A stretch of DNA of 64,000 bases, taken from positions 1,924,544 through 1,988,543 of the forward strand of contig CH672374.1 of assembly GCA_000153385.1 (NCBI GenBank). Reading direction: 5' to 3'. Below the pieces are notes generated by a model. The model was not told where the DNA came from, did not search any database, and saw only the letters and a program-made list of their open reading frames with translations. Numbering within the stretch: the first letter of the stretch is position 1; every line of letters begins with the position of its first letter. This document shows positions 1 to 64,000 of the stretch, in pieces. The DNA comes from Flavobacteria bacterium BBFL7. GTDB taxonomy: Bacteria; Bacteroidota; Bacteroidia; Flavobacteriales; Flavobacteriaceae. Made by a program: the position numbers and the translations under genes.

Positions 1-779
1 AAGCTACTGATAAATTAGATCCTGAAAAGAATGTAACGCCTACAAACAGAGAACTCTTTGCACAAGGTACAGGTAACATTATGTCTGGTATGATAGGTGG
101 ATTACCTATAACACAGGTGATCGTTCGTAGTTCTGCTAATATTCAATCGGGTGGTAAAACTAAATTATCTGCTATAATCCACGGTTTTTTCTTGTTGATT
201 GCGGTTATTTTAATTCCTACCTTACTTAATAAAATTCCGCTATCTGTTCTTGCGGCTATTCTTTTTATTGTTGGTTTTAAACTTGCAAAACCTTCTACCT
301 TTAAACAAATGTTTAGCCTGGGCTGGAAGCAATGGGTGCCTTTTATAGTAACTATTTTAGGGATTATATTTAAGGACTTATTATGGGGTATTGGTATTGG
401 ACTAGTGGTCGGAATTATCATTACCTTAATAAAGAGTTTCCAAAACTCACATTTCTTGCACAAGGAAGGTGAAGATGTAAATGATGGAAAAATTAAAATG
501 ACTCTTGCCGAAGAAGTTACATTTTTCAATAAAGCAACTATTCTTAAAGAACTTGATAAAATTCCAGAAAACTCTACGCTAGAACTGGACGTAACAAAGA
601 CGGTCTATTTAGACAATGATATTATTGAAATTTTAGAAGATTTCTCTCATAAAGCAAAGGATAGAAATATCACCATAGAACTAATTTCTCAACGCGGCAA
701 TGTTACTAATCCAGAAAGTTTTGTAGAATTCTTTAAACTAGATTATAACGCTGCAAAGCTTCCGTTATCAGATTCTTAA
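1..779 (+). CDS. SulP-family anion transporter, C-terminal part (5' end outside window)
   Basis: The open frame runs in from the left edge (codons from base 3) and ends at 779, leaving about 258 residues. The piece NRELFAQGTGN, the motif GGLPITQVIVRSSAN and the segment KLSAIIHG are typical of the SulP (SLC26-like) permease core. Several hydrophobic helices follow, then a soluble C-terminal part of about 90 residues that fits a STAS domain. The family moves sulfate, bicarbonate or other anions across the inner membrane; the substrate here cannot be read. The ATG at 81 is internal, because the family motif begins upstream of it. It is convergent with the CvpA gene, 10 bases away, and no clear terminator lies between them. 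Confidence 0.88.
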   Translation, partial: ATDKLDPEKNVTPTNRELFAQGTGNIMSGMIGGLPITQVIVRSSANIQSGGKTKLSAIIHGFFLLIAVILIPTLLNKIPLSVLAAILFIVGFKLAKPSTFKQMFSLGWKQWVPFIVTILGIIFKDLLWGIGIGLVVGIIITLIKSFQNSHFLHKEGEDVNDGKIKMTLAEEVTFFNKATILKELDKIPENSTLELDVTKTVYLDNDIIEILEDFSHKAKDRNITIELISQRGNVTNPESFVEFFKLDYNAAKLPLSDS

Positions 780-789
780 CTCTTCTGAT

Positions 790-1356
790 TTAAAAGCTGC
801 CCGATGTATTTGTTGAATCAACTGGTGTCGTATGTTCATTTCTATCTCCTCTAATCCTACGGTCGACGCGATCAGCCTCGGCAAGGATTTTAGGAAGTAG
901 AAATGGTGCTAGAGGTTCAATGTGTTCATAGACTAAACTATCATCAGTAGTTTTATCTCCTAGTAAATTAAATTCGCCTGAGGCTGTTTTTACAAACATT
1001 AGTATAACACTAGCTAGAAATGCCATTTTAATTAGTCCAAAAGCGCCACCGGCGAGCTTATTCAAAAAGCCTAGCTTTGCGGTCTTCATTAACTTAGTAA
1101 TAAGCTTACCTACATAGCTTATTACAAATATGATGACGACAAATGTGATAATAAAACTGGCAATGGTGATATAGGTTTCTTCCCATTCAAATTGCTTGCG
1201 CAGCCAGTCACCTGCATAGTTTGAGAAATAAATAGAGCCATAAATAGCAGCTATTAATGCCAGTAAGGAAGTAAGTTCAACAAAAAAGCCATTGAGATAA
1301 CCTTTCCAAAGTCCTATCAATAACACAACACAAATAACTATATCTAACCAATTCAT
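790..1356 (-). CDS. CvpA-family membrane protein
   Basis: A 188-residue protein with four hydrophobic segments in its first 150 residues. It has the CvpA-like opening MNWLDIVICVVL and the GLWKGYLNGF signature, then a polar C-terminal tail. CvpA proteins are inner-membrane proteins linked to envelope homeostasis; the original name comes from colicin V production in E. coli. It lies downstream of hemC on the same strand with a 64-base gap, so it may be co-transcribed with hemA-hemC. The start is an ATG. Confidence 0.85.
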   Translation of the reverse strand: MNWLDIVICVVLLIGLWKGYLNGFFVELTSLLALIAAIYGSIYFSNYAGDWLRKQFEWEETYITIASFIITFVVIIFVISYVGKLITKLMKTAKLGFLNKLAGGAFGLIKMAFLASVILMFVKTASGEFNLLGDKTTDDSLVYEHIEPLAPFLLPKILAEADRVDRRIRGDRNEHTTPVDSTNTSGSF

Positions 1357-1420
1357 AGGCGTAAATATAATGAGTTGGTATAGAAATTAACAATATTGTT
1401 TAGAAAAGGAATGTAATAGA

Positions 1421-2374
1421 TTATGAAGTAAGCGATGCTTTAATAGTTTCCATCATTGCTTTTCCTCCTTTAGCAAATACTTTTTCTGATTGCGCTTTCG
1501 CGAAAGCGAGACCTAAATCAACATCTGTTTCTGTCAAGTTAATCTGATCTTTTACATCGATACGTTCCGTACCATCTATACTTAGTAGACAGCCGGTAAA
1601 ATCAATTTTATTATCATGCACTTGGGCAATCGCACCTATTGGAGCGGTACAACCACCTTCTAATTCTCTTAGAAAACGTCGTTCTATGTCAACACATCGT
1701 TGTGTTTGAGCGTGATTAAGTTGTGAGACCGCTTCTAATACAGCAGTATTATGTCCCATTGCGGCAATCATAATCGCACCTTGAGCAGGCGCTGGTACAA
1801 AACTATCTAAGTCTGAATACTCAAACCCATAATTGCCTCTTAATTGGGATAATAACCCGATACGATCTAATCCTGCTTTTGCAAATATTGCAGCATTCCA
1901 GTCTTTATTACTATGTAATTTAGAAAGGCGTGTGTTAACATTACCTCTTAGATCAACCACATGATGTTGTGCATACATATTGAGCCATTGTGCCTTGCGG
2001 CGCAAGCTACCTGTAGCGATAGTCATTGCTTCATCTGGATTAAAGCTAGACTTATAAACTAAAATGTCTTTTTGTGAAGCACGCTCCAATACGGCTGCTT
2101 GCACCATTCCTTTGGGCAATTGAGTAGGTACATCTTTAAGACTATGCACTGCAATATCAATATCACCTTTTACTAAAGCAACATCTAGGGTTTTAGTGAA
2201 TATACCAGTAATGCCCATCTCATAAAGAGGCTCATCTAGATTGAGATCACCTTGTGATTTTACAGGAGCTAATTCTGTTTGAAAACCTAAAGCGTTTAAC
2301 TGTGATTGAACGGTTGTGGCTTGCCACATGGCTAGTTGTGAATCTCTAGTACCTATTCTTATTTTAAGACTCAT
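1421..2374 (-). CDS. hemC: Hydroxymethylbilane synthase (porphobilinogen deaminase)
   Basis: Condenses four porphobilinogen molecules into hydroxymethylbilane in tetrapyrrole synthesis, in the cytoplasm. The 317-residue length is normal. The N-terminal motif IGTRDSQLA is at about residue 7, the catalytic Asp is in HSLKDVPT (about 81), and the dipyrromethane-anchoring Cys is at 242 in LEGGCTAPIG. The start codon overlaps the end of hemA by 11 bases, so the two are translationally linked. Near the C-terminus a copy of the 16-bp palindrome is read in frame as AFAKA (1493-1508). Confidence 0.97.
   Translation of the reverse strand: MSLKIRIGTRDSQLAMWQATTVQSQLNALGFQTELAPVKSQGDLNLDEPLYEMGITGIFTKTLDVALVKGDIDIAVHSLKDVPTQLPKGMVQAAVLERASQKDILVYKSSFNPDEAMTIATGSLRRKAQWLNMYAQHHVVDLRGNVNTRLSKLHSNKDWNAAIFAKAGLDRIGLLSQLRGNYGFEYSDLDSFVPAPAQGAIMIAAMGHNTAVLEAVSQLNHAQTQRCVDIERRFLRELEGGCTAPIGAIAQVHDNKIDFTGCLLSIDGTERIDVKDQINLTETDVDLGLAFAKAQSEKVFAKGGKAMMETIKASLTS
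1493..1508. repeat. Dispersed palindrome, exact, inside hemC
   Basis: CGCTTTCGCGAAAGCG; read as AFAKA in the hemC frame. Confidence 0.95.
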
Positions 2375-3629
2375 AACTACTTAATTCTTCTAATTTAAAG
2401 ACTTTATTGAGTAAGCTTATTGCTTCTTCAGTACTTTCATCCTCGTTGCGTAAGTGATTTGCAAAATGGCCAGCAATTTTTTGAATGATACGATCTGCTA
2501 GCACATCTGCCTGTTCATGATTGAAATCACTAAACTTTGTACGACTATTTTTAATCTCGGCATCTTTAAGTGTGGAGAGTTTAGTTTTAAGAGCTTGCAT
2601 AGTAGGAGCAAACTGTCTTGAAACCATCCATTGCTTAAAATCTGCGTGAACTTCACTAATAATGGATTGTGCCTGTGGTATGAAATTCTCGCGATTTTCA
2701 AGTGTTTTGTGAGTTACCTTAGAAAGTTCGTCCAGGTGGATAAGTTGTACATTATCTAACTCTGTCACGTTATCATCCACATTTTTAGGAATGGATAAAT
2801 CCATGATAAGCAGAGGCTTGTTTGTATGTATGATCTGTTTAGAAACGGTAGGTTTTTGTGCTCCAGTAGCAACGATAATAATATCTGATTGCGCAATTTC
2901 TTCTTCTAGTTGAGCATAATCTTTAACGATTAAGTCGAATCTTCCTGCAATACGTTCTGCCTTATCTTTAGTACGGTTTATTAGTGTGATTTGCTTGTTT
3001 TCTGTGTGTTTTACAAGATTTTCACAAGTATTACGACCTATTTTACCAGTTCCGAAAAGCAAAATCTTTTTTGCAGGTCCACCAGCAGGAAAGTTTTCTA
3101 AAATATATTGAGCACTGGCAAAACTAACTGATGTTGCACCACTACTTAGCTCTGTTTCGGTTTTAATGCGTTTACTGGCTTGTATAACACAATTCATTAA
3201 ACGTTCCATATAGGCGTTGATCAAGCCTAACTTCTTAGAGCGTTTGAACGCCATTTTAAGCTGTCCTATAATCTCAAAATCTCCTAATATCTGACTGTCT
3301 AATCCAGTTCCTACGGTATAAAGATGATTACAGGCGTCTTCATTTTTATGAATATAAGCGATTTTTTGAAACTCTTCTACTGTGCCATGTGAGTGCTCGC
3401 ATAACAAACGTATCAATTGAAATGGGTGCTGAGCAAATCCGTATAATTCTGTACGATTACAAGTAGAAATCACTGCTAGAGAAGGAATGCCTTCTCCTTT
3501 TGCTTCTAACAATAAGTTATGGATGCCTTCTTCAGATAATGAGAATTGTCCACGAGTCTCGGCATCGGCTTTACGATAACTGAGACCTATACTGTAAAAT
3601 GAAAAATGTTTGGGCTGAGCTGCCGCCAT
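2364..3629 (-). CDS. hemA: Glutamyl-tRNA reductase
   Basis: Reduces glutamyl-tRNA to glutamate-1-semialdehyde, the first committed step of C5 heme synthesis. With the ATG at 3629 it has 421 residues. The nucleophile Cys57 sits in ISTCNRTELYG, an NAD(P)-binding GTGKIGR motif is near residue 200, and the C-terminal dimerisation helices are present. A TTG eight codons upstream (3653) also keeps the frame. I reject it because it falls inside a TAnnTTTG promoter element and the extra residues do not look conserved. It is the first gene of the hemA-hemC unit and diverges from an AraC-type regulator. Confidence 0.96.
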   Translation of the reverse strand: MAAAQPKHFSFYSIGLSYRKADAETRGQFSLSEEGIHNLLLEAKGEGIPSLAVISTCNRTELYGFAQHPFQLIRLLCEHSHGTVEEFQKIAYIHKNEDACNHLYTVGTGLDSQILGDFEIIGQLKMAFKRSKKLGLINAYMERLMNCVIQASKRIKTETELSSGATSVSFASAQYILENFPAGGPAKKILLFGTGKIGRNTCENLVKHTENKQITLINRTKDKAERIAGRFDLIVKDYAQLEEEIAQSDIIIVATGAQKPTVSKQIIHTNKPLLIMDLSIPKNVDDNVTELDNVQLIHLDELSKVTHKTLENRENFIPQAQSIISEVHADFKQWMVSRQFAPTMQALKTKLSTLKDAEIKNSRTKFSDFNHEQADVLADRIIQKIAGHFANHLRNEDESTEEAISLLNKVFKLEELSSYES

Positions 3630-3650
3630 ATACACTTTGATAATGAAAAA

Positions 3651-3658
3651 CAAAATTA
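3651..3658 (-). promoter_or_regulatory. Candidate -7 element for hemA
   Basis: Reads TAATTTTG on the minus strand, matching the Bacteroidota TAnnTTTG element, 21 bases before the hemA ATG. No good -33 TTG is seen. Confidence 0.45.
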
Positions 3659-3713
3659 TAAGACTAATCGTTATTAAAGTAACGCTATGAGTTCCAATTT
3701 AAACGCAATGAGT

Positions 3714-3721
3714 TACTTTTG
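3714..3721 (+). promoter_or_regulatory. Candidate -7 element for the AraC-type regulator
   Basis: TACTTTTG matches TAnnTTTG. It would give a leader of roughly 90 bases that includes the palindrome at 3764. Confidence 0.4.
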
Positions 3722-3763
3722 TAATTAAAATGTATATTTTGTACTGATAAATGGTGTTGTAAA

Positions 3764-3779
3764 CGCTTTCGCGAAAGCA
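3764..3779. repeat. Dispersed palindrome, 15 of 16 bases
   Basis: CGCTTTCGCGAAAGC followed by A. It lies 40 bases before the AraC-type gene, in the hemA/araC divergent region. Confidence 0.9.
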
Positions 3780-3818
3780 AAACCCCACTATTTAGAGTAA
3801 TTATAAATAATAATAAAA

Positions 3819-4694
3819 ATGGAAAATATCGCTAAAGGTGCTGCTGAGGTGACCCTAATTGAAGAAGGCTTTCAAGTAGTAAGATTAAAGAATGAAACTG
3901 ATGACGTGGCACATTTTCACCACGATGTGGATAACAGTTACATACAATTTCATTTTTGCTTAAAAGGTCAGGTTGATCTAGCTTTTAATGAAGGTAATTA
4001 TAAGTTAAGTCTTTCAGAGCAAAACAGTTACTTATTGTACAATCCTTCTCGAGATTTGCCTATTAATCTTGATTTAAAAGGAAACTCTTGGTTTATCTGT
4101 GTATTAGTTTCTATTAAAAAATTTCATTCATTATTCTCGCCAGATGCTCAACATGTAAGTTTCTTAAGTGCTGAAAATAAGGATAAGAAATACTATGTTG
4201 ATGGAAGTATATCGCCATCTATGGCAGTTGCGTTGCATCAATTAATGAATTATAATTTGAACGATGCGATTAAGAGATTATACTTTAAAGGTAAGTCATA
4301 TGAGTTAATGTCGTTGTACTTCAATAGTCCAGAGGATGCAGATGTAGAAGCATGCCCATTTTTAGTAGATGAGGACAATATGCGCAAAATTAAAGAGGCT
4401 AAAGAAATCATAATAGAACGCATGACTAATCCACCATCGCTTAGTGAGTTAGCGATGGAAATAGGGTTGTCTCTTAAGAAATTAAAAGAAGGCTTTAAAG
4501 AGGTCTATGGTGATACCGTTTATGGTTTTTTACTGGATCATAAAATGGATTATGCACGTCAACTTTTAGATAGTGGCCAGCACAATGTAAATGAGGTAGG
4601 ATTAAAAGTAGGTTATAGTACTGCGAGCCACTTTATAAGTGCCTTTAAAAAGAAATATGGTACAACGCCTAAGAAGTATTTAACGGGTAATTAA
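3819..4694 (+). CDS. AraC-family transcriptional regulator
   Basis: A 291-residue protein. The N-terminal half looks like a cupin-type sensor or dimerisation domain. The C-terminal 100 residues hold a double helix-turn-helix, with LSELAMEIGLSLKKLKEGFK as first helix pair and VNEVGLKVGYSTASHFISAF plus GTTPKKY as the second, the AraC hallmark. Divergent placement next to hemA suggests a link to heme metabolism, but that is only context. It ends in a bidirectional terminator shared with the next gene. Confidence 0.88.
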   Translation: MENIAKGAAEVTLIEEGFQVVRLKNETDDVAHFHHDVDNSYIQFHFCLKGQVDLAFNEGNYKLSLSEQNSYLLYNPSRDLPINLDLKGNSWFICVLVSIKKFHSLFSPDAQHVSFLSAENKDKKYYVDGSISPSMAVALHQLMNYNLNDAIKRLYFKGKSYELMSLYFNSPEDADVEACPFLVDEDNMRKIKEAKEIIIERMTNPPSLSELAMEIGLSLKKLKEGFKEVYGDTVYGFLLDHKMDYARQLLDSGQHNVNEVGLKVGYSTASHFISAFKKKYGTTPKKYLTGN

Positions 4695-4701
4695 AGAATG
4701 T

Positions 4702-4738
4702 AAATATTAGGATTGCTTCTTCAGCAATCCTAATATTT
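4702..4738. terminator. Bidirectional terminator
   Basis: A perfect 15-bp stem (AAATATTAGGATTGC and its complement) with loop TTCTTCA separates two convergent genes. It encodes the last residues and stop of the minus-strand protein. Confidence 0.85.
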
Positions 4739-5252
4739 CTTTGTAAGTTTTCTTATTATCGGGATGCGCTTTTAAATAGTCGTATACCTTGTTGATTACA
4801 TCTTGAGAAGCGCCTAGATTTTCAAATAGTGTAAGGTCTTGAGACCAATTTTCAATATTACCCACAGTCTCGCCTAATCTTTCACTCGCAATAGTGACTT
4901 CTCTGATTTCCTTATAAACATCTGCCTTTTTAAATTTCACAATCTCAATATAGAGATCGTTAAAAGTCATTTGTTCTACTTTTTTCTCTTTAGAAATACG
5001 AGCTAACATAGTGTTAAAAACATCCATGTTACCAAAAAAGTTCACATCAAATTCATCTAGTCCACATGGTCTTAATTTTGCAATTTCCTTGAAGAGCACA
5101 TTTTCATTTGCAAAAGATCCATCGAGCATAAAATTTAATTTCTCATTAAGCTGCATTTCGCAAGTTTCGTTTGCATTGTCTTCTGATGGACTATGTTGTG
5201 CTTGAACAACTATAGCTAGGAACATTGCAGCAACAAAAAGGATTTTCTTCAA
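4707..5252 (-). CDS. Secreted protein of unknown function
   Basis: 181 residues beginning with a clean signal peptide (KKILFVAAMFLAIVVQAQ) and followed by a mostly helical, Cys-poor mature part. The start is TTG at 5252: no ATG, GTG or other TTG precedes it in frame, and it gives exactly a signal peptide. I do not recognise a domain. The 3' end doubles as the stem of a bidirectional terminator. It stands alone between the AraC-type regulator and a PLP enzyme. Confidence 0.75.
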   Translation of the reverse strand: MKKILFVAAMFLAIVVQAQHSPSEDNANETCEMQLNEKLNFMLDGSFANENVLFKEIAKLRPCGLDEFDVNFFGNMDVFNTMLARISKEKKVEQMTFNDLYIEIVKFKKADVYKEIREVTIASERLGETVGNIENWSQDLTLFENLGASQDVINKVYDYLKAHPDNKKTYKEILGLLKKQS

Positions 5253-5335
5253 GATGATTTTATTTAATTTAATAACGTGTTGTGGTAATTCTTAGTACAC
5301 TAGGCAAAGAAAATGCCAAAACATTCCAAATCCAA

Positions 5336-6607
5336 CTAATCCATCATATTTTCTGAAACCTTCACTTCGTCAAGTGCTTGTTTTACATCGGCAATAAGGT
5401 CATCGCTGTTTTCTACACCTATCGATAAACGCACAAGTGAATGCGTGACGCCTATAGATTCTGCATGATTTTCATCTACACCTGCGTGTGTCATAGAACG
5501 TGGATGTTCTGCAAGACTTTCTGTTCCACCTAAACTTACGGCAAGACGTATTAATCTCAACGAATTCAAGAATTTAAAAGCTTCTTTTTCTCCACCTTTA
5601 ATTTCAAAACTTATCATAGCGCCAGGTCCATCATATTGTCTCTTGTAGATTTTATAATCTGGAGCATCTGGTTGTATTAAACCTAGGTAATTGAGTTTTG
5701 TGATTTTTTCATGATCCTTTAAAAAATGAGCAACCTCTATAGCATTGCGTTGCTGTTGCTCCATACGTATTTTTAGAGTTTCCAGACTGCGCATTAACAT
5801 CCAGCCTGTATGTGGAGAAGCCATATTTCCTAAGAAAGTTCGTAGAACCTTAACACGATGCATAATCTCTGCATTACCTAATACGGCACCAGCAATCAAG
5901 TCGCTATGTCCACCTATATATTTTGTGGCGCTGTACATGACGATATCGGCACCTAGCTGTAATGGATGCTGCCATAATGGTCCCATATAAGTATTATCGA
6001 CACCTACGAGGACTTTTTTATCACTTGTTGAAAAATGATCGGCAATTTCTCGACACATTTCAATATCTATTAAAGCATTAGTAGGATTTGCAGGTGTTTC
6101 AATGTGCATAAGTGCTATTTTATCTGCATAGCCAGCATCTTTTACTAATTTAATAATTTCCTCCTTACTCATTCCAGATTTAAAACCTAGAGAATGAATA
6201 CCGTATTTAGGTAAAAAGTGATTGATGAAATGATCTGTTCCTCCATAAGTAGGTGAACTGTACAGCAACACTTGTCCTGGTTCTAAAAACTCCATAAGGA
6301 CTGTAGAAATCGCACTCATACCACTTTCAAATACTGCACAATCGTCTGCTTTATCCCATAAACGTAGCCTGTTTTCTAGAATTTCAAGATCAGGATTGTT
6401 GATGCGGCTGTAGATCAATCCCATTTCCTCACCTGGCAATTTATCACGCTTTCCATAGGCGAGTTCAAAAAATGCTTTTCCCTCTTCTGCATTTTTAAAG
6501 ACAAAGGTGGAGGTTAAAAATATAGGACATTTAATAGCACCTTCAGACAGTTCAGGTTTATAACCATAGGACATCATCAGGCTTTCGGGTTTCATAGAAT
6601 TTTTCAT
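5336..6607 (-). CDS. Cystathionine gamma-synthase/lyase family PLP enzyme
   Basis: A 423-residue member of the Cys/Met metabolism PLP-dependent family. The PLP-binding Lys229 lies in YSATKYIGGHSD. Other family landmarks are YSRINNPDLEILE, FESGMSAI and the C-terminal VRLSIGVEN. Such enzymes act in transsulfuration or methionine breakdown: cystathionine gamma-synthase, gamma-lyase or methionine gamma-lyase. The exact reaction cannot be fixed from sequence alone. It is monocistronic by context. Confidence 0.9.
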   Translation of the reverse strand: MKNSMKPESLMMSYGYKPELSEGAIKCPIFLTSTFVFKNAEEGKAFFELAYGKRDKLPGEEMGLIYSRINNPDLEILENRLRLWDKADDCAVFESGMSAISTVLMEFLEPGQVLLYSSPTYGGTDHFINHFLPKYGIHSLGFKSGMSKEEIIKLVKDAGYADKIALMHIETPANPTNALIDIEMCREIADHFSTSDKKVLVGVDNTYMGPLWQHPLQLGADIVMYSATKYIGGHSDLIAGAVLGNAEIMHRVKVLRTFLGNMASPHTGWMLMRSLETLKIRMEQQQRNAIEVAHFLKDHEKITKLNYLGLIQPDAPDYKIYKRQYDGPGAMISFEIKGGEKEAFKFLNSLRLIRLAVSLGGTESLAEHPRSMTHAGVDENHAESIGVTHSLVRLSIGVENSDDLIADVKQALDEVKVSENMMD

Positions 6608-6793
6608 AATTCGGGCTGTTTAAAACTAATCCTAATGTACTTTTTTTTGAGGATTCAATCGATTTCGTAAACGATTTTTTTATGAATCCCATTAGAAAGG
6701 TTTTAAAATGATGATTCCGCAATGTGAGACCTACATACTTATTATTTAAGATTTTCTTAACTTTAAGGTTTCAATCTATAAAACCAATTAATT

Positions 6794-7222
6794 ATGCCTT
6801 ACAGTTCAAAACCCCAGATGTGGTTCTGGGTACTCGCTATTCTTTTTTTACTATGGAATCTTATGGGAATAGGTGCATGGTCCACAGAAATGGCAGCACC
6901 TGATTTAATGATGGAACAAATGAATGAACAACAGCAAGAGTTATATCAAACTAGACCTGGATGGTATATGTATGTTTATGGAGTAGCTGTGTTTGCTGGA
7001 TTGCTAGCTTGTATAATGTTGCTGTTTAAGAGAAAGTTAGCAGTATTGTTGTCATTAGTTTCTTTATTTGCTGTAGTTATCACAACTTCCTTTAATTTCT
7101 TTAATGGTGCATGGGAGATTATCAATACCTCAGATAAGTTTTTCTTTCTAAGCGTTCCGGTGCTTTCAATATGCCTTTGGTTATTTGCGCGCAGTGCTCA
7201 GTCTAAAGCATGGTTGCGATAA
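6794..7222 (+). CDS. Four-helix membrane protein of unknown function
   Basis: 142 residues with four hydrophobic segments (about 10-30, 57-78, 83-103 and 115-133) and a Met- and Gln-rich outer loop. It resembles small Bacteroidota membrane proteins often loosely named sugar transporters; no function is established by the sequence. It ends one base before the convergent deacetylase-like gene, with no terminator visible. Confidence 0.7.
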   Translation: MPYSSKPQMWFWVLAILFLLWNLMGIGAWSTEMAAPDLMMEQMNEQQQELYQTRPGWYMYVYGVAVFAGLLACIMLLFKRKLAVLLSLVSLFAVVITTSFNFFNGAWEIINTSDKFFFLSVPVLSICLWLFARSAQSKAWLR

Positions 7223-7223
7223 C

Positions 7224-8150
7224 TTAAATAAATATGTCTCGTGCGGCTCTAAAAGTGTTTGCATGTGCCTCAATGATGAATTTAATTTCAGGAGAATAGC
7301 CGCCGCCCATACTACACTGCACTGGGATGCGGTTGTTTTTTTGTGTTCTCGCTTTCGCGAAAGCGGACAATGCATACTCATCGCGACGTTTACAACCAGC
7401 TAAACTCATACCCAACCTGCCTAGCTTGTCTGTCGCAAGTACATCAACACCGCAAAGATAAAAGATGAAATCTGGTTTTTCTTGAGCTATTAAATCAGGT
7501 AAAATATGATGAAGCTCGTTGAGATAGCTACTATCATCTGTATGATCTGGTAATGCTATATCGAGATCAGATATTTCTTTTTTAAATGGATAATTACTGG
7601 CTCCATGCATGGAAAATGTAAAGACGCTATCATCATTTCTAAATATTTCAGCAGTTCCGTTTCCTTGATGAACGTCTAAATCTACTATAAGAATTTTATC
7701 CGCTAGCTGATGATGTTGTATGTATCTGGCAGCAATTGCCTGATCATTTAGTAAACAAAATGCTTCTCCATGATCGGTGTATGCATGGTGTGTTCCACCA
7801 GCAATATTCATTGCAATATTATATTCAAAAGCCTTTATGCAACCATCAATAGTACCTTGAGCAATGTATAATTCTCTTTCTACTAGCTGATTGTTTAATG
7901 GGAAACCTAATTTGCGTGCTGCTTTACGGTCTAGGTTTAGGGCCTTAAGGTTTTTTAAATACTCTGAAGTATGAACGCGCAATACATCTGTATCACTACA
8001 TAGTTTACTGGGCTCAAAAAAATCTGTCTGATTTGCAGTTCCTTCTAATAAAAGTTGCTGTGGTAATAGCTCATATTTTACCATAGGAAAACGATGACCA
8101 TCTGGCAATGGATGTTTGTAAACAGAATGAAAGGCGATAGGAAAATTCAA
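7224..8150 (-). CDS. Histone-deacetylase-superfamily hydrolase
   Basis: 308 residues of the arginase/deacetylase fold used on acetylated amines or acetylpolyamines. Visible landmarks are GHRFPM near residue 18, the paired-His region AGGTHHAY, the zinc-ligand motif DLDVHQGNGT, the second ligand region CGVDVLATDKLG and the C-terminal GGGYSPE. The start is a TTG at 8150. No ATG occurs in frame upstream, and the family alignment (IAFHSVYKHPLPDGHRFPM) begins right after it. A dispersed palindrome lies in frame, encoding SAFAKAR. The physiological substrate is unknown. Confidence 0.9.
   Translation of the reverse strand: MNFPIAFHSVYKHPLPDGHRFPMVKYELLPQQLLLEGTANQTDFFEPSKLCSDTDVLRVHTSEYLKNLKALNLDRKAARKLGFPLNNQLVERELYIAQGTIDGCIKAFEYNIAMNIAGGTHHAYTDHGEAFCLLNDQAIAARYIQHHQLADKILIVDLDVHQGNGTAEIFRNDDSVFTFSMHGASNYPFKKEISDLDIALPDHTDDSSYLNELHHILPDLIAQEKPDFIFYLCGVDVLATDKLGRLGMSLAGCKRRDEYALSAFAKARTQKNNRIPVQCSMGGGYSPEIKFIIEAHANTFRAARDIFI
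7350..7365. repeat. Dispersed palindrome, exact, inside the deacetylase-like gene
   Basis: CGCTTTCGCGAAAGCG; read as AFAKA near the C-terminal end of the protein. Confidence 0.95.
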
Positions 8151-8243
8151 GAAAGCGACATTATTTATAATATTCCAAATTTAAGCACAAGATGGCTACC
8201 ATATTCTTTATAATTTTTAAACTATTGTATAGGTGTTAGGTAT

Positions 8244-8251
8244 TAAATTTG
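8244..8251 (+). promoter_or_regulatory. Candidate promoter of the 8.2-10.2 kb cluster
   Basis: TAAATTTG matches the TAnnTTTG -7 element, with a TTG 16 bases upstream (8225-8227). Transcription would start close to 8257, very near the likely start of the first protein. Confidence 0.5.
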
Positions 8252-8267
8252 CGCAAAAATTAATCAC

Positions 8268-8660
8268 ATCAAGTCAGCATTAAGTATCATATTATTAACG
8301 CTATTCAGCTTGCGACCTGTTTATCAATTAGGCTGCTATGCTTACTATGAGATGAATATTGATATGATTATTGAGCAATATTGTGAAAACACGGATAGAC
8401 CAGAACTAAATTGTGATGGAAAGTGTTATCTAGCTAAAACGCTTAAAATGCAACAAGCTCAATCTAGAATGGATTCTAAAGAGCAAGCCGTTTCAATGTT
8501 GATTGAAGCCTTTTGTCCGTTGTATTATCAAGATGTGGTATCGTATGACGTTACATCTTATGAAGTTGTTATTAAGAGAGAAAATAAACCCTATTCATAT
8601 ACATTAAAAATAGGATTTCAGGACGTTATAAAGCCGCCACCACGAGTTTACAATACATAA
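8268..8660 (+). CDS. Small membrane-anchored conserved protein, start codon unclear
   Basis: The first standard start codon is a TTG at 8310, but the frame is open upstream to 8247 and encodes a hydrophobic N-terminus (KSALSIILLTLFSLRPVYQL) like that of related Bacteroidota proteins. No ATG, GTG or TTG exists there. The likely start is therefore an ATC at 8268 (or an ATT at 8259), or else the shorter TTG form. The soluble part has the motif CENTDRPELNCDGKCYLAK, which two conserved Cys make look like a metal or disulfide site. It is first in a cluster with a Met-rich barrel and a lipoprotein. Function unknown. Confidence 0.65.
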   Translation: MKSALSIILLTLFSLRPVYQLGCYAYYEMNIDMIIEQYCENTDRPELNCDGKCYLAKTLKMQQAQSRMDSKEQAVSMLIEAFCPLYYQDVVSYDVTSYEVVIKRENKPYSYTLKIGFQDVIKPPPRVYNT

Positions 8661-8739
8661 GCACTTATTCTTCTATCGCTTTAATGCGATAACATTACTT
8701 ATTTATTAAGACCACATTGTGGTCACAAAACTCAATACA

Positions 8740-9762
8740 TTGAAAAAAATACAATTAATTATAGCATTATGTGCAAGTACCTTAATGCTAGCTCAAGATA
8801 ACAATACAACCTCTTATACTACCAGTAGACCTGATGGGCATGCGCCTATTTCAGTCATGGGAGATCATACTCATAATAAAGGAGAATGGATGGTGTCCTA
8901 TCGTTTTTCTACGACCACTATGGAAGATTTGCGTCGCGCAAATGATGACGTTACTAATGAATCTGTTTTAATGCCTAATGGTGGAGATTATATGGTAACA
9001 CCTACAGAAATGCCAATGAATATGCATATGATTGGTGCTATGTACGCGCCTACTGATCGCTTAACACTTATGGCGATGGGAATGTATATGGACATGTCTA
9101 TGGATCATTTAACGGCTATGGGAGGAATGTTTACAACAGAGTCTTCTGGATTTGGAGATGTATCTGTGTCTGCTTTGTATAAATTTATAGATGCAGACTC
9201 TCATAAATGGCATGCACAGTTAGGTCTGTCTATTCCTACTGGAACTATTGATAATAAAGATGAAACGCCTGCTAGTATGGGTAATGAAGTAATACTTCCT
9301 TATCCCATGCAAATAGGAAGTGGTACTTATGACGCTATTACTGCAATAACTTATTTGGGACAGTCAAATTCTTTTTCATGGGGTTCTCAATTAAGAGGTG
9401 TTTTCCGCACGGGAGAAAATGATAACGGTTACCGTTTAGGTAATCAACTAGGTTGGAACAATTGGGTTGCCTATCGAGCAACAGACTGGTTAAGTGTTTC
9501 AGGTAGGGTGCAAGGTCTTATTCAAGGCGGCATTAGAGGTGCTAATCCTGATTTGAATCCGGCAATGGTTATAACTGCAGATACTTCTAACTATGGTTAC
9601 GACGCTTTAAATGCTGGACTAGGGTTTAATATTTATGCACCACAATTGTTAAAAGGTGCTCGTTTAGGATTTGAATATGCCTTACCTTTACAACAAAACT
9701 TAAACGGTGTACAGCTTAAAAGCCAAGACGTTATCACTGTAGGGTTACAATATTCTTTTTAA
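8740..9762 (+). CDS. Met-rich outer-membrane beta-barrel protein
   Basis: About 340 residues with a signal peptide (KKIQLIIALCASTLMLAQ) and alternating beta strands ending in an aromatic residue (GLQYSF), as in outer-membrane barrels. The TTG at 8740 fits the signal peptide better than the GTG at 8719. The N-terminal half is unusually rich in Met and His (GDHTHNKGEW, EMPMNMHMIG, MAMGMYMDMSMDHL), which suggests copper or another soft metal. It resembles the 'MetA-pathway' transporter-type barrels. Metal export or uptake is an inference. Confidence 0.75.
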   Translation: MKKIQLIIALCASTLMLAQDNNTTSYTTSRPDGHAPISVMGDHTHNKGEWMVSYRFSTTTMEDLRRANDDVTNESVLMPNGGDYMVTPTEMPMNMHMIGAMYAPTDRLTLMAMGMYMDMSMDHLTAMGGMFTTESSGFGDVSVSALYKFIDADSHKWHAQLGLSIPTGTIDNKDETPASMGNEVILPYPMQIGSGTYDAITAITYLGQSNSFSWGSQLRGVFRTGENDNGYRLGNQLGWNNWVAYRATDWLSVSGRVQGLIQGGIRGANPDLNPAMVITADTSNYGYDALNAGLGFNIYAPQLLKGARLGFEYALPLQQNLNGVQLKSQDVITVGLQYSF

Positions 9763-9772
9763 ATAGTATAAG

Positions 9773-10186
9773 ATGAAATCACTTTGGACTTTATTATTAT
9801 TAGTTTTATTAGTTTCATGTAATGATGAACTGAAAGAGCAACAGGTCGCTTTTGATAACTTAAAGCAGCAATCTATGGAAGCGCATGATGTTATCATGCC
9901 TAAAATGGGCGATTTAATGGATTTAAGCAATCAATTAAGTCAGAAAATGGATTCTACTAACGCTGATGTAATCATGTCAAAAAAAAGTGAGCTTCAAAAA
10001 GCCCATGATGATATGATGATATGGATGAGAGACTATTCTGAAAAATTCCCGTATGATTATAAACTTCCTAATGATGCTGTTGCTATTGAAAAGCAGCTAG
10101 ATGTGCTAAAGGAAGAGTATGAAGAGATCGAAGAACTAAAGGTGAGGACTCTTAAAGTTATTGACGAGGCACAGACCATGCTTTAA
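9773..10186 (+). CDS. Helical lipoprotein
   Basis: 137 residues: a lipoprotein signal peptide with lipobox LLVSC at about residue 16, then an almost wholly helical, coiled-coil-like chain with DVIMPKMGDLMDL near the start. Similar proteins are sometimes labelled viral A-type inclusion-like, a label without functional content. It starts 10 bases after the barrel gene, so it is likely the third gene of the same transcript. A periplasmic partner role for the barrel is only inferred. Confidence 0.75.
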   Translation: MKSLWTLLLLVLLVSCNDELKEQQVAFDNLKQQSMEAHDVIMPKMGDLMDLSNQLSQKMDSTNADVIMSKKSELQKAHDDMMIWMRDYSEKFPYDYKLPNDAVAIEKQLDVLKEEYEEIEELKVRTLKVIDEAQTML

Positions 10187-10206
10187 TAAAAAAAACCTTC
10201 ACTCAT

Positions 10207-10250
10207 TAAGGTCCTATAAGCTAGATTTATTTCTAGTTTTTAGGGCTTTA
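10207..10250. terminator. Long bidirectional terminator
   Basis: An extended near-perfect stem (about 18 bp with G-T pairs and one mismatch; inner arms AGCTAGA and TCTAGTT) with loop TTTATT, followed by a T-run. It serves convergent genes and contains the stop codon of the TetR-type regulator. Confidence 0.8.
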
Positions 10251-10838
10251 TTTTTTAATTAAATCAGTGATGATGAACTTTAAATATGAAATACATGTAT
10301 TCAACGCATCATTTTTACGCTCCAGTTTACTCATCATTATAGCTCCTTCTAATGTTGCGATAAAAACAGTAGTCAGTTGATCTGAATCTATTGGTTTGAT
10401 CTGTTCCTTTTTAATTGCGCTATCAAAAATTCTTTTAATTGTTGTTTTAAAAGTAACTAGCATACCAAATGATTGCTGTCGTAAACCAGCATCTAAATCA
10501 TCACTTTCGCATGCACTATTCATTAAAGGACATCCTCCGGAGTAAGGTGGATTATCTAAATACTTCTCAAAAAAATTAAATATTACATTCATTTTTGAAC
10601 TAAAGTCTGTTGCATTCTTAAGGTCTGCGTTAAGAATGTCAAACATTCTTTTGCTTAAACTACGCAAGGCTTGTTGTTCTAAGTCTTCTTTGTTTTTAAA
10701 ATGCTTGTAAATAGCACCTTTCGTAAAGCCTGTAGCGGTCGTGATATCGCTTAATGATGTAGCTTTATAACCTTTAGTATTGAAAAGGTCGGCGCTTTCA
10801 TTTATGATAATGTCTCTAGTAAGCTGTGGATTTCTCAT
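10248..10838 (-). CDS. TetR-family transcriptional regulator
   Basis: 196 residues. The N-terminal 60 hold a TetR helix-turn-helix (ESADLFNTKGYKATSLSDI, TGFTKGAIYKHFKNKEDL). The C-terminal ligand domain includes GGCPLMNSACESDD, seen in YcdC/AcrR-type members. Its ligand is unknown. It is convergent with the barrel-lipoprotein cluster. A TATCTTTA box (one base off the -7 consensus) lies 4 bases before the ATG. Confidence 0.88.
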   Translation of the reverse strand: MRNPQLTRDIIINESADLFNTKGYKATSLSDITTATGFTKGAIYKHFKNKEDLEQQALRSLSKRMFDILNADLKNATDFSSKMNVIFNFFEKYLDNPPYSGGCPLMNSACESDDLDAGLRQQSFGMLVTFKTTIKRIFDSAIKKEQIKPIDSDQLTTVFIATLEGAIMMSKLERKNDALNTCISYLKFIITDLIKK

Positions 10839-10907
10839 GAGATAAAGATACCGCTTGGTATTTTATCTATTTGATGTTTGAGATTCAGATTTGAACATAG
10901 TTATTAA

Positions 10908-12254
10908 CTACTCACAACCTAGGTCTAACTTAGATTGTACGTCTGCATTAGGGAAACAGTTACCCGATAATACAGTCTCAGGCACATATCTAGTGAGGTA
11001 AGAGTCATAGAGACTATTCTCAACAAAAAATAATAAATCTTGAATTTCATCTTCAGATAATGAAACAGCTCCTTTTTCACTAGCAATATGCGATAAGGGT
11101 ACATTGTTATCTTGCAGTTGACTCGATAATTTATAACGTATCACTTCTTCAATACTGTTAAAGGTGCCACCATGGCCATAGAAATTGGCATCTCTTAAAT
11201 TGTAAAGTGTAGGCGTCTTAAATTTATAATCGTCTGTTGGGTTATTAGTGAATCCACCACGACCTTTCTTAACATTGTCAAAACCTAAATCATCTAAGAC
11301 TACTGCGTCATTACTATCATCAAAGTGTCCAAAACCGAATGCATGAAACTCTTGATCCTTTAATGCAGGTCCAGTATGACAATTCATACATTCAGCCTTA
11401 CCAGCAAAAAGAATAGCTCCTCTTTTTTCTCTTTCACTCAGTGCGGCATAATCACCTTTGAGGTAATCTTGCCATGGTGCTCGATTAGACAATAGTGTTC
11501 TATTGTAAGCTGCTAAAGCTAAAGCAGCAGTTTTTCTAGAATATCTTTCAAAAGTTTGGGTGTTGCTAAAAGCTCTGTCAAACATTTCTCTATAACCAAA
11601 TGTATCAGCAAAATCTTCGTCTATTTTCAATCTATGTGTGTCTTGCCCCACCATACCTTGAATTTCTAATCCTTGAAAACCTAAGTGATTTTCTGGTATA
11701 TCACTCCATTGTGATTGTGTTCCAGCATTTGTACCTGTGCCGCCCAGCATTCCGTTCCATAGAGCTACGTCTTGATAGGCAACATTTAGTAGAGTAGGAA
11801 CTCTTATAGGTTGCAAGTCTATAGAATCTAAGGGCATGGTGAGGTCAAAAACCCGACTTTCTCCAGCAGCTCCAAAACCACTACCACTTTCTCCGATACC
11901 TTGACGTCTGCCAGAGTAAAAACTAGAGGCCACAGGATGACAGGAAGCACAGGCGTAGGTGCCATTCATTACATCCATTTTTGGATTACCACCGCTAGCT
12001 GTTTCATGTAGTAATAGCCTTCCTAATTCCACTTTATCTTTAGTAATAGGATTTAATGGATCTTGAGGGATAGAGTTATAGTCGTCACTTTCTGGTAGTA
12101 TAAAATAATTGATTCCTTGACCTTCTGATTGGTCTATTAATAATTCTTCTAATCTTATATCCAGTTCAGATTTAGCTACCTGATAATCATCGATATCATT
12201 TTGACATGATATAATCGTAAAACTTAATAATAGAAGAAAGTAAATTTGTTTCAT
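10908..12254 (-). CDS. Di-heme cytochrome c peroxidase/MauG-family lipoprotein
   Basis: 448 residues from the ATG at 12254; the TTG one codon upstream is not needed. A lipobox ends at Cys17 (TIISC). Two c-type heme sites are visible, CASCH at 102-106 and CMNCH at 289-293. Axial-ligand regions and the family motif GRGGFTNNPTDDYKFKTPTL follow. These periplasmic enzymes reduce hydrogen peroxide or oxidise protein side chains. It stands alone and diverges from an alpha/beta hydrolase. Confidence 0.92.
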   Translation of the reverse strand: MKQIYFLLLLSFTIISCQNDIDDYQVAKSELDIRLEELLIDQSEGQGINYFILPESDDYNSIPQDPLNPITKDKVELGRLLLHETASGGNPKMDVMNGTYACASCHPVASSFYSGRRQGIGESGSGFGAAGESRVFDLTMPLDSIDLQPIRVPTLLNVAYQDVALWNGMLGGTGTNAGTQSQWSDIPENHLGFQGLEIQGMVGQDTHRLKIDEDFADTFGYREMFDRAFSNTQTFERYSRKTAALALAAYNRTLLSNRAPWQDYLKGDYAALSEREKRGAILFAGKAECMNCHTGPALKDQEFHAFGFGHFDDSNDAVVLDDLGFDNVKKGRGGFTNNPTDDYKFKTPTLYNLRDANFYGHGGTFNSIEEVIRYKLSSQLQDNNVPLSHIASEKGAVSLSEDEIQDLLFFVENSLYDSYLTRYVPETVLSGNCFPNADVQSKLDLGCE

Positions 12255-12335
12255 CAAAAATATAAATTGCTTTTGGTCAGTGTAAAATTAACAAAATATT
12301 ACAACTAGAGTAGATGCAGATATTATCTTGCGATT

Positions 12336-13079
12336 ATGAATAAAATGACCTATTATTTTAAGAAGTGTGATAAGCCTGTAGCGTTGTTATTGCATGGTTT
12401 TTTAGGCAATAAGAGTCAGTGGACTGCTATGGCAAAACTCTTGGATAGTAAATTTAATATTTTGTATGTTGAGTTACCAGGTCATGGGCAATCACATACC
12501 ATAGACCATTATACTATCGCTGATCTAGCTTCTGAAATATCGCAATTTTTAACTAGCAACTCTATTGATAAGATTCATTTTGTAGGTCACAGTATGGGTG
12601 GTTATGTAGGAGCAGCATTCGCAAAAGCATATCCACAACAACTGTATTCTTTAACCTTAGTAAATAGCATCATGGGACCAGATAGTACGGCTCGTAAAGT
12701 GATGCGAGATCGTGCAATCCAATTAATTGATCGTTTTCAGGATGCCTATATTTCTATGGCTATTAATAATCTCTTTACACCTGAGGAACATATTATTCAT
12801 AAAACCATTATTGATGATATGAAGAATGCTGCAAAGAACATGACTTTAGAGACAATAATGGCAGCATTACGAGCGATGAGAGATCGACCTTCACAAATAG
12901 GACAAATGAATGAAACTGTGCAGTATATTTATGGGAGCCGTGATCAGATTATTGAAAAATCGATTATAGAGGCCGAATTAAGTCTAATGAACTTAAACGG
13001 TGAAAGCATTGATGCCGGACATATGCTATTACTTACTCATCCCGAAGAAGTGATCTCTAAAACGCACTTCATCGATTAA
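12336..13079 (+). CDS. Alpha/beta-fold hydrolase (MenH-like)
   Basis: 247 residues with the oxyanion motif LLHGFLGN near residue 20, nucleophile Ser86 in VGHSMGGY, and a C-terminal catalytic His in DAGHMLLLTHPE. LPGHGQS and HGFLG resemble MenH (a menaquinone step) and related esterases, but no menaquinone gene is nearby, so only the fold is assigned with confidence. The AFAKAY segment here is ordinary sequence and not a copy of the palindrome. Confidence 0.82.
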   Translation: MNKMTYYFKKCDKPVALLLHGFLGNKSQWTAMAKLLDSKFNILYVELPGHGQSHTIDHYTIADLASEISQFLTSNSIDKIHFVGHSMGGYVGAAFAKAYPQQLYSLTLVNSIMGPDSTARKVMRDRAIQLIDRFQDAYISMAINNLFTPEEHIIHKTIIDDMKNAAKNMTLETIMAALRAMRDRPSQIGQMNETVQYIYGSRDQIIEKSIIEAELSLMNLNGESIDAGHMLLLTHPEEVISKTHFID

Positions 13080-13171
13080 TTAGAGTGTTTAATCGGTTAT
13101 TTAATAAATATTTTTTACATTGGTCGTGTAAAAATGAAGTTTAACCAGCTTTATTTTAAATAACTAGCCAA

Positions 13172-13417
13172 ATGTCAAAAACCTTTTCCCCTATCAAGGC
13201 TGCAGCTATTTGTTCTTTTACAGGACATAAACTGCAAGTTACTCATCAAGTAAATGACCGCGTACAAGAGATGTGTTGCGCAAATTGTGGTAAGCAAATG
13301 ACCACTAATATTTACGGTAATATTGTACCGATGAGCGATCAGTATTCACGCATTAACCGAGCTCTTAATGACCTCGCTGTTAAAAAAAATAGAAGAGAGT
13401 TGGGACTTTATTCTTGA
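13172..13417 (+). CDS. Small conserved protein with CxxC motif
   Basis: 81 residues: a short basic N-terminus, then EMCCANCGKQMT, a possible zinc knuckle, and a basic C-terminus. Its last 10 bases overlap the end of the convergent thiL. Function unknown; it looks like a small nucleic-acid-associated or zinc protein conserved in flavobacteria, but this is not proven here. Confidence 0.65.
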   Translation: MSKTFSPIKAAAICSFTGHKLQVTHQVNDRVQEMCCANCGKQMTTNIYGNIVPMSDQYSRINRALNDLAVKKNRRELGLYS

Positions 13418-14451
13418 AAGCTATTCCATCCCATGGCTTTAATAGGTATTTGCTCGCCAGATCTAGTGATTAAATGAATACCATCACTTTTAGGTACCGC
13501 ATGACCTATAATACTTAAACTAGGATTTGCTTTAATTTTAGGAAAGTCCTCTTGTTTAACTGTGAATAATAATTCATAATCCTCACCACCACTAAGAGCA
13601 ATGGTTGTGCTGTCTAAATTAAATTCTTCACAAGCCGCTATTACCGTTGGGTCTAATGGAAGTTTTTCTTCATATAGTTTCATACCTATATTAGAATTTT
13701 TACACAAGTGAATTATTTCAGAACTTAGCCCATCAGATAAATCAATCATGCTGGTAGGTTTAACCTCTAATTCTTCAAGTAACTTTGGAATGTCTTTACG
13801 CGCTTCAGGTTTAAGTTGTCGCTCTAATAAATAGCTGTAGGCTTCAACATCTGGTTGGTTATTTGGATTTGCCTTGTAAACAGCTTTCTCACGCTCTAGA
13901 ATTTGTAAGCCCATATATGCTGCGCCCAGATCTCCACTCACGACGAGTAAATCATTGTCACCAGCGCCCGACCTATAGATAATATCTTCTGCTTTTTGTT
14001 CTCCTATAGCTGTAATGGAGATAATAAGACCACTTTGCGATGCTGTAGTGTCGCCACCTACTAAGTCTACATTATAAAGTTTACAAGCTAGTTTGATACC
14101 ATCATATAATTCTTCAACTGCTTCAACTGGAAAACGGTTGGACATAGCTATGGATACAGTGATTTGAGTAGGTAAAGCATTCATAGCATAAACGTCAGAT
14201 AAATTAACCATAACAGCTTTATAGCCTAAGTGCTTTAAAGGAACATAGCTCAGGTCAAAGTGTATGCCTTCCACAAGCATGTCTGTAGTCACCACAGTAG
14301 ATTCGTTATGCTTTAATACAGCTGCATCATCACCTATTCCTTTATGACTAGACTCATGGTTTAGTGGTGTATTTTGAGTGATGTGATCTATTAAACCAAA
14401 TTCACCTAAATTCTCAATTGACGTACGTTGTGGATTCTTATCTTCTATCAT
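13408..14451 (-). CDS. thiL: Thiamine-monophosphate kinase
   Basis: Phosphorylates thiamine monophosphate to thiamine diphosphate using ATP. The 347-residue chain has the PurM-like/ThiL motifs FGLIDHI, GIGDDAAVL (about 39-47), TTDMLVEGIHFDL, VNLSDVYAM, VGGDTTAS, IDLSDGLSSE and SGGEDYELLF. A TAATTTTG -7 element ends exactly 4 bases before the ATG, so its mRNA is probably leaderless. It relates to the TPP-riboswitch receptor further along the window but is not adjacent to it. Confidence 0.95.
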   Translation of the reverse strand: MIEDKNPQRTSIENLGEFGLIDHITQNTPLNHESSHKGIGDDAAVLKHNESTVVTTDMLVEGIHFDLSYVPLKHLGYKAVMVNLSDVYAMNALPTQITVSIAMSNRFPVEAVEELYDGIKLACKLYNVDLVGGDTTASQSGLIISITAIGEQKAEDIIYRSGAGDNDLLVVSGDLGAAYMGLQILEREKAVYKANPNNQPDVEAYSYLLERQLKPEARKDIPKLLEELEVKPTSMIDLSDGLSSEIIHLCKNSNIGMKLYEEKLPLDPTVIAACEEFNLDSTTIALSGGEDYELLFTVKQEDFPKIKANPSLSIIGHAVPKSDGIHLITRSGEQIPIKAMGWNSFQE

Positions 14452-14455
14452 GCTG

Positions 14456-14463
14456 CAAAATTA
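14456..14463 (-). promoter_or_regulatory. -7 element 4 bases before the thiL start
   Basis: TAATTTTG on the minus strand, then CAGC, then ATG. Transcription would begin at or next to the start codon. Confidence 0.55.
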
Positions 14464-14666
14464 CGATGAATTAAACAGCTGTAATAAAAAAGTAATATAA
14501 AAGACGCTATAGAATTATAAAGCTTAAAGAAGTAATTTATGTTTAAGTCATTGAAAAATAGATGTATTAGCCTTAGATTTTATAAAGAATTGTTAAACTA
14601 TAGACTATGAGTATACATTCATGCATATTATAAATTGAATACGGCAAGGTTCAGAAATGGCTGTTG

Positions 14667-14674
14667 TATATTTG
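14667..14674 (+). promoter_or_regulatory. Candidate -7 element for sufA
   Basis: TATATTTG, 29 bases before the sufA ATG. It probably drives sufA-B-C-D. Confidence 0.5.
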
Positions 14675-14703
14675 TGGTCATTTTAAATAAGGATTTAAAG
14701 CAT

Positions 14704-15033
14704 ATGATAAATGTATCGAACACGGCAAAAACTAAGCTTGCTCAATTAATGGGTGAAGATGGTTTTGCTATAGGTAATGATTATGTGCGTGTAGGTGTTA
14801 AAAGTGGAGGTTGTAGTGGATTATCTTACGACCTGACATTTGATAAAACAACTACAGACACAGATAAGGTTTTTGAAGCAAATGATGTGCGCATTGTTGT
14901 GGATAAAAAAAGCTTTTTATATCTCGTTGGGACTACACTAGAATTTAGCGGTGGTTTAAATGGGAAAGGATTTGTTTTTAATAATCCTAACGCACAAAGA
15001 ACTTGTGGTTGTGGAGAGAGCTTTTCTCTATAG
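14704..15033 (+). CDS. sufA: A-type iron-sulfur carrier (SufA/IscA family)
   Basis: A 109-residue carrier that passes Fe-S clusters from the SUF scaffold to target proteins. The three ligand cysteines are Cys37 (SGGCSGL), Cys101 and Cys103 (CGCGES). A longer in-frame TTG start at 14635 lies upstream of the promoter element and is rejected in favour of the ATG at 14704. It is the first gene of the SUF locus. Confidence 0.94.
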   Translation: MINVSNTAKTKLAQLMGEDGFAIGNDYVRVGVKSGGCSGLSYDLTFDKTTTDTDKVFEANDVRIVVDKKSFLYLVGTTLEFSGGLNGKGFVFNNPNAQRTCGCGESFSL

Positions 15034-15054
15034 CCTTAATTAAAGTTATTATTA

Positions 15055-15070
15055 CGCTTTCGCGAAAGCG
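15055..15070. repeat. Dispersed palindrome, exact, sufA-sufB gap
   Basis: CGCTTTCGCGAAAGCG preceded by ATTA. It lies 16 bases before the sufB ATG, covering the region where a ribosome would bind. Confidence 0.95.
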
Positions 15071-15086
15071 GAATTAAAATAAAATT

Positions 15087-16535
15087 ATGTCTAAGTACAC
15101 AGAAGAAGAATTAGAAAAAGAACTCCAGAATAAGGAGTATGAGTATGGCTTCTATACTGATATTAAATCAGACACTATTCCAATAGGATTAAGTGAAGAC
15201 GTGATACGTATTATATCTGCCAAGAAGAATGAACCACAATGGATGCTAGACTGGAGATTACAGGCTTATCGTGTGTTTATTGAAATGGAAGAGCCAGATT
15301 GGGCAAATGTAAATTACGAAAAGCCAGATTTACAAGCCATTTCTTATTACAGTGCACCTAATTCTAAGCCTAAATATGACAGTCTAGATGAGGTGGATCC
15401 AGAATTACTAGAGACTTTTAAAAAACTAGGAATATCTATAGATGAGCAAAAAAAACTTGCTGGTGTAGCAATGGATATCGTAGTAGATTCAGTATCTGTG
15501 GCTACTACATTTAAGAAAACCCTAGCAGAGAAAGGAATCATTTTTTGCCCTATTTCTGAAGCAATACAAGAGCATCCAGAATTAGTAAAAAAATATCTGG
15601 GCACTATAATTCCACAAAGCGATAATTACTATGCGGCCTTAAACAGCGCAGTATTCTCTGATGGATCATTCTGTTATATACCTAAAGGTGTAAAGTGTCC
15701 TATGGAGCTTTCTACTTATTTCCGTATTAATGAAGGAGGAACAGGACAGTTTGAAAGAACACTAGTAATTGCAGATGAAGGTAGTTATGTATCATATCTA
15801 GAAGGTTGTACAGCACCTAGCCGTGATGAAAACCAGTTACATGCAGCTTGTGTAGAATTAATAGCATTAGATGATGCAGAGATTAAATATTCTACCGTGC
15901 AAAACTGGTACCCAGGAAACGCCGAAGGTAAAGGTGGTGTTTTCAATTTTGTAACAAAACGTGGTTTGTGTGAGAATAATGCAAAAATCTCATGGACCCA
16001 AGTAGAAACAGGTAGTGCCGTAACATGGAAATATCCTAGTTGTGTGCTTAAAGGAGATAACTCTGTAGGTGAATTTTATTCTATTGCGGTTACTAATAAC
16101 TTCCAGCAAGCAGATACAGGAACTAAAATGGTTCATTTAGGAAAAAACACTAAATCGACCATTATCTCAAAAGGTATTAGTGCTGGTAAGTCACAAAATT
16201 CATATAGAGGTCTCGTTAAAATCAATTCACGTGCGACTAATGCCCGTAACTTTTCACAATGTGACAGTTTATTAATGGGTAATGAATGTGGTGCACACAC
16301 ATTCCCGTACATTGAGAACAGTAACAGTACTTCAAAAGTAGAACATGAGGCAACTACTAGTAAAATTGGTGAAGACCAAATTTTCTATTGTAACCAGCGT
16401 GGTATCGATACAGAAAAGGCTATCGCTCTTATCGTAAACGGTTTTTCTAAAGAAGTGCTTAATAAGTTACCAATGGAATTTGCTGTCGAAGCTCAAAAAT
16501 TACTGGAAATAAGTCTAGAAGGATCAGTAGGATAA
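15087..16535 (+). CDS. sufB: Fe-S cluster assembly scaffold SufB
   Basis: A 482-residue beta-helix scaffold protein of the SufBC2D complex, where clusters are built from sulfide delivered by SufS-SufE. The length and motifs match Suf[18 protein letters not shown], the central VQNWYPGN stretch and the C-terminal [10 protein letters not shown] with IVNGF. It is followed by a lipoprotein gene, then sufC and sufD. Confidence 0.97.
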
Positions 16536-16556
16536 ATCATTTCAAAACCATTAATT

Positions 16557-16964
16557 ATGAAAAGACTACTCGTTTTATGTTTAATAGTTATAACAACAAT
16601 AGCCTGTAAAGATCAAGTGAATTCATCAGATACAGTAGTGCCTGATGTTGAAACCTCGACAATTGTCGAAGATGAGAATACTTTTAAAGGTGAATTTATT
16701 TTATTAGATGATGCCGCTGTTTTAACTAGTAAAAATGACATTTATGCTGTGCGTATAGATGATAAGTTAAAAGAATTGCATGAGCTAGCATTGCCCTTAC
16801 AAAAAACACAATATGATATGGTTAATGTGATTCTCAAAGGAGAGTTAGTGCCCAATCCGTTATTAGTAGAAACGGGAGAAGGTTGGGAACAAATGCTTAT
16901 CATAGATAAAATTATAGAAGTAACACCAGCAACTAGTGCTGCCGTCGTTGCACCCATCAATTAA
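16557..16964 (+). CDS. Lipoprotein inserted between sufB and sufC
   Basis: 135 residues with a lipoprotein signal ending at Cys17 (TTIACKD), then a compact beta-rich domain containing FKGEFILLDDAAVLTS, which looks like NlpE-type small lipoproteins. It has no known part in Fe-S assembly. Spacing to its neighbours (21 and 28 bases) places it in the suf transcript. Confidence 0.75.
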   Translation: MKRLLVLCLIVITTIACKDQVNSSDTVVPDVETSTIVEDENTFKGEFILLDDAAVLTSKNDIYAVRIDDKLKELHELALPLQKTQYDMVNVILKGELVPNPLLVETGEGWEQMLIIDKIIEVTPATSAAVVAPIN

Positions 16965-16992
16965 TACAGATACAAGAAGTTAAATAACAGTT

Positions 16993-17745
16993 ATGTTAAA
17001 GATCAAAGACTTGCATGCCTCAATCGAGGATAAGGAAATATTAAAAGGAATCAACCTAGAAGTGAAAGCTGGTGAGGTTCATGCTATAATGGGACCTAAC
17101 GGTTCAGGTAAATCTACACTGGCAAATGTCATTGCGGGACGTGAAGAGTATGAAATGACTGGTGGTTCTATAGAGTTAGAAAAAGAGGAGATTTCAGAAT
17201 TAGATCCAGAAGAAAGAGCACATAAAGGAGTGTTTTTATCATTCCAGTATCCTATTGAAATACCTGGTGTATCTGTAACTAACTTCATGAAAACAGCTAT
17301 CAACGAGACGCGCAAAGCTCAAGGTAAGGAAGAGATGAAGGCTGGTGATATGTTAAAGATGATACGAGAGAAGTCTGAAATGTTAGAGATAGACCGTAAG
17401 TTTTTATCTCGTTCTTTAAATGAAGGTTTTTCTGGTGGAGAAAAGAAAAGAAACGAGATATTTCAAATGGCTATGTTAGAGCCTAAGGTTTCAATACTTG
17501 ATGAAACTGATTCTGGTCTTGATATCGATGCGCTACGTATCGTTGCAAATGGTGTTAATAAATTGCGTAGTAAGGATAATGCTACTATAGTTATTACTCA
17601 CTACCAGCGATTATTAGATTATATCGTACCAGATTATGTACACGTATTGTATAAAGGGCGTATTGTAAAATCTGGCGGAAAAGAACTTGCGTTAGAATTA
17701 GAAGAGCGCGGTTATGACTGGATTAAAGAAGAAGTAGAGGCTTAG
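16993..17745 (+). CDS. sufC: SUF ABC-type ATPase SufC
   Basis: The 250-residue soluble ATPase of the SufBCD complex. Walker A GPNGSGKST is at 34-42, the signature FSGGEKKRNEI has the SufC-specific form, Walker B is SILDETDSGLD, and the switch His is in ITHYQRLL. It is co-directional with sufB and sufD. Confidence 0.97.
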   Translation: MLKIKDLHASIEDKEILKGINLEVKAGEVHAIMGPNGSGKSTLANVIAGREEYEMTGGSIELEKEEISELDPEERAHKGVFLSFQYPIEIPGVSVTNFMKTAINETRKAQGKEEMKAGDMLKMIREKSEMLEIDRKFLSRSLNEGFSGGEKKRNEIFQMAMLEPKVSILDETDSGLDIDALRIVANGVNKLRSKDNATIVITHYQRLLDYIVPDYVHVLYKGRIVKSGGKELALELEERGYDWIKEEVEA

Positions 17746-17791
17746 TACTCAGCTTTACGGTCTAGTAATTAATAGTGGAGCTTTTATTTTT

Positions 17792-17807
17792 CGCTTTCGC
17801 GAAAGCG
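17792..17807. repeat. Dispersed palindrome, exact, sufC-sufD gap
   Basis: CGCTTTCGCGAAAGCG within the 117-base gap, 55 bases before sufD. Confidence 0.95.
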
Positions 17808-17862
17808 GACCTCAAAAAACTTGAGACGTTAAAAAGAAATAAGAGCGTGAAAACAACAAATC

Positions 17863-19176
17863 ATGAGTTTTAAAGACAAAATATTATCTTCTTTCATCGC
17901 TTTAGAAAATGAAGTCGATACGGAAACCTATGCACATCAATTGCGCAACGAGGCACTTGCATCATTTGAAGAGTTAGGTATTCCACAACGTAAAGAAGAA
18001 GCATATAAGTATACATCACTAAAGTCTCTGTTTAATAAGGATTATAGTCTTTTTCCAAAGAAAGAATCTGCTATTGAATATGGTGATATAAAACCTTATT
18101 TAATTCATCAAATTGATGCTTATCGCGTGATTTTTATAGATGGGATTTATAGTTCGCATTTATCTGAAACCACACATGATAAATTTGATGTATGCTTGAT
18201 GTCTAGCGCATTAAATAATCCTAAATATAGCCCTGTGATTGAGGCATATTATAATAAGTTAGCGCCTAAGGATGGACTTACTTCATTAAACACAGCATTT
18301 GCTAGAGAAGGTGCTTATATTAGTATAGGTAAAAATACAGCAGTAGAAAAGCCTATTGAAGTGGTGTATTTTTCTACAGGAAATGAGAGCACATTAATGA
18401 CACAGCCACGTAATCTAGTGGTAGTAGGAGAGAATTCTCAAGTACAAATTATTGAGCGTCATCAAAGTTTGAGTGACAATCAAGTGCTTACTAATAGTGT
18501 CACAGAAATCTTTGCAGATAAACGTGCCATGGTGGATTATTATAAAATCCAAAACGACCACCTTAACGCATCACTTATTGATCATACTAGTGTTGAGCAA
18601 AAATCAGATAGTGAAGTGCGTTTGCATACGTTCTCTTTTGGAGGTGCTTTAACTAGAAATAACTTGAATTTTTATCAACGTGGTGAGCACTGTAATTCTA
18701 TCCTTAATGGAGTTACAATTATAGAAGGGAAACAACACGTAGATCATTCTACATTAGTGCACCATACGGCACCTAATTGTGAGAGTTACCAGCAATACAA
18801 GCAAATTTTTGATGATAAAGCTGTAGGTGTCTTTAACGGTAAGGTGTTAGTAGATAAAATTGCACAAAAGATTAATGCGTTTCAACAGAATAATAATATT
18901 TTAGTTAGTGATAAGGCTACCATCAACGCAAAGCCACAACTAGAGATTTTTGCAGATGATGTAAGATGTTCGCACGGTTGTACTATTGGTCAATTAGATG
19001 AAGATGCTCTATTTTACATGCAATCTCGTGGAATAGGTAAAAAAGAAGCACGTGCTCTATTGATGTTTGCTTTTGCAAATAGCGTACTAGAAAGTGTGAA
19101 AATCCCAGAAATAAAATCTAGAATTACTAAGCTTATAGCAAAGAAGCTAGGTGTAGAGATTGGATTTGATTTATAG
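17863..19176 (+). CDS. sufD: Fe-S cluster assembly protein SufD
   Basis: A 437-residue partner of SufB in the SufBC2D scaffold. The N-terminal RKEEAYKYTSL and the C-terminal CSHGCTIGQLDEDALFYMQSRG are diagnostic. It ends just before a strong terminator that splits the SUF locus into two transcripts. Confidence 0.96.
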   Translation: MSFKDKILSSFIALENEVDTETYAHQLRNEALASFEELGIPQRKEEAYKYTSLKSLFNKDYSLFPKKESAIEYGDIKPYLIHQIDAYRVIFIDGIYSSHLSETTHDKFDVCLMSSALNNPKYSPVIEAYYNKLAPKDGLTSLNTAFAREGAYISIGKNTAVEKPIEVVYFSTGNESTLMTQPRNLVVVGENSQVQIIERHQSLSDNQVLTNSVTEIFADKRAMVDYYKIQNDHLNASLIDHTSVEQKSDSEVRLHTFSFGGALTRNNLNFYQRGEHCNSILNGVTIIEGKQHVDHSTLVHHTAPNCESYQQYKQIFDDKAVGVFNGKVLVDKIAQKINAFQQNNNILVSDKATINAKPQLEIFADDVRCSHGCTIGQLDEDALFYMQSRGIGKKEARALLMFAFANSVLESVKIPEIKSRITKLIAKKLGVEIGFDL

Positions 19177-19198
19177 AAATTGAACTCATCCATATTTT

Positions 19199-19234
19199 AA
19201 AAATGCCTTGTCTTTTGATAAGGCATTTTTTTTG
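19199..19234 (+). terminator. Terminator after sufD
   Basis: Stem AAATGCCTT/AAGGCATTT with a 10-base loop and a run of T. It separates sufABCD from the sufS unit. Confidence 0.85.
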
Positions 19235-19316
19235 AAAATCGTTTTAATATTGCGTTTTGTTATGAATTACTCTTCTAATAATTCCTTAAAAAACATCGCG
19301 TTCCCAGTCCACATCG

Positions 19317-19324
19317 TACCTTTG
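19317..19324 (+). promoter_or_regulatory. -7 element 4 bases before the sufS start
   Basis: TACCTTTG, then TAAT, then ATG. It gives sufS its own promoter after the terminator and predicts a leaderless transcript. Confidence 0.55.
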
Positions 19325-19328
19325 TAAT

Positions 19329-20543
19329 ATGTTAGATATTCAAAAAATTAGAGCTGATTTTCCTATCCTTAATCGTGAGGTAAATGGGCGACCGTTAGTT
19401 TATTTTGATAACGCTGCCACTTCTCAAAAACCACAACAGGTCATTGATAAAATTGTCGAATACTATACTTTGTATAATGCCAATATTCATCGTGGTGTGC
19501 ATGCGTTAAGTCAGGAAGCGACAGATTTATTTGAAGCTTCTAGGGAAAAAGTTAGAGCATTCTTTAATATTCCACAGACTAAACAAGTGATTTTCACATC
19601 TGGTAATACCCATAGTATTAACGCAGTTGCAAGTGGTGCGCATGTCTTTGTGCAAAAAGGTGATGAGGTAATTGTAAGTGCTGTAGAGCATCATTCTAAT
19701 ATTGTTCCTTGGCAAATGCTTTGTGAACGAGTAGGCGCTACTTTAAAAGTGATTCCTGTTTTAGATAATGGTGAGTTAGATATGAAAACCTATGAGGAAT
19801 TGCTGAATGATAAAACAGCTTTTGTGGTTGTTAATCATGTTTCTAATGCACTAGGAGTTACTAACCCAGTAGAAGAAATTATAAAAGGTGCGCATAAGCA
19901 TGGCGCAATGACTTTAATAGATGGCGCACAATCTTGTGGTCACATGAAGTTGGATATGCAAGCTATAAATGCAGACTTTTATACGATGGCAGGACATAAG
20001 ATGTGTGGACCTACTGGAATTGGGATTTTATACGGTACTGAAAAGGCGCTTAATGCACTACCACCATACCAAGGTGGAGGCGAGATGATTGACCAGGTGA
20101 CATTTGAGCATACCACTTATGCTGGTTTACCACATAAATTTGAAGCTGGAACACCTAACATTGCTGGCGGAATCGCATTAGGTGCCGCTGTAGATTATCT
20201 TAATGATGTAGGAATGGATCACATTGCTGCTTATGAACACGAGCTTTTAGTTTATGGTACTCAGCAATTAAAGACTATTGAAGGTCTTAAAATCTTTGGA
20301 GATGTCTTGAATAAGGCTGCAGTAATCAGCTTTAATGTAACCACATTGCATCCTTACGATATTGGGACTATAGTTGATAAATTAGGTATTGCGGTAAGAA
20401 CTGGGCATCATTGTGCACAACCAGTTATGGAACGTTATGAGGTTCCAGGAACCGTGAGAGCGAGTTTTGCCTTTTATAATACCAAAGAAGAAATAGATAT
20501 TATGGTACAAGCTTTGCAACGTGCAGTAAGTATGCTGTCTTAA
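19329..20543 (+). CDS. sufS: Cysteine desulfurase SufS
   Basis: A 404-residue PLP enzyme that takes sulfur from cysteine and passes it to SufE. The PLP Lys224 is in MAGHKMCGPTG and the persulfide Cys362 is in RTGHHCAQPVM. The start ATG follows its own promoter. The downstream genes (META lipoprotein, sufE, sufT, DUF2480) follow closely. Confidence 0.97.
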   Translation: MLDIQKIRADFPILNREVNGRPLVYFDNAATSQKPQQVIDKIVEYYTLYNANIHRGVHALSQEATDLFEASREKVRAFFNIPQTKQVIFTSGNTHSINAVASGAHVFVQKGDEVIVSAVEHHSNIVPWQMLCERVGATLKVIPVLDNGELDMKTYEELLNDKTAFVVVNHVSNALGVTNPVEEIIKGAHKHGAMTLIDGAQSCGHMKLDMQAINADFYTMAGHKMCGPTGIGILYGTEKALNALPPYQGGGEMIDQVTFEHTTYAGLPHKFEAGTPNIAGGIALGAAVDYLNDVGMDHIAAYEHELLVYGTQQLKTIEGLKIFGDVLNKAAVISFNVTTLHPYDIGTIVDKLGIAVRTGHHCAQPVMERYEVPGTVRASFAFYNTKEEIDIMVQALQRAVSMLS

Positions 20544-20598
20544 AGGACTTCATTATCTTTGAAGACCGCTTAATTAGTGCACTTTAAAACATATTAAA

Positions 20599-20991
20599 AT
20601 GAAAATATTTACATTACTTTTTACTTTAACGCTTTTTACTTTAACCAGTTGTGATGAACAAGATGTAGCTGGCACCTATGACGTGGTAAAGGTTGGAGAG
20701 AATGATTATTCAGAACATGATATCACATTAACCATATCTATAGGAGAAGAAAATCGCATATCTGGTAAATCAGCTTGCAATAATTATAGTGGCTCATTTG
20801 AGAGTTTAGGAAATGGAAAAGTAAGTATAGGGCCATTAATGGGAACTAAAATGATGTGCAGAGATGTACATGAGATAGAGAAAGATTATATGAGTCACCT
20901 TGCAAAAGTTGTAGAAGTAAAACCTACTAAAGATGGATTAGAGCTTTACAATGAAACGGGTAATGTAATTATAACAGCAGTAAAACAATAA
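20599..20991 (+). CDS. META-domain (HslJ-like) lipoprotein
   Basis: 130 residues with a lipoprotein signal ending in LTSCDE. The META-domain landmarks are AGTYDV, SGKSACNNYSGSF and GTKMMC. HslJ-type proteins relate to heat or antibiotic stress in E. coli. Its stop codon shares a base with the sufE start (TAATG), so it is translated with sufE even though it has no known Fe-S role. Confidence 0.85.
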   Translation: MKIFTLLFTLTLFTLTSCDEQDVAGTYDVVKVGENDYSEHDITLTISIGEENRISGKSACNNYSGSFESLGNGKVSIGPLMGTKMMCRDVHEIEKDYMSHLAKVVEVKPTKDGLELYNETGNVIITAVKQ

Positions 20992-21416
20992 TGGCTAGCA
21001 TACAAGAAATACAAAATGATATCGTAGATGAGTTTGCCATGTTCGACGACTGGATGGACCGCTATGAATATATGATTGACTTAGGGAAAAGTGTCCCAGT
21101 AATTGATGACCAGTACAAAACTGATGAAAATATTATTAAAGGTTGTCAATCTAAAGTATGGGTCCATGCAGACCTAGATGAAGATAAAGTAAAGTTTAGT
21201 GCAGACAGTGATGCTATTATAACAAAAGGAATTATAGCCATACTTATAAGAGCCTGGTCTGGACAGAAACCAGCAGACATTATTGCTGCAGATACGGCTT
21301 TTATAGATCAAATAGGTTTGAAAGAACATCTTTCACCTACTAGAGCAAATGGATTAGTTTCCATGATAAAACAACTTAAAATGTATGCAGTAGCATATCA
21401 ATCTCAATTGAGCTAA
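20991..21416 (+). CDS. sufE: SufE sulfur-acceptor protein
   Basis: A 141-residue SufE that receives persulfide from SufS and hands it to SufB. The acceptor Cys52 is in KGCQSKVWV. It overlaps the META lipoprotein gene by one base and is followed after 2 bases by sufT. Confidence 0.95.
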   Translation: MASIQEIQNDIVDEFAMFDDWMDRYEYMIDLGKSVPVIDDQYKTDENIIKGCQSKVWVHADLDEDKVKFSADSDAIITKGIIAILIRAWSGQKPADIIAADTAFIDQIGLKEHLSPTRANGLVSMIKQLKMYAVAYQSQLS

Positions 21417-21418
21417 TT

Positions 21419-21739
21419 ATGGAAGAGATCAACGGACAAGAAATAGGAGAAAAAGTAGTTAAGGTTTTAAAAACCATATATGATCCAGAAATCCCTGTAG
21501 ACATTTATGAGCTAGGTCTTATATACGACGTTATGGTAAGTAGTGATGCTGATGTTAAAATATTAATGACATTAACTTCGCCTAACTGTCCCGTGGCAGA
21601 AACGCTACCAGTAGAAGTAGAGGAAAAGGTCAAAACCCTTAAAGAGGTCAATGATGCCGAAGTGGAGATCACCTTTGATCCACCTTGGAATAAAGACCTA
21701 ATGAGTGAAGAGGCAAAGCTCGAACTAGGAATGCTTTAA
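21419..21739 (+). CDS. sufT: SUF-associated DUF59 protein (SufT-like)
   Basis: 106 residues of the MIP18/DUF59 family: the motif YDPEIPVDIYELGLIY and the conserved Cys in TSPNCPVAETLP. It acts in Fe-S cluster maturation or transfer. Packed within the sufS transcript. Confidence 0.93.
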   Translation: MEEINGQEIGEKVVKVLKTIYDPEIPVDIYELGLIYDVMVSSDADVKILMTLTSPNCPVAETLPVEVEEKVKTLKEVNDAEVEITFDPPWNKDLMSEEAKLELGML

Positions 21740-21742
21740 AAA

Positions 21743-22252
21743 ATGGAAGGCGAGATCATTAACAGAGTTGCAAACTCAAAACTTCAGGTCATCGACTTAG
21801 AAGATTATTATCCTGCAGGAGTACGCAGCGAGATTGATATATCTCAGTGGTTGATGGAAGGTATTGTGTTAGTGGAATCACGCTTTCGCGAAAGCTTAAA
21901 AAACACAGACTTTACTGCTTATAAAGATCATTATGTAGCAGTAAAATGCTCTACAGACGCCATTATACCTCAATGGGCATGGATGTTAGTACAAATGGAA
22001 TTAACTGGTATTGCTCATAAAGTAGTGCTGGGCTCATTAGAAGATTTAGAAACTAGTCTGTACAGTCCTATTATCAATCAATTAAATCTGGATCCATACA
22101 AGGATATGCCTGTAATCGTGAAAGGCTGTTCTCATAAACCAGTGCCACTTACTGCTTATATGATGATTACTGAACGCTTACATGGTGTTGCCAAATCAGT
22201 TATGTATGGTGAAGCTTGTAGTGCTGTGCCCGTTTACAAGAAAAAAAAGTAG
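21743..22252 (+). CDS. DUF2480 protein
   Basis: 169 residues of the Bacteroidota DUF2480 family, a usual companion of suf genes; function unknown. It has a hydrophilic core with IIPQWAWMLV and a Cys pair region near the end (VKGCSHKPV, GEACSAVP). The palindrome lies in frame and encodes SRFRES (21881-21895). It starts 3 bases after sufT. Confidence 0.85.
   Translation: MEGEIINRVANSKLQVIDLEDYYPAGVRSEIDISQWLMEGIVLVESRFRESLKNTDFTAYKDHYVAVKCSTDAIIPQWAWMLVQMELTGIAHKVVLGSLEDLETSLYSPIINQLNLDPYKDMPVIVKGCSHKPVPLTAYMMITERLHGVAKSVMYGEACSAVPVYKKKK
21881..21895. repeat. Dispersed palindrome, 15 of 16 bases, inside the DUF2480 gene
   Basis: CGCTTTCGCGAAAGC then T; read in the RFRES frame. Confidence 0.92.
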
Positions 22253-22264
22253 TTTATCGATAGA

Positions 22265-22298
22265 ATTGTTTTTTAAAAAGCAAACAATCCTTTTTTTT
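22265..22298 (+). terminator. Weak terminator after the sufS unit
   Basis: Stem ATTGTTT/AAACAAT followed by eight T. Confidence 0.5.
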
Positions 22299-22341
22299 AA
22301 TTTAATAGTAATTTCGTCCCATAACATTTCAATATAGTATT

Positions 22342-23268
22342 ATGAAAAAAATTATTTTACTTTTTGCATTTGCACTTTGTACAGTTAGTACTTATGCGCA
22401 AACTGAAGAAGAACTTAAGGCGTTAAAAGCGTCAAAAATGGATTCAATTGCGGCTATTCAAGGTAGAGCAAATGCTATCCAGGCACAAATAGATGCGCTT
22501 CCAGGATGGAAAACAGGTGCTTTTGGTACTATAGGAGCAAATCTATCAAGTTTTGATAAGTGGTATTCTCAAGGATCACCTAATGTGAACTCTGGTAATA
22601 TAGGTGTAACTTTAAATGGTTTTGCAAATCTTAAAAGAGAAAAATATTTCTGGAGAAATAACTTAAACGTTAACCTACAATGGGTAAAGTTTGATGACAG
22701 AGATGACGCTACAGATGATGATAGTTTTCAAGAAGCTACAGATGTTTTTAATATTCAATCTTTATATGGTTATAAGTTAAATGAAAAATTTGCTGTTTCT
22801 ACATTAGGAGAATACAGAACAACGATACTTAATAACTTTAATGATCCTGGATACCTAGATATAGGTGTAGGCGCTACATGGACACCTATTGATAATCTAG
22901 TAGTGGTAATTCACCCGTTAAACTATAATTTCGTTTTTAGTAGTGGAGACGATATTTTTGAATCATCTCTAGGTGCAAAAATAGTTGCAGATTACACAAG
23001 ACAGATTGGTGCCATTAACTTTAAAAGTAACCTATCTACTTTCCAAAGCTATAAAAGCTCTGACTTATCAAACTTTACATGGATCAACTCGTTCGGTTAT
23101 ACACTTTGGAAGAATATCGGTGTAGGTTTTGAATTTGGTTTAAGAGGAAATCATCAAGAGGCTGTAAATTTTGCAGCGACTCAAGATCCTACAGGTACAT
23201 TTGATTTTGATAATGTAGATAATGATTTACAGTCTTACTGGTTATTAGGTTTGAACTATAAGTTCTAA
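22342..23268 (+). CDS. DUF3078 outer-membrane protein
   Basis: 308 residues with a signal peptide (KKIILLFAFALCTVSTYAQ), a short coiled-coil-like stretch, and a beta-strand-rich body ending in an aromatic residue (GLNYKF), as for a barrel. The segment WKTGAFGTIGANLSSFDKWY is typical of DUF3078. Function unknown. It is flanked by terminators, so probably its own unit. Confidence 0.82.
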   Translation: MKKIILLFAFALCTVSTYAQTEEELKALKASKMDSIAAIQGRANAIQAQIDALPGWKTGAFGTIGANLSSFDKWYSQGSPNVNSGNIGVTLNGFANLKREKYFWRNNLNVNLQWVKFDDRDDATDDDSFQEATDVFNIQSLYGYKLNEKFAVSTLGEYRTTILNNFNDPGYLDIGVGATWTPIDNLVVVIHPLNYNFVFSSGDDIFESSLGAKIVADYTRQIGAINFKSNLSTFQSYKSSDLSNFTWINSFGYTLWKNIGVGFEFGLRGNHQEAVNFAATQDPTGTFDFDNVDNDLQSYWLLGLNYKF

Positions 23269-23287
23269 TCCTTATCAGATCATAAGA

Positions 23288-23320
23288 AAAAGCCCTTAAT
23301 CAATTCGATTAAGGGCTTTT
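23288..23320. terminator. Bidirectional terminator
   Basis: A 14-bp perfect stem (AAAAGCCCTTAATC and complement), loop AATTC, between convergent genes. Confidence 0.9.
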
Positions 23321-23333
23321 ATATTTAAAGACG

Positions 23334-24560
23334 TTATTCTTCTTCAGACTCTAATAATTCTTCCCAATCAGGAAATAAGAAAGCGTTATAAGGAAAACGT
23401 TTTACATGTATTTCTCTTACTTGATCATAAACTTTTTTCTTAAAGCTCTCAATGTTTTCTTTTTCAATTGCAGATATAAAAACGACGTTTTCACCCATTT
23501 TTGCCATCCAGGTACGCTTCCATTCTTCTAGAGAATAATGTGCGGTAGTTCTTTCTTCTAATAAATCCTCGGGATCATAATCCTCTGCAACGTACTGGTC
23601 AATTTTATTGAAGACCATTATGGTAGGCTTATCTACAGCGTCTATCTCGCTCAATATTTTATTTACCGATGCAATGTGATCTTCAAAACTACCATGGGCG
23701 ATATCTACAACATGTAATAGTAAATCTGATTCACGAACTTCATCAAGTGTTGACTTAAAGGATTCTACTAATTGAGTAGGCAGCTTGCGTATAAAACCTA
23801 CTGTATCAGTTAGTAAAAAAGGAAGATTTTTAACTACTACCTTACGTACGGTAGTGTCCAGTGTTGCAAACAATTTGTTCTCTGCAAAAACTTCACTTTT
23901 TGAAATGACATTCATCAATGTGCTTTTCCCTACGTTAGTGTAACCTACTAGTGCTACACGTACCATTTTACCACGGTTGCCTCGTTGAGTAGCCATTTGT
24001 TTATCGATAGTAAGTAGCTTCTTTTTAAGTAAGGTAATACGATCACGTACAATACGACGGTCGGTCTCAATTTCTGTTTCTCCAGGACCACGCATTCCTA
24101 TACCACCTTTTTGACGTTCTAAGTGTGTCCATAAACCTACTAGTCTAGGCAGTAAGTATTCATATTGAGCCAGCTCTACTTGCGTGCGAGCATAGCTAGT
24201 CTCTGCACGTTGTGCAAAAATGTCCAGAATCAGATAGGTTCTATCGATAATTTTTACCTCTAGAATTTTTTCGATATTCTTTTGTTGAGCAGGACTTAAC
24301 TCGTCATCAAATATTACGGTATCGATATTATGTGCATCCACATAAGCTTTAATGTCTTCCATTTTTCCAGATCCTAAAAAAGTTTTAGGATTTGGTTTTT
24401 GCATTTTTTGTGAAAAACGCTTGTGTATAGTCGCACCAGCTGTATAAGCTAGAAACTCTAACTCATCTAGGTACTCCGTAAGTTTTTCTTCTGACTGCTG
24501 TTGGGTAACCACTCCTACTAGAATGGCTTTTTCATATTCGTGTTTTTCTCTTTCTAACAT
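23334..24560 (-). CDS. hflX: Ribosome-associated GTPase HflX
   Basis: 408 residues. The N-terminal HflX domain has GSGKMEDIKAYV and FDDELSPAQQKNIE, followed by RGPGETEIETDRR. The G domain holds GYTNVGKST (G1), DTVGFIRKLP (G3) and FNKIDQ (G4). HflX splits stalled ribosomes under stress. A TATCTTTG element on the minus strand ends 22 bases before the ATG. Confidence 0.96.
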   Translation of the reverse strand: MLEREKHEYEKAILVGVVTQQQSEEKLTEYLDELEFLAYTAGATIHKRFSQKMQKPNPKTFLGSGKMEDIKAYVDAHNIDTVIFDDELSPAQQKNIEKILEVKIIDRTYLILDIFAQRAETSYARTQVELAQYEYLLPRLVGLWTHLERQKGGIGMRGPGETEIETDRRIVRDRITLLKKKLLTIDKQMATQRGNRGKMVRVALVGYTNVGKSTLMNVISKSEVFAENKLFATLDTTVRKVVVKNLPFLLTDTVGFIRKLPTQLVESFKSTLDEVRESDLLLHVVDIAHGSFEDHIASVNKILSEIDAVDKPTIMVFNKIDQYVAEDYDPEDLLEERTTAHYSLEEWKRTWMAKMGENVVFISAIEKENIESFKKKVYDQVREIHVKRFPYNAFLFPDWEELLESEEE

Positions 24561-24582
24561 TTATGTTTTTAAAACTATTTAA

Positions 24583-24590
24583 CAAAGATA
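24583..24590 (-). promoter_or_regulatory. Candidate -7 element for hflX
   Basis: TATCTTTG on the minus strand; a TTG lies about 24 bases upstream of it. Confidence 0.45.
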
Positions 24591-24705
24591 ACAGATTGCC
24601 TATGAGCTGCTCTACAATTAATAAAAGCTTAAAGTAATTGTTATTACCGTAAGGATAATTGTACTATGATGTATTAGATTTGAAATCCCTACAAAAATAA
24701 GAGTA

Positions 24706-25695
24706 TTGGCAATTTCACAACAGGCATTTGAACAGTATACCGTCGCATTCTACAATTTAGAAAATTTATTTGACGTTCACAATGATGAGCATATACTAGA
24801 TGAAGATTTTACCGCACAAGGCCGTAAGCAATGGACGCCTCAACGTTATCAGAAAAAATTGCAAAAACTAAGTGATGCAATTTCTAAAGTAGGCGTGCTG
24901 CAAACAGGGAAACTACCGGCAATTATCGGTGTTGCCGAAGTAGAAAATAAGAAAGTGCTTGAAGATCTTATTGAACAGCCTAAGCTTGTTAAAGGAGATT
25001 ATGGTATCATTCATTATAACAGCCCAGATGAGCGCGGTATAGATGTAGCCTTATTATATCGTAAAAAATTATTTACAGTTGAATCCTCATCGCCTATAGC
25101 GGTGGATGTTACCATGCCTAATGATGAGCCAGATCGTACTCGAGATATATTATATGTAAAAGGTTTCTTGTCTGGTATGCCGCTTCATTTATATGTGAAC
25201 CACTGGCCATCAAGAAGAGATGGTGCACAGTCTACAAATGAAAAACGTGTTACCGTTGCAAAACAGTTGATGAGTCATGTTAATAATGTAGATCCACATA
25301 ATGACCGTACTAATCAAGAAAAGCACTTATTAGAAGGAACTAATATTATAGTGATGGGTGATTTTAATGATGATCCAGAGAATGATAGTATACGTAACGA
25401 GATTTTACCATATGGATTTCAAAATGTTACAGCACCGCTTAAAAAATTTCATAGAGGTAGTTTAAATCATAATTTTAAATGGAATCTATTTGACCAGATT
25501 ATGGTTAGTGATAGTTTAATTAATGATGTGCCAGATGCTCTTTATTTCCATCAAGCAGACATTTTTGATGATATTATGTTGAGGCAATGGAAAGGTAAAT
25601 ATAGAGGACAACCAGCTCGAACTTTTGTAGGTAGAACTTATAAAGGTGGCTACTCTGACCATTTTCCTGTGTATATGATACTACGTAGGAACTAA
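24706..25695 (+). CDS. Endonuclease/exonuclease/phosphatase-fold protein, no signal peptide
   Basis: 329 residues of the EEP (DNase I-like) fold: FYNLENLFD, GVAEVENKKVLEDL (catalytic Glu), NHWPSRRDG, MGDFNDDP and the C-terminal SDHFPV. The start is TTG at 24706; a stop lies 12 codons upstream and no ATG intervenes. It lacks the signal peptide seen in its paralogue at 34318-35391, so it is either cytoplasmic or has lost export. Confidence 0.85.
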   Translation: MAISQQAFEQYTVAFYNLENLFDVHNDEHILDEDFTAQGRKQWTPQRYQKKLQKLSDAISKVGVLQTGKLPAIIGVAEVENKKVLEDLIEQPKLVKGDYGIIHYNSPDERGIDVALLYRKKLFTVESSSPIAVDVTMPNDEPDRTRDILYVKGFLSGMPLHLYVNHWPSRRDGAQSTNEKRVTVAKQLMSHVNNVDPHNDRTNQEKHLLEGTNIIVMGDFNDDPENDSIRNEILPYGFQNVTAPLKKFHRGSLNHNFKWNLFDQIMVSDSLINDVPDALYFHQADIFDDIMLRQWKGKYRGQPARTFVGRTYKGGYSDHFPVYMILRRN

Positions 25696-25866
25696 TCGAA
25701 TCCATTCATCTGTGAAAGGTTGCTTTTAATCTATAATGAAATTGTTAAACAATATAGGCAATGTATTTTTTCTATATTCGGTCCTCTAAGTGAAAAAAAG
25801 ATTTTATTGTATTGTGTTAATCTTTGACCTTTAATTGTTGATTATCAGTAAGTAGGTTATGAATTA

Positions 25867-25882
25867 CGCTTTCGCGAAAGCG
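25867..25882. repeat. Dispersed palindrome, exact, before the PorP/SprF gene
   Basis: CGCTTTCGCGAAAGCG preceded by ATTA, in a 290-base gap that otherwise shows no gene; 103 bases before the ATG. Confidence 0.95.
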
Positions 25883-25985
25883 ATATATTATAAAATCCCG
25901 GTACTATGTGAGTCCCATTTGATAGCATAGTAGTATATTTAGAACCATAAAACTAACTTGTGCAACCCAAAAAACTAACTCTATA

Positions 25986-26903
25986 ATGATGAGAAAATTA
26001 CTTGCTATGGGGATTTTCCTTGTCTTGTCTGGAACAAGCGTGCTACACGCTCAACAAGATCCTCAGTACACACAGTACATGTACAACCAAAATGTCATTA
26101 ACCCAGCATATGCTGGTACAAGAGATGGCTTAACTCTAACAACTCTTTACCGTCAACAATGGAGCGGTGTAACTGGTGCGCCAGAAACACTTACCTTTTC
26201 TGGTAGTACACCGATAGGTGATCGAGTAGGTGTAGGTCTATCTGTAATTTCTGATCAAATAGGACCAGTTAAAGAGAAAAACTTCTATGGAGATTTCTCT
26301 TATAAATTACAAGTAGGAAAGAAAACGACCTTAGCATTAGGTATTAAGGCTGGTGTGACTTTCCACGATGTGAATCTTAATTTTGTGAACACCACACAGC
26401 CAGGTGATCCATTATTTAGTGAACAACTTAATGAGCAATACTTAAATCTAGGTGCAGGAGCTTTCCTTTATGGAGATAACTGGTATACTGGTTTCTCTGT
26501 CCCTAATATGTTAAACAGTACTCACTTAGATGAGGATGGTTTAACCTTTGGTTCTGAAACACAACATTATTTCCTAACCGGTGGATATGTGTTTGATATT
26601 AATGAAAACATTAAATTAAAGCCACATGCAATGGTTAAAGGAGCTTTTGATTCTCCATTAAGCTTTGATTTGAACACAAACGTATTATTTAATAATAAGT
26701 TTGAAGTAGGTGTTTCTTACAGATATGAAGACTCTTTCAGTGGTCTAGTAGGAATGCAACTTACTGATAATGTAAAGGTAGGTTATGCATATGACCGCGT
26801 GGTATCGGACATACAGGTAGCGGCAAATTCTTCTCATGAGATCTTTTTGACCTATGACTTGAATTTCCCTCGTAAAGTGATGCAATCACCACGTTTCTTC
26901 TAA
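25986..26903 (+). CDS. PorP/SprF-family type IX secretion-associated outer-membrane protein
   Basis: 305 residues, with signal peptide ending at VLHAQ and the family hallmark QDPQYTQYMYNQNVINPAYAGT split across residues 24-46. The rest is a beta-barrel. PorP/SprF proteins sit in the outer membrane and help anchor or export type IX substrates. The OmpA-like partner follows 22 bases later. No large adhesin precedes it, which is common for SprF-type copies, so this may be the core PorP-like pair. ATG at 25986, or the adjacent ATG at 25989. Confidence 0.92.
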   Translation: MMRKLLAMGIFLVLSGTSVLHAQQDPQYTQYMYNQNVINPAYAGTRDGLTLTTLYRQQWSGVTGAPETLTFSGSTPIGDRVGVGLSVISDQIGPVKEKNFYGDFSYKLQVGKKTTLALGIKAGVTFHDVNLNFVNTTQPGDPLFSEQLNEQYLNLGAGAFLYGDNWYTGFSVPNMLNSTHLDEDGLTFGSETQHYFLTGGYVFDINENIKLKPHAMVKGAFDSPLSFDLNTNVLFNNKFEVGVSYRYEDSFSGLVGMQLTDNVKVGYAYDRVVSDIQVAANSSHEIFLTYDLNFPRKVMQSPRFF

Positions 26904-26925
26904 TAACCAGCAAAGAAAGAATATC

Positions 26926-28803
26926 ATGAAAAAAATATATTTACTACTCTTAATAATTATCGCTGGCTCATTTCAAGTAAATGCACAAAGCGATGCGACC
27001 AAAAAAGCAGATAAACTATATGAGCAACTACGTTATGTAGATGCTGCAAAAGCTTATGAGAAACTCATTAAAAATGGAGAGCGTTCTCAACATGTTTATA
27101 CTAACCTAGGAAACTCTTATTTCTTTAATAGTGACTTTAAAAGTGCAGAGCAATTTTATAAAAGAGCTACTAATAAGAATCCTCAAGCAGAGACTCTTTA
27201 CAGATATGCTCAAACTTTAAAGGCTAATCAAAAATATGATCTATCTAATACTATCATGAACCAGTTTGCTGGGATGGTACCTAATGATGATCGTGCTAAA
27301 GCTTTTAAAGCAAATCCTAATTACCTAGCAGACATTACAGGAATGAACCCAGCTTATACTGCTGAGGCTTTAGGACTTAATGGTGAGGCAAGTGATTTTG
27401 CTGCACAAAAAATAGGTGATAAAATTTACTTTGCAAGTGCTCGTAATAATAAGCGTGCAAACTATGCATGGAATAAAGAACCTTACTTAGATATCTATGA
27501 GGCATCTGTTGATGAAAACGGAATGCCTGGTGAAGGTAAACTTCTTGATGGTGATGTAAATACTAAGTATCATGAAGGTACATTGGACATTACACCTGAC
27601 GGGAAGTATATGTTCTTTACTCGTGTAGATTATATCGATGGAGATTATGAAAAAGCTAGTGATGGCGAGAGTAAATTGAATATTTACAGAGCTGTTAAAG
27701 CTGGTGGCGAGTGGAGAGATGTAAGAACTACTTCTCTAGAAAGTCAAGAATACGGTGTTGGTCATCCTAGTATTACTGCAGATGGAAAAGCAATTTTCTT
27801 TGCAAGTGAAGCGCCAGGTGGACAAGGTGGAACTGATATCTATAAAGCGAGCCTTAAGAATGGTAAAATATCAAATCCAGTAAATTTAGGACCTACAGTT
27901 AATACTGCTGGTGATGATTCATTCCCATGGATTGCTGAAGATGGTACACTTTACTTCTCTTCAAACGGTCACTTAGGATTAGGTGGTCTAGACGTATTTA
28001 AATACAAAGACGGTAAAGTTTCTAACTTAGGTTCTCCTGTAAACTCTGTAATGGATGATTTTGCTTTCACATACTCAGAAGAAACAGGTAAAGGTTTTGT
28101 TTCTTCTAACCGTAAAGGTGGAAAAGGAAGTGATGATATCTATGCGGTGAATCGTATTGAAATTTGTGAAGTTGCTGTTACGGTAACCGCTGTTGATGCT
28201 CAAACTAATCAGCCTATTCCAGGTGCAATCGTTTCTTTACAAGATGCAGATGGTAATAGCTTACCTAGTCAGACTACAGATGGTGAAGGAAATGCAATGT
28301 TTACTACAGAGTGTAATAAAGAATTTGTTGCTCGTGGTGTTAAGGATCAATATGAAAGTGGACAATCTGACTTAAGCGTTGCTGAAGAAGCAACTGCTAT
28401 GGTAACTGTAAACATGGAGCCTATTATTCCAGATCCACCGGTAGTTGATGAGAAAATCATCTTAAACAAAATTTATTTTGATTTAGATGCTTCAAATATC
28501 CGTCCTGATGCAGCTCTAGAATTGGATCGTTTAGTTTCATTTATGAAGAAATATCCAGAACTAGAAGTAATGGCAGAGACTTATGCAGATATTAGAGGTT
28601 CTGATTCTTATAACCTAGCACTTACACAACGTCGTGCTGAGTCAATTGTAGCATATGTAGTGTCGCAAGGAGTAGATGCAAGTCGCTTGACTGCGGTAGG
28701 TCGTGGTGAGGCAAACCCAGTAATGGATTGTGCTTCTCAAAAATGTACTTCTGCAGAATATGAGTTGTCTCGTAGATCTGAGTTTACAATTACAAAAAGA
28801 TAA
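26926..28803 (+). CDS. PorE-like OmpA-family protein (TPR, PD40 propeller, CRD, OmpA)
   Basis: 625 residues. In order: signal peptide to about residue 20, TPR-like repeats (25-130), PD40/WD40-like propeller blades such as LDITPDGKYMFFTR (150-400), a carboxypeptidase-regulatory-like domain (about 415-495), and a C-terminal OmpA peptidoglycan-binding domain with KIYFDLDASNIRPDA and DIRGSDSYNLALTQRRA. This architecture matches PorE, which ties the type IX apparatus to peptidoglycan and contacts PorP. Adjacency to the PorP-like gene supports that. Confidence 0.92.
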   Translation: MKKIYLLLLIIIAGSFQVNAQSDATKKADKLYEQLRYVDAAKAYEKLIKNGERSQHVYTNLGNSYFFNSDFKSAEQFYKRATNKNPQAETLYRYAQTLKANQKYDLSNTIMNQFAGMVPNDDRAKAFKANPNYLADITGMNPAYTAEALGLNGEASDFAAQKIGDKIYFASARNNKRANYAWNKEPYLDIYEASVDENGMPGEGKLLDGDVNTKYHEGTLDITPDGKYMFFTRVDYIDGDYEKASDGESKLNIYRAVKAGGEWRDVRTTSLESQEYGVGHPSITADGKAIFFASEAPGGQGGTDIYKASLKNGKISNPVNLGPTVNTAGDDSFPWIAEDGTLYFSSNGHLGLGGLDVFKYKDGKVSNLGSPVNSVMDDFAFTYSEETGKGFVSSNRKGGKGSDDIYAVNRIEICEVAVTVTAVDAQTNQPIPGAIVSLQDADGNSLPSQTTDGEGNAMFTTECNKEFVARGVKDQYESGQSDLSVAEEATAMVTVNMEPIIPDPPVVDEKIILNKIYFDLDASNIRPDAALELDRLVSFMKKYPELEVMAETYADIRGSDSYNLALTQRRAESIVAYVVSQGVDASRLTAVGRGEANPVMDCASQKCTSAEYELSRRSEFTITKR

Positions 28804-28834
28804 TTATTAAGCATTACTAACTAACCAATGCTTT

Positions 28835-28867
28835 AAATCCCATCTCTTTATTGAGATGGGATTTTTT
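28835..28867 (+). terminator. Terminator after the PorE-like gene
   Basis: Perfect stem AAATCCCATCTC/GAGATGGGATTT, loop TTTATT, then T-run. Confidence 0.9.
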
Positions 28868-29178
28868 ATTTCTTAAGGATTTTGGATAATGTAGACTAGT
28901 TAATAACTGTATGGGAGCAGGAGATCACTGTGTTTATCAATATAATGTCATTACGAGCGACTTCTGGAAGATATAGTTAGAGCGACGTAATTTTATGGTT
29001 AGAAAACACTAAAAGCTATTTATACTCTTTTATATAGATTTCTCTAGGCATTACAAATGCTTTATTAGACCTCGCGAATTTCAGATGCGTGCTGCATGAG
29101 AAATAATATGAGCCTAATATATAGTAAACTTGCGGATATTAGATACCAATGCACGACATGGTGCATAAATGTATGTAT
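28868..29178. other. Gene-free stretch
   Basis: 311 bases with no supportable ORF, tRNA or promoter. A segment near 28951-29003 beginning GTCATTACGAGCGAC and containing GAGCGACG resembles a worn copy of a 'GTCATTGCGAG'-type dispersed repeat. A 6-bp hairpin (ATGCAC/GTGCAT) lies at about 29148-29165, after the neighbouring minus-strand gene. Confidence 0.5.
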
Positions 29179-29823
29179 TTAGGCCTTTTGACTAACTAGT
29201 AGGTAACTAGTTCCTTTAAAGCTATAAAATTCTATGATAGTATAAGAACAGCTGTTAGATTTATCGAAATAGACTAATGGTTCAGATTCTTGATTGAGCT
29301 TTATATTAAATGAGTCTGTACAATGTAATATGATTTTTGCATAATCTTTTTTATCAGTGATAAATAGCTCTTCTTTTGGATTATCATCTACACTAATTTC
29401 TATTCTATTTGTTAGTTTTTTAGTTGGAAACGAGAAATGAAAATCACTATTTAAGAAAAATGAACCTCTGTAAATCCGACCAGATGGTTCCTTAATTTCT
29501 TTCTTGTTAATAGTTATAGATTTAGGGTTGATATCAAAATTACTTCCCAAATCAAATAAAATAGTTCCATTTCTATTCTTGCCACTATTGTATATGGATA
29601 CTATCGAATTTTTATATTCAAAGGATTCTTTATGCTGTGATTCTTTTTGAATTTTGGTAATTAGATTCTTGTGAGGCAATGGCTGATGAACAGATTCTAA
29701 ATTACTAAACCAATCAATTACATTAAATGCAAAATAGCCACCTATTAAGGTTGCCAGTATGATAGGTATAAAAATCCGTTTGTTTTCATTTTTATATTTA
29801 AGGTTTCTTTGCTGGTTAGGTAT
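29179..29823 (-). CDS. Membrane-anchored protein of unknown function, start codon missing or frameshifted
   Basis: The segment from a TTG at 29679 gives 166 residues, but the frame stays open to 29826 and encodes a plausible transmembrane anchor (RIFIPIILATLIGGYFAF) upstream. No ATG, GTG or TTG precedes this anchor. An ATG at about 29787 is one base out of frame, beside an A-tract, so a single-base slip would restore a normal start. The soluble part is beta-rich and unrecognised. It sits right after a terminator, without an obvious promoter. It is either a recent pseudogene or a gene with a non-standard start; coordinates of the 5' end are approximate. Confidence 0.5.
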   Translation of the reverse strand: MPNQQRNLKYKNENKRIFIPIILATLIGGYFAFNVIDWFSNLESVHQPLPHKNLITKIQKESQHKESFEYKNSIVSIYNSGKNRNGTILFDLGSNFDINPKSITINKKEIKEPSGRIYRGSFFLNSDFHFSFPTKKLTNRIEISVDDNPKEELFITDKKDYAKIILHCTDSFNIKLNQESEPLVYFDKSNSCSYTIIEFYSFKGTSYLLVSQKA

Positions 29824-29836
29824 TTTTTAAAAATAC

Positions 29837-29867
29837 AAAAGCCCATTGCAAATAGCAATGGGCTTTT
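29837..29867. terminator. Terminator after the DUF5689 gene
   Basis: 13-bp perfect stem AAAAGCCCATTGC and complement, loop AAATA, T-run on both strands. Confidence 0.9.
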
Positions 29868-29904
29868 CTTATATGTTTTCGCTTAAAGCGAAATAATCCT
29901 TTTA

Positions 29905-31353
29905 CTAATTACTAGTCATAGAGATATTATCTAGCTCATAAGTACCGTCAGTACCAGAATCTCCTGATCCTTCATAACGGAAAGCGATATGACCTGTACC
30001 AGTTACACAGTCTAATGATACGTTGTCAGAGAATACCCAGTTACCAAAGAACTCACCGTCATCAACGATAGTTGCGTCTGCAAGAGGTTTCCACGTTGCT
30101 GTAGCGATTCCTGCCGTTGTTCCATCCCAATCATCAGAATAAAGTACTTGCATTGTAGAACCATCAGAGAAGCTGTTAGAGGTTTCAAAAGAGAATACTT
30201 CACCTGTTTGAGCATCAAAGTCAAATTCTGGTGTGATCAACCAAGCGATTGTAGAAGCATCATTTGAGTTAAATGATCCTACGTTAACACTTTTACCTAG
30301 TGAAGCATTTGTTCCTCCAGAAGTGTATACTTCCCAAGTTTCTGTACCAGCTTCTTGGAAGTTAGTCCATCCTGCAGGCATTGCTGCTGCTCCTGTAGAT
30401 TGTGTTTCAAAGTTCTCGCTTAATAATGTGTTCGGTCCTGCAGCTGCTGCATTCCCACAAGAAACAGGTGTTAAATCACAACGGTTAGTATCTGTAAGGT
30501 CAAAGTCTTCAGGAGTATTTACATATAGAACATAAACATCATCAAAGAAATCTCTAGTTAATACGGCACTAATAGAACCTTTTCCATCAGGAATGTTTAA
30601 AGCTTTAAAGTCAGAGAAAGTACTTGTCCATAAGTTTGCAGTCGCTCCAAAAGCATCATTACAACTTTTAATACTACGCTCACCATCAAATTCATCAAAT
30701 GATTCAGCTGCAAATGATAAGTCGATTTGCTCTTCTACAAATTGTACGTTGTTCACTCTAACCCAAATAAGTTCTAGAGCATCAGAAAAGTCTGCAAATT
30801 CAACATCTACAGGGACGATATCTGCTACTAAGTTATCTCTAGTGATAGCATCTGCTTCACCAGATGCTGCGATACGCTCTATATCACTACCTGATCCAGC
30901 AACACCTAATGTTGTTACACCGTTTGAAGTTCCTACAGTAAGACCCGTTAACTTAACAAATACCTTTCTACCGAATTCATATCTTGTAAACAATGGGTTT
31001 ACATCAATAGAAATGGCAAGACCAGCTGTAGGGTTTTCTGGTTCGTCTTGAATAATTAATTCTTTAAACCAGTTCCCACCTTGATCATCGGATATTACAT
31101 AACCAGTAATATACTCATCTACTCCACTAGCTGATTGCTCAAAAGTAAAAGTATCATCACCACTTTGTGCAAGTCTAGATGCTACAGTGCTTAATGCAAC
31201 AACGTTACCATCAACAGTAACTGGTGTTGTGTCATTAAATGTAGGTACTGTAAAATCATCATCTCCTACACAAGAAAATGTGATAGCGGCGATAAACGCC
31301 AGCGCTATTATTTTATGAAAAGCTCTCATATTATTTATTTTATTTTTCATCAT
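29905..31353 (-). CDS. DUF5689 lipoprotein with choice-of-anchor-type C-terminal domain
   Basis: About 480 residues with a lipoprotein signal (AFIAAITFSC). An N-terminal DUF5689-like region includes EYITGYVISDDQGGNW. The C-terminal beta-sandwich (NFET, GWTNF, AWLITPEFDF, AFRYEGSG) fits the choice-of-anchor J/DUF5017 type. It starts 8 bases after the TonB receptor, so it is probably the surface lipoprotein partner of that receptor, analogous to SusD. Ligand unknown. The ATG at 31329 (nine codons in) is an alternative start with a shorter signal. Confidence 0.85.
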   Translation of the reverse strand: MMKNKINNMRAFHKIIALAFIAAITFSCVGDDDFTVPTFNDTTPVTVDGNVVALSTVASRLAQSGDDTFTFEQSASGVDEYITGYVISDDQGGNWFKELIIQDEPENPTAGLAISIDVNPLFTRYEFGRKVFVKLTGLTVGTSNGVTTLGVAGSGSDIERIAASGEADAITRDNLVADIVPVDVEFADFSDALELIWVRVNNVQFVEEQIDLSFAAESFDEFDGERSIKSCNDAFGATANLWTSTFSDFKALNIPDGKGSISAVLTRDFFDDVYVLYVNTPEDFDLTDTNRCDLTPVSCGNAAAAGPNTLLSENFETQSTGAAAMPAGWTNFQEAGTETWEVYTSGGTNASLGKSVNVGSFNSNDASTIAWLITPEFDFDAQTGEVFSFETSNSFSDGSTMQVLYSDDWDGTTAGIATATWKPLADATIVDDGEFFGNWVFSDNVSLDCVTGTGHIAFRYEGSGDSGTDGTYELDNISMTSN

Positions 31354-31361
31354 TAATTTTA

Positions 31362-34190
31362 TTAAAATCTTAGGTAAACGTTTAAGTAGTATGTGCGACC
31401 ATTTCCATAGAAATAACGTGGTGCAAACACTTCAATTGGGTTGTTACTATCGTCTAGAACATCTTGATAATTTGCAAGACGACCTTGTTCAAATCCACCA
31501 GTTCTATATTCTTTACCTAGTACATTATTGATAGTTGCAAAGAAACCTACAAACTTGTCACCTATTTTCCAAGATTTTCCACCTACAACATTTAATAGTT
31601 CATATGGGTTGAATTTTTCTTGTTTCAATAAGCCTCTAGCAATTTCTTCATCATAATTTGATACTGGTAAACCGTCTAAATCAGTTACAAAGTTCTCTGA
31701 TCTTCTTAGTGGTGCAACGTCCACATATGAATTAGAGAAGAAGTTTGCAGTAGCACCTACCCACCAATAATCTGGATCACGGTATTCAAAACCTACTTGA
31801 TAAGCTTGTTCTGGACCACCAGCGATATGGTAATCTTTAAGATTAGTAGTTCCGTCACCAAATGTCAAATCGACATTAGGAAAGTCATCACTATTTAAAT
31901 AGATATTAGGATTGTTGCTATAAGTATTTGTACCAAATGCAGCTGCCGCTTTTAAAGCAATAGTCGGTGTTACTTGAACTTCAAGACCTAGTTCACCACC
32001 TATATTACGACGATCTATGTTAGTCATCACTTCTTGTACAAAAGCATTACCATCTTGAGTTGGCGCACCAGATAAACCTTCTACAAAATAGAAGCCTACA
32101 TCTGTACCATCTTTAAATTGTGTGAAGTAACCTGTTAATCTAGCCTTAACAATAGGAGATCTGTAGATATAAGATATATCTGTAGAATATACTGTCTGAG
32201 ACTCTAGTCCAGTTGTAGTATTATTGTTTTGTCTGGCATTAGGGAAAGCACTTCTTATTGTAGGAGCATCTGTTAAATAAGCTCCGTTAAAATCAATAAA
32301 GCTTTTACCGCTTAATTTATAAGTAGCACCACCTTTAATTCCAAAGTTGGTAAAATCTAGTTGTTCTCCTTTTCCAAAAGAATTGTCAGCAAAGTTACCA
32401 TTACGGTATTTACCATCTCTTTGATAAGAAGTTTGAGTAATGTTACCAGCTATATAGAAATCAACCTTTTTAGTCTTAAATTGAGCTTGAGCAAATGCAT
32501 CGATCTCATCAACTAATATGTCATAATTATACTTATAACGATCACCTTCTCCAGCAATTCGGTTAGGATTATTTAAATCTGATTGTGCCGCTTGATCTTG
32601 TGTTATGTTAGAAGTTTCTTGTGCAAAGAAATCTACATCTAGGTAACCACCACCACCTAAAAGATCATCTATTCTTGCATAGTTTTCACTTTTTAAATTA
32701 CGATAGCTTACTCCACCTGTGAATAAAATATTATCTGTAATATCTGCAGTAAGAATTGAGTTTACCATTAAAAGGTCGTCATCGATACGATCCTCTTGTA
32801 TAGCATAAACACTAGTTCCTCCTTGTTGAGTAAATGAAGCGTTTGCTCTATAAAGTGCATCCCAATCTAACTGACCGTTACTTACAAACTCTTGTTGCGC
32901 TAGATAAGCATTAGAATAATCTAAGCCATTACGTAAGAAATAACTAGGTAAATTTTGATAGTAATCAGGATTAGGATTACGCGCACCACCTATGTAAGAA
33001 TCTTGACCATCTAGAGTTACTAAACGAGTACCACCATTATCGATACGAGTGTTTCCTATACGACCAAATTGATATCCTACGTTAGTGTTTAACTTCACTT
33101 TCTCATTGATTTGCCAGTTGTGGTTCAACATTAAAATAGGCTCTTCAATTTCTCTAATACGGCTATTGCGTTTTTCACCATCGATATAACCCCAGTTAGG
33201 ATTATAAGTAATTCCTCTTAGATTCTTTACCTCTTCAGTCATTGGCGATTGTCTACCACGACGATTAGGAGTGTACATACCTGTGAAGTTTAAGAAATGA
33301 TTGTCATTAACCTTTTTCTCTACAGATAGACCTATAGAATTTGCATCATATACAGTACCATCTATAAATCCTTCTTCACCAGCTCTACGTGAGGCACTTA
33401 TTGAATATGCCCATCCATTACTTTTCAAGCCACTATTATAAGTTGCCATAAAGCGACCTGTGTAACTACGGTTACCAGCAGCATATGAAATACGACTACC
33501 TTCTCTTTGTTGAGAAGCACGCATGTCTATACTCTGTACACCACCTAATCCACCAAATGTATTATCTGCAGCAGATAATCCCATGGTAAAGTTTTGGTTA
33601 CGTTGTAAGTCATTTAATCCACCCCAATTACTCCATTGTGGTCGTCCAGAAAAAATCTTGTTCATGGTTAGTCCATTAATAAGGACACGTCCATCTTCAC
33701 TATTCAATCCACGAGGTCTAAAGAATGTCGCACTAAAATCAAATGCTGCCGCTCTTAAGAAAATATCTCTGGAAGATTGTAAAAGTCCAGATACATTGTT
33801 TGCAGCATTCTGATCATCAGATAGATCATTTTCTGTTAAAGAAATAACACCTGCAGTTTGTTCTTGATCACTAAAATCTACTCTTAAATAAAGTGGATCA
33901 ATATTTACTGGTGTCAATTCATTTACAACAATAGGTAAAGTACGGTTGTAATGATCAGCTGCACTTACTTGCATTTTCTGATCTCCTTGTGGAATACCGC
34001 TGGCAAAATTAAAGAAACCTTCAGCATCAGTAGTTGCTGTAAATTCAGTTCCTAAAATTTCAATCAGCGCTCCTTTGATAGGTTCTTCGGTTGATTCGTC
34101 AATTACTCGACCTTTTACCACTTGGGCACTCGCAATAGAGCCGCAGACCAGTAAAATCAACAAAATCAACTTGCTAATTTGTTTATTCAT
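31362..34190 (-). CDS. TonB-dependent receptor with N-terminal carboxypeptidase-like domain
   Basis: 942 residues: signal peptide ending SIASAQ, a carboxypeptidase-regulatory-like domain (GRVIDESTEEPIKGALIEI), a plug region (FRPRGLNSEDGRVLINGL), and a long beta-barrel finishing in an aromatic residue (NVYLRF). It imports a bulky ligand across the outer membrane with TonB energy. It forms a unit with the DUF5689 lipoprotein and diverges from a secreted EEP nuclease-like protein. Nucleic acid or phosphate-ester uptake is an inference from that setting. Confidence 0.93.
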   Translation of the reverse strand: MNKQISKLILLILLVCGSIASAQVVKGRVIDESTEEPIKGALIEILGTEFTATTDAEGFFNFASGIPQGDQKMQVSAADHYNRTLPIVVNELTPVNIDPLYLRVDFSDQEQTAGVISLTENDLSDDQNAANNVSGLLQSSRDIFLRAAAFDFSATFFRPRGLNSEDGRVLINGLTMNKIFSGRPQWSNWGGLNDLQRNQNFTMGLSAADNTFGGLGGVQSIDMRASQQREGSRISYAAGNRSYTGRFMATYNSGLKSNGWAYSISASRRAGEEGFIDGTVYDANSIGLSVEKKVNDNHFLNFTGMYTPNRRGRQSPMTEEVKNLRGITYNPNWGYIDGEKRNSRIREIEEPILMLNHNWQINEKVKLNTNVGYQFGRIGNTRIDNGGTRLVTLDGQDSYIGGARNPNPDYYQNLPSYFLRNGLDYSNAYLAQQEFVSNGQLDWDALYRANASFTQQGGTSVYAIQEDRIDDDLLMVNSILTADITDNILFTGGVSYRNLKSENYARIDDLLGGGGYLDVDFFAQETSNITQDQAAQSDLNNPNRIAGEGDRYKYNYDILVDEIDAFAQAQFKTKKVDFYIAGNITQTSYQRDGKYRNGNFADNSFGKGEQLDFTNFGIKGGATYKLSGKSFIDFNGAYLTDAPTIRSAFPNARQNNNTTTGLESQTVYSTDISYIYRSPIVKARLTGYFTQFKDGTDVGFYFVEGLSGAPTQDGNAFVQEVMTNIDRRNIGGELGLEVQVTPTIALKAAAAFGTNTYSNNPNIYLNSDDFPNVDLTFGDGTTNLKDYHIAGGPEQAYQVGFEYRDPDYWWVGATANFFSNSYVDVAPLRRSENFVTDLDGLPVSNYDEEIARGLLKQEKFNPYELLNVVGGKSWKIGDKFVGFFATINNVLGKEYRTGGFEQGRLANYQDVLDDSNNPIEVFAPRYFYGNGRTYYLNVYLRF

Positions 34191-34227
34191 AAGAGTTGTT
34201 TATTAATATATCGTTATTAATGGGCTG

Positions 34228-34235
34228 CAAAAGTA
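34228..34235 (-). promoter_or_regulatory. Candidate -7 element for the TonB receptor unit
   Basis: TACTTTTG on the minus strand, 37 bases before the receptor ATG. It is back to back with the plus-strand element at 34256. Confidence 0.5.
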
Positions 34236-34255
34236 CGTTTTTCTATGGTTAACAG

Positions 34256-34263
34256 TACCTTTG
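34256..34263 (+). promoter_or_regulatory. Candidate -7 element for the secreted nuclease-like gene
   Basis: TACCTTTG, 54 bases before the ATG at 34318. Only 20 bases separate it from the opposing element, suggesting shared control. Confidence 0.5.
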
Positions 34264-34317
34264 GCGCGGCGTTTGTATAAATGTTTACATAATGTTAATC
34301 TAAGTCAATTAAAAGAA

Positions 34318-35391
34318 ATGTATAAATACCTCATTACCAGTGCTTTTGTTTTTTTCGCTTTCGCTAAAGCGTCTCACGCACAACAAGATAACAACAATGC
34401 AAAACAGTATAAGATTCAAACTGTTGCATTTTATAATCTAGAAAACTTGTTTGATACAGAAGATGATCCAACAATTAATGATGAAGCTAGTCCTATGATG
34501 GAAATGGCTGAAGGATTAAGAGAAGATGTCTATCAAAAGAAATTAACTAACATGGCACGTGTTCTTAGAAAGATAGGTGCAGATAAGTCAGGAACAGCTC
34601 CAGCTTTAATAGGTGTTTGTGAAGTTGAAAACCGTAAGGTACTTGAGGACCTTGCGAGCCACGAGCTATTAAGAGACTATGATTATGGTATAGAACATTA
34701 CGATTCTCCAGACAGACGTGGTATTGATGTCGCTTTACTATATAAGAAGAGTGAATTTAAAGTGATTAACTCTCAGTCGAGACGTTTAGACATATCAGAT
34801 CCTGGTAGCGGCAGACGTATTTTCACTCGTGATCAGTTAGTGGTAACAGGAGAGCTTAATGGCGATCCTATGAGTGTTATTGTTAATCACTGGCCGTCAC
34901 GTAGCGGTGGCGAGATGCGTAGTAGAGCAAAGCGTGTTGCAGCAGCAGCCTTAAATCAACAAATTATCGATTCCTTGCACGTAACTAATGCAATGGCCAA
35001 AATAATGACCATGGGAGATTTAAATGATGATCCTACTAATGAGAGTGTTCTTAAAACATTAAATGCACAACAAGATCAGGAAGATGTAAAGCCTCAAATG
35101 ATTTATAACCCATACATCCAAATGTTGAAAGATGGTTTTAACACGCTTTCTTACAGAGATGCAGGAAATATATTTGACCAGATCATGCTTACTTATCCTT
35201 TATTGAAAAAAGCAGATCAAGAAGGTTACTTCTATTATCATGCTGGGATTTATAATCCTAGTTTTATGACTAATAAATCTGGACGCTATAAAGGATATCC
35301 TTTACGTAGCTATAATAATGGTAGTTTTACAAATGGTTTCAGTGATCACTTTCCTGTATATGTATATCTAATAAAGGAAGAGAAGGAATAA
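34318..35391 (+). CDS. Secreted endonuclease/exonuclease/phosphatase-fold protein
   Basis: 357 residues from the ATG at 34318. An earlier TTG at 34261 lies inside the promoter and is rejected. Signal peptide MYKYLITSAFVFFAFAKASHA is followed by the EEP fold: FYNLENLFD, GVCEVENRKVLEDL, NHWPSRSGG, MGDLNDDP, SDHFPV. A slightly altered palindrome copy encodes the end of the signal peptide (FAFAKA). Divergent from the receptor-lipoprotein pair, it could cut nucleic acids or phosphoesters outside the inner membrane. A paralogue without signal lies at 24706-25695. Confidence 0.9.
   Translation: MYKYLITSAFVFFAFAKASHAQQDNNNAKQYKIQTVAFYNLENLFDTEDDPTINDEASPMMEMAEGLREDVYQKKLTNMARVLRKIGADKSGTAPALIGVCEVENRKVLEDLASHELLRDYDYGIEHYDSPDRRGIDVALLYKKSEFKVINSQSRRLDISDPGSGRRIFTRDQLVVTGELNGDPMSVIVNHWPSRSGGEMRSRAKRVAAAALNQQIIDSLHVTNAMAKIMTMGDLNDDPTNESVLKTLNAQQDQEDVKPQMIYNPYIQMLKDGFNTLSYRDAGNIFDQIMLTYPLLKKADQEGYFYYHAGIYNPSFMTNKSGRYKGYPLRSYNNGSFTNGFSDHFPVYVYLIKEEKE
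34356..34371. repeat. Dispersed palindrome, one mismatch, inside a signal-peptide coding region
   Basis: CGCTTTCGCTAAAGCG, a single G-to-T change from the consensus; read as AFAKA. Confidence 0.8.
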
Positions 35392-35409
35392 TATCTTAAC
35401 TACACTATA

Positions 35410-35437
35410 AAAAAAGCAGCCCAAAGGCTGCTTTTTT
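35410..35437. terminator. Bidirectional terminator
   Basis: Stem AAAAAAGCAGCC/GGCTGCTTTTTT, loop CAAA, between convergent genes. Confidence 0.9.
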
Positions 35438-35442
35438 TATTT

Positions 35443-35805
35443 CTAAAAATGATAAAAAGCATTTTCTAAATGTTCGATTTTTGTTCCTGCTTTATTTTTT
35501 ATAATGGCAATAATATCAAATCTTGCCTCAATGTCATCACCAGCATGATGTTCTATATAATGATCTGCAGTGGTAACAAGCCTTTTAATTTGAGCAGGTT
35601 TTAAAAAATCTTGTGGATCACCAAAGTCTGGTGTAGAACGTGTCTTTACTTCGACAATGATGATCGTATTTTTCTTCTGTGCGATGATGTCAATTTCACC
35701 TTTCAAATAAACATAGTTAGTCGCTAGAATATCATATCCATTCTTTTGCAAGTATTGAACAGCTATTTTCTCTCCTTCTTTCCCTAGTTCGTTATGATCT
35801 GCCAT
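35443..35805 (-). CDS. YraN/UPF0102 family protein
   Basis: 120 residues with the restriction-endonuclease-like motif GEIDIIAQ...IIVEVKTRS typical of YraN. The role of this family is unsettled; a nuclease or Holliday-junction link is suggested by the fold only. It follows the LD-carboxypeptidase gene by 3 bases, in the same operon. Confidence 0.9.
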   Translation of the reverse strand: MADHNELGKEGEKIAVQYLQKNGYDILATNYVYLKGEIDIIAQKKNTIIIVEVKTRSTPDFGDPQDFLKPAQIKRLVTTADHYIEHHAGDDIEARFDIIAIIKNKAGTKIEHLENAFYHF

Positions 35806-35808
35806 AAT

Positions 35809-36714
35809 TTAATAAGTGAAAGTGATTTGATTCTTTTTAATGGAAACATGCATGTCTGTGCCTAGTTTTAGGCTACGGTTATCTTTTACATGCCCAGCAG
35901 GGAAATTAAAAATCACAGGATAATGATAACTAGCAGTTGTGTCTTTGATAATCTCCACCGCATTTTTGCCAAACGGAATTTTGTGATCTCTCATATCAGT
36001 CATTCCGCCTACGATTAACCCTTTAAGCTTATCTAAATGCCCAGCTCTTTTAAGTCCATACATCATACGTTCTATATGATATATGTATTCATCTATATCT
36101 TCTATAAATAGGAAACAATCATCAGTTATAGGAAAGCTTTTAGAACCTAAAAGACTATAAAGAATAGATAAATTACCTCCTATTATAGGAGCTGTAAGTT
36201 TTTGTGATTTTAGATTGTTATTATTTGGGATTGAGAAGTTTTGAGAGTGATCTAATAAGGCTTTTTTAAAACTCTCTAAACAGGTATGTGGCTTGTCTTG
36301 AAGCTCTAGTGGCATAAAGCTATGTAAACTCGAGATACCCATATGTTGTAAATGACTATGTAAAACTGTAACGTCTGAGTAACCTATGATTAGCTTTTTA
36401 AAATTCGCTTTCGCGAAAGCGGAAAAATCAATTTCTTCGATGATCTGTATCGTCCCGTATCCACCACGAGCAATCCATATAGCATCTACATCATCATCAT
36501 TTAAAGCATCTTGAAAATCGGTAATTCTTAAGCTAGTTGTACCGCCAAATTGATTATTTATGGCTCCTATAGTTTTACCGTAACTCGCTCTTAAACCCCA
36601 TGATTCTAATAACTTACGTGCTGGCCTTAAGTCAGCCTGAACAGCGCTTCTTGCTGTACAAAGAATTCGTACATGATCGTTACTTTTTAAACCGGTATAT
36701 GTATATTCTCTCAA
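35809..36714 (-). CDS. LD-carboxypeptidase, peptidase family S66
   Basis: 301 residues. It trims the terminal D-Ala from murein tetrapeptides during peptidoglycan recycling. The family landmarks are WIARGGYGT, the nucleophile Ser in IGYSDVT and a C-terminal FPAGHVKDN holding the catalytic His. The start is TTG at 36714; no ATG is available. The palindrome is in frame as SAFAKANF. It is first in a two-gene unit with YraN. Confidence 0.9.
   Translation of the reverse strand: MREYTYTGLKSNDHVRILCTARSAVQADLRPARKLLESWGLRASYGKTIGAINNQFGGTTSLRITDFQDALNDDDVDAIWIARGGYGTIQIIEEIDFSAFAKANFKKLIIGYSDVTVLHSHLQHMGISSLHSFMPLELQDKPHTCLESFKKALLDHSQNFSIPNNNNLKSQKLTAPIIGGNLSILYSLLGSKSFPITDDCFLFIEDIDEYIYHIERMMYGLKRAGHLDKLKGLIVGGMTDMRDHKIPFGKNAVEIIKDTTASYHYPVIFNFPAGHVKDNRSLKLGTDMHVSIKKNQITFTY
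36406..36421. repeat. Dispersed palindrome, exact, inside the LD-carboxypeptidase gene
   Basis: CGCTTTCGCGAAAGCG; read as AFAKA between the GGYG and GYSD motifs of the enzyme. Confidence 0.95.
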
Positions 36715-36819
36715 TATCAGTGATTTAGCTTGATGTGTTCTAGGTGAATTTATACTAAAAGTCTTAAAACTAAGTTAAGGAATATATATCTTTATCATCA
36801 ATACTTAAAGCGCTAGCTT

Positions 36820-38274
36820 ATGGAAACTTTTACATCTTGTAATACAGCTACCTTATCGCCATATGTTCCAACAACGATTAAGCCTTGGGATTTACAGCGA
36901 GTAAGGCATGTAGTGAAAAGGCTAGGATATGGACTGGACGTTGCGCAGGAGAATACAATATTAGCCCAATCACCTACAGCATTTGTGGATACTTGGATTA
37001 CAGATTCCATTAATTATATGAATACGCCAGCGCCGGTTTGGGGCAACTGGGCACAATCTGATTATACAGATTTTAATAGCGAGGCATTTCCTCAAATGGT
37101 AGAATGGTTGAAACAAACCTTTGATGATTCTCTTAATCTTAAATTAAGAGCTAAAATGACGCTTTTTTGGCATAATCATTTTGTGACTAAGGCAGATGAT
37201 TATCAAGCGCCATCTTGGTTATATCAATATTATGATCTATTACAAACTCATGCTTTAGGTAATTTTAAAACGCTTACTAAAGAGATCGGTAAGAATGAGG
37301 CCATGCTGGTTTATCTTAATGGAGTGCTTAACAATAAATGGAGTCCAAATGAAAATTATGCTCGAGAACTTTTTGAGTTATTCACTCTAGGAGCAAATAA
37401 TAATTATACACAAACAGATATTGTAGAGGCAGCTAGAGCTTTAACCGGATATAATAGCTGGACCCAATTGGGTGCACCTATTGTATTCCAAAGTTCCACT
37501 TTTGATAATACAGATAAAATAATCTTCGGTAGTGCGCCTACTAATTTTGATCACGACAGTTTAATAGATCACCTTTTCAGTGTTAGAGCAAATGAGATTT
37601 CAGACTTTATCGTAAAAAAAATATATCGAGCTTTTGTAAGTCCAGAGTTGCCATCACAATCGATTATCGATCAATTAGCGACTACATTCCGTACTGGGAA
37701 CTGGGAAATTGTACCGGTTTTAAGACAGCTTTTTAAAAGTGAGCACTTTTTTGAAGATGATGCTATAGGTTCTATTATTAAAGATCCTATGGATTGCTTC
37801 TTAACTTTTATAAAAGAGGCTAACTTTCCATATACACCGCAACAACTTGAAGTATTGGTATATTATTCGGCAAACTTAGGTCAGGAATATTATAATCCCG
37901 TGGACGTCGCAGGATGGCAAGGTGATCGCGATTGGATCAATAGCAGCACGATAACTGGTAGGTGGCAAGGTCTAGAATATATTATGTGGACCACATGGAA
38001 TTTAGATCAAGAGCTATTTAGAAACCTAGTTATTTCTATAGCGAGTTCTAATAATGATCCGGCGATTATCGCTCAAGAAATGGTGGATCGATTTGTTCCA
38101 AAAACATTGCATACTACGGCAGACTATGCTCTAGCAACACAAGTATTTAAAGGAGATGTGCCTCAAAATTATTATGATAGCATGCAGTGGAATCTTCAAT
38201 GGGGTTCTGTTCCTTATCAAGTGGTTTTATTACTGCAACACATTTTTAGAATGCCAGAATTTCAACTTAAATAA
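36820..38274 (+). CDS. DUF1800 family protein
   Basis: 484 residues, helix-rich, with the DUF1800 features RLGYG near the start, TLFWHNHFVT, NENYARELFELFTLG and ARALTGY. No signal peptide is seen. DUF1800 proteins nearly always travel with DUF1501 proteins, as here with an 8-base gap. Function unknown; the pair may process or export a surface substrate. Confidence 0.9.
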   Translation: METFTSCNTATLSPYVPTTIKPWDLQRVRHVVKRLGYGLDVAQENTILAQSPTAFVDTWITDSINYMNTPAPVWGNWAQSDYTDFNSEAFPQMVEWLKQTFDDSLNLKLRAKMTLFWHNHFVTKADDYQAPSWLYQYYDLLQTHALGNFKTLTKEIGKNEAMLVYLNGVLNNKWSPNENYARELFELFTLGANNNYTQTDIVEAARALTGYNSWTQLGAPIVFQSSTFDNTDKIIFGSAPTNFDHDSLIDHLFSVRANEISDFIVKKIYRAFVSPELPSQSIIDQLATTFRTGNWEIVPVLRQLFKSEHFFEDDAIGSIIKDPMDCFLTFIKEANFPYTPQQLEVLVYYSANLGQEYYNPVDVAGWQGDRDWINSSTITGRWQGLEYIMWTTWNLDQELFRNLVISIASSNNDPAIIAQEMVDRFVPKTLHTTADYALATQVFKGDVPQNYYDSMQWNLQWGSVPYQVVLLLQHIFRMPEFQLK

Positions 38275-38282
38275 TTAGCGCT

Positions 38283-39887
38283 ATGTGTGATACTCATAAA
38301 AAACATCAAGACCCTAATTCACAAGCGCATCATGAAGAACATGAAGCCTGGAGTCGTAGAACCTTTTTACAAGCCCTAGGTATTGCCGGTGCAGGAACAT
38401 TTGCATTAGGTGGAACTCAGATTTCTAGTGCGATGGCTAGCCCTATTACGGCAGCTTTATCATCTAGTACAAATGATCGTGTCCTCGTATTAATAAGATT
38501 AAAAGGTGGAAACGATGGTTTGAATACAATCGTCCCATTAAATCAGTACGGTACTTATGCTTCTCAGCGACCTAACATCGCACTTGCTCAAAGTAGTCTT
38601 TATAATTTATCGACAGATTATGGATTACCATCATACATGAGCAGTTTGCAATCACGATGGGGAAATGGAGAAATGAAAGTTGTACACGGTGTAGGGTATG
38701 CAGGTCAGGACCTATCACATTTCAGATCTAGTGATATCTGGGCAAGCACAGATGCCGTAAACAATGAAGAAACTGGATGGATGGGTAGATTTTTTGAAAA
38801 TGAGTATCCTAACTTTTTATTGAGTCCGCCAGCTATTCCGCCGGCGATACAAATAGGTAGTTTAGGTAATCTGGCTTTTGAAGGGATACAAACTAACTAT
38901 GCCTTTTCTGTGGCAGATCCACAACAGCTTTACAATCTAGCACAAAACGGCTGGCAGCATGATGCCGTTAACGTACCACCATGTACTTATGGTGATCAGT
39001 TAAGTTTTTTAAGAACTACTACTAATACCACGTTTGCTTATGCAGGTGTTATCAATACTGCGTATCAAGCAAGTACAACACAGGCTACCTATGGTAATCA
39101 CAGCATTGCAGACCAACTGGCTATCGTCGCTAGATTGATTAAAGGTCAACTAGGAACTAAAGTTTATATGGTAACCTTAGATGGTTTTGACACACATGCA
39201 AATCAAGCTAGTACCCATGCAGACCGTATGCAAAAATTAGCAGATTCAATTGACGCTTTCTATACAGATCTTGCGGCCTACGGAAATCAGGATGAAGTCT
39301 TGTGTATGACTATATCAGAATTTGGTCGTCGTGTAGAAGAAAACGGTTCTAACGGTACAGATCATGGCGCTGCGGCACCTATGATGCTTTTCGGTGGTGG
39401 ATTAAATGGTAATGGCTTTATAGGATCACATCCTAGCTTAACTAATCTAGACGCAAATGGTAATATGATCTATAGCACAGACTTTAGAGATATATATTCT
39501 ACTGTGATGAAAGAATGGTTGTGTATCGATCCTACAGTGGTAGATCAGGCGATGCTTAATGGTAATTATAACAATATAAACTTAGGATTTAATTGTACTA
39601 CTTTATCAAATCCATCTTTTGAAAATCAAGACTTCAAACACTTTGTGGTCAATAGACAGGACAGCGATGTTCTTTATTTAAAAATGGACGTAGGTCGTAA
39701 ATTAGATATTAAGGTTTACAATTTTATGGGCCAGCAAATAGGTCAGTTGGCAAATGAATATTACATGCCTGGTGTCCATGAGATTGATATAAAAGCAACG
39801 CTACAAACTCGATTAGCATCTGGTAATTATATCTATAGAATTAGTTCTGGTTCAGATCAATACTCGAGCCAGTTTTTAATACGATAG
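38283..39887 (+). CDS. DUF1501 protein with Tat signal and type IX sorting tail
   Basis: 534 residues. After a hydrophilic 34-residue lead comes a twin-arginine signal, SRRTFLQALGIAGAG, with cleavage region SSAMA. The DUF1501 (sulfatase-like fold) core has RLKGGNDGLNTIVPL, TLDGFDTHANQ and SEFGRRVEENGSNGTDHG. The last about 70 residues, ending LASGNYIYRISSGSDQ...FLIR, form a type A T9SS sorting domain. This implies folding in the cytoplasm, Tat export, then surface secretion through type IX. Confidence 0.92.
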   Translation: MCDTHKKHQDPNSQAHHEEHEAWSRRTFLQALGIAGAGTFALGGTQISSAMASPITAALSSSTNDRVLVLIRLKGGNDGLNTIVPLNQYGTYASQRPNIALAQSSLYNLSTDYGLPSYMSSLQSRWGNGEMKVVHGVGYAGQDLSHFRSSDIWASTDAVNNEETGWMGRFFENEYPNFLLSPPAIPPAIQIGSLGNLAFEGIQTNYAFSVADPQQLYNLAQNGWQHDAVNVPPCTYGDQLSFLRTTTNTTFAYAGVINTAYQASTTQATYGNHSIADQLAIVARLIKGQLGTKVYMVTLDGFDTHANQASTHADRMQKLADSIDAFYTDLAAYGNQDEVLCMTISEFGRRVEENGSNGTDHGAAAPMMLFGGGLNGNGFIGSHPSLTNLDANGNMIYSTDFRDIYSTVMKEWLCIDPTVVDQAMLNGNYNNINLGFNCTTLSNPSFENQDFKHFVVNRQDSDVLYLKMDVGRKLDIKVYNFMGQQIGQLANEYYMPGVHEIDIKATLQTRLASGNYIYRISSGSDQYSSQFLIR

Positions 39888-39916
39888 TTTTCTAATTATA
39901 TATTGTTTTGTGTATA

Positions 39917-39932
39917 CGCTTTCGCGAAAGCG
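39917..39932. repeat. Dispersed palindrome, exact, before metG
   Basis: CGCTTTCGCGAAAGCG in the 127-base gap; 82 bases before the metG ATG and upstream of its promoter element. Confidence 0.95.
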
Positions 39933-39987
39933 ACATCTTAACCATCAACCTGCTATAAAAACACGTGCATAGCTGTTTCATTAATCG

Positions 39988-39995
39988 TAAATTTG
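39988..39995 (+). promoter_or_regulatory. Candidate -7 element for metG
   Basis: TAAATTTG, 19 bases before the ATG. Confidence 0.5.
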
Positions 39996-40014
39996 CAACT
40001 CTCAAAATAAGTTC

Positions 40015-42087
40015 ATGAGCAGTCAACAACGATATACGATTACGGCAGCATTGCCATATACTAACGGTCCAGTTCATATAGGTCACCTTGCAGGTGTGTA
40101 TGTGCCTGCAGATATTTTTGCACGTTACCAGCGCATGCGTGGTAGTGATGTCGCCTTTATTTGTGGTAGTGATGAGCATGGTGTTCCCATTACTATTAAG
40201 GCAAAAAAAGAAGGTATTACTCCGCAAGAACTGGTAGATCGTTATCATAGAATTATAGGCGACTCTTTTAAAGAATTTGGAATCACTTTTGACCATTACG
40301 GTCGCACTAGTTCTACAGAGCATCATAAAACAGCAAGTGCTTTTTTTACAAAACTCTATAATGACGGTAAGTTTATAGAACAAGTAACAGAGCAATTATA
40401 CGATCCAGAAGCAGACCAGTTTCTAGCAGATCGCTTTGTAGTAGGTACTTGTCCTAAGTGTGGTAATACAGAGTCTTATGGAGATCAATGTGAGAAATGT
40501 GGAACTTCCCATAATGCGACAGATTTAATAGATCCTAAAAGTGCTATTACAGGTAATATACCAGAACTTAAGGAAACTAAACACTGGTTTTTACCACTAG
40601 ATGAATATAGCGACTGGTTAAATGAGTGGATTGTTGAAGGACATTCTAAGGATTGGAAAGCTAACGTTTTAGGTCAAGTAAAAAGCTGGATTACAGATGG
40701 TTTGCATCCACGTGCCGTGACGCGTGATCTAGATTGGGGAATTCCAGTTCCTGTAGAAGGAGCAGATGGTAAGGTGTTATACGTTTGGTTTGATGCTCCT
40801 ATTGGCTATATCTCAGCGACTAAAGAATGGGCAGCTCGAGAAGGCAAAAATTGGGAAGATTACTGGAAAAAGGATGATACGAAACTATTGCACTTTATAG
40901 GTAAGGATAATATTGTTTTTCACTGTATTATTTTCCCTGCAATGTTAAAAGCGCATGGCGATTATGTGATGCCAGATAATGTGCCAGCAAATGAATTTTT
41001 AAATCTAGAAGATGATAAGATTTCTACTTCTAGAAACTGGGCTGTTTGGTTACATGAGTATCTAGAAGATTTCCCTGGACAGCAAGATGTATTACGTTAT
41101 GTATTAACTGCAAACGCACCAGAGACTAAGGATAATAATTTTACTTGGAAAGATTTTCAAGCGAGAAATAATAATGAGTTAGTTGCAAACCTAGGAAACT
41201 TTGTAAACCGTGTTATAGTATTGACTAATAAATATTACGAAGGTATTGTTCCTGAAACGGCTAATCTTGCTCAAAGAGATCTAGATGTTTTAGAACAAAT
41301 CAAAGCATTTCCTAAAACCATAGGTGATAGTTTAGATCGTTATCGTTTTAGAGAAGCATTGCAAGAATTAATGAACTTATCCAGTATAGGTAATAAATAC
41401 ATTGCCGAAGAAGGATTAGAACCATGGAAACTAGCTAAAACAAATCCAGAGCAAGTGCAAAACATTATGTATGTGTGTTTGCAATTAACTACTGCGCTTG
41501 CTATATTAAGTGAACCTTTCTTACCGCATACCTCAAGTAAGTTAAAAAGTATGCTCGGTTATTCTTTACTTGATGCAGAATCTGCTAGTTGGATTCGTGT
41601 AGCAAGCTCAGAAGCACTACTACCATCCAATCACAAAATCAATAAAGCCGAGTTGCTTTTCTCTAGAATAGAAGATGAACAGGTAACCGCACAATTAGAA
41701 AAATTAGAAGCTACTAAAGCTGCAAATGCGGCAACAATTCCTAACCTTATGCCACAAAAAGACGAGACTAATTACGACGATTTCATGAAAATGGACTTGC
41801 GAGTAGGAGAAATTCTTACTGCTGAGAAGATGCCTAAAACTGACAAGTTAATGGTCATGACCGTAGATACTGGAATAGATAAAAGAACTATCGTTTCTGG
41901 AATCGCAAAGCATTTTAGTGCTGAGGAATTAGTAGGTCGTAAAGTAACCGTACTGGCAAATCTTGCTCCTAGAAAACTACGTGGTGTAGAATCTCAAGGA
42001 ATGATTCTCCTTGCCGAAGATTCAGAAGGAAAATTAGTTTTTGTAAATCCAGATGATGCGGTTGTGAATGGTGCTACTATAGCATAA
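40015..42087 (+). CDS. metG: Methionyl-tRNA synthetase
   Basis: 690 residues. HIGH is at 21-24, a zinc knuckle is formed by [18 protein letters not shown], the KMSKS-equivalent is KISTS, and the C-terminal 100 residues ([20 protein letters not shown]) are the EMAPII-like tRNA-binding dimerisation domain. Its mRNA end is followed at once by a palindrome that could also serve as a terminator. Confidence 0.97.
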
Positions 42088-42095
42088 AAAGTTTT

Positions 42096-42125
42096 CCAAA
42101 GGGCAGACTTAAGTCTGCCCTTTGG
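42096..42125. repeat. Perfect 30-bp palindrome, left border of the transposase unit
   Basis: Half-site CCAAAGGGCAGACTT followed by its exact complement. It shares a 24-bp core (half AAGGGCAGACTT) with the palindrome at 42562-42599 and lies 6 bases past the transposase stop. Confidence 0.93.
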
Positions 42126-42131
42126 GGGAAA

Positions 42132-42537
42132 CTACACCTGTTCAAAGTCTTGATTTAACGTACCAGACTTATGATGTTCTTTCTGATTTTTTATATAGTT
42201 TGAAATCATAGTTACGTCCTTTTTGCTGACTGTGAAAGCACCATAACCTCTAGACCATTCAAAAATGCCTTGATTTCCAGACAACTCATTCATAAATCTA
42301 GAACTAGTTCCTTTTAATTGTTGAGCGATGTAGGAGACTGTAATTTTAGCAGGCATCTTTAGTAGGATATGTAAATGGTCAGGCATGCCATTTATCATCA
42401 ATAATAATCTCAAGATCTTCCATTTTCTCTCTTAGGAATTTATGGAGTTTAAGTTCCACATTTTCCATAATCATAAAATCTCTATGTTTTGTGACAAAAA
42501 CAAGATGTATGTAGAGTTGCAGGTTGTTACGTGACAT
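42132..42537 (-). pseudogene. Y1/HUH transposase (IS200/RAYT type), frameshifted
   Basis: Starts at an ATG (42537) with SRNNLQLYIHLVFVTKHRDF and runs to EDLEIIIDDKWHA before a stop. The rest continues in another frame (INGMPDHLHILLKM onward). The shift lies in the repetitive ATTATTATTGATGAT region near 42400-42415. The HUH motif DHLHIL and a candidate catalytic Tyr in SNYIKNQKEHH remain in the downstream frame. A single-base change disrupted it unless frameshifting is programmed. Total length, about 135 codons, is close to normal for the family. Confidence 0.85.
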
Positions 42538-42561
42538 AACTTAAAGATAGGAAAGCATTTC

Positions 42562-42599
42562 ATTCTCTAAGGGCAGACTTAAGTCTGCCCTTAGAGAAT
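42562..42599. repeat. Perfect 38-bp palindrome, right border of the transposase unit
   Basis: Half-site ATTCTCTAAGGGCAGACTT followed by its exact complement. The outer arms differ from the left copy yet stay perfectly symmetrical. It ends 4 bases before the stop codon of the PD40 lipoprotein gene. Confidence 0.93.
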
Positions 42600-42603
42600 A
42601 AGA

Positions 42604-43713
42604 TTAATCCTGCCATTCTGCAATAAAAAGATTCGTATCGCGTCCACCACCATTATTACGGTTAGAAGAAAAAGCTAGGTATTTACCATTGTTTGAGAAT
42701 ACAGGAAATGCGTCAAAAGTCTCACCATGAGTGATACGTTCTAGACCAGTTCCATCTGTATTAATCATATAAAGATTGAAAGGAAAACCGCGCTCTGCCT
42801 CAAAGTTAGAAGAGAACAATACACGTTTCCCATCTGGTAAAAAGAAAGGCGACCAGTTAGCATTTCCTAGTTGAGTCAACTGGCGCAAGTCAGAACCATC
42901 TGCGTTACAAATGTAGAGTTCCATTTCTGTAGGCTGTACAAGTCCTACTTTCAATAAGTCTTTATATTCTTTGATTTCTTCTTCAGTTTTAGGACGTGAA
43001 GAACGGAATATCAATTGCGATCCATCAGGTGAGAAAAAAGCACCACCATCATAACCTAATTCATAAGTGATTTGCTTCACATTACTACCATCTATATCCA
43101 TAGTATATAATTCTAGATCACCGCTGCGATCACTAGTAAATACAATTTTATCGCCTTGCGGAGAAACAGTAGGCTCTGCATCATAACCTTTTTCGTTAGT
43201 TAATTGAGCTGTGATATTTCCTTCTAGATCTGCTACAAAAATGTCATAGCTATCATAAATAGGCCATACATATTTCCCGTTTTCTTTCAATGGAGTATCT
43301 GGGCAATCATCCATCGCAAGGTGTGTACTCGCGTAAATGATATGTTCATTATCTGGTAGAAAATATGCACAAGTCGTTCTTCCCTTACCAGTAGAGATCA
43401 TTTTAGGCACGCTTTCGCGAAAGCTATCTCCATTATTCATCAAGAACATTTGATCACATTCTACATCCCAAGCGGTGTTGTTGCTTTGAAACACCAGTTG
43501 TTTATCATCAAAACTCCAGTAAGCCTCGGCATTATCGCCACCAAAGGTCACCTGCTGGATATCCTTAAAATGATTTTCACCTTCCATGATTAATGGATTG
43601 TCATTTTGTAGAATTGTATTTTCTGCTTGTGTAGAAGTAATTTCTTCCGTCTTTGAAGTTTCTTTACAGCTCACAACAGCCATTAATGCGATTAGAAATA
43701 GGAACGTTCTCAT
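42604..43713 (-). CDS. PD40/TolB-like propeller lipoprotein
   Basis: 369 residues from the ATG at 43713; a TTG at 43734 lies in the promoter. Lipobox MAVVSCK. The body is a series of PD40 blades (PQGDKIVFTSDRSGDLELY, PDGSQLIFRSSR, NGKYLAFSSNRN), forming a beta-propeller. It is not the TolB of the Tol-Pal system, which lacks a lipobox and carries an N-terminal domain. The palindrome is in frame as DSFRES. It diverges from an M28 peptidase, so it may aid periplasmic peptide handling. Confidence 0.87.
   Translation of the reverse strand: MRTFLFLIALMAVVSCKETSKTEEITSTQAENTILQNDNPLIMEGENHFKDIQQVTFGGDNAEAYWSFDDKQLVFQSNNTAWDVECDQMFLMNNGDSFRESVPKMISTGKGRTTCAYFLPDNEHIIYASTHLAMDDCPDTPLKENGKYVWPIYDSYDIFVADLEGNITAQLTNEKGYDAEPTVSPQGDKIVFTSDRSGDLELYTMDIDGSNVKQITYELGYDGGAFFSPDGSQLIFRSSRPKTEEEIKEYKDLLKVGLVQPTEMELYICNADGSDLRQLTQLGNANWSPFFLPDGKRVLFSSNFEAERGFPFNLYMINTDGTGLERITHGETFDAFPVFSNNGKYLAFSSNRNNGGGRDTNLFIAEWQD
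43410..43424. repeat. Dispersed palindrome, 15 of 16 bases, inside the PD40 gene
   Basis: CGCTTTCGCGAAAGC then T; read in the SFRES frame on the minus strand. Confidence 0.92.
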
Positions 43714-43721
43714 GGATGATT

Positions 43722-43739
43722 TAATTTTGAGCAAAATTA
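43722..43739. promoter_or_regulatory. Two opposing -7 elements forming an 18-bp palindrome
   Basis: TAATTTTG (plus strand, 43722-43729), AG, then CAAAATTA (the minus-strand element, 43732-43739). One serves the M28 peptidase and the other the PD40 lipoprotein. The two polymerase sites overlap. Confidence 0.55.
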
Positions 43740-43749
43740 CAAGCTAGAT

Positions 43750-44991
43750 ATGAGAATCACGACACTTTTTATAGCCATTTGTTTATTAGTCTCTTGCAAG
43801 ACAGAAGTGAAACCTTTAGAACCTGTAAAAGGTAATATGAAAGCCGATGTGGTTTATCTAGCGTCAGACGATTTGCAAGGTCGTGAGACCGGTACTTCTT
43901 ATGAGTTGCAAGCAGCAGATTATATCGCAAAACGCATGAAAGAATCTGGTCTAGAACCTAAAGGTAATGAAGGAACTTATTTCCAGACCTTTTCCTTTAA
44001 ACCATCGAGTGATCCACATCAAGAAGCTGCCTTTACAGATGAGAAAGGCGATGCATTTCTTACAGGAACTAACGTTCTAGGTTATATTGATAATGGCGCT
44101 GCACAAACTGTAGTAATAGGTGCGCACTATGATCACCTAGGAATGGGTGGTGAAGGTTCGCTACATCGAGAAGGAGAAGCTATTCATAATGGAGCAGATG
44201 ATAATGCGAGTGGTGTTGCAGTTATGTTAGATCTAGCTTACCGATTGAAAACAAGCGAGAAAAAAGGGAATAACTATCTCTTCATGGCATTTTCTGGTGA
44301 AGAAATGGGATTATTAGGATCCAATTATTTTACTAAAAACCCAACGATTGCTCTCGATTCTATTACATATATGATTAATATGGATATGGTCGGCAGGCTA
44401 AATGAAGAAAACACTTTAGCAGTCTATGGAACAGGAACTTCGCCACGATGGAACCAAATCATTAACGCAGTTAATAAAGATTTTGAACTAGCATTAAGTA
44501 AAAGCGGTGTAGGTCCTAGCGATCATACTTCGTTTTACTTAAATGATATTCCAGTATTACATTTTTTCACAGGACAGCATGAAGATTATCACAAACCAGG
44601 TGATGATGCAGAGAAGTTGAACTATGCTGGAATGCAACAAATTTCAGATTATATTCTAAGAATCACAGCTGAGTTTGATAACGCAGGAAAACTAGCCTTC
44701 AGAAAAACAAAAAACGAAAGCGAAGAAGTGCCGCGTTTTAAAGTAGGTTTAGGAGTCGTGCCAGACTATTTATTTACGGGTAAAGGAATGCGCATCGATG
44801 GAGTGAGTGAAGAAAAGCCTGCTCAAAAAGCCGGATTGATGAAAGGTGATGTCGTTGTGAAACTAGGTGATAGCACTATAGTAGATATGATGAGTTACAT
44901 GCGCACATTAGCAACTTTTGATAATGGTGATAAAACTATGGTAACCGTTGATCGTGACGGTGAGATGGTAGAAAAAGAGATTGAGTTTTAA
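43750..44991 (+). CDS. M28-family zinc aminopeptidase with PDZ domain, lipoprotein
   Basis: 413 residues, lipobox CLLVSCK. The M28 zinc site is visible: GAHYDHLG, GADDNASGVA, SGEEMGLLGS and NMDMVGR, then the last His in FTGQHEDYHKPGD. A C-terminal PDZ domain (about 330-413, VSEEKPAQKAGLMKGDVV) follows. It is likely an envelope-anchored aminopeptidase. Divergent from the propeller lipoprotein with overlapping promoters. Confidence 0.93.
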   Translation: MRITTLFIAICLLVSCKTEVKPLEPVKGNMKADVVYLASDDLQGRETGTSYELQAADYIAKRMKESGLEPKGNEGTYFQTFSFKPSSDPHQEAAFTDEKGDAFLTGTNVLGYIDNGAAQTVVIGAHYDHLGMGGEGSLHREGEAIHNGADDNASGVAVMLDLAYRLKTSEKKGNNYLFMAFSGEEMGLLGSNYFTKNPTIALDSITYMINMDMVGRLNEENTLAVYGTGTSPRWNQIINAVNKDFELALSKSGVGPSDHTSFYLNDIPVLHFFTGQHEDYHKPGDDAEKLNYAGMQQISDYILRITAEFDNAGKLAFRKTKNESEEVPRFKVGLGVVPDYLFTGKGMRIDGVSEEKPAQKAGLMKGDVVVKLGDSTIVDMMSYMRTLATFDNGDKTMVTVDRDGEMVEKEIEF

Positions 44992-45088
44992 TAATTGTTG
45001 TTAGGATTTATACTAGAAAAATTTATATATAACGACTAACGTGCTCATTTTTAAAAGGAGAGAAATTCTATTTAAATAAGCTTCAATT

Positions 45089-45122
45089 TTGTTTTTCTAT
45101 TTACATTTTCAGATTACTTTTG
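45089..45122 (+). promoter_or_regulatory. Promoter of the TPP-controlled receptor
   Basis: TTG at 45089-45091 and TACTTTTG at 45115-45122, 23 bases apart. The expected start of transcription (about 45128) coincides with the first base of the riboswitch aptamer. Confidence 0.65.
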
Positions 45123-45126
45123 CAAC

Positions 45127-45211
45127 CAATCTCAAGGGGTGCTTTTAGAAATAGAGGCTGAGATAATACCCAAGGAACCTGGGCGAGTAATGTCGCTAAG
45201 GGAAAAGATTT
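45127..45211 (+). ncRNA. TPP riboswitch (THI element)
   Basis: All conserved blocks are present in order: CTCAAGGGGTGC, GGCTGAGATAATACCC, GAACCTGGGCGAGTAATG and CGCTAAGGGAA. The closing P1 helix is AATCT with AGATT. It senses thiamine diphosphate and controls the downstream TonB-dependent receptor. Confidence 0.95.
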
Positions 45212-45219
45212 AGATAGAT

Positions 45220-45260
45220 AAGGTGTTTTATGTTCTCGCTTTCGCGAAAGCGTGCACCTT
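45220..45260 (+). promoter_or_regulatory. Hairpin after the TPP aptamer, containing the palindrome
   Basis: AAGGTG (45220-45225) pairs with CACCTT (45255-45260) around an inner stem made by the dispersed palindrome. No U-run follows, so it is not a plain terminator. It may be part of the expression platform. Confidence 0.4.
45237..45252. repeat. Dispersed palindrome, exact, in the riboswitch leader
   Basis: CGCTTTCGCGAAAGCG, 26 bases after the aptamer and 97 bases before the receptor ATG. Confidence 0.95.
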
Positions 45261-45349
45261 AAAAATCCATTTCAAGAGAATCCTTCAAACATTTTATTTT
45301 AATCAAACCGAATAAATGCCCCTTTTATTTGAACTTAAAAAAAGTTCTA

Positions 45350-47539
45350 ATGAAACATTTATCTCGCGTTGTAATTGCTATGGCATTAACCGTAACCGGC
45401 CTAGCAACAGCGCAAACAACACAAGAAGCAGACACCACAAAATCTGAAAAACTAGATGCGGTGCTTGTAAAAGCCGTACGTGTAAATGCAAAATCGCCTA
45501 TTACACACAGCAACCTTACTAAAGAGGAAATTGCAAAACGTAATTTAGGACAAGACATTCCTATGCTACTTAATTTTTTACCTTCTGTGGTTACCACTAC
45601 TGATGCTGGTGCTGGAATAGGTTATACAGGATTGAGAGTGCGTGGTGTAAGCTCACAATCTACTAACGTGACCATCAATGGGATTCCTTATACAGATGCA
45701 GAATCGTTAGGTACATTTTGGGTAAATCTAGGAGACTTTTCTTCTTCTGTAGAGAGTTTACAGCTACAGCGTGGAGTAGGAACTAGTACTAATGGTAGTG
45801 GTGCTTTTGGAGCAAGTATTAATGTGTTAACTGATGCAGTTGCTAAAGAATCCAGCGGAGAAATCTCTAATTCTATAGGTAGTTTTAATAGTAGAAAACA
45901 CACCGTAAAGTTCTCTACAGGTCTCATGAATGATCACTTTGAGATTGCTGGTAGATTGTCTAACATACAATCTGATGGTTATATCGACAGAGCGACCTCA
46001 GACTTAAAATCATATTTCTTACAAGGTGCTTATGTAGATGATAATACCTTAATTAAAGCGGTGACCTTTGGTGGTAATAATGTTACTTACCAATCTTGGT
46101 TTGGTATCGATAGAACAACGCTTAGGGAAAACAGAACCTTTAATCCAGCTGGTCAATATGAAGATGAGAATGGTGACACTCAATTTTATGATAATGAGGT
46201 AGATGATTATAGACAAGATCACTATCAATTACACTGGAACCAGCGTTATAATAGAAACTGGTCTACTAATATAGGATTGAACTATACATACGGACGTGGA
46301 TTCTTTGAGCAGTTTAAAGAGGATGATGATTTTTCTACCTATGGATTTGATGAACTAATAGTTGATGGACAGACCGTAAATACAACAGATGTAATACGTC
46401 GTCGCTGGTTAGATAACGATTATTATGTTTTTAATGCTAGCGCAAATTATAAAAATAGAAATCTAGACATGATTTTCGGGACATCTTTCAGTCACTACGA
46501 TGGTGATCATTATGGTGAAGTGATATGGGCAAGATTTGCAAGTCAAAGCAATATTAGAGATCGTTATTATGACGGTAATGGTAAAAAGAATGACTTATCT
46601 GTGTTCTCAAAAGCTACTTATAAGCTTAATGATAAAGTACAATTGTATGGTGATTTACAGGTAAGAAACGTAGACTATTCTACATCTGGGATTACATCAG
46701 ATCTTGTAGAATTGTTAGTCGATGAGAATTACACATTCTTTAATCCTAAGGCTGGTGTAACGTATAAGTATAATGATAACAATGACTTATATCTATCGTA
46801 TGCAAGAGCAAATAGAGAGCCTAATAGAAACGATTTTGAAAGTGACTCTTCTATCAGACCAGAACAGTTGAATGACTTTGAACTAGGATGGCGTCACAAA
46901 GAAGGCAATTTCTCATTTAATGCAAACGGTTACTTAATGTTATATAATGAGCAGTTAGTGTTAAGTGGTGAGTTGAATGATGTAGGTGCACCATTAAGAA
47001 CTAATAGTGGAGAAAGCTATCGTTTAGGTCTAGAATTAGAAGCTGTAATACCAGTTAATAGTAAGCTTACGATTCAGCCTAATCTAGCTTTAAGCAGCAA
47101 TAAAAATAAAGAAACTATAAGATCATTTGATGGTGAATTGCAAAATCTAGGTCGTACTGATATCGCTTTTTCACCAGAAGTAGTAGCTGCAAATGCTATC
47201 GTTTTTCAACCTATAAAAAATCTACAAGTATCGTTACTTAGTAAGTTTGTTGGTGAGCAGTTTATGAGTAATACTGAGGCACAAGAATCTAAATTAGACA
47301 GCTATTTTACAAATGACATCAATTTAATTTATACTATTAAACCACGATCAGTTTTTAAAACTATTGTGCTTACTGCGTTAGTAAATAACATCTTTGATGA
47401 GAAATATGAGTCTAACGGTTATTACTTTACCTATGATGACGATTTCTCTAATCCAGGCACCATCACAACTGTAGAAGGTAATGGATTCTATCCTCAAGCA
47501 GGTATTAACTTCTTGACTGGAGTAACACTTACTTTTTAA
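45350..47539 (+). CDS. TonB-dependent outer-membrane receptor under TPP-riboswitch control
   Basis: 729 residues from the ATG at 45350; an earlier TTG is not needed. Signal peptide LTVTGLATAQ, a TonB box-like stretch, a plug with GLRVRGVSSQSTNVTINGIP, and a barrel ending in LTGVTLTF. The riboswitch upstream shows that it takes up thiamine or a thiamine precursor. THI-regulated receptors of this sort have been proposed before in Bacteroidota from comparative genomics. Confidence 0.92.
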   Translation: MKHLSRVVIAMALTVTGLATAQTTQEADTTKSEKLDAVLVKAVRVNAKSPITHSNLTKEEIAKRNLGQDIPMLLNFLPSVVTTTDAGAGIGYTGLRVRGVSSQSTNVTINGIPYTDAESLGTFWVNLGDFSSSVESLQLQRGVGTSTNGSGAFGASINVLTDAVAKESSGEISNSIGSFNSRKHTVKFSTGLMNDHFEIAGRLSNIQSDGYIDRATSDLKSYFLQGAYVDDNTLIKAVTFGGNNVTYQSWFGIDRTTLRENRTFNPAGQYEDENGDTQFYDNEVDDYRQDHYQLHWNQRYNRNWSTNIGLNYTYGRGFFEQFKEDDDFSTYGFDELIVDGQTVNTTDVIRRRWLDNDYYVFNASANYKNRNLDMIFGTSFSHYDGDHYGEVIWARFASQSNIRDRYYDGNGKKNDLSVFSKATYKLNDKVQLYGDLQVRNVDYSTSGITSDLVELLVDENYTFFNPKAGVTYKYNDNNDLYLSYARANREPNRNDFESDSSIRPEQLNDFELGWRHKEGNFSFNANGYLMLYNEQLVLSGELNDVGAPLRTNSGESYRLGLELEAVIPVNSKLTIQPNLALSSNKNKETIRSFDGELQNLGRTDIAFSPEVVAANAIVFQPIKNLQVSLLSKFVGEQFMSNTEAQESKLDSYFTNDINLIYTIKPRSVFKTIVLTALVNNIFDEKYESNGYYFTYDDDFSNPGTITTVEGNGFYPQAGINFLTGVTLTF

Positions 47540-47560
47540 AAAGTAGAATAAAATTTTATT

Positions 47561-47614
47561 AAGGTTCTAATCTAGATATGTATTTAAATAGCATATTTGG
47601 TTAGAGCCTTTTTT
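47561..47614. terminator. Bidirectional terminator
   Basis: AAGGTTCTAA pairs with TTAGAGCCTT (one G-T pair); an inner ATATG/CATAT stem and a T-run are also present. It sits between convergent genes. Confidence 0.75.
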
Positions 47615-48041
47615 AATTAAAGACTCTAATGATATTACCGCTACGTTCTACACGATAAGCCTTTAAGCCGTATTGTCCGCCACCTTGAGTAGGCTGTCCA
47701 TTAAAAATACTGTACTCATTATTATCATCTGTACAAGGGCAAGATGCCGTGATGCCAGAAACCGTCATTTTAGAGCACTCATTAGGCGAGTGATTGGGAT
47801 CACTCAATTCATATGCAAAATATTGTGAGTTGCCAGGATGGTAAATAACAAAGCCGCGTAAACCACCGCTATTGACAATTACAGAGTTTCCAGGAAAGTT
47901 TAAAGTACTATACTGTGGTAAATTGGTATTCAATTCTACTTGAAAGGCTAGATCTACAAGAAAAGGATTGTTGCGAGCGTCATCATCACTCGCGCAAGAT
48001 AATGCGATAAACAGCACACTAATAATAAACGCTTTACGCAT
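47613..48041 (-). CDS. Small lipoprotein, possibly Rieske-like fold
   Basis: 142 residues from the ATG at 48041, which gives a proper lipoprotein signal (VLFIALSCAS). The longer frame to 48122 has no signal and overlaps the promoter. The mature part is beta-rich with NECSKMTVSG and ASCPCTDDNNEYSIFNGQP, a pattern like Rieske-fold proteins but without the CxH pairs needed for a 2Fe-2S cluster. Function unknown. Confidence 0.75.
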   Translation of the reverse strand: MRKAFIISVLFIALSCASDDDARNNPFLVDLAFQVELNTNLPQYSTLNFPGNSVIVNSGGLRGFVIYHPGNSQYFAYELSDPNHSPNECSKMTVSGITASCPCTDDNNEYSIFNGQPTQGGGQYGLKAYRVERSGNIIRVFN

Positions 48042-48064
48042 AATTAAGTTTCTTTTAAAGACTT

Positions 48065-48072
48065 CAAATGTA
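48065..48072 (-). promoter_or_regulatory. Candidate -7 element for the small lipoprotein
   Basis: TACATTTG on the minus strand, 23 bases before its ATG. Confidence 0.5.
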
Positions 48073-48094
48073 TAACGATGATATTGATATTTAG

Positions 48095-48102
48095 TATATT
48101 TG
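48095..48102 (+). promoter_or_regulatory. Candidate -7 element for greA
   Basis: TATATTTG. The greA leader would be about 135 bases and opens with a 7-bp hairpin (AAATCCC/GGGATTT, 48109-48133). Confidence 0.5.
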
Positions 48103-48184
48103 TTTTTGAAATCCCGCAGCAATGATGGGATTTTGTTATTTATATTCTCAATTACTGGTAAATGTAGGAGTGAATTAGAGAATA

Positions 48185-48200
48185 CGCTTTCGCGGAAACT
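48185..48200. repeat. Degenerate dispersed palindrome before greA
   Basis: CGCTTTCGCGGAAACT: the left half is intact and the right half decayed. It lies 41 bases before the greA ATG. Confidence 0.7.
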
Positions 48201-48241
48201 GCCTTAAAACAGCCGCCGTGAATAATTTAAACAGCAAAACT

Positions 48242-48718
48242 ATGAGCAACGTATCGTACTATACAGAAGAAGGATTTAAAAAATTAAAAGACGAGCTAAA
48301 GCAACTTAAGGATGTTGAACGTCCTAGAGCATCACAAGCCATTGCTGAAGCAAGAGATAAAGGTGATTTAAGTGAAAACGCAGAATATGATGCTGCTAAA
48401 GAAGCTCAAGGAATGCTGGAAATGCGTATTTCTAAGCTAGAAGCAGTAGTCTCTAACGCTCGTATTATTGATGAGAGTGATTTAGATCTTTCTAAAGTTC
48501 TTATACATAGCAATGTGAAAATTAAAAACCTGAATAATAAAATGGTCATGAACTATAAGCTCGTTGCACAAAGTGAGTCTGACATTACTAAAGGTTTAAT
48601 ATCTGTCGATTCTCCTATTGGGAAAGCCTTATTGGGTAAAGAAGTAGGTGAAGTAGCTGAGGCTGTCGTACCAGTAGGAACGATTAAGCTAGAAATCATG
48701 GAAATTTCAAGAGGATAG
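48242..48718 (+). CDS. greA: Transcription elongation factor GreA
   Basis: 158 residues from the ATG at 48242, the usual GreA length; a GTG eight codons upstream is unnecessary. The N-terminal coiled coil carries the acidic tip motif (AEARDKGDLSENAEYDAAKE), and the C-terminal FKBP-like domain ends with SPIGKALLGKEVGE. It rescues backtracked RNA polymerase. The HIT gene starts 2 bases later. Confidence 0.97.
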   Translation: MSNVSYYTEEGFKKLKDELKQLKDVERPRASQAIAEARDKGDLSENAEYDAAKEAQGMLEMRISKLEAVVSNARIIDESDLDLSKVLIHSNVKIKNLNNKMVMNYKLVAQSESDITKGLISVDSPIGKALLGKEVGEVAEAVVPVGTIKLEIMEISRG

Positions 48719-48720
48719 TT

Positions 48721-49113
48721 ATGAGTGTATTCACAAAAATCATTAACGGTGAAATTCCTTGTTACAAAGTAGCAGAAAATGAAGACTTTATTGCTTTTCT
48801 AGATATCAATCCCAATGCGCCAGGACACACGCTTTGTGTGCCTAAAAAAGAGGTCAACAAAATATTTGATTTAGACAGTGAGACTTACTTTGATTTGATG
48901 GATTTCTCTAGAGAAGTAGCACTCGCGTTGAGAGAAGAAGTAACTTGTCAGCGTATAGGTATGAGCGTTATAGGGCTAGAAGTTCCTCATGTTCATGTAC
49001 ATTTAATACCGCTACGTGATATGGAAGACATGCGTTTTTCGAATAAAGTTTCACTATCTGATGAAGATATGCAAGACATCGCTACAAGAGTTAAGGCGCG
49101 ATTTGATTCCTAG
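48721..49113 (+). CDS. HIT-family nucleotide-binding protein
   Basis: 130 residues with the histidine triad HVHVH at 90-94 and the N-terminal FTKIINGEIPCYKV typical of Hint-type nucleotidyl hydrolases. Co-transcribed with greA, an arrangement that recurs in Bacteroidota. Confidence 0.95.
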   Translation: MSVFTKIINGEIPCYKVAENEDFIAFLDINPNAPGHTLCVPKKEVNKIFDLDSETYFDLMDFSREVALALREEVTCQRIGMSVIGLEVPHVHVHLIPLRDMEDMRFSNKVSLSDEDMQDIATRVKARFDS

Positions 49114-49211
49114 TTAAAAACCTCATCGATCTTTAAGACCTGTAAGGTTTAGATTAATAACATCATAAGATTTAATGATATCATTAACAGGTAGATTAAC
49201 GAGATAGGTTT

Positions 49212-49219
49212 TACCTTTG
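49212..49219 (+). promoter_or_regulatory. Candidate -7 element for the bacilliredoxin gene
   Basis: TACCTTTG, 15 bases before the ATG. Confidence 0.5.
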
Positions 49220-49234
49220 TAAAAAATTAATATT

Positions 49235-49645
49235 ATGTACCCAGCAGAATTAGTTCAACCGATGCGCGACGATTTAGGAAACGCAGGTTTTGAACACTTA
49301 TATACCGCAGACGCTGTAAATAGCGCAATTAGTAAGGAAGGAACAACACTAGTAGTAGTAAATTCAGTATGTGGATGTGCTGCTGCAAATGCGCGTCCTG
49401 GAGCAAAAATGTCTTTAGAAAATGCAAAAAAACCAGATCATATCGTGACGGTATTTGCAGGTGTAGATCGTGAGGCAGTAGATGCAGCAAGAGCAGCTAT
49501 GATTCCTTTTCCACCTAGTTCACCTAGTATGGCATTATTCAAAAATGGTGAGTTAGTGCACATGTTAGAGCGTCACCACATTGAAGGTCGCCCAGCAGAG
49601 ATGATTGCAGAAAATCTTAAAGAAGCTTACAACGAGAATTGCTAA
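49235..49645 (+). CDS. BrxA/BrxB-family bacilliredoxin
   Basis: 136 residues with the CGC motif (Cys46, Cys48 in NSVCGCAAANARPG) and the C-terminal MLERHHIEGRPAEMIAENL of the YphP/YqiW family. These thioredoxin-fold proteins remove bacillithiol or related low-molecular-weight thiols from proteins. Single gene with its own terminator. Confidence 0.93.
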   Translation: MYPAELVQPMRDDLGNAGFEHLYTADAVNSAISKEGTTLVVVNSVCGCAAANARPGAKMSLENAKKPDHIVTVFAGVDREAVDAARAAMIPFPPSSPSMALFKNGELVHMLERHHIEGRPAEMIAENLKEAYNENC

Positions 49646-49666
49646 TACATTTCTAGTTTTAGAATT

Positions 49667-49700
49667 AAAAAAGGTTGTGTAGAAATACACAACCTTTTTT
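49667..49700 (+). terminator. Terminator after the bacilliredoxin gene
   Basis: Stem GGTTGTGT/ACACAACC flanked by A- and T-runs, loop AGAAAT. Confidence 0.88.
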
Positions 49701-49779
49701 ATTTATACAGCACCATTCCTTTTACTATGCGTGCATATCAATTGATTCAAACATCGATGGATATGCACTTTTTGCATTA

Positions 49780-49787
49780 TATATTTG
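49780..49787 (+). promoter_or_regulatory. -7 element 4 bases before the acyltransferase start
   Basis: TATATTTG, then TGCT, then ATG, predicting a leaderless mRNA. It also decides against the longer upstream start. Confidence 0.55.
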
Positions 49788-49791
49788 TGCT

Positions 49792-50541
49792 ATGCAAAAA
49801 ATTATCTCGTATCCTTTAACGATACTACATTTTATACTCTTTTTTTTGATGCTGGTGATCTTTCATCCTATCCAGTTGATATGTCATAAAATATGGGGAT
49901 ATGACGCCCATAGAAAAAGTGTTGCCATTTTAAACTGGTTTTTAATGCAAACCCAGCTGCCGCTTTTCAACACCTTTGACTTTAAGTTTAAAGAAGAATT
50001 GCCTGTAGGGCCATCATATATATTTGTGAGTAATCACCAGAGCATGTTTGATATACCACCATTGATTTATCACTTGCGCCATTATCACGCAAAGTTTATT
50101 GCAAAAAAAGAACTCGCAAAAGGAATACCTAGTATATCTCTTAACCTGCGCATCGGTGAGAACTGTGCCATCGATCGCAAGGACGCAAGACAATCTATTG
50201 CGGCATTAATCAAATTTGCAAAAAACGTTTATGAAAAGAAACGCAGCGTTGTGATTTTTGCCGAAGGTTCTAGAAGCCGCACAGGTGTGCCTAAACCTTT
50301 TAAAACTAAAGGTTTATTAACGCTTTTTAAATATATACCAGATGCTGTCGTTGTACCAGTAACAGTAAACAACTCGTGGAAAGTGGATCGCTACGGGAAA
50401 TTCCCTTACGGTATCGGTAATAAGATATCTGTATTGGTACATGAGCCTATTCCTATTACGGGACGTAAAGGAGAAGAAGTTATTGCTCAGGCAGAATCTG
50501 TGGTGCATGGTGCTGTTAATAGTACGGCACTAGATTCTTAA
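49792..50541 (+). CDS. plsC: 1-acyl-sn-glycerol-3-phosphate acyltransferase (PlsC family)
   Basis: 249 residues from the ATG at 49792. An N-terminal membrane segment is followed by the acyltransferase blocks NHQSMFD (HX4D, His82 and Asp87), GENCAIDRKD, FAEGSRSRTG and VVPVTV. It makes phosphatidic acid at the inner membrane. The frame also opens from 49675, but that region holds the terminator and promoter. The acyl-ACP desaturase gene follows, consistent with lipid synthesis. Confidence 0.9.
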   Translation: MQKIISYPLTILHFILFFLMLVIFHPIQLICHKIWGYDAHRKSVAILNWFLMQTQLPLFNTFDFKFKEELPVGPSYIFVSNHQSMFDIPPLIYHLRHYHAKFIAKKELAKGIPSISLNLRIGENCAIDRKDARQSIAALIKFAKNVYEKKRSVVIFAEGSRSRTGVPKPFKTKGLLTLFKYIPDAVVVPVTVNNSWKVDRYGKFPYGIGNKISVLVHEPIPITGRKGEEVIAQAESVVHGAVNSTALDS

Positions 50542-50579
50542 GTAAAACAGCTTTAAATAACTGATTATTATTGTAATTA

Positions 50580-50595
50580 CGCTTTCGCGAAAGCG
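50580..50595. repeat. Dispersed palindrome, exact, before the desaturase gene
   Basis: CGCTTTCGCGAAAGCG preceded by ATTA, 44 bases before the ATG. Confidence 0.95.
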
Positions 50596-50639
50596 AACTA
50601 AACATTAAAACACGTACATTTAGAACCTATAACATAGAT

Positions 50640-51644
50640 ATGGATATCAAGCCCCTAAAAAATATACGCATCGAGGTGATGCAATCCCTAGAAAGTAAGG
50701 TACAGTCTTTTATGGACGAGTACTTGATTCCTGTGGAAAAGATCTGGCAGCCTACTGACTTTTTACCAGATTCACAATCCGATTCTTTTCTTGATGAGGT
50801 AACAGAGTTACGCGAGCTGGCCAAAGAATTACCGTATGATTTCTGGGTAGCTCTAGTCGGAGATACCATTACTGAAGAAGCATTACCTACTTATGAGTCT
50901 TGGCTTATGGATGTAGAAGGCATCAATCAGGTAGAAGGAAAAGGAAATATCTGGTCTAAATGGGTACGTCAGTGGACTGGAGAAGAGAACCGTCATGGTG
51001 ATGTGTTGAATAAATATTTATATCTATCTGGACGTGTAAACATGCGTGAAATAGAAATCACTACACAACACTTAATTAATGATGGTTTTGATATTGGAAC
51101 AGATCGAGATCCTTATAAGAATTTTATTTATACCAGTTTTCAAGAGCTTGCGACTTATATATCACATAATAGAGTAGCAAAATTAGCTCGTGGATATGGT
51201 AATGCTGCGTTATCTAAAATGTGTCGCATGATCTCTGGAGATGAGATGCGCCATCATAAAGCATACAGCACATTTGTGGCCGAAATTTTTAAAGTTGACC
51301 CTGATAATATGATGGTTGCCTTTAAAGATATGATGGTTAATAAGATAGTAATGCCAGCTATGTTTTTAAGAGAAGCAGGACAGTCTATGGGATCTGCATT
51401 TGAGGACTTTTCAAACAGTGCACAACGTATAGGTGTTTATACTGCACAAGATTATATCGATATCATGCAAAAGCTTATAGACCAGTGGGATATTGCAAAT
51501 ATGAAAGGATTAAATGAAGAGGCAGAGAAAGCTCGTGATTATTTAATGAAGCTTCCTGCACGTATGGAGCGTGTTTCTCAACGTATAAAAATACCACAAG
51601 AAATAACTCGATTTACTTGGGTAAATCCAGCGATGACTACTTAA
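50640..51644 (+). CDS. Acyl-ACP desaturase (soluble di-iron)
   Basis: 334 residues of the plant-type stearoyl-ACP desaturase family. The two di-iron motifs are EENRHGD (115-121) and DEMRHH (about 200). It puts a double bond in acyl-ACP using oxygen, setting membrane fluidity. The PlsC-type gene upstream fits. Confidence 0.93.
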   Translation: MDIKPLKNIRIEVMQSLESKVQSFMDEYLIPVEKIWQPTDFLPDSQSDSFLDEVTELRELAKELPYDFWVALVGDTITEEALPTYESWLMDVEGINQVEGKGNIWSKWVRQWTGEENRHGDVLNKYLYLSGRVNMREIEITTQHLINDGFDIGTDRDPYKNFIYTSFQELATYISHNRVAKLARGYGNAALSKMCRMISGDEMRHHKAYSTFVAEIFKVDPDNMMVAFKDMMVNKIVMPAMFLREAGQSMGSAFEDFSNSAQRIGVYTAQDYIDIMQKLIDQWDIANMKGLNEEAEKARDYLMKLPARMERVSQRIKIPQEITRFTWVNPAMTT

Positions 51645-51671
51645 AAATTGGTAATCATAAATACAGTTATA

Positions 51672-51704
51672 AAAAAATCCCTAGAGCTGATCTAGGGATT
51701 TTTT
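51672..51704 (+). terminator. Terminator after the desaturase gene
   Basis: 14-bp perfect stem AAAAAATCCCTAGA and complement, loop GCTGA. Confidence 0.92.
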
Positions 51705-51785
51705 GTTTAGATTAAATTGAAGTTCTTCGGCTTGATTATTGATTGCTCATTACAATGTCTTATTAAGTTATTACATTTACGATTC

Positions 51786-53243
51786 ATGAAAATCTACCAA
51801 AACAGTCTGCGCAATCGCATTTTTATAGCGATGATTTTATTGACACTTATCTCCAGTCTATTGATCGCTGGGATGTCTATTTATCAATCAAGAGAACAGG
51901 CAAAGGATTACCATTCTAAAAGATTACAACGTAAAGAGCAGGCAATTAAAGAACAAATTGCCTATGAACTGCGCAAGACCGACTTTGAAGTAGTCACAGA
52001 AAATCTTCAATTCATTTTCAGAGAAGAAATTTATGGGATAAGCGATATTCATGGTATGCCTGTAAATATGTATGACTTGCAAGGTCACTTAATTAAAACT
52101 TCAAAACCTAAACTTAAAGCCGATAGTCTAGAACTACAGATCAATCATATCATTTTAGAAGGTTTGAAGGCTTCTGACACCAGACGATATGTTATAGAGT
52201 TTGAAGAAGATGGGAAAAAGTACTTATCTAGTTACTCCTACCTTACTGATAATCAGTTTAAAAATATAGCGATTCTTAATTTACCTTATCTTGAGAATGA
52301 TGATTTTATGAATTATGAGCTCAAGGAATTTCTAACCAGACTTTCTGGGATTTATGTTTTGATGTTTTTATTCTCTATAGGATTAGCTTACTTCTTATCT
52401 AAATACATTACCAAATCTATTAGCCGCATCAGCGATCGTTTTAAAGAGATTAATATCGCACAACGCAATGATAAGATTGTGATCGATGAGTCTGATGCTG
52501 GCGAGTTGAAAGCACTGGTAATGTCATATAACAATATGGTCGACCAATTGGAGGAAAGTGCCGTAAAACTGGCTACAAGCGAGCGTGAGCAAGCCTGGCG
52601 AGAAATGGCAAAACAGGTCGCGCATGAGATTAAAAATCCGTTGACGCCTATGAGGTTAACGGTGCAAAGTTTTCAACGTCGTTTTGATCCATCAGATCCT
52701 GATTCACAAGAAAAGCTCAAAGAATATAGCAATTCGCTTATTGAGCAAATTGACGTGATGAGTAACATCGCCAGTGCATTTTCTACCTATGCGACCATGC
52801 CAGCGCAAAAAAGTGAAGAGACTGATGTACCTATGGTGACACAACTCGCGCTAGATATTTTTAATGAATCTTATATCACTTATGAAGAAGATGCGGCTTC
52901 ATTGTTTGCCATCTTTGATCGTACACAGCTTATAAGGGTGGTTACTAACTTGATAAAGAATGCTATACAGGCATTAGATACCGATAGGTCTCCAGAGATT
53001 AAAGTATCTGTCACACATGATGAATACAACGTTTACTTAAAAGTAAAGGATAATGGAACTGGTGTTCATGAAGATCATCAAACTAAAATCTTTGAACCTA
53101 AGTTTACTACAAAAAGTAGTGGAATGGGACTAGGTCTTGCGATGGTAAAGCAAATCGTTGAGAATTTTAAAGGCACAATTACCATGACTACTGAAATAAA
53201 TATAGGGACTGAATTTACGGTTCAAATACCTAGATCTCGATAA
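51786..53243 (+). CDS. NtrY-like sensor histidine kinase
   Basis: 485 residues from the ATG at 51786; an earlier TTG is in the terminator region. Layout: transmembrane helix (about 12-32), periplasmic sensor, second helix near 190-210, HAMP, HisKA with His280 in VAHEIKNPLTPMR, and HATPase with NLIKNAIQAL, DNGTG and GMGLGLAMVK. The NPLTPMRLTVQ form is seen in NtrY/PorY-type kinases. No response regulator adjoins it. Confidence 0.93.
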   Translation: MKIYQNSLRNRIFIAMILLTLISSLLIAGMSIYQSREQAKDYHSKRLQRKEQAIKEQIAYELRKTDFEVVTENLQFIFREEIYGISDIHGMPVNMYDLQGHLIKTSKPKLKADSLELQINHIILEGLKASDTRRYVIEFEEDGKKYLSSYSYLTDNQFKNIAILNLPYLENDDFMNYELKEFLTRLSGIYVLMFLFSIGLAYFLSKYITKSISRISDRFKEINIAQRNDKIVIDESDAGELKALVMSYNNMVDQLEESAVKLATSEREQAWREMAKQVAHEIKNPLTPMRLTVQSFQRRFDPSDPDSQEKLKEYSNSLIEQIDVMSNIASAFSTYATMPAQKSEETDVPMVTQLALDIFNESYITYEEDAASLFAIFDRTQLIRVVTNLIKNAIQALDTDRSPEIKVSVTHDEYNVYLKVKDNGTGVHEDHQTKIFEPKFTTKSSGMGLGLAMVKQIVENFKGTITMTTEINIGTEFTVQIPRSR

Positions 53244-53246
53244 ATC

Positions 53247-53262
53247 CGCTTTCGCGAAAGCG
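53247..53262. repeat. Dispersed palindrome, exact, after the kinase stop
   Basis: CGCTTTCGCGAAAGCG, 3 bases past the kinase stop and 91 bases before the hydratase ATG. Confidence 0.95.
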
Positions 53263-53353
53263 TTACTAGGAATTCTTATCATTTTTTTAAAGATTCAAAT
53301 TCTTACTTCACTGCGGTTATGTCTATTTTTACAAGAGTAAAAAATAATAGACC

Positions 53354-54121
53354 ATGAACAATATTCTAGTTGCTACAGCAAATAAAATTACAACCATTAC
53401 CATTAACAGACCTAATAAACTCAATGCATTAAATAAAGAAACCATTGCAGAATTAAGTCAAGCTATAGATACGGCTGAAGATGATGAGAACACCAGAGTA
53501 ATCATTCTTACGGGTAGTGGAGAGAAAGCTTTTGTCGCTGGAGCAGATATTGCAGAGTTTGCAGATTTTTCTCCAGAGCAAGGAAAAGAGCTTGCTGCTC
53601 ATGGACAAGAGATACTTTTTAATAAGGTTGAAAACTGTTCTAAGCCTGTTATTGCTGCAGTAAATGGATTTGCCTTAGGTGGTGGACTTGAGTTAGCAAT
53701 GTCTGCTCATTTTAGAATTGCTAGTGATAATGCTAGAGTAGGATTGCCAGAAGTCTCTCTAGGAGTCATACCGGGATATGGTGGTACACAGCGTTTACCA
53801 CAATTAGTAGGTAAAGGACGTGCTATGGAAATGATTATGACTGCAGGAATGATAGATGCTGCGACGGCACATTCTTATGGATTAGTAAATCACGTTGTGA
53901 CACAAGATGAATTGATTTCTACTTGCGAGAAAATTGCTGGTAAAATAATGCGTAATAGTCCAGTAGCAATAGGTGCTGCGATTGACGCGGTAAATGCTGG
54001 TTATATTGATGGAGTCGATGGTTATCAGGCAGAAATTGACTGCTTTGGTGCATCTTTTGGAACAGACGATTTTAAAGAAGGAACGACTGCGTTTTTAGAG
54101 AAGAGAAAAGCTGAGTTTTAG
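53354..54121 (+). CDS. Enoyl-CoA hydratase/isomerase family protein
   Basis: 255 residues of the crotonase fold. Oxyanion-hole segments are AFVAGADIAEF and ALGGGLELAM, with the catalytic Glu region LPEVSLGVIPGYGGTQRLP. It likely hydrates enoyl-CoA in fatty-acid oxidation or butanoate metabolism. No beta-oxidation partner is adjacent. Confidence 0.93.
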   Translation: MNNILVATANKITTITINRPNKLNALNKETIAELSQAIDTAEDDENTRVIILTGSGEKAFVAGADIAEFADFSPEQGKELAAHGQEILFNKVENCSKPVIAAVNGFALGGGLELAMSAHFRIASDNARVGLPEVSLGVIPGYGGTQRLPQLVGKGRAMEMIMTAGMIDAATAHSYGLVNHVVTQDELISTCEKIAGKIMRNSPVAIGAAIDAVNAGYIDGVDGYQAEIDCFGASFGTDDFKEGTTAFLEKRKAEF

Positions 54122-54141
54122 AAATAAAACTTTTAAAAATG

Positions 54142-54173
54142 AAAAAAGGGCGGATTTATTTCCGCCCTTTTTT
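54142..54173. terminator. Bidirectional terminator
   Basis: 13-bp perfect stem AAAAAAGGGCGGA and complement, loop TTTATT, between convergent genes. Confidence 0.92.
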
Positions 54174-54211
54174 CATTTACTTTTTATTGTATGATCTTTT
54201 AAAATTTGAAT

Positions 54212-55369
54212 TTATCCTCTAAATAAGAAAAAATCGTCTTTCATATCCTCAATTTTTTCGTCCTTATTGGTGATGATGTAGTCGAGTGCTTTTTCTGTAA
54301 ATTCTAATCCTTTATCTGTGAGAGAAACAATTTGATTGTCGATGGTAATCATATTATTCTTTTCGGCAAGTTGCAACACAGAGTTTGCCCTTACCTTGCG
54401 CCAGTTAATGTGTTCTTGTAGATGAGCTACTCTACGCTCGTTTTCACTATCGTGATTGTTAAGGTGTAATAGAAATGTAAGTAAGGAAACCTCTTTACGC
54501 TGTCTATTTTGTCTAAACAATACAGCAATTAATCCTTTGCTAGGTGCAAAAAGATAAATTAATAGAAATAGTATTCCTAATACCGTTGTGATAGATCCAG
54601 AAATAGAGGCGTCTAACCAGCGTGCAAACCAGTAACCACCTATAGCACTTCCTACACCAAATAAAACAGAAAGAACCAGCATCTTGCGTAAATCTGTCGT
54701 TAATAAATATGCAGCAGCAGCAGGTGCTATCATCATCGCAACCACTAAGATAGCACCAACAGCGTCAAAAGCTGCTACTGTAGTCACAGAGGCAACACTC
54801 ATTAAACCATAATGTAAAATCACGGGAGAAAAACCTAAGGCACTTGACAATCCTACATCAAATGTACTTACCTTCAATTCTTTATAAAATGCTAGCAAAA
54901 ATAATAGTGTGATGACTAGAGTTATTGAAATGGTCCATAATCCTTTAGGTCCAAAATCTGCTCCATCTATCATAAGTCTATCAAATGGTGCATAAACCAG
55001 ATCACCTAGTAGCACAGCGTCAACGTCTAAATGCACATCGTTTGCATTCTGGGCAATTAATATAACACCTATACTAAACAGTGCTGGAAAAACTAATCCT
55101 ATAGCAGTATCTTCTTTAACGAGACCCGTTTTTTGAATAAGTTCTACGAGAACAACTGTAATAATACCACTAAAAGCGGCAAAAATAATTAACCATGGAG
55201 ATGCTAGATCATGAGTGATAAAAAACCCAATTACAATTCCTGGTAAAATAGAATGACTAATAGCATCACTTATCAATGCCATCTTGCGCAATACAAGAAA
55301 AACACCTGGAATCGCACATGCAGCAGCGGTTACGGCAGCTATAAGCTGTATGTCTAACATCGGACTCAT
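54212..55369 (-). CDS. Mn/Zn-type ABC transporter permease with C-terminal winged-helix-like tail (second)
   Basis: 385 residues. The first about 280 form the ZnuB/MntB-type permease (LVLRKMALISDAISHSILPG, GFSPVILHYGLM, MMIAPAAAAYLL). The last about 100 form a soluble domain (RRVAHLQEHINWRKVRANSVL, ITIDNQIVSLTDKGLEFTEKAL) that looks like a winged helix of the DtxR kind. Last gene of the metal operon; its start overlaps the previous gene by 4 bases. Confidence 0.9.
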   Translation of the reverse strand: MSPMLDIQLIAAVTAAACAIPGVFLVLRKMALISDAISHSILPGIVIGFFITHDLASPWLIIFAAFSGIITVVLVELIQKTGLVKEDTAIGLVFPALFSIGVILIAQNANDVHLDVDAVLLGDLVYAPFDRLMIDGADFGPKGLWTISITLVITLLFLLAFYKELKVSTFDVGLSSALGFSPVILHYGLMSVASVTTVAAFDAVGAILVVAMMIAPAAAAYLLTTDLRKMLVLSVLFGVGSAIGGYWFARWLDASISGSITTVLGILFLLIYLFAPSKGLIAVLFRQNRQRKEVSLLTFLLHLNNHDSENERRVAHLQEHINWRKVRANSVLQLAEKNNMITIDNQIVSLTDKGLEFTEKALDYIITNKDEKIEDMKDDFFLFRG

Positions 55370-56478
55370 GATTCTGGAATATTATTGTTGTATAAATTTG
55401 CAGCGGTCTCAAAACCATCTGCAGTCATGGACCAGTTTTGGCCTTGAATAGTAATCCAGTTTTTCTCTTCTAATTTAGAAAGTGTTTTTTTGGTAAATCC
55501 TTGAAAACTATTTAAAATCCTAATAGCGTGTGGTCGTGATATGTCATCGTGATCTCGAACGATATCATACATAAAATATAAGGTTTTCTTAAGTTGAAGA
55601 TCACGTCTGTTTTTAATCAGTCTTATTTGTTTAAAAATAATACCTCTTTCTGGTGAAAATAGAAAGGATACAATCACAAAAACCGCTGCCACTAATACTA
55701 TAACAGGTCCGGTAGATAGATTATTCTGACTAGCGCTAATAGCAGTTCCAAAAACTCCCGAAAAAGCTCCAAATATTGCTGCTAGAATCACCATAGTACT
55801 TAATCTATTAGTCCACTGTCTAGCTGCTGCCGCAGGCGCAAGTAACATTGCACTCATTAAAACCACTCCTACTGTTTGTAGACCTATTACAATAGCCAGT
55901 ACAATAAAGAAGCTTATAAGTCCATCAATAAACTTAGTATTAAACCCTAAAGTCATTGCATAGTTTTTGTCAAATAGTAGTAGCTTAAATTCTTTCCAAA
56001 ATAATAGCATCACTAAGAGGCTAATCCCAGTAACTGTAACCATTAATAACACATCACTTTCTACTAAGGTTGCTGCTTGACCAAAAAGATATTTATCAAG
56101 CCCAGCTTGATTTGCATTAGGCTGTTTTTGAATATAGGTTAACAACAACATTCCAAATCCAAAAAACAAGCTTAAAATAAGTCCTAAAGCGGTATCTGTT
56201 TTTAAATGTGTTTTAGTGGTAATACCTCGTATCCAGAAAACGCCTATTAGACCACTTACTAAAGCGCCTAATAGTAAAACATTAGAATCTTTTGCGCCAG
56301 TAATCAAAAAAGCAACTGCTATACCTGGTAATGCAGCATGTGAAATGGCATCTCCTAATAGGCTTTGCTTGCGCAATACTGCAAAACTTCCCAACATACC
56401 ACATATAGCACCTAGAACGGCTGTTCCTAAGGTTATAGTGCGCAGTGTATAATCTGTAAAGTATTGTGTGATGTCCAT
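55366..56478 (-). CDS. Mn/Zn-type ABC transporter permease with C-terminal winged-helix-like tail (first)
   Basis: 370 residues: permease core (FAVLRKQSLLGDAISHAALPG, FNTKFIDGLISF, MLLAPAAAARQW) followed from about residue 290 by a soluble tail (RPHAIRILNSFQGFTKKTLSKLEEK, ITIQGQNWSMTADGFE), again winged-helix-like. It pairs with the permease at 54212 in one transporter. Only 1 base separates it from the ATPase gene. Confidence 0.9.
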   Translation of the reverse strand: MDITQYFTDYTLRTITLGTAVLGAICGMLGSFAVLRKQSLLGDAISHAALPGIAVAFLITGAKDSNVLLLGALVSGLIGVFWIRGITTKTHLKTDTALGLILSLFFGFGMLLLTYIQKQPNANQAGLDKYLFGQAATLVESDVLLMVTVTGISLLVMLLFWKEFKLLLFDKNYAMTLGFNTKFIDGLISFFIVLAIVIGLQTVGVVLMSAMLLAPAAAARQWTNRLSTMVILAAIFGAFSGVFGTAISASQNNLSTGPVIVLVAAVFVIVSFLFSPERGIIFKQIRLIKNRRDLQLKKTLYFMYDIVRDHDDISRPHAIRILNSFQGFTKKTLSKLEEKNWITIQGQNWSMTADGFETAANLYNNNIPES

Positions 56479-56479
56479 A

Positions 56480-57217
56480 TTATTGTTGAACTGCTACTTT
56501 ATAATTAATCCCATAGGTCTTAGTCAGATTATCATCATTAAAAATATCCTTTACAGGACCTGTTGCGATATGTTTTACATTTAAAAAGGTCACCCAATCA
56601 AAATATTCGGGTACTGTCTGAAGATCATGATGTACAACTATAACTGTTTTACCAGCTTTGCGCAGTTCTTTTAAAATATTAATAATAGCAATCTCTGTTG
56701 TCGCATCTACACCTTGAAAAGGTTCATCCATAAAATAGATAGCCGCATTTTGAACTAATGCTCGAGCAAGAAAAATACGTTGCTGTTGTCCTCCAGAAAG
56801 CTGGCTTATCTGTCTGTTTTTAAAAGCTAGCATTCCTACTTTTTCAAGAGCTTCCAGAGATCGTTTCTTTTCTTTTGCACCAGGTCTTTTAATCCAGCCT
56901 AATGAACCATATGTACCCATCATAACCACATCTAGGGCTGTAGTAGGGAAATCCCAGTCTACACTACCTTTTTGTGGTACATAGGCTACTTTATCACGTT
57001 GTTTTACGTAAGGTTTACCATAAATCGCTACAGATCCAGCTATAGGATCAATAATGCCTAGTATGGATTTAATTAAAGTTGATTTTCCTGCACCGTTAGG
57101 TCCTACAATAGCCATTAGAACACCTTCAGGTATCGATAAATCTATATCCCATAAAACAGGTTTATAATTATATGCTACCGTTAAATCGTCGACTGCGACT
57201 GCAATTTTAGATTCCAT
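56480..57217 (-). CDS. Mn/Zn-type ABC transporter ATPase
   Basis: 245 residues with Walker [10 protein letters not shown] (39-47), Q-loop [13 protein letters not shown], signature LSGGQQQR, Walker [13 protein letters not shown] and switch VVHHD. The [12 protein letters not shown] stretch is typical of the manganese/zinc importers. It shares a base with the binding-protein gene. Confidence 0.95.
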
Positions 57218-58125
57218 TATTTCAATGCGTTAACTATGGTGTTGACATTGTGTCGATACATTCCTATATAAGTTCCTTCTACTGTTCCAGCACTACCTAA
57301 TGCATCACTAAAAAGCTCTCCACCTATCTGAACTTCGTGATTCTGTGCTTTTACAGCAGCTTGTAATGCTTCTACAGTGCGTCGTGGTACACTACTTTCT
57401 ACAAATACAGCTTTAATTTTATGTTCAATTATAAATTGAGTAATGCGTTGTACATCTTTAACACCAGCTTCTGTTGCGGTAGAGAGACCTTGTAGACCTA
57501 CCACTTCAAAGTCATAACTGCGACCAAAGTAATTGAAAGCATCATGTGCGGTAACCAGAATACGGTTTTCTTTAGGCAGCTCTTCTATCTTATCACTGAG
57601 TTCCTCATTCAATGCCTTTATTTTTTCAAGATATAAATCTCTGTTTTTTTCAAAGGCAACTTTGTTTTCTGGATTGTTTTTAACTAATGTTTCCGTAACA
57701 TAATGGGTCATGCGTGTCCAATAAATGATATCAAACCAGATGTGTGGATCATAATTACTAGCAAAGTAATCACTGCCTATAAGTGTCGATTTATCTAACG
57801 CATTACTTATGGCAATTGTGGACTTACCACGTGCATTCATTTTTTCAAATACATCTACTAGCTTACCTTCTAGATGAAGACCATTGTAAAAAATAATATC
57901 TGCATTTGCTAGTTTGGTCATGTCACCTTCACTAGGTTTATAAAGATGAGGATCTACACCACTTCCCATCATACCTTGTGTTTCAATAAGATCACCACCT
58001 ATATTTTCTACTAGGTCTGTGATCATCGTTGTGGTGGTAACGACTTTTAATTTACCGTTATCTTCCTTTTGTGTTCCACAGCTTATAAGTAGTATGGATA
58101 GTAGTATGTAAAAAGTGTTTTTCAT
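57217..58125 (-). CDS. Mn/Zn-type ABC transporter binding lipoprotein
   Basis: 302 residues, a cluster A-I metal-binding protein tethered by a lipobox (ILLISCG). Metal-ligand regions are [28 protein letters not shown] and the C-terminal SDALGSAG. There is no His-rich loop, which leans slightly towards manganese or iron rather than zinc, but this is not decisive. Confidence 0.93.
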
Positions 58126-58143
58126 AATTGTGTATTGTGATTA

Positions 58144-58159
58144 CGCTTTCGCGAAAGCG
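58144..58159. repeat. Dispersed palindrome, exact, between the barrel and binding-protein genes
   Basis: CGCTTTCGCGAAAGCG preceded by ATTA on the plus strand, 18 bases before the binding-protein ATG inside the operon. Confidence 0.95.
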
Positions 58160-58165
58160 TGATTT

Positions 58166-58957
58166 TTAATTTTTTAAGATTCTATAACTGAAACCAAAGC
58201 TAAATAGCAAGTCTTGATTAGTATTACTGCCTTGAAAACCAGTACCAATTGTAGCATCGAGCTGTAAGTTATTATTGACGAGATAAGTCATACCTGCATC
58301 CCAAAGATGTCCAGCTTGATCACTTTCTGGAAAGAAACCATATACCTCTGCATAGGCGCCAATTTTTTCTGTAATAGAATAGCCATATGCGAGTGAGTAT
58401 ATGTATTCTAAGGATCGATCATCTCCTATTCTTGCACCTAGATTATATGCTAATCCCGCACGATCATTTAGTGTATGGTCAAAGGAAAATAGAAAATCCA
58501 TGCCTGTGTCCTCTGGTTTGAATTCACTTACGGCTGTAAAGGGTAATCTTAAATGACCTATAAGTCCTATTTGAGGAATCCAGCCATCTTCATTAGTAAT
58601 TTCAATTTTTGCACCTACTAGTAATGGGTTAAATCCTGTAGCGTCAAAAATTTCATTACCTCTAAATTTTGAGTTTACTTTTTGATAGTCCCATCCTAGA
58701 CGTAATTCAAAATTGTTAGATAAACCATATCTTAATAATGCGGTGTTATATACTGAGGTTTTTATATCTGTGTCCTCAAAACTTTCATCTGTAAATAGAG
58801 CTCCGGTTTCAATTTGAAAATTACCTTTCCCGACTGTGTAAGGAGATTCTGTTGCGTCTGGTCGGTCCGTTATGAGAGGTTCTGTATTGCGGTCTACGGT
58901 TTGTGCTAGGGATATACAACTAATAAATAAACTTATGTAGAGTAGATTTTTTTTCAT
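58166..58957 (-). CDS. Outer-membrane barrel protein of the metal-uptake operon
   Basis: 263 residues with a signal peptide (LLYISLFISCISLAQ) and beta strands throughout. ITDRPDATESPYTVGKGNFQIETG is a hallmark of 'MetA-pathway transporter'-type barrels in Bacteroidota. It lies between the DtxR-type regulator (4-base overlap) and the binding protein, so it is probably the outer-membrane pore for the metal. Confidence 0.83.
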   Translation of the reverse strand: MKKNLLYISLFISCISLAQTVDRNTEPLITDRPDATESPYTVGKGNFQIETGALFTDESFEDTDIKTSVYNTALLRYGLSNNFELRLGWDYQKVNSKFRGNEIFDATGFNPLLVGAKIEITNEDGWIPQIGLIGHLRLPFTAVSEFKPEDTGMDFLFSFDHTLNDRAGLAYNLGARIGDDRSLEYIYSLAYGYSITEKIGAYAEVYGFFPESDQAGHLWDAGMTYLVNNNLQLDATIGTGFQGSNTNQDLLFSFGFSYRILKN

Positions 58958-59610
58958 GATATTTTTTTTAAGTACAAATTATCTGCTGTTGTTTTAGAAA
59001 TATGAATTTCTTTTTGATCTGTTTTAATATGGCAAGTGCCGTCAAAAGATTCTTTTTCAATAAGCTCGATAGGTGTCCCTAGCTCAATTTGATGTTTGTC
59101 GAGATATTTTAAGAATCTTGTTGAGGTATCTAAAACACCGGTTAAAATTCCTTTTTGGCCTTTTTCTAATTGAGAAACTGCTGTCTTGGTGATTTTCTCA
59201 TAATTACCTTGAGCGTCTGGAATGGGATCACCATGTGGATCATATTTAGGAAAGCCTAATAGTTGATCCATTTCGTCTATGAGTTTACGTGACTGGATAT
59301 GTTCTAATTGTTCTGCTACTTCATGAACTTCATCCCAAGAAAAATTGAGTTTTTCTACTAGGAAGACTTCCCATAGTCTATGTTTTCTTATGATTTGAGT
59401 TGCGCAGTTAATTCCATTTTGAGTAAGTCTTGTGCCTTTATATGGAATGTATTCTGCTAGATTTTTTTCAGCGAGCTTTTTAAGCATATCTGTGACAGAG
59501 GACGCTTTTGTACTCATACGACCTGCAATGTCATTAGTAGAGACTAAGTTTTTACCTTCTTGAAGATGGTAAATGGTCTTTATATAATTTTCTTCGGATA
59601 CGGAATGCAT
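58954..59610 (-). CDS. DtxR/MntR-family metal-dependent repressor
   Basis: 218 residues. Winged helix at 1-60 (STNDIAGRMSTKASSVTDMLKKL), the dimerisation and metal-site helix with HRLWEVFLVEKL and HEVAEQLEH, the PHGDPIP motif, and a C-terminal FeoA/SH3-like domain. It heads the operon that carries the transporter, so it represses its own unit. The start lies 4 bases after a TACCTTTG element, indicating a leaderless message. Confidence 0.93.
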   Translation of the reverse strand: MHSVSEENYIKTIYHLQEGKNLVSTNDIAGRMSTKASSVTDMLKKLAEKNLAEYIPYKGTRLTQNGINCATQIIRKHRLWEVFLVEKLNFSWDEVHEVAEQLEHIQSRKLIDEMDQLLGFPKYDPHGDPIPDAQGNYEKITKTAVSQLEKGQKGILTGVLDTSTRFLKYLDKHQIELGTPIELIEKESFDGTCHIKTDQKEIHISKTTADNLYLKKIS

Positions 59611-59614
59611 GAGG

Positions 59615-59622
59615 CAAAGGTA
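59615..59622 (-). promoter_or_regulatory. -7 element 4 bases before the MntR-like regulator start
   Basis: TACCTTTG on the minus strand, then CCTC, then ATG. Confidence 0.6.
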
Positions 59623-59651
59623 AAGTATTTATTTGTTAAGAGTAAAATAAA

Positions 59652-59669
59652 TTTTAGTCTTGTCTAAAA
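59652..59669. promoter_or_regulatory. Candidate metal-repressor operator
   Basis: TTTTAGTCTTGTCTAAAA, a dyad with 14 of 18 positions symmetric (TTTTAG and CTAAAA arms plus an inner C/G pair). It lies just upstream of the operon promoter, where a DtxR-type protein could bind. Confidence 0.5.
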
Positions 59670-59787
59670 AAATAATTTTAGCAATACTGTCGTTGGTCTA
59701 ACCAGTTATTTTTAAAGACCTTGCCTGGTAGAATAAAAGAAGAATTTATGGAATTATTGGTAAGGTTGTATAGAATTGTAGGGCAAT

Positions 59788-60498
59788 TTAAGCCATGCCG
59801 CGTTCTTTTCTTACCGTTTCATAAGCCTCTTGAACCTTACGAAACTTCTCTTCGGCACCTTTGCGGTAAGCTTCATCCATATCCATTAATTTATCTGGAT
59901 GATATTTTTTGGCCATAGTGCGATATGCTTTTTTTACCTCGTGATCAGGAACACTTTTATCAATTTCCAATATTTTATAAGCATTATCTCTATCCTTAAC
60001 AAACATTGCTTTTATAGAAATAAAATCACGTTGTGTTAATCTTAAGTAGCCAGCAATTTGCTCTAGTATTCTTAATTCTGAAGAACTTATACTGCCGTCT
60101 GCTTGTGCGATACCAAAAAGAAAATGTAAAATTTGAATTCTAGATTCAACTCGTGTTCGAGCATTTAAAAATTGACAAATACGTGCGGCATTTAATTCTC
60201 GTTTTTTTACAACTTCGTTAAAAACCTTAAAAATTTGCGAAGCACGATGTTCACCATAACTTTGAATAAAATAATTACGAACGTATCTTAATTCACTATC
60301 ACTTACTTGTCCATCTGCTTTTATTACTATGGAAGTGAGTGACAATAAATGCAGCTCAAAATCTTGTGGACTTACAGATTGTCGCTGACCTCTATATGGA
60401 TTTGAACTGCTTTGAAAAGTGCTGTTATTGCTAGAAGTGAAAGCATTAAACAATAATCGTAGAACGAAAAAGACAACTATATAACCTAAAAATGACAT
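59788..60498 (-). CDS. DjlA-like TerB and DnaJ domain protein
   Basis: 236 residues: one N-terminal membrane helix (SFLGYIVVFFVLRLLF), a TerB-like helical domain (about 45-160, with KADGQVSDSEL and QADGSISSSEL), and a C-terminal J domain with the HPD tripeptide in KYHPDKLMD. It is a membrane-anchored co-chaperone that would present DnaK at the envelope. Alone in its unit. Confidence 0.92.
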   Translation of the reverse strand: MSFLGYIVVFFVLRLLFNAFTSSNNSTFQSSSNPYRGQRQSVSPQDFELHLLSLTSIVIKADGQVSDSELRYVRNYFIQSYGEHRASQIFKVFNEVVKKRELNAARICQFLNARTRVESRIQILHFLFGIAQADGSISSSELRILEQIAGYLRLTQRDFISIKAMFVKDRDNAYKILEIDKSVPDHEVKKAYRTMAKKYHPDKLMDMDEAYRKGAEEKFRKVQEAYETVRKERGMA

Positions 60499-60559
60499 TA
60501 ACTGGATTGAGCGGTGAAAATAAGAATTTACGTTTATTTGTAGTCAATCCTTGTGCCAA

Positions 60560-60575
60560 TTGTCAGATATGACAA
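60560..60575. promoter_or_regulatory. Inverted repeat upstream of the response regulator, possible Crp/Fnr-type site
   Basis: TTGTCA-GATA-TGACAA, perfect 6-bp arms with overall 16-bp geometry like Crp/Fnr-family sites; 125 bases before the response-regulator ATG. Confidence 0.4.
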
Positions 60576-60598
60576 GTTGACTTTATGAATATTCCATT

Positions 60599-60627
60599 CG
60601 TCGACACTTTTTGGTTATCCGTCGACA
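60599..60627 (+). promoter_or_regulatory. Two CGTCGACA direct repeats 21 bp apart
   Basis: CGTCGACA at 60599-60606 and 60620-60627, two helical turns apart, in the same leader. A possible activator or repressor pair. Confidence 0.4.
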
Positions 60628-60700
60628 GATAAAGGTGCTGTCATCGATATATTTTCTGCAAGCTTAATAATCGTCCTAATTTGCTACTTTATAATTAAAC

Positions 60701-61117
60701 ATGAAAGCACGTAAATTAAAGGTTTTGCTCATAGAAGACGATACTATTGAAGTAATGAAAATGCATAGAGCATTATCTACTTTAAAAGAGGATCATACTA
60801 TAATAGAAGCTAATAATGGAGAGGTAGCATTATCAATTTTAAAACAAAAAGATCAACTACCTGATATTATTTTATTAGATTTAAACATGCCTAAAATCAA
60901 TGGAATTGAATTTTTATCCATTTTGAAAAAGGATGATAGGTTGAAGTATATCCCAACAATCATACTTACAACATCAAATAATCAAAGAGATTTGCTTGCT
61001 TGTTATAATTTGGGAATTGCGGGTTATGTTTTAAAGCCATTGAAATATGAGGAATATGTTGAGAAGATTTCAAGACTAATGTCTTACTGGAGTATTAATG
61101 AATTATTTATTGCCTAA
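60701..61117 (+). CDS. Single-domain response regulator (CheY-like)
   Basis: 138 residues, all receiver domain: acidic pocket Glu12-Asp13, phospho-acceptor Asp60 (LLDLNMP), Thr90 and Lys112 (LKPL). There is no output domain, so it acts by protein contact. It opens a tight cluster with an H-NOX sensor (5-base gap), histidine kinase and FIST protein, and is the likely partner of that kinase. Confidence 0.93.
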   Translation: MKARKLKVLLIEDDTIEVMKMHRALSTLKEDHTIIEANNGEVALSILKQKDQLPDIILLDLNMPKINGIEFLSILKKDDRLKYIPTIILTTSNNQRDLLACYNLGIAGYVLKPLKYEEYVEKISRLMSYWSINELFIA

Positions 61118-61122
61118 ATGAT

Positions 61123-61662
61123 ATGAAAGGAATAGTTTTTACAGAGTTTCTGGATTTAGTTGAAGATAAATTTGGCCTGGAAATGGTAGATCAAATTATA
61201 GAACAGTCAGAGCTGCCATCTAATGGTGTTTATACATCTATAGGAACATATAGTTTCTCTGAAATGTTGCAACTGATTCAAAATTTAAGTTCTAATACAG
61301 GTTTAAGTGTTGATCAATTACTACTGGTATATGGAGAGCACTTTTTTAATGTTATTGAGAATAGCTATCCTGGACTTTTAGCTACTTATAAAGATCCTAT
61401 TGAGATGCTTTCTTCAATTGAAAATCATATTCATATTGAAGTTAGAAAAATTTATCCTGATGCTGAGTTGCCTACATTTGAGGTGCTGGAAAAGTCCGAT
61501 AATCATTTAATTATGATTTATAAGTCTAGTAGAGCGATGCATCATTTTGGATTAGGATTAATGAATAGAACTTTTGCTCACTTTGAAATGGCCTCAAATA
61601 TTATCATTGATAAATTAAAAGAGGATGGAACTGAAGTAAAATTTACTATTCATAAAACTTAA
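61123..61662 (+). CDS. H-NOX (heme nitric oxide/oxygen binding) protein
   Basis: 179 residues, standard for a stand-alone H-NOX. It begins MKGIVFTEFL with the GVYTSIGTY segment. The candidate proximal heme His is 104 (or 102) in NHIHIEVRKIYP. The heme-propionate motif YxSxR is intact as Tyr133, Ser135, Arg137. Such proteins bind NO and switch a partner kinase. Its stop shares a base with the kinase start, a strong sign of coupling. Confidence 0.92.
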   Translation: MKGIVFTEFLDLVEDKFGLEMVDQIIEQSELPSNGVYTSIGTYSFSEMLQLIQNLSSNTGLSVDQLLLVYGEHFFNVIENSYPGLLATYKDPIEMLSSIENHIHIEVRKIYPDAELPTFEVLEKSDNHLIMIYKSSRAMHHFGLGLMNRTFAHFEMASNIIIDKLKEDGTEVKFTIHKT

Positions 61663-63641
61663 TGAGTGGTTCTGACGTAGAAATACTAAAACGAGCACTT
61701 GAGCGAGAAAGAGCAGCTCGTAAACAAGCAGAAAAAATTCTAGAACAAAAGGCGGCAGAATTATATGAGCTTACTCAAAAGCTCAGACATTCTAATGAAA
61801 AGCTAGAAGTACTCATCGATGAAAAAACTTCAGAATTAAATGGAGTTTTTGAAAACATTGTAGATGCTTATGTAGTGACAGATTTGTATGGTAATGTTCT
61901 GAAAATGAATAATCCAGCAATTGATTTGCTAGAAGCTGATTTTACAAATGAATCCATAAACCTTATGGACATTGTAATGCCCAGTGAGTATGAAAATGTA
62001 CTAGAACTGTTTCAAAAATTACTTCACAATGGATCTTTAACTGATGTACACGTTAAAATTCAAACTAAAAATCAACACTTAAAGTTAGTTCATATTAACT
62101 GTAGTATAATTTATGATGCCCAGGGAAAGGCTAAAGCCGCTCAAGGAATTGTAAGAGACATTACTAAAAGTGATGAAGATGAAAAAAAATTAATTGAGTC
62201 CGAAAATAGACTGTCTACTTTAATTTTAAACCTAGAAAACGCGGTTCTATTAGAAGATGAGAATGGGAAGATTGTACTCACAAACCACAAGTTTTGTGAG
62301 TATTTTGAAATCCCTTTAAAACCTGAAGAAATTGTAGGGAATGATTATCATAAAATAAGTGATAATTATAAGTTCTTATTTGATGATCCAGATTATTTTA
62401 TTCAAAGAGTTGATGAGATTTTAAGTCTCAAAAAAATGGTCATAGGTGATGAACTGATCATGAATAATGGGCGGATTTTGGAAAGAGATTTTATTCCTAT
62501 AATAGAAAGTGATAATTATAAAGGTCACCTATGGTCTTATAGGGACGTTACATTAAAACGTTCTTACAGTAAAAGTCTTGAAGCTCAAAAGCAAAAATAC
62601 AGTAGTATTATTGCTAATATGCATTTGGGATTAGTAGAGGTAGATACTGAAGAAAAGATAATTATGGTCAATCAAAGTTTTACCCAAATGAGTGGCTATA
62701 CAGAAGAAGAAGTGGTTGGTCGTAAAGCATCTTCTTTATTTCTCGACTCAGATGACGTCCATATTTTTAAAGAACAAACCAGGAAAAGATTAAGAGGAGA
62801 ATCCAGCTCGTACGAAGTTGTGGTTAATATTAAAAGTAACGAGAGACGACACTGGTTGATAAGTGGAGCCCCTAATTATGATCTTGAAGGAAATGTTACC
62901 GGTTCTATAGGTATTCATTTAGATATTACTGACCTTAAAAACCTAGAAATACAAAAAGAGTTACTACTCGCACAACTAGCAAAAAGTAATGATGAGTTAC
63001 ATGAATATGCACATATCGTATCTCATGATTTAAAAAGTCCTTTACGTAGTATAGATGCTTTAGTAAACTGGCTTAAAGCTGATAACCTTGATAAGTTTGA
63101 TGAAATAAGTTTAAAAAACCTTTCTTTAATAGAAGAAACTTTAGAGAAAATGGAACAACTTATTGGTGATATTCTAGACTATTCTAGTCTTAATTCATCT
63201 AACGAAGAGTTTACAGAAATTGACTGTAATGAATTAGTAGTTGATCTGATTAAAGTAATATATGTGCCTAATCATATTGAGATTAATTTAAAAGGCATAC
63301 TACCTAAAATTAATGGAGATAGAACTAAGGTTAATCAATTGTTTCAGAATTTGTTAAGTAATGCAGTAAAGTTTATTGATAAAGAAAAAGGCATTATAGA
63401 AGTCAGTTGTATTGAATTAGATAATCATTATCAATTTCAAATAAAAGATAATGGTATTGGAATAGATCCAGCTTTTCATGATAAAATATTTAAAATATTT
63501 CATGCTCTTAATAAAAATAAAGACTCTACTGGAATAGGTCTTTCAATAGTTAAAAAGATTGTAGATCTACACCAAGGTAAAATTTGGCTAGAAAGTAAGG
63601 TTGGTGAAGGAACAACATTCTTTTTCACATTAAAAAAATAA
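61662..63641 (+). CDS. Hybrid-free PAS-PAS-PAS histidine kinase, H-NOX-linked
   Basis: 659 residues with no membrane segment. An N-terminal coiled coil (LERERAARKQAEKILEQKAA) of the kind found in H-NOX-associated kinases is followed by three PAS domains (about 65-175, 180-300, 310-430), HisKA with His455 in IVSHDLKSPLRS, and HATPase with NLLSNAVKF, DNGIGI and TGIGLSIVKK. It is a cytoplasmic kinase, expected to be controlled by the H-NOX protein encoded immediately upstream. Confidence 0.95.
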   Translation: MSGSDVEILKRALERERAARKQAEKILEQKAAELYELTQKLRHSNEKLEVLIDEKTSELNGVFENIVDAYVVTDLYGNVLKMNNPAIDLLEADFTNESINLMDIVMPSEYENVLELFQKLLHNGSLTDVHVKIQTKNQHLKLVHINCSIIYDAQGKAKAAQGIVRDITKSDEDEKKLIESENRLSTLILNLENAVLLEDENGKIVLTNHKFCEYFEIPLKPEEIVGNDYHKISDNYKFLFDDPDYFIQRVDEILSLKKMVIGDELIMNNGRILERDFIPIIESDNYKGHLWSYRDVTLKRSYSKSLEAQKQKYSSIIANMHLGLVEVDTEEKIIMVNQSFTQMSGYTEEEVVGRKASSLFLDSDDVHIFKEQTRKRLRGESSSYEVVVNIKSNERRHWLISGAPNYDLEGNVTGSIGIHLDITDLKNLEIQKELLLAQLAKSNDELHEYAHIVSHDLKSPLRSIDALVNWLKADNLDKFDEISLKNLSLIEETLEKMEQLIGDILDYSSLNSSNEEFTEIDCNELVVDLIKVIYVPNHIEINLKGILPKINGDRTKVNQLFQNLLSNAVKFIDKEKGIIEVSCIELDNHYQFQIKDNGIGIDPAFHDKIFKIFHALNKNKDSTGIGLSIVKKIVDLHQGKIWLESKVGEGTTFFFTLKK

Positions 63642-63644
63642 CAA

Positions 63645-64000
63645 ATGATTATTAATCAGCATTTAAAATTAAAAAATCAACCTTGGAAAAATATAGGTGA
63701 TCAAAAGACTTTAAACAATCCTTTGGTGTTAGCTTTTGGAAATAGATTGCTACTAGAATCACCTACTATTTTTGAAGAAGTACTTGCGATGTATCCCGAT
63801 GCTCATATTGTACTAGGTTCTACTAGTGGTGATATCATGGATGATAATGTTAATGATGAATCAATATCTATAACTGCTATAGAGTTCGAGAAAAGTCATT
63901 TCTCTATTAAAACTGCAAATGTACTCAATGAGCAAAAAGATAGTTTTAAAACAGGAAAACATCTTATAGAGCAATTTGATGCAAACGGTTTAAAACATGT
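63645..64000 (+). CDS. FIST-domain protein (NosP-like), N-terminal part, runs off the window
   Basis: Begins at an ATG 3 bases after the kinase stop and stays open to the window edge, 118 complete codons. The segment NNPLVLAFGNRLLLES and the following MYPDAHIVLGSTSGDIMDDNV match the FIST N domain. FIST proteins called NosP bind heme and nitric oxide and control histidine kinases encoded next to them. Placement after the H-NOX-kinase pair suggests the same signal. Heme ligands cannot be judged from the partial sequence. Confidence 0.85.
   Translation, partial: MIINQHLKLKNQPWKNIGDQKTLNNPLVLAFGNRLLLESPTIFEEVLAMYPDAHIVLGSTSGDIMDDNVNDESISITAIEFEKSHFSIKTANVLNEQKDSFKTGKHLIEQFDANGLKH

Follow-up and report, generated by a model that had tools for sequence, protein, structure and literature searches.

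Flavobacteria bacterium BBFL7 has a 3.1-Mb genome, in which we studied a window of 64,000 nucleotides (contig CH672374.1, positions 1,924,544-1,988,543, forward strand); the nearest genomes bearing a name are those of Nonlabens ulvanivorans. The end of this window is occupied by four tightly packed genes, separated by 5, -1 and 3 bp, which encode in order a single-domain response regulator (RR), an H-NOX protein, a histidine kinase with PAS domains (HK1) and a FIST protein, and which are preceded by a predicted operator (Table 1). The first-pass annotation of this DNA had described the same gene order and packing, and both hold up on re-examination: the coordinates match and all the domains pass their Pfam cut-offs. 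Its individual assignments were likewise sound. The H-NOX has an intact YxSxR motif and proximal histidine (Y133-S135-R137 and H104), the triple-PAS kinase is soluble by sequence and carries both HisKA and HATPase_c modules, and the FIST protein has FIST_N and FIST_C units.

The window covers only the N-terminal 118 of the 377 residues of the FIST protein. In the 3' continuation (stretch L004, 1983000-2000000; window position = L004 + 58456) we found genes for a second histidine kinase (HK2, 350 aa), a histidine phosphotransfer protein (Hpt, 105 aa) and a REC-LytTR protein (235 aa), so that the complete operon comprises seven genes in the order RR, H-NOX, HK1, FIST, HK2, Hpt and REC-LytTR. Their spacing is about -1 to 11 bp in BBFL7, and the medians among orthologous operons range from -4 to 9 bp. 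Past a gap 3' of the REC-LytTR gene lies a gene for a T9SS-sorted DUF4114 protein. Two further statements of the first-pass annotation, that the operon has one kinase and that a response regulator without an output domain must act on a protein target, are artefacts, because the window stops inside the FIST gene: HK2 is encoded directly 3' of FIST, and the last two genes of the operon encode Hpt and a LytTR transcription factor, with a conserved LytTR-type operator in front of the operon. Reading the rest of the operon, as that annotation had proposed, extended it by three genes and left the single-kinase reading unsupported.

Table 1. Features of the operon in window coordinates, and operator-type sites in the downstream stretch L206 (1990000-2009900)
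Feature	Position	Strand	Remarks
Predicted LytTR-type operator	60594..60630	+	Two direct repeats, 21-bp period (CCATTCGTCGACACTTTTTGGTTATCCGTCGACAGAT), ~70 bp 5' of RR gene
Single-domain response regulator (REC only)	60701..61117	+	PF00072, 79.5 bits; proposed common acceptor for both kinases
H-NOX gas sensor, predicted NO-selective	61123..61662	+	PF07700, 139.9 bits (cut-off 25.5)
HK1, soluble PAS-PAS-PAS-HisKA-HATPase_c kinase	61662..63641	+	Pfam; proposed H-NOX partner
FIST protein (FIST_N + FIST_C)	63645..64000 in window, to about 64778 beyond	+	PF08495, 132.8 bits; PF10442, 133.4 bits
L206 site 1			5' of DUF4114/T9SS gene
L206 site 2			Between TPR outer-membrane-type gene and STAS-flippase pair
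L206 site 3			5' of GT4 glycosyltransferase
L206 site 4			5' of GT2 glycosyltransferase

Sensors, kinases and proposed relay core across the Flavobacteriaceae

Among 299 Flavobacteriaceae genomes H-NOX is present in 105 and FIST in 87, and the two co-occur in 68 against 30.6 expected (Fisher p 3e-23), kinship of the genomes inflating these and all other counts given here. A search of relatives for neighbouring H-NOX, kinase and FIST genes, also suggested by the first-pass annotation, recovered the two sensors adjacent and on the same strand in 58 of the 299 genomes, i.e. 58 of the 68 that carry both. The arrangement is not due to chance. H-NOX precedes FIST everywhere except in one genome (G253), and the distance between them takes discrete values of ~1.35, 1.73, 2.1 and 2.5 kb, which is consistent with gain and loss of PAS domains in HK1 (about one to four across genera). 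All seven genes occur in order in 51 of the 57 adjacent-pair regions that were fetched; of the other six, four are complete except for genes at the 3' margin of the retrieved sequence, one runs into a contig end and the last (L066) is differently organised. The same operon also occurs in a member of a different order within the class (L169). One large genus of the Flavobacteriaceae (L170-L173) has it with a distant H-NOX as replacement, which retains the histidine and YxSxR motifs, and a third kinase stands ahead of Hpt in two of these loci (L171, L173). H-NOX operons devoid of FIST have the form RR-HNOX-HK1-Hpt-LytTR (19 loci). When the FIST protein was used as a query against genome contigs, two very close relatives were the only matches.

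The residues that define H-NOX as a heme-based gas sensor are nearly invariant among the orthologues (H104, Y133 and S135 in 77/77, R137 in 75/77). Position 142, the counterpart of Tyr140 of Tt H-NOX by spacing from the YxSxR motif, is F, L or M and never Tyr in 81 sequences; the protein is accordingly predicted to lack the distal tyrosine, as would be the case for an NO-selective H-NOX and not for one that binds O2. The nearest solved structures are the heme-bearing crystals of Kordia algicida H-NOX (6BDD and 6BDE, in which the PDB molecule name reads 'aldolase'), to which the BBFL7 protein is orthologous. The intact residues and this orthology suggest that it binds NO, and knowledge of the family lends good support to a role in NO sensing.

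The FIST protein scores 56.4 bits with the NosP model NF041558, far under the equivalog cut-off of 450, and we therefore rejected its identification as NosP and filed it as a FIST-family protein. As is expected of a NosP gene, it adjoins a histidine kinase gene (HK2, with which it is co-inherited), and control of that kinase is predicted. Its AlphaFold model (pLDDT 94.8) finds its best fold match in the PDB in the FIST domain of human FBXO22; a PDB sequence search returned no match, and no heme-bound FIST structure is present among the PDB matches. In the FIST proteins of the operons C317 is kept in 57/58 and H366 in 56/58, the latter being replaced by Tyr in the two swapped versions described below, and H366 is the best candidate for a heme ligand. 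The protein may sense NO and/or heme; a role in NO sensing is plausible by analogy with NosP of Legionella, Burkholderia and Vibrio (PMC11237717, PMC12570481, PMC6769237).

Several observations bear on which sensor goes with which kinase. HK2 consists of HisKA and HATPase_c modules with no recognised sensor domain, and all intact operons examined have either both FIST and HK2 or neither; in two cases (L123, L124) the FIST-HK2 pair is found at a separate locus. The most informative case is a comparison of two loci from one genus (L101 and L106), in which RR, H-NOX, HK1, Hpt and LytTR are 86%, 88%, 77%, 77% and 92% identical and FIST only 24%. For HK2 the identity amounts to 19-33% in the first ~120 aligned residues and to 62-83% in the phospho-His helix and beyond, which indicates that FIST and the docking region of HK2 were exchanged as a block while the core addressing the shared regulator was kept, and points to a docking site for FIST on this kinase. 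By these criteria FIST belongs with HK2. The first-pass annotation had placed H-NOX and FIST around one kinase; the presence of two candidate NO sensors in one operon and their conserved pairing stand, but a common kinase is not supported, because the gene immediately 3' of FIST is that of HK2, which has been acquired, lost and exchanged along with it. In mirror-tree comparisons no pair in the operon has a stronger correlation of distances than H-NOX and the HK1 core (partial r 0.69 with RR, Hpt and LytTR removed), and this pairing alone has clear support; FIST with the HK2 N-terminus gives a moderate 0.39, which does not exceed that of FIST with H-NOX (0.40), and the other contrasts overlap zero or hinge on the variable PAS domains.

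The two kinases share ~60% of the 35 residues around the phospho-His, and two other FIST-linked kinases, beside unlinked FIST genes, 19% over the same region. The phospho-His consensus of HK1 and HK2 is nearly the same (YAHxVSHDLKSPLRSI), recurs in the third kinases and is absent from both of those comparable kinases. Since HK1 and HK2 have this helix in common, they probably load the same regulator. Downstream of them, all parts of a four-step relay are present, with REC, Hpt and the output regulator as individual proteins whose phospho-sites are intact: D13/D14, D60, T91 and K112 of REC are each kept in 76 or 77 of 77 orthologues (D60 in 77/77), H55 of Hpt in 76/76 and D53 of the LytTR-REC in 73/73; the LytTR domain itself (PF04397) scores 68.5 bits. 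None of the operons classified, 54 with seven genes and 19 with five, has lost REC, Hpt or LytTR. These parts argue, with good probability, for a two-input relay like that of Spo0, with a predicted order of phosphotransfer from HK1 or HK2 to REC, Hpt and LytTR.

Predicted operator and targets, and likely source of nitric oxide

The direct-repeat pair ahead of the operon is the sole such pair in the 64-kb window, and AgrA and other LytTR regulators are known to bind paired direct repeats (PMC4227749). Over the upstream regions of 79 operons exact 8-mer repeats peak at a period of 21 bp (72 counts, other periods at most 6). A position matrix detects a site scoring above 8 (99th percentile of shuffled sequences, 3.4) 5' of 74/79 orthologous operons, a figure that is partly circular as the matrix was trained on operon promoters, which does not apply to the figures for targets and operon-less genomes. 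The exact site ATTCGTCKACACTT has 45 matches over 80 genomes and none for the reversed control; one match falls in the 22 operon-less genomes, and the other 44 comprise 25 in operon promoters, 10 that lie on the operon's strand 5-24 kb downstream of it and 9 far away. Several of these 9 have no start codon close behind them.

An operator-type site right after the LytTR gene occurs in 26/74 loci and in 0/59 control stretches. In BBFL7 four operator-type sites lie downstream of the operon (Table 1), and the next 20 kb beyond that stretch (L207) contain none. At readable loci the nearby sites precede genes for T9SS-type secreted proteins (L208, L232, L237), for a REC-GT2 fusion (L213) and for members of the GT4 family seen in BBFL7 (L226, L236). 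A search of BBFL7 for the two-repeat pattern with three mismatches gave 17 matches against 22 in the reversed control, and our conclusions on the operator are drawn only from the position matrix and the exact half-site searches.

A connection of the operon with endogenous NO from denitrification was considered and rejected, as over the 299 genomes it has no positive association with NirK (TIGR02376) or NosZ (TIGR04246); the copper-nitrite-reductase model draws many weak matches to multicopper oxidases, and we counted only those that exceeded the cut-off. Release of NO by other organisms is a more likely source of the signal than the product of the cell's own denitrification, because carriers of the operon are not enriched in NirK and are depleted in NosZ (15/58 against 100/194). 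With the same models neither enzyme was found in the BBFL7 genome.

A proposed two-input relay and its precedents

The best explanation of these data, and one in which we place considerable confidence, is that the seven genes encode a phosphorelay with two inputs in which each step is performed by a separate protein. NO would bind H-NOX, which would control HK1, and FIST, on sensing NO and/or heme, would control HK2. Both kinases would phosphorylate the single-domain REC, from which the phosphoryl group would pass through Hpt to the REC-LytTR transcription factor. The phosphorylated LytTR protein may then bind the 21-bp-period repeats before the operon itself, and also those before the nearby genes for T9SS-secreted protein, polysaccharide glycosyltransferases and flippase, such that a change in NO would reset the expression of surface polysaccharide and adhesins. 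By analogy with Shewanella and Vibrio, the most likely direction is that NO-bound H-NOX lowers autophosphorylation of HK1.

One alternative to this scheme concerns the ligand of FIST. It is conceivable, though we think it rather unlikely, that the relay is as proposed and FIST senses heme or another small ligand, the operon then integrating NO with a different signal. The score far below the NosP cut-off and the lack of a FIST-heme structure among the PDB matches would agree with this, as would the fact that the ligands of most FIST families are not established; moreover, FIST domains have also been tied to heme sensing, as in the heme-responsive FIST of Vibrio cholerae CdpA, and their binding of NO is treated as uncertain and unproven (PMC8846402). 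Against it, FIST is paired non-randomly with a bona fide H-NOX, and either sensor is replaced by a distant member of its own class rather than by another domain, which suggests the same kind of signal.

Other rearrangements of the scheme concern its wiring. The single-domain REC might be a CheY-like effector or a phosphate sink, with HK1 and HK2 acting directly on REC-LytTR and Hpt serving another pathway; single-domain REC proteins frequently act on protein targets, and Legionella Hnox2 is accompanied by a kinase and a CheY-like protein for which no output is known (PMC11237717). We regard this as improbable, for REC, Hpt and LytTR are kept jointly in every operon classified, as a four-step relay requires, and an Hpt deprived of the REC intermediate would have no donor in the operon. 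Regulation of HK1 by both H-NOX and FIST, the model of the first-pass annotation, has in its favor that the HK1 gene sits between those of the two sensors, but we reject it on gene content and co-inheritance and give it very little credence: HK2 lies immediately 3' of FIST, FIST and HK2 come and go together while HK1 stays, and the exchange of FIST altered the N-terminus of HK2 and not HK1.

Extending the two-input relay, we tentatively propose a modular hub into which sensor-kinase pairs could be plugged in any number through a common acceptor helix (H-NOX/HK1, FIST/HK2, and the third kinase in some genera), with one REC-Hpt-LytTR core controlling surface polysaccharide and a T9SS-secreted protein. 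Such a hub might be the principal means by which marine Flavobacteriaceae switch their surface behaviour in response to NO, operating without c-di-GMP.

The occurrence of FIST near hnox is already known for one H-NOX group: in group 1 of the H-NOX neighbourhood network (Figure 6), FIST is listed among the genes that lie no more than five from hnox in 20% or more of the genomes, and in the text of that study we found no account of a seven-gene relay, a second kinase, an operator or target genes (PMC8738867). Convergence of H-NOX and NosP pathways is likewise known in proteobacteria. In the openly licensed literature searched we found no prior description of the seven-gene relay, the FIST-HK2 cassette, the operator or the targets, an absence that is not proof. 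Bacterial NO signalling is known mainly from proteobacteria, where it mostly ends in c-di-GMP; the present operon is widespread in Bacteroidota and joins two unrelated candidate NO sensors to one relay, whose DNA operator is defined and whose predicted targets lie close by. It is thus a strong candidate for the NO response of Flavobacteriaceae, and supplies a likely pathway for a Flavobacteriaceae H-NOX whose crystal structure already exists. It also makes testable in one small system why H-NOX and FIST are both kept, whether their effects are additive or opposite, and what FIST senses.

In general design a close precedent is the Spo0 phosphorelay, in which several kinases (KinA-E) act on one free-standing REC protein (Spo0F), a phosphotransferase (Spo0B) and a DNA-binding regulator (Spo0A). 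The BBFL7 operon differs from it in the inputs of the kinases, in having a true Hpt in place of Spo0B and in its LytTR output. In Shewanella oneidensis, H-NOX/HnoK belongs to a network with HnoB and HnoD (PMC8846402). NosP/NahK of the same genus is a second sensor-kinase pair, and, as proposed for BBFL7, the two heme-based NO sensors act through a kinase apiece and converge on shared regulators; however, the Shewanella genes lie at separate places and their output is through c-di-GMP enzymes, whereas those of BBFL7 form one operon that ends in Hpt and a LytTR transcription factor. In the H-NOX-HqsK system of Vibrio harveyi and V. parahaemolyticus and the NosP-VpsS system of V. cholerae, sensor-controlled kinases similarly feed an Hpt and a transcriptional regulator, LuxU-LuxO (PMC8738867, PMC6769237), but these kinases are hybrids with a built-in REC, each described circuit has one of the two NO sensors, and the regulator is LuxO rather than a LytTR protein. 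Finally, the NosP-NahK-NarR operon of Legionella and the NosP-NosK-NosR operon of Burkholderia (PMC11237717, PMC12570481) share with BBFL7 a FIST gene beside that of a soluble, sensor-less kinase, whose activity FIST controls there and is predicted to control in BBFL7; unlike the BBFL7 operon, whose FIST falls under the NosP cut-off, they have no H-NOX, and their output is a c-di-GMP enzyme or a degenerate HD-GYP protein.

Replacement of sensors and addition of kinases

Components of the relay operon have been exchanged while their positions in it were retained. In L170-L173, operons from a large Flavobacteriaceae genus, the usual H-NOX has given way to a distantly related one (MYGIVNKAIQDLV type) with operon position unchanged, and in two further operons (L070 and L101) a distant FIST protein comes together with another N-terminal domain on HK2, the kinase that follows FIST. 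L171 and L173, from the first of these groups, encode third histidine kinases, one GAF-like and the other with transmembrane helices, which possess the same phospho-His helix as HK1 (the triple-PAS kinase after H-NOX) and HK2. Hence, the proposed relay seems open to more inputs.

Features of the relay operons and the adjoining cluster
Feature	Locus	Strand	Remarks
Third histidine kinase	L171:3189-4547	(-)	between HK2 and Hpt
Third histidine kinase	L173:7920-9212	(+)	between HK2 and Hpt
Distant FIST	L070:5254-6351		FIST slot; ~23% identity
Distant FIST	L101:5009-6103		FIST slot; ~23% identity
Polysaccharide cluster	L206:4054-15950		BBFL7, adjoining operon

FIST genes in other settings

Four FIST genes form a tandem array at both L163 and L164, in genomes lacking H-NOX. 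Legionella conjugative plasmids carry a solitary FIST gene with no adjoining kinase (L167:4476-5642), whose product shows 39% identity to the FIST protein of the BBFL7 operon. In Nonlabens ulvanivorans JCM 19298 (L006) FIST is seemingly split (132 + 243 aa), which appears to be a frameshift or assembly error.

The operator and neighboring genes

The GTCGAC palindromes within the predicted operator repeats of BBFL7 (window 60594-60630) are incidental, because one base varies in the orthologous repeats (GTCTAC). At L213 (G175:C1 near 1099600) a fusion of a response-regulator domain to a family-2 glycosyltransferase immediately follows an operator half-site. The polysaccharide cluster codes for a TPR outer-membrane-like protein, STAS, a flippase, GT4, a glycosyl hydrolase, a 1031-aa protein with no Pfam match and GT2, and in outline it is like Pel-type export.
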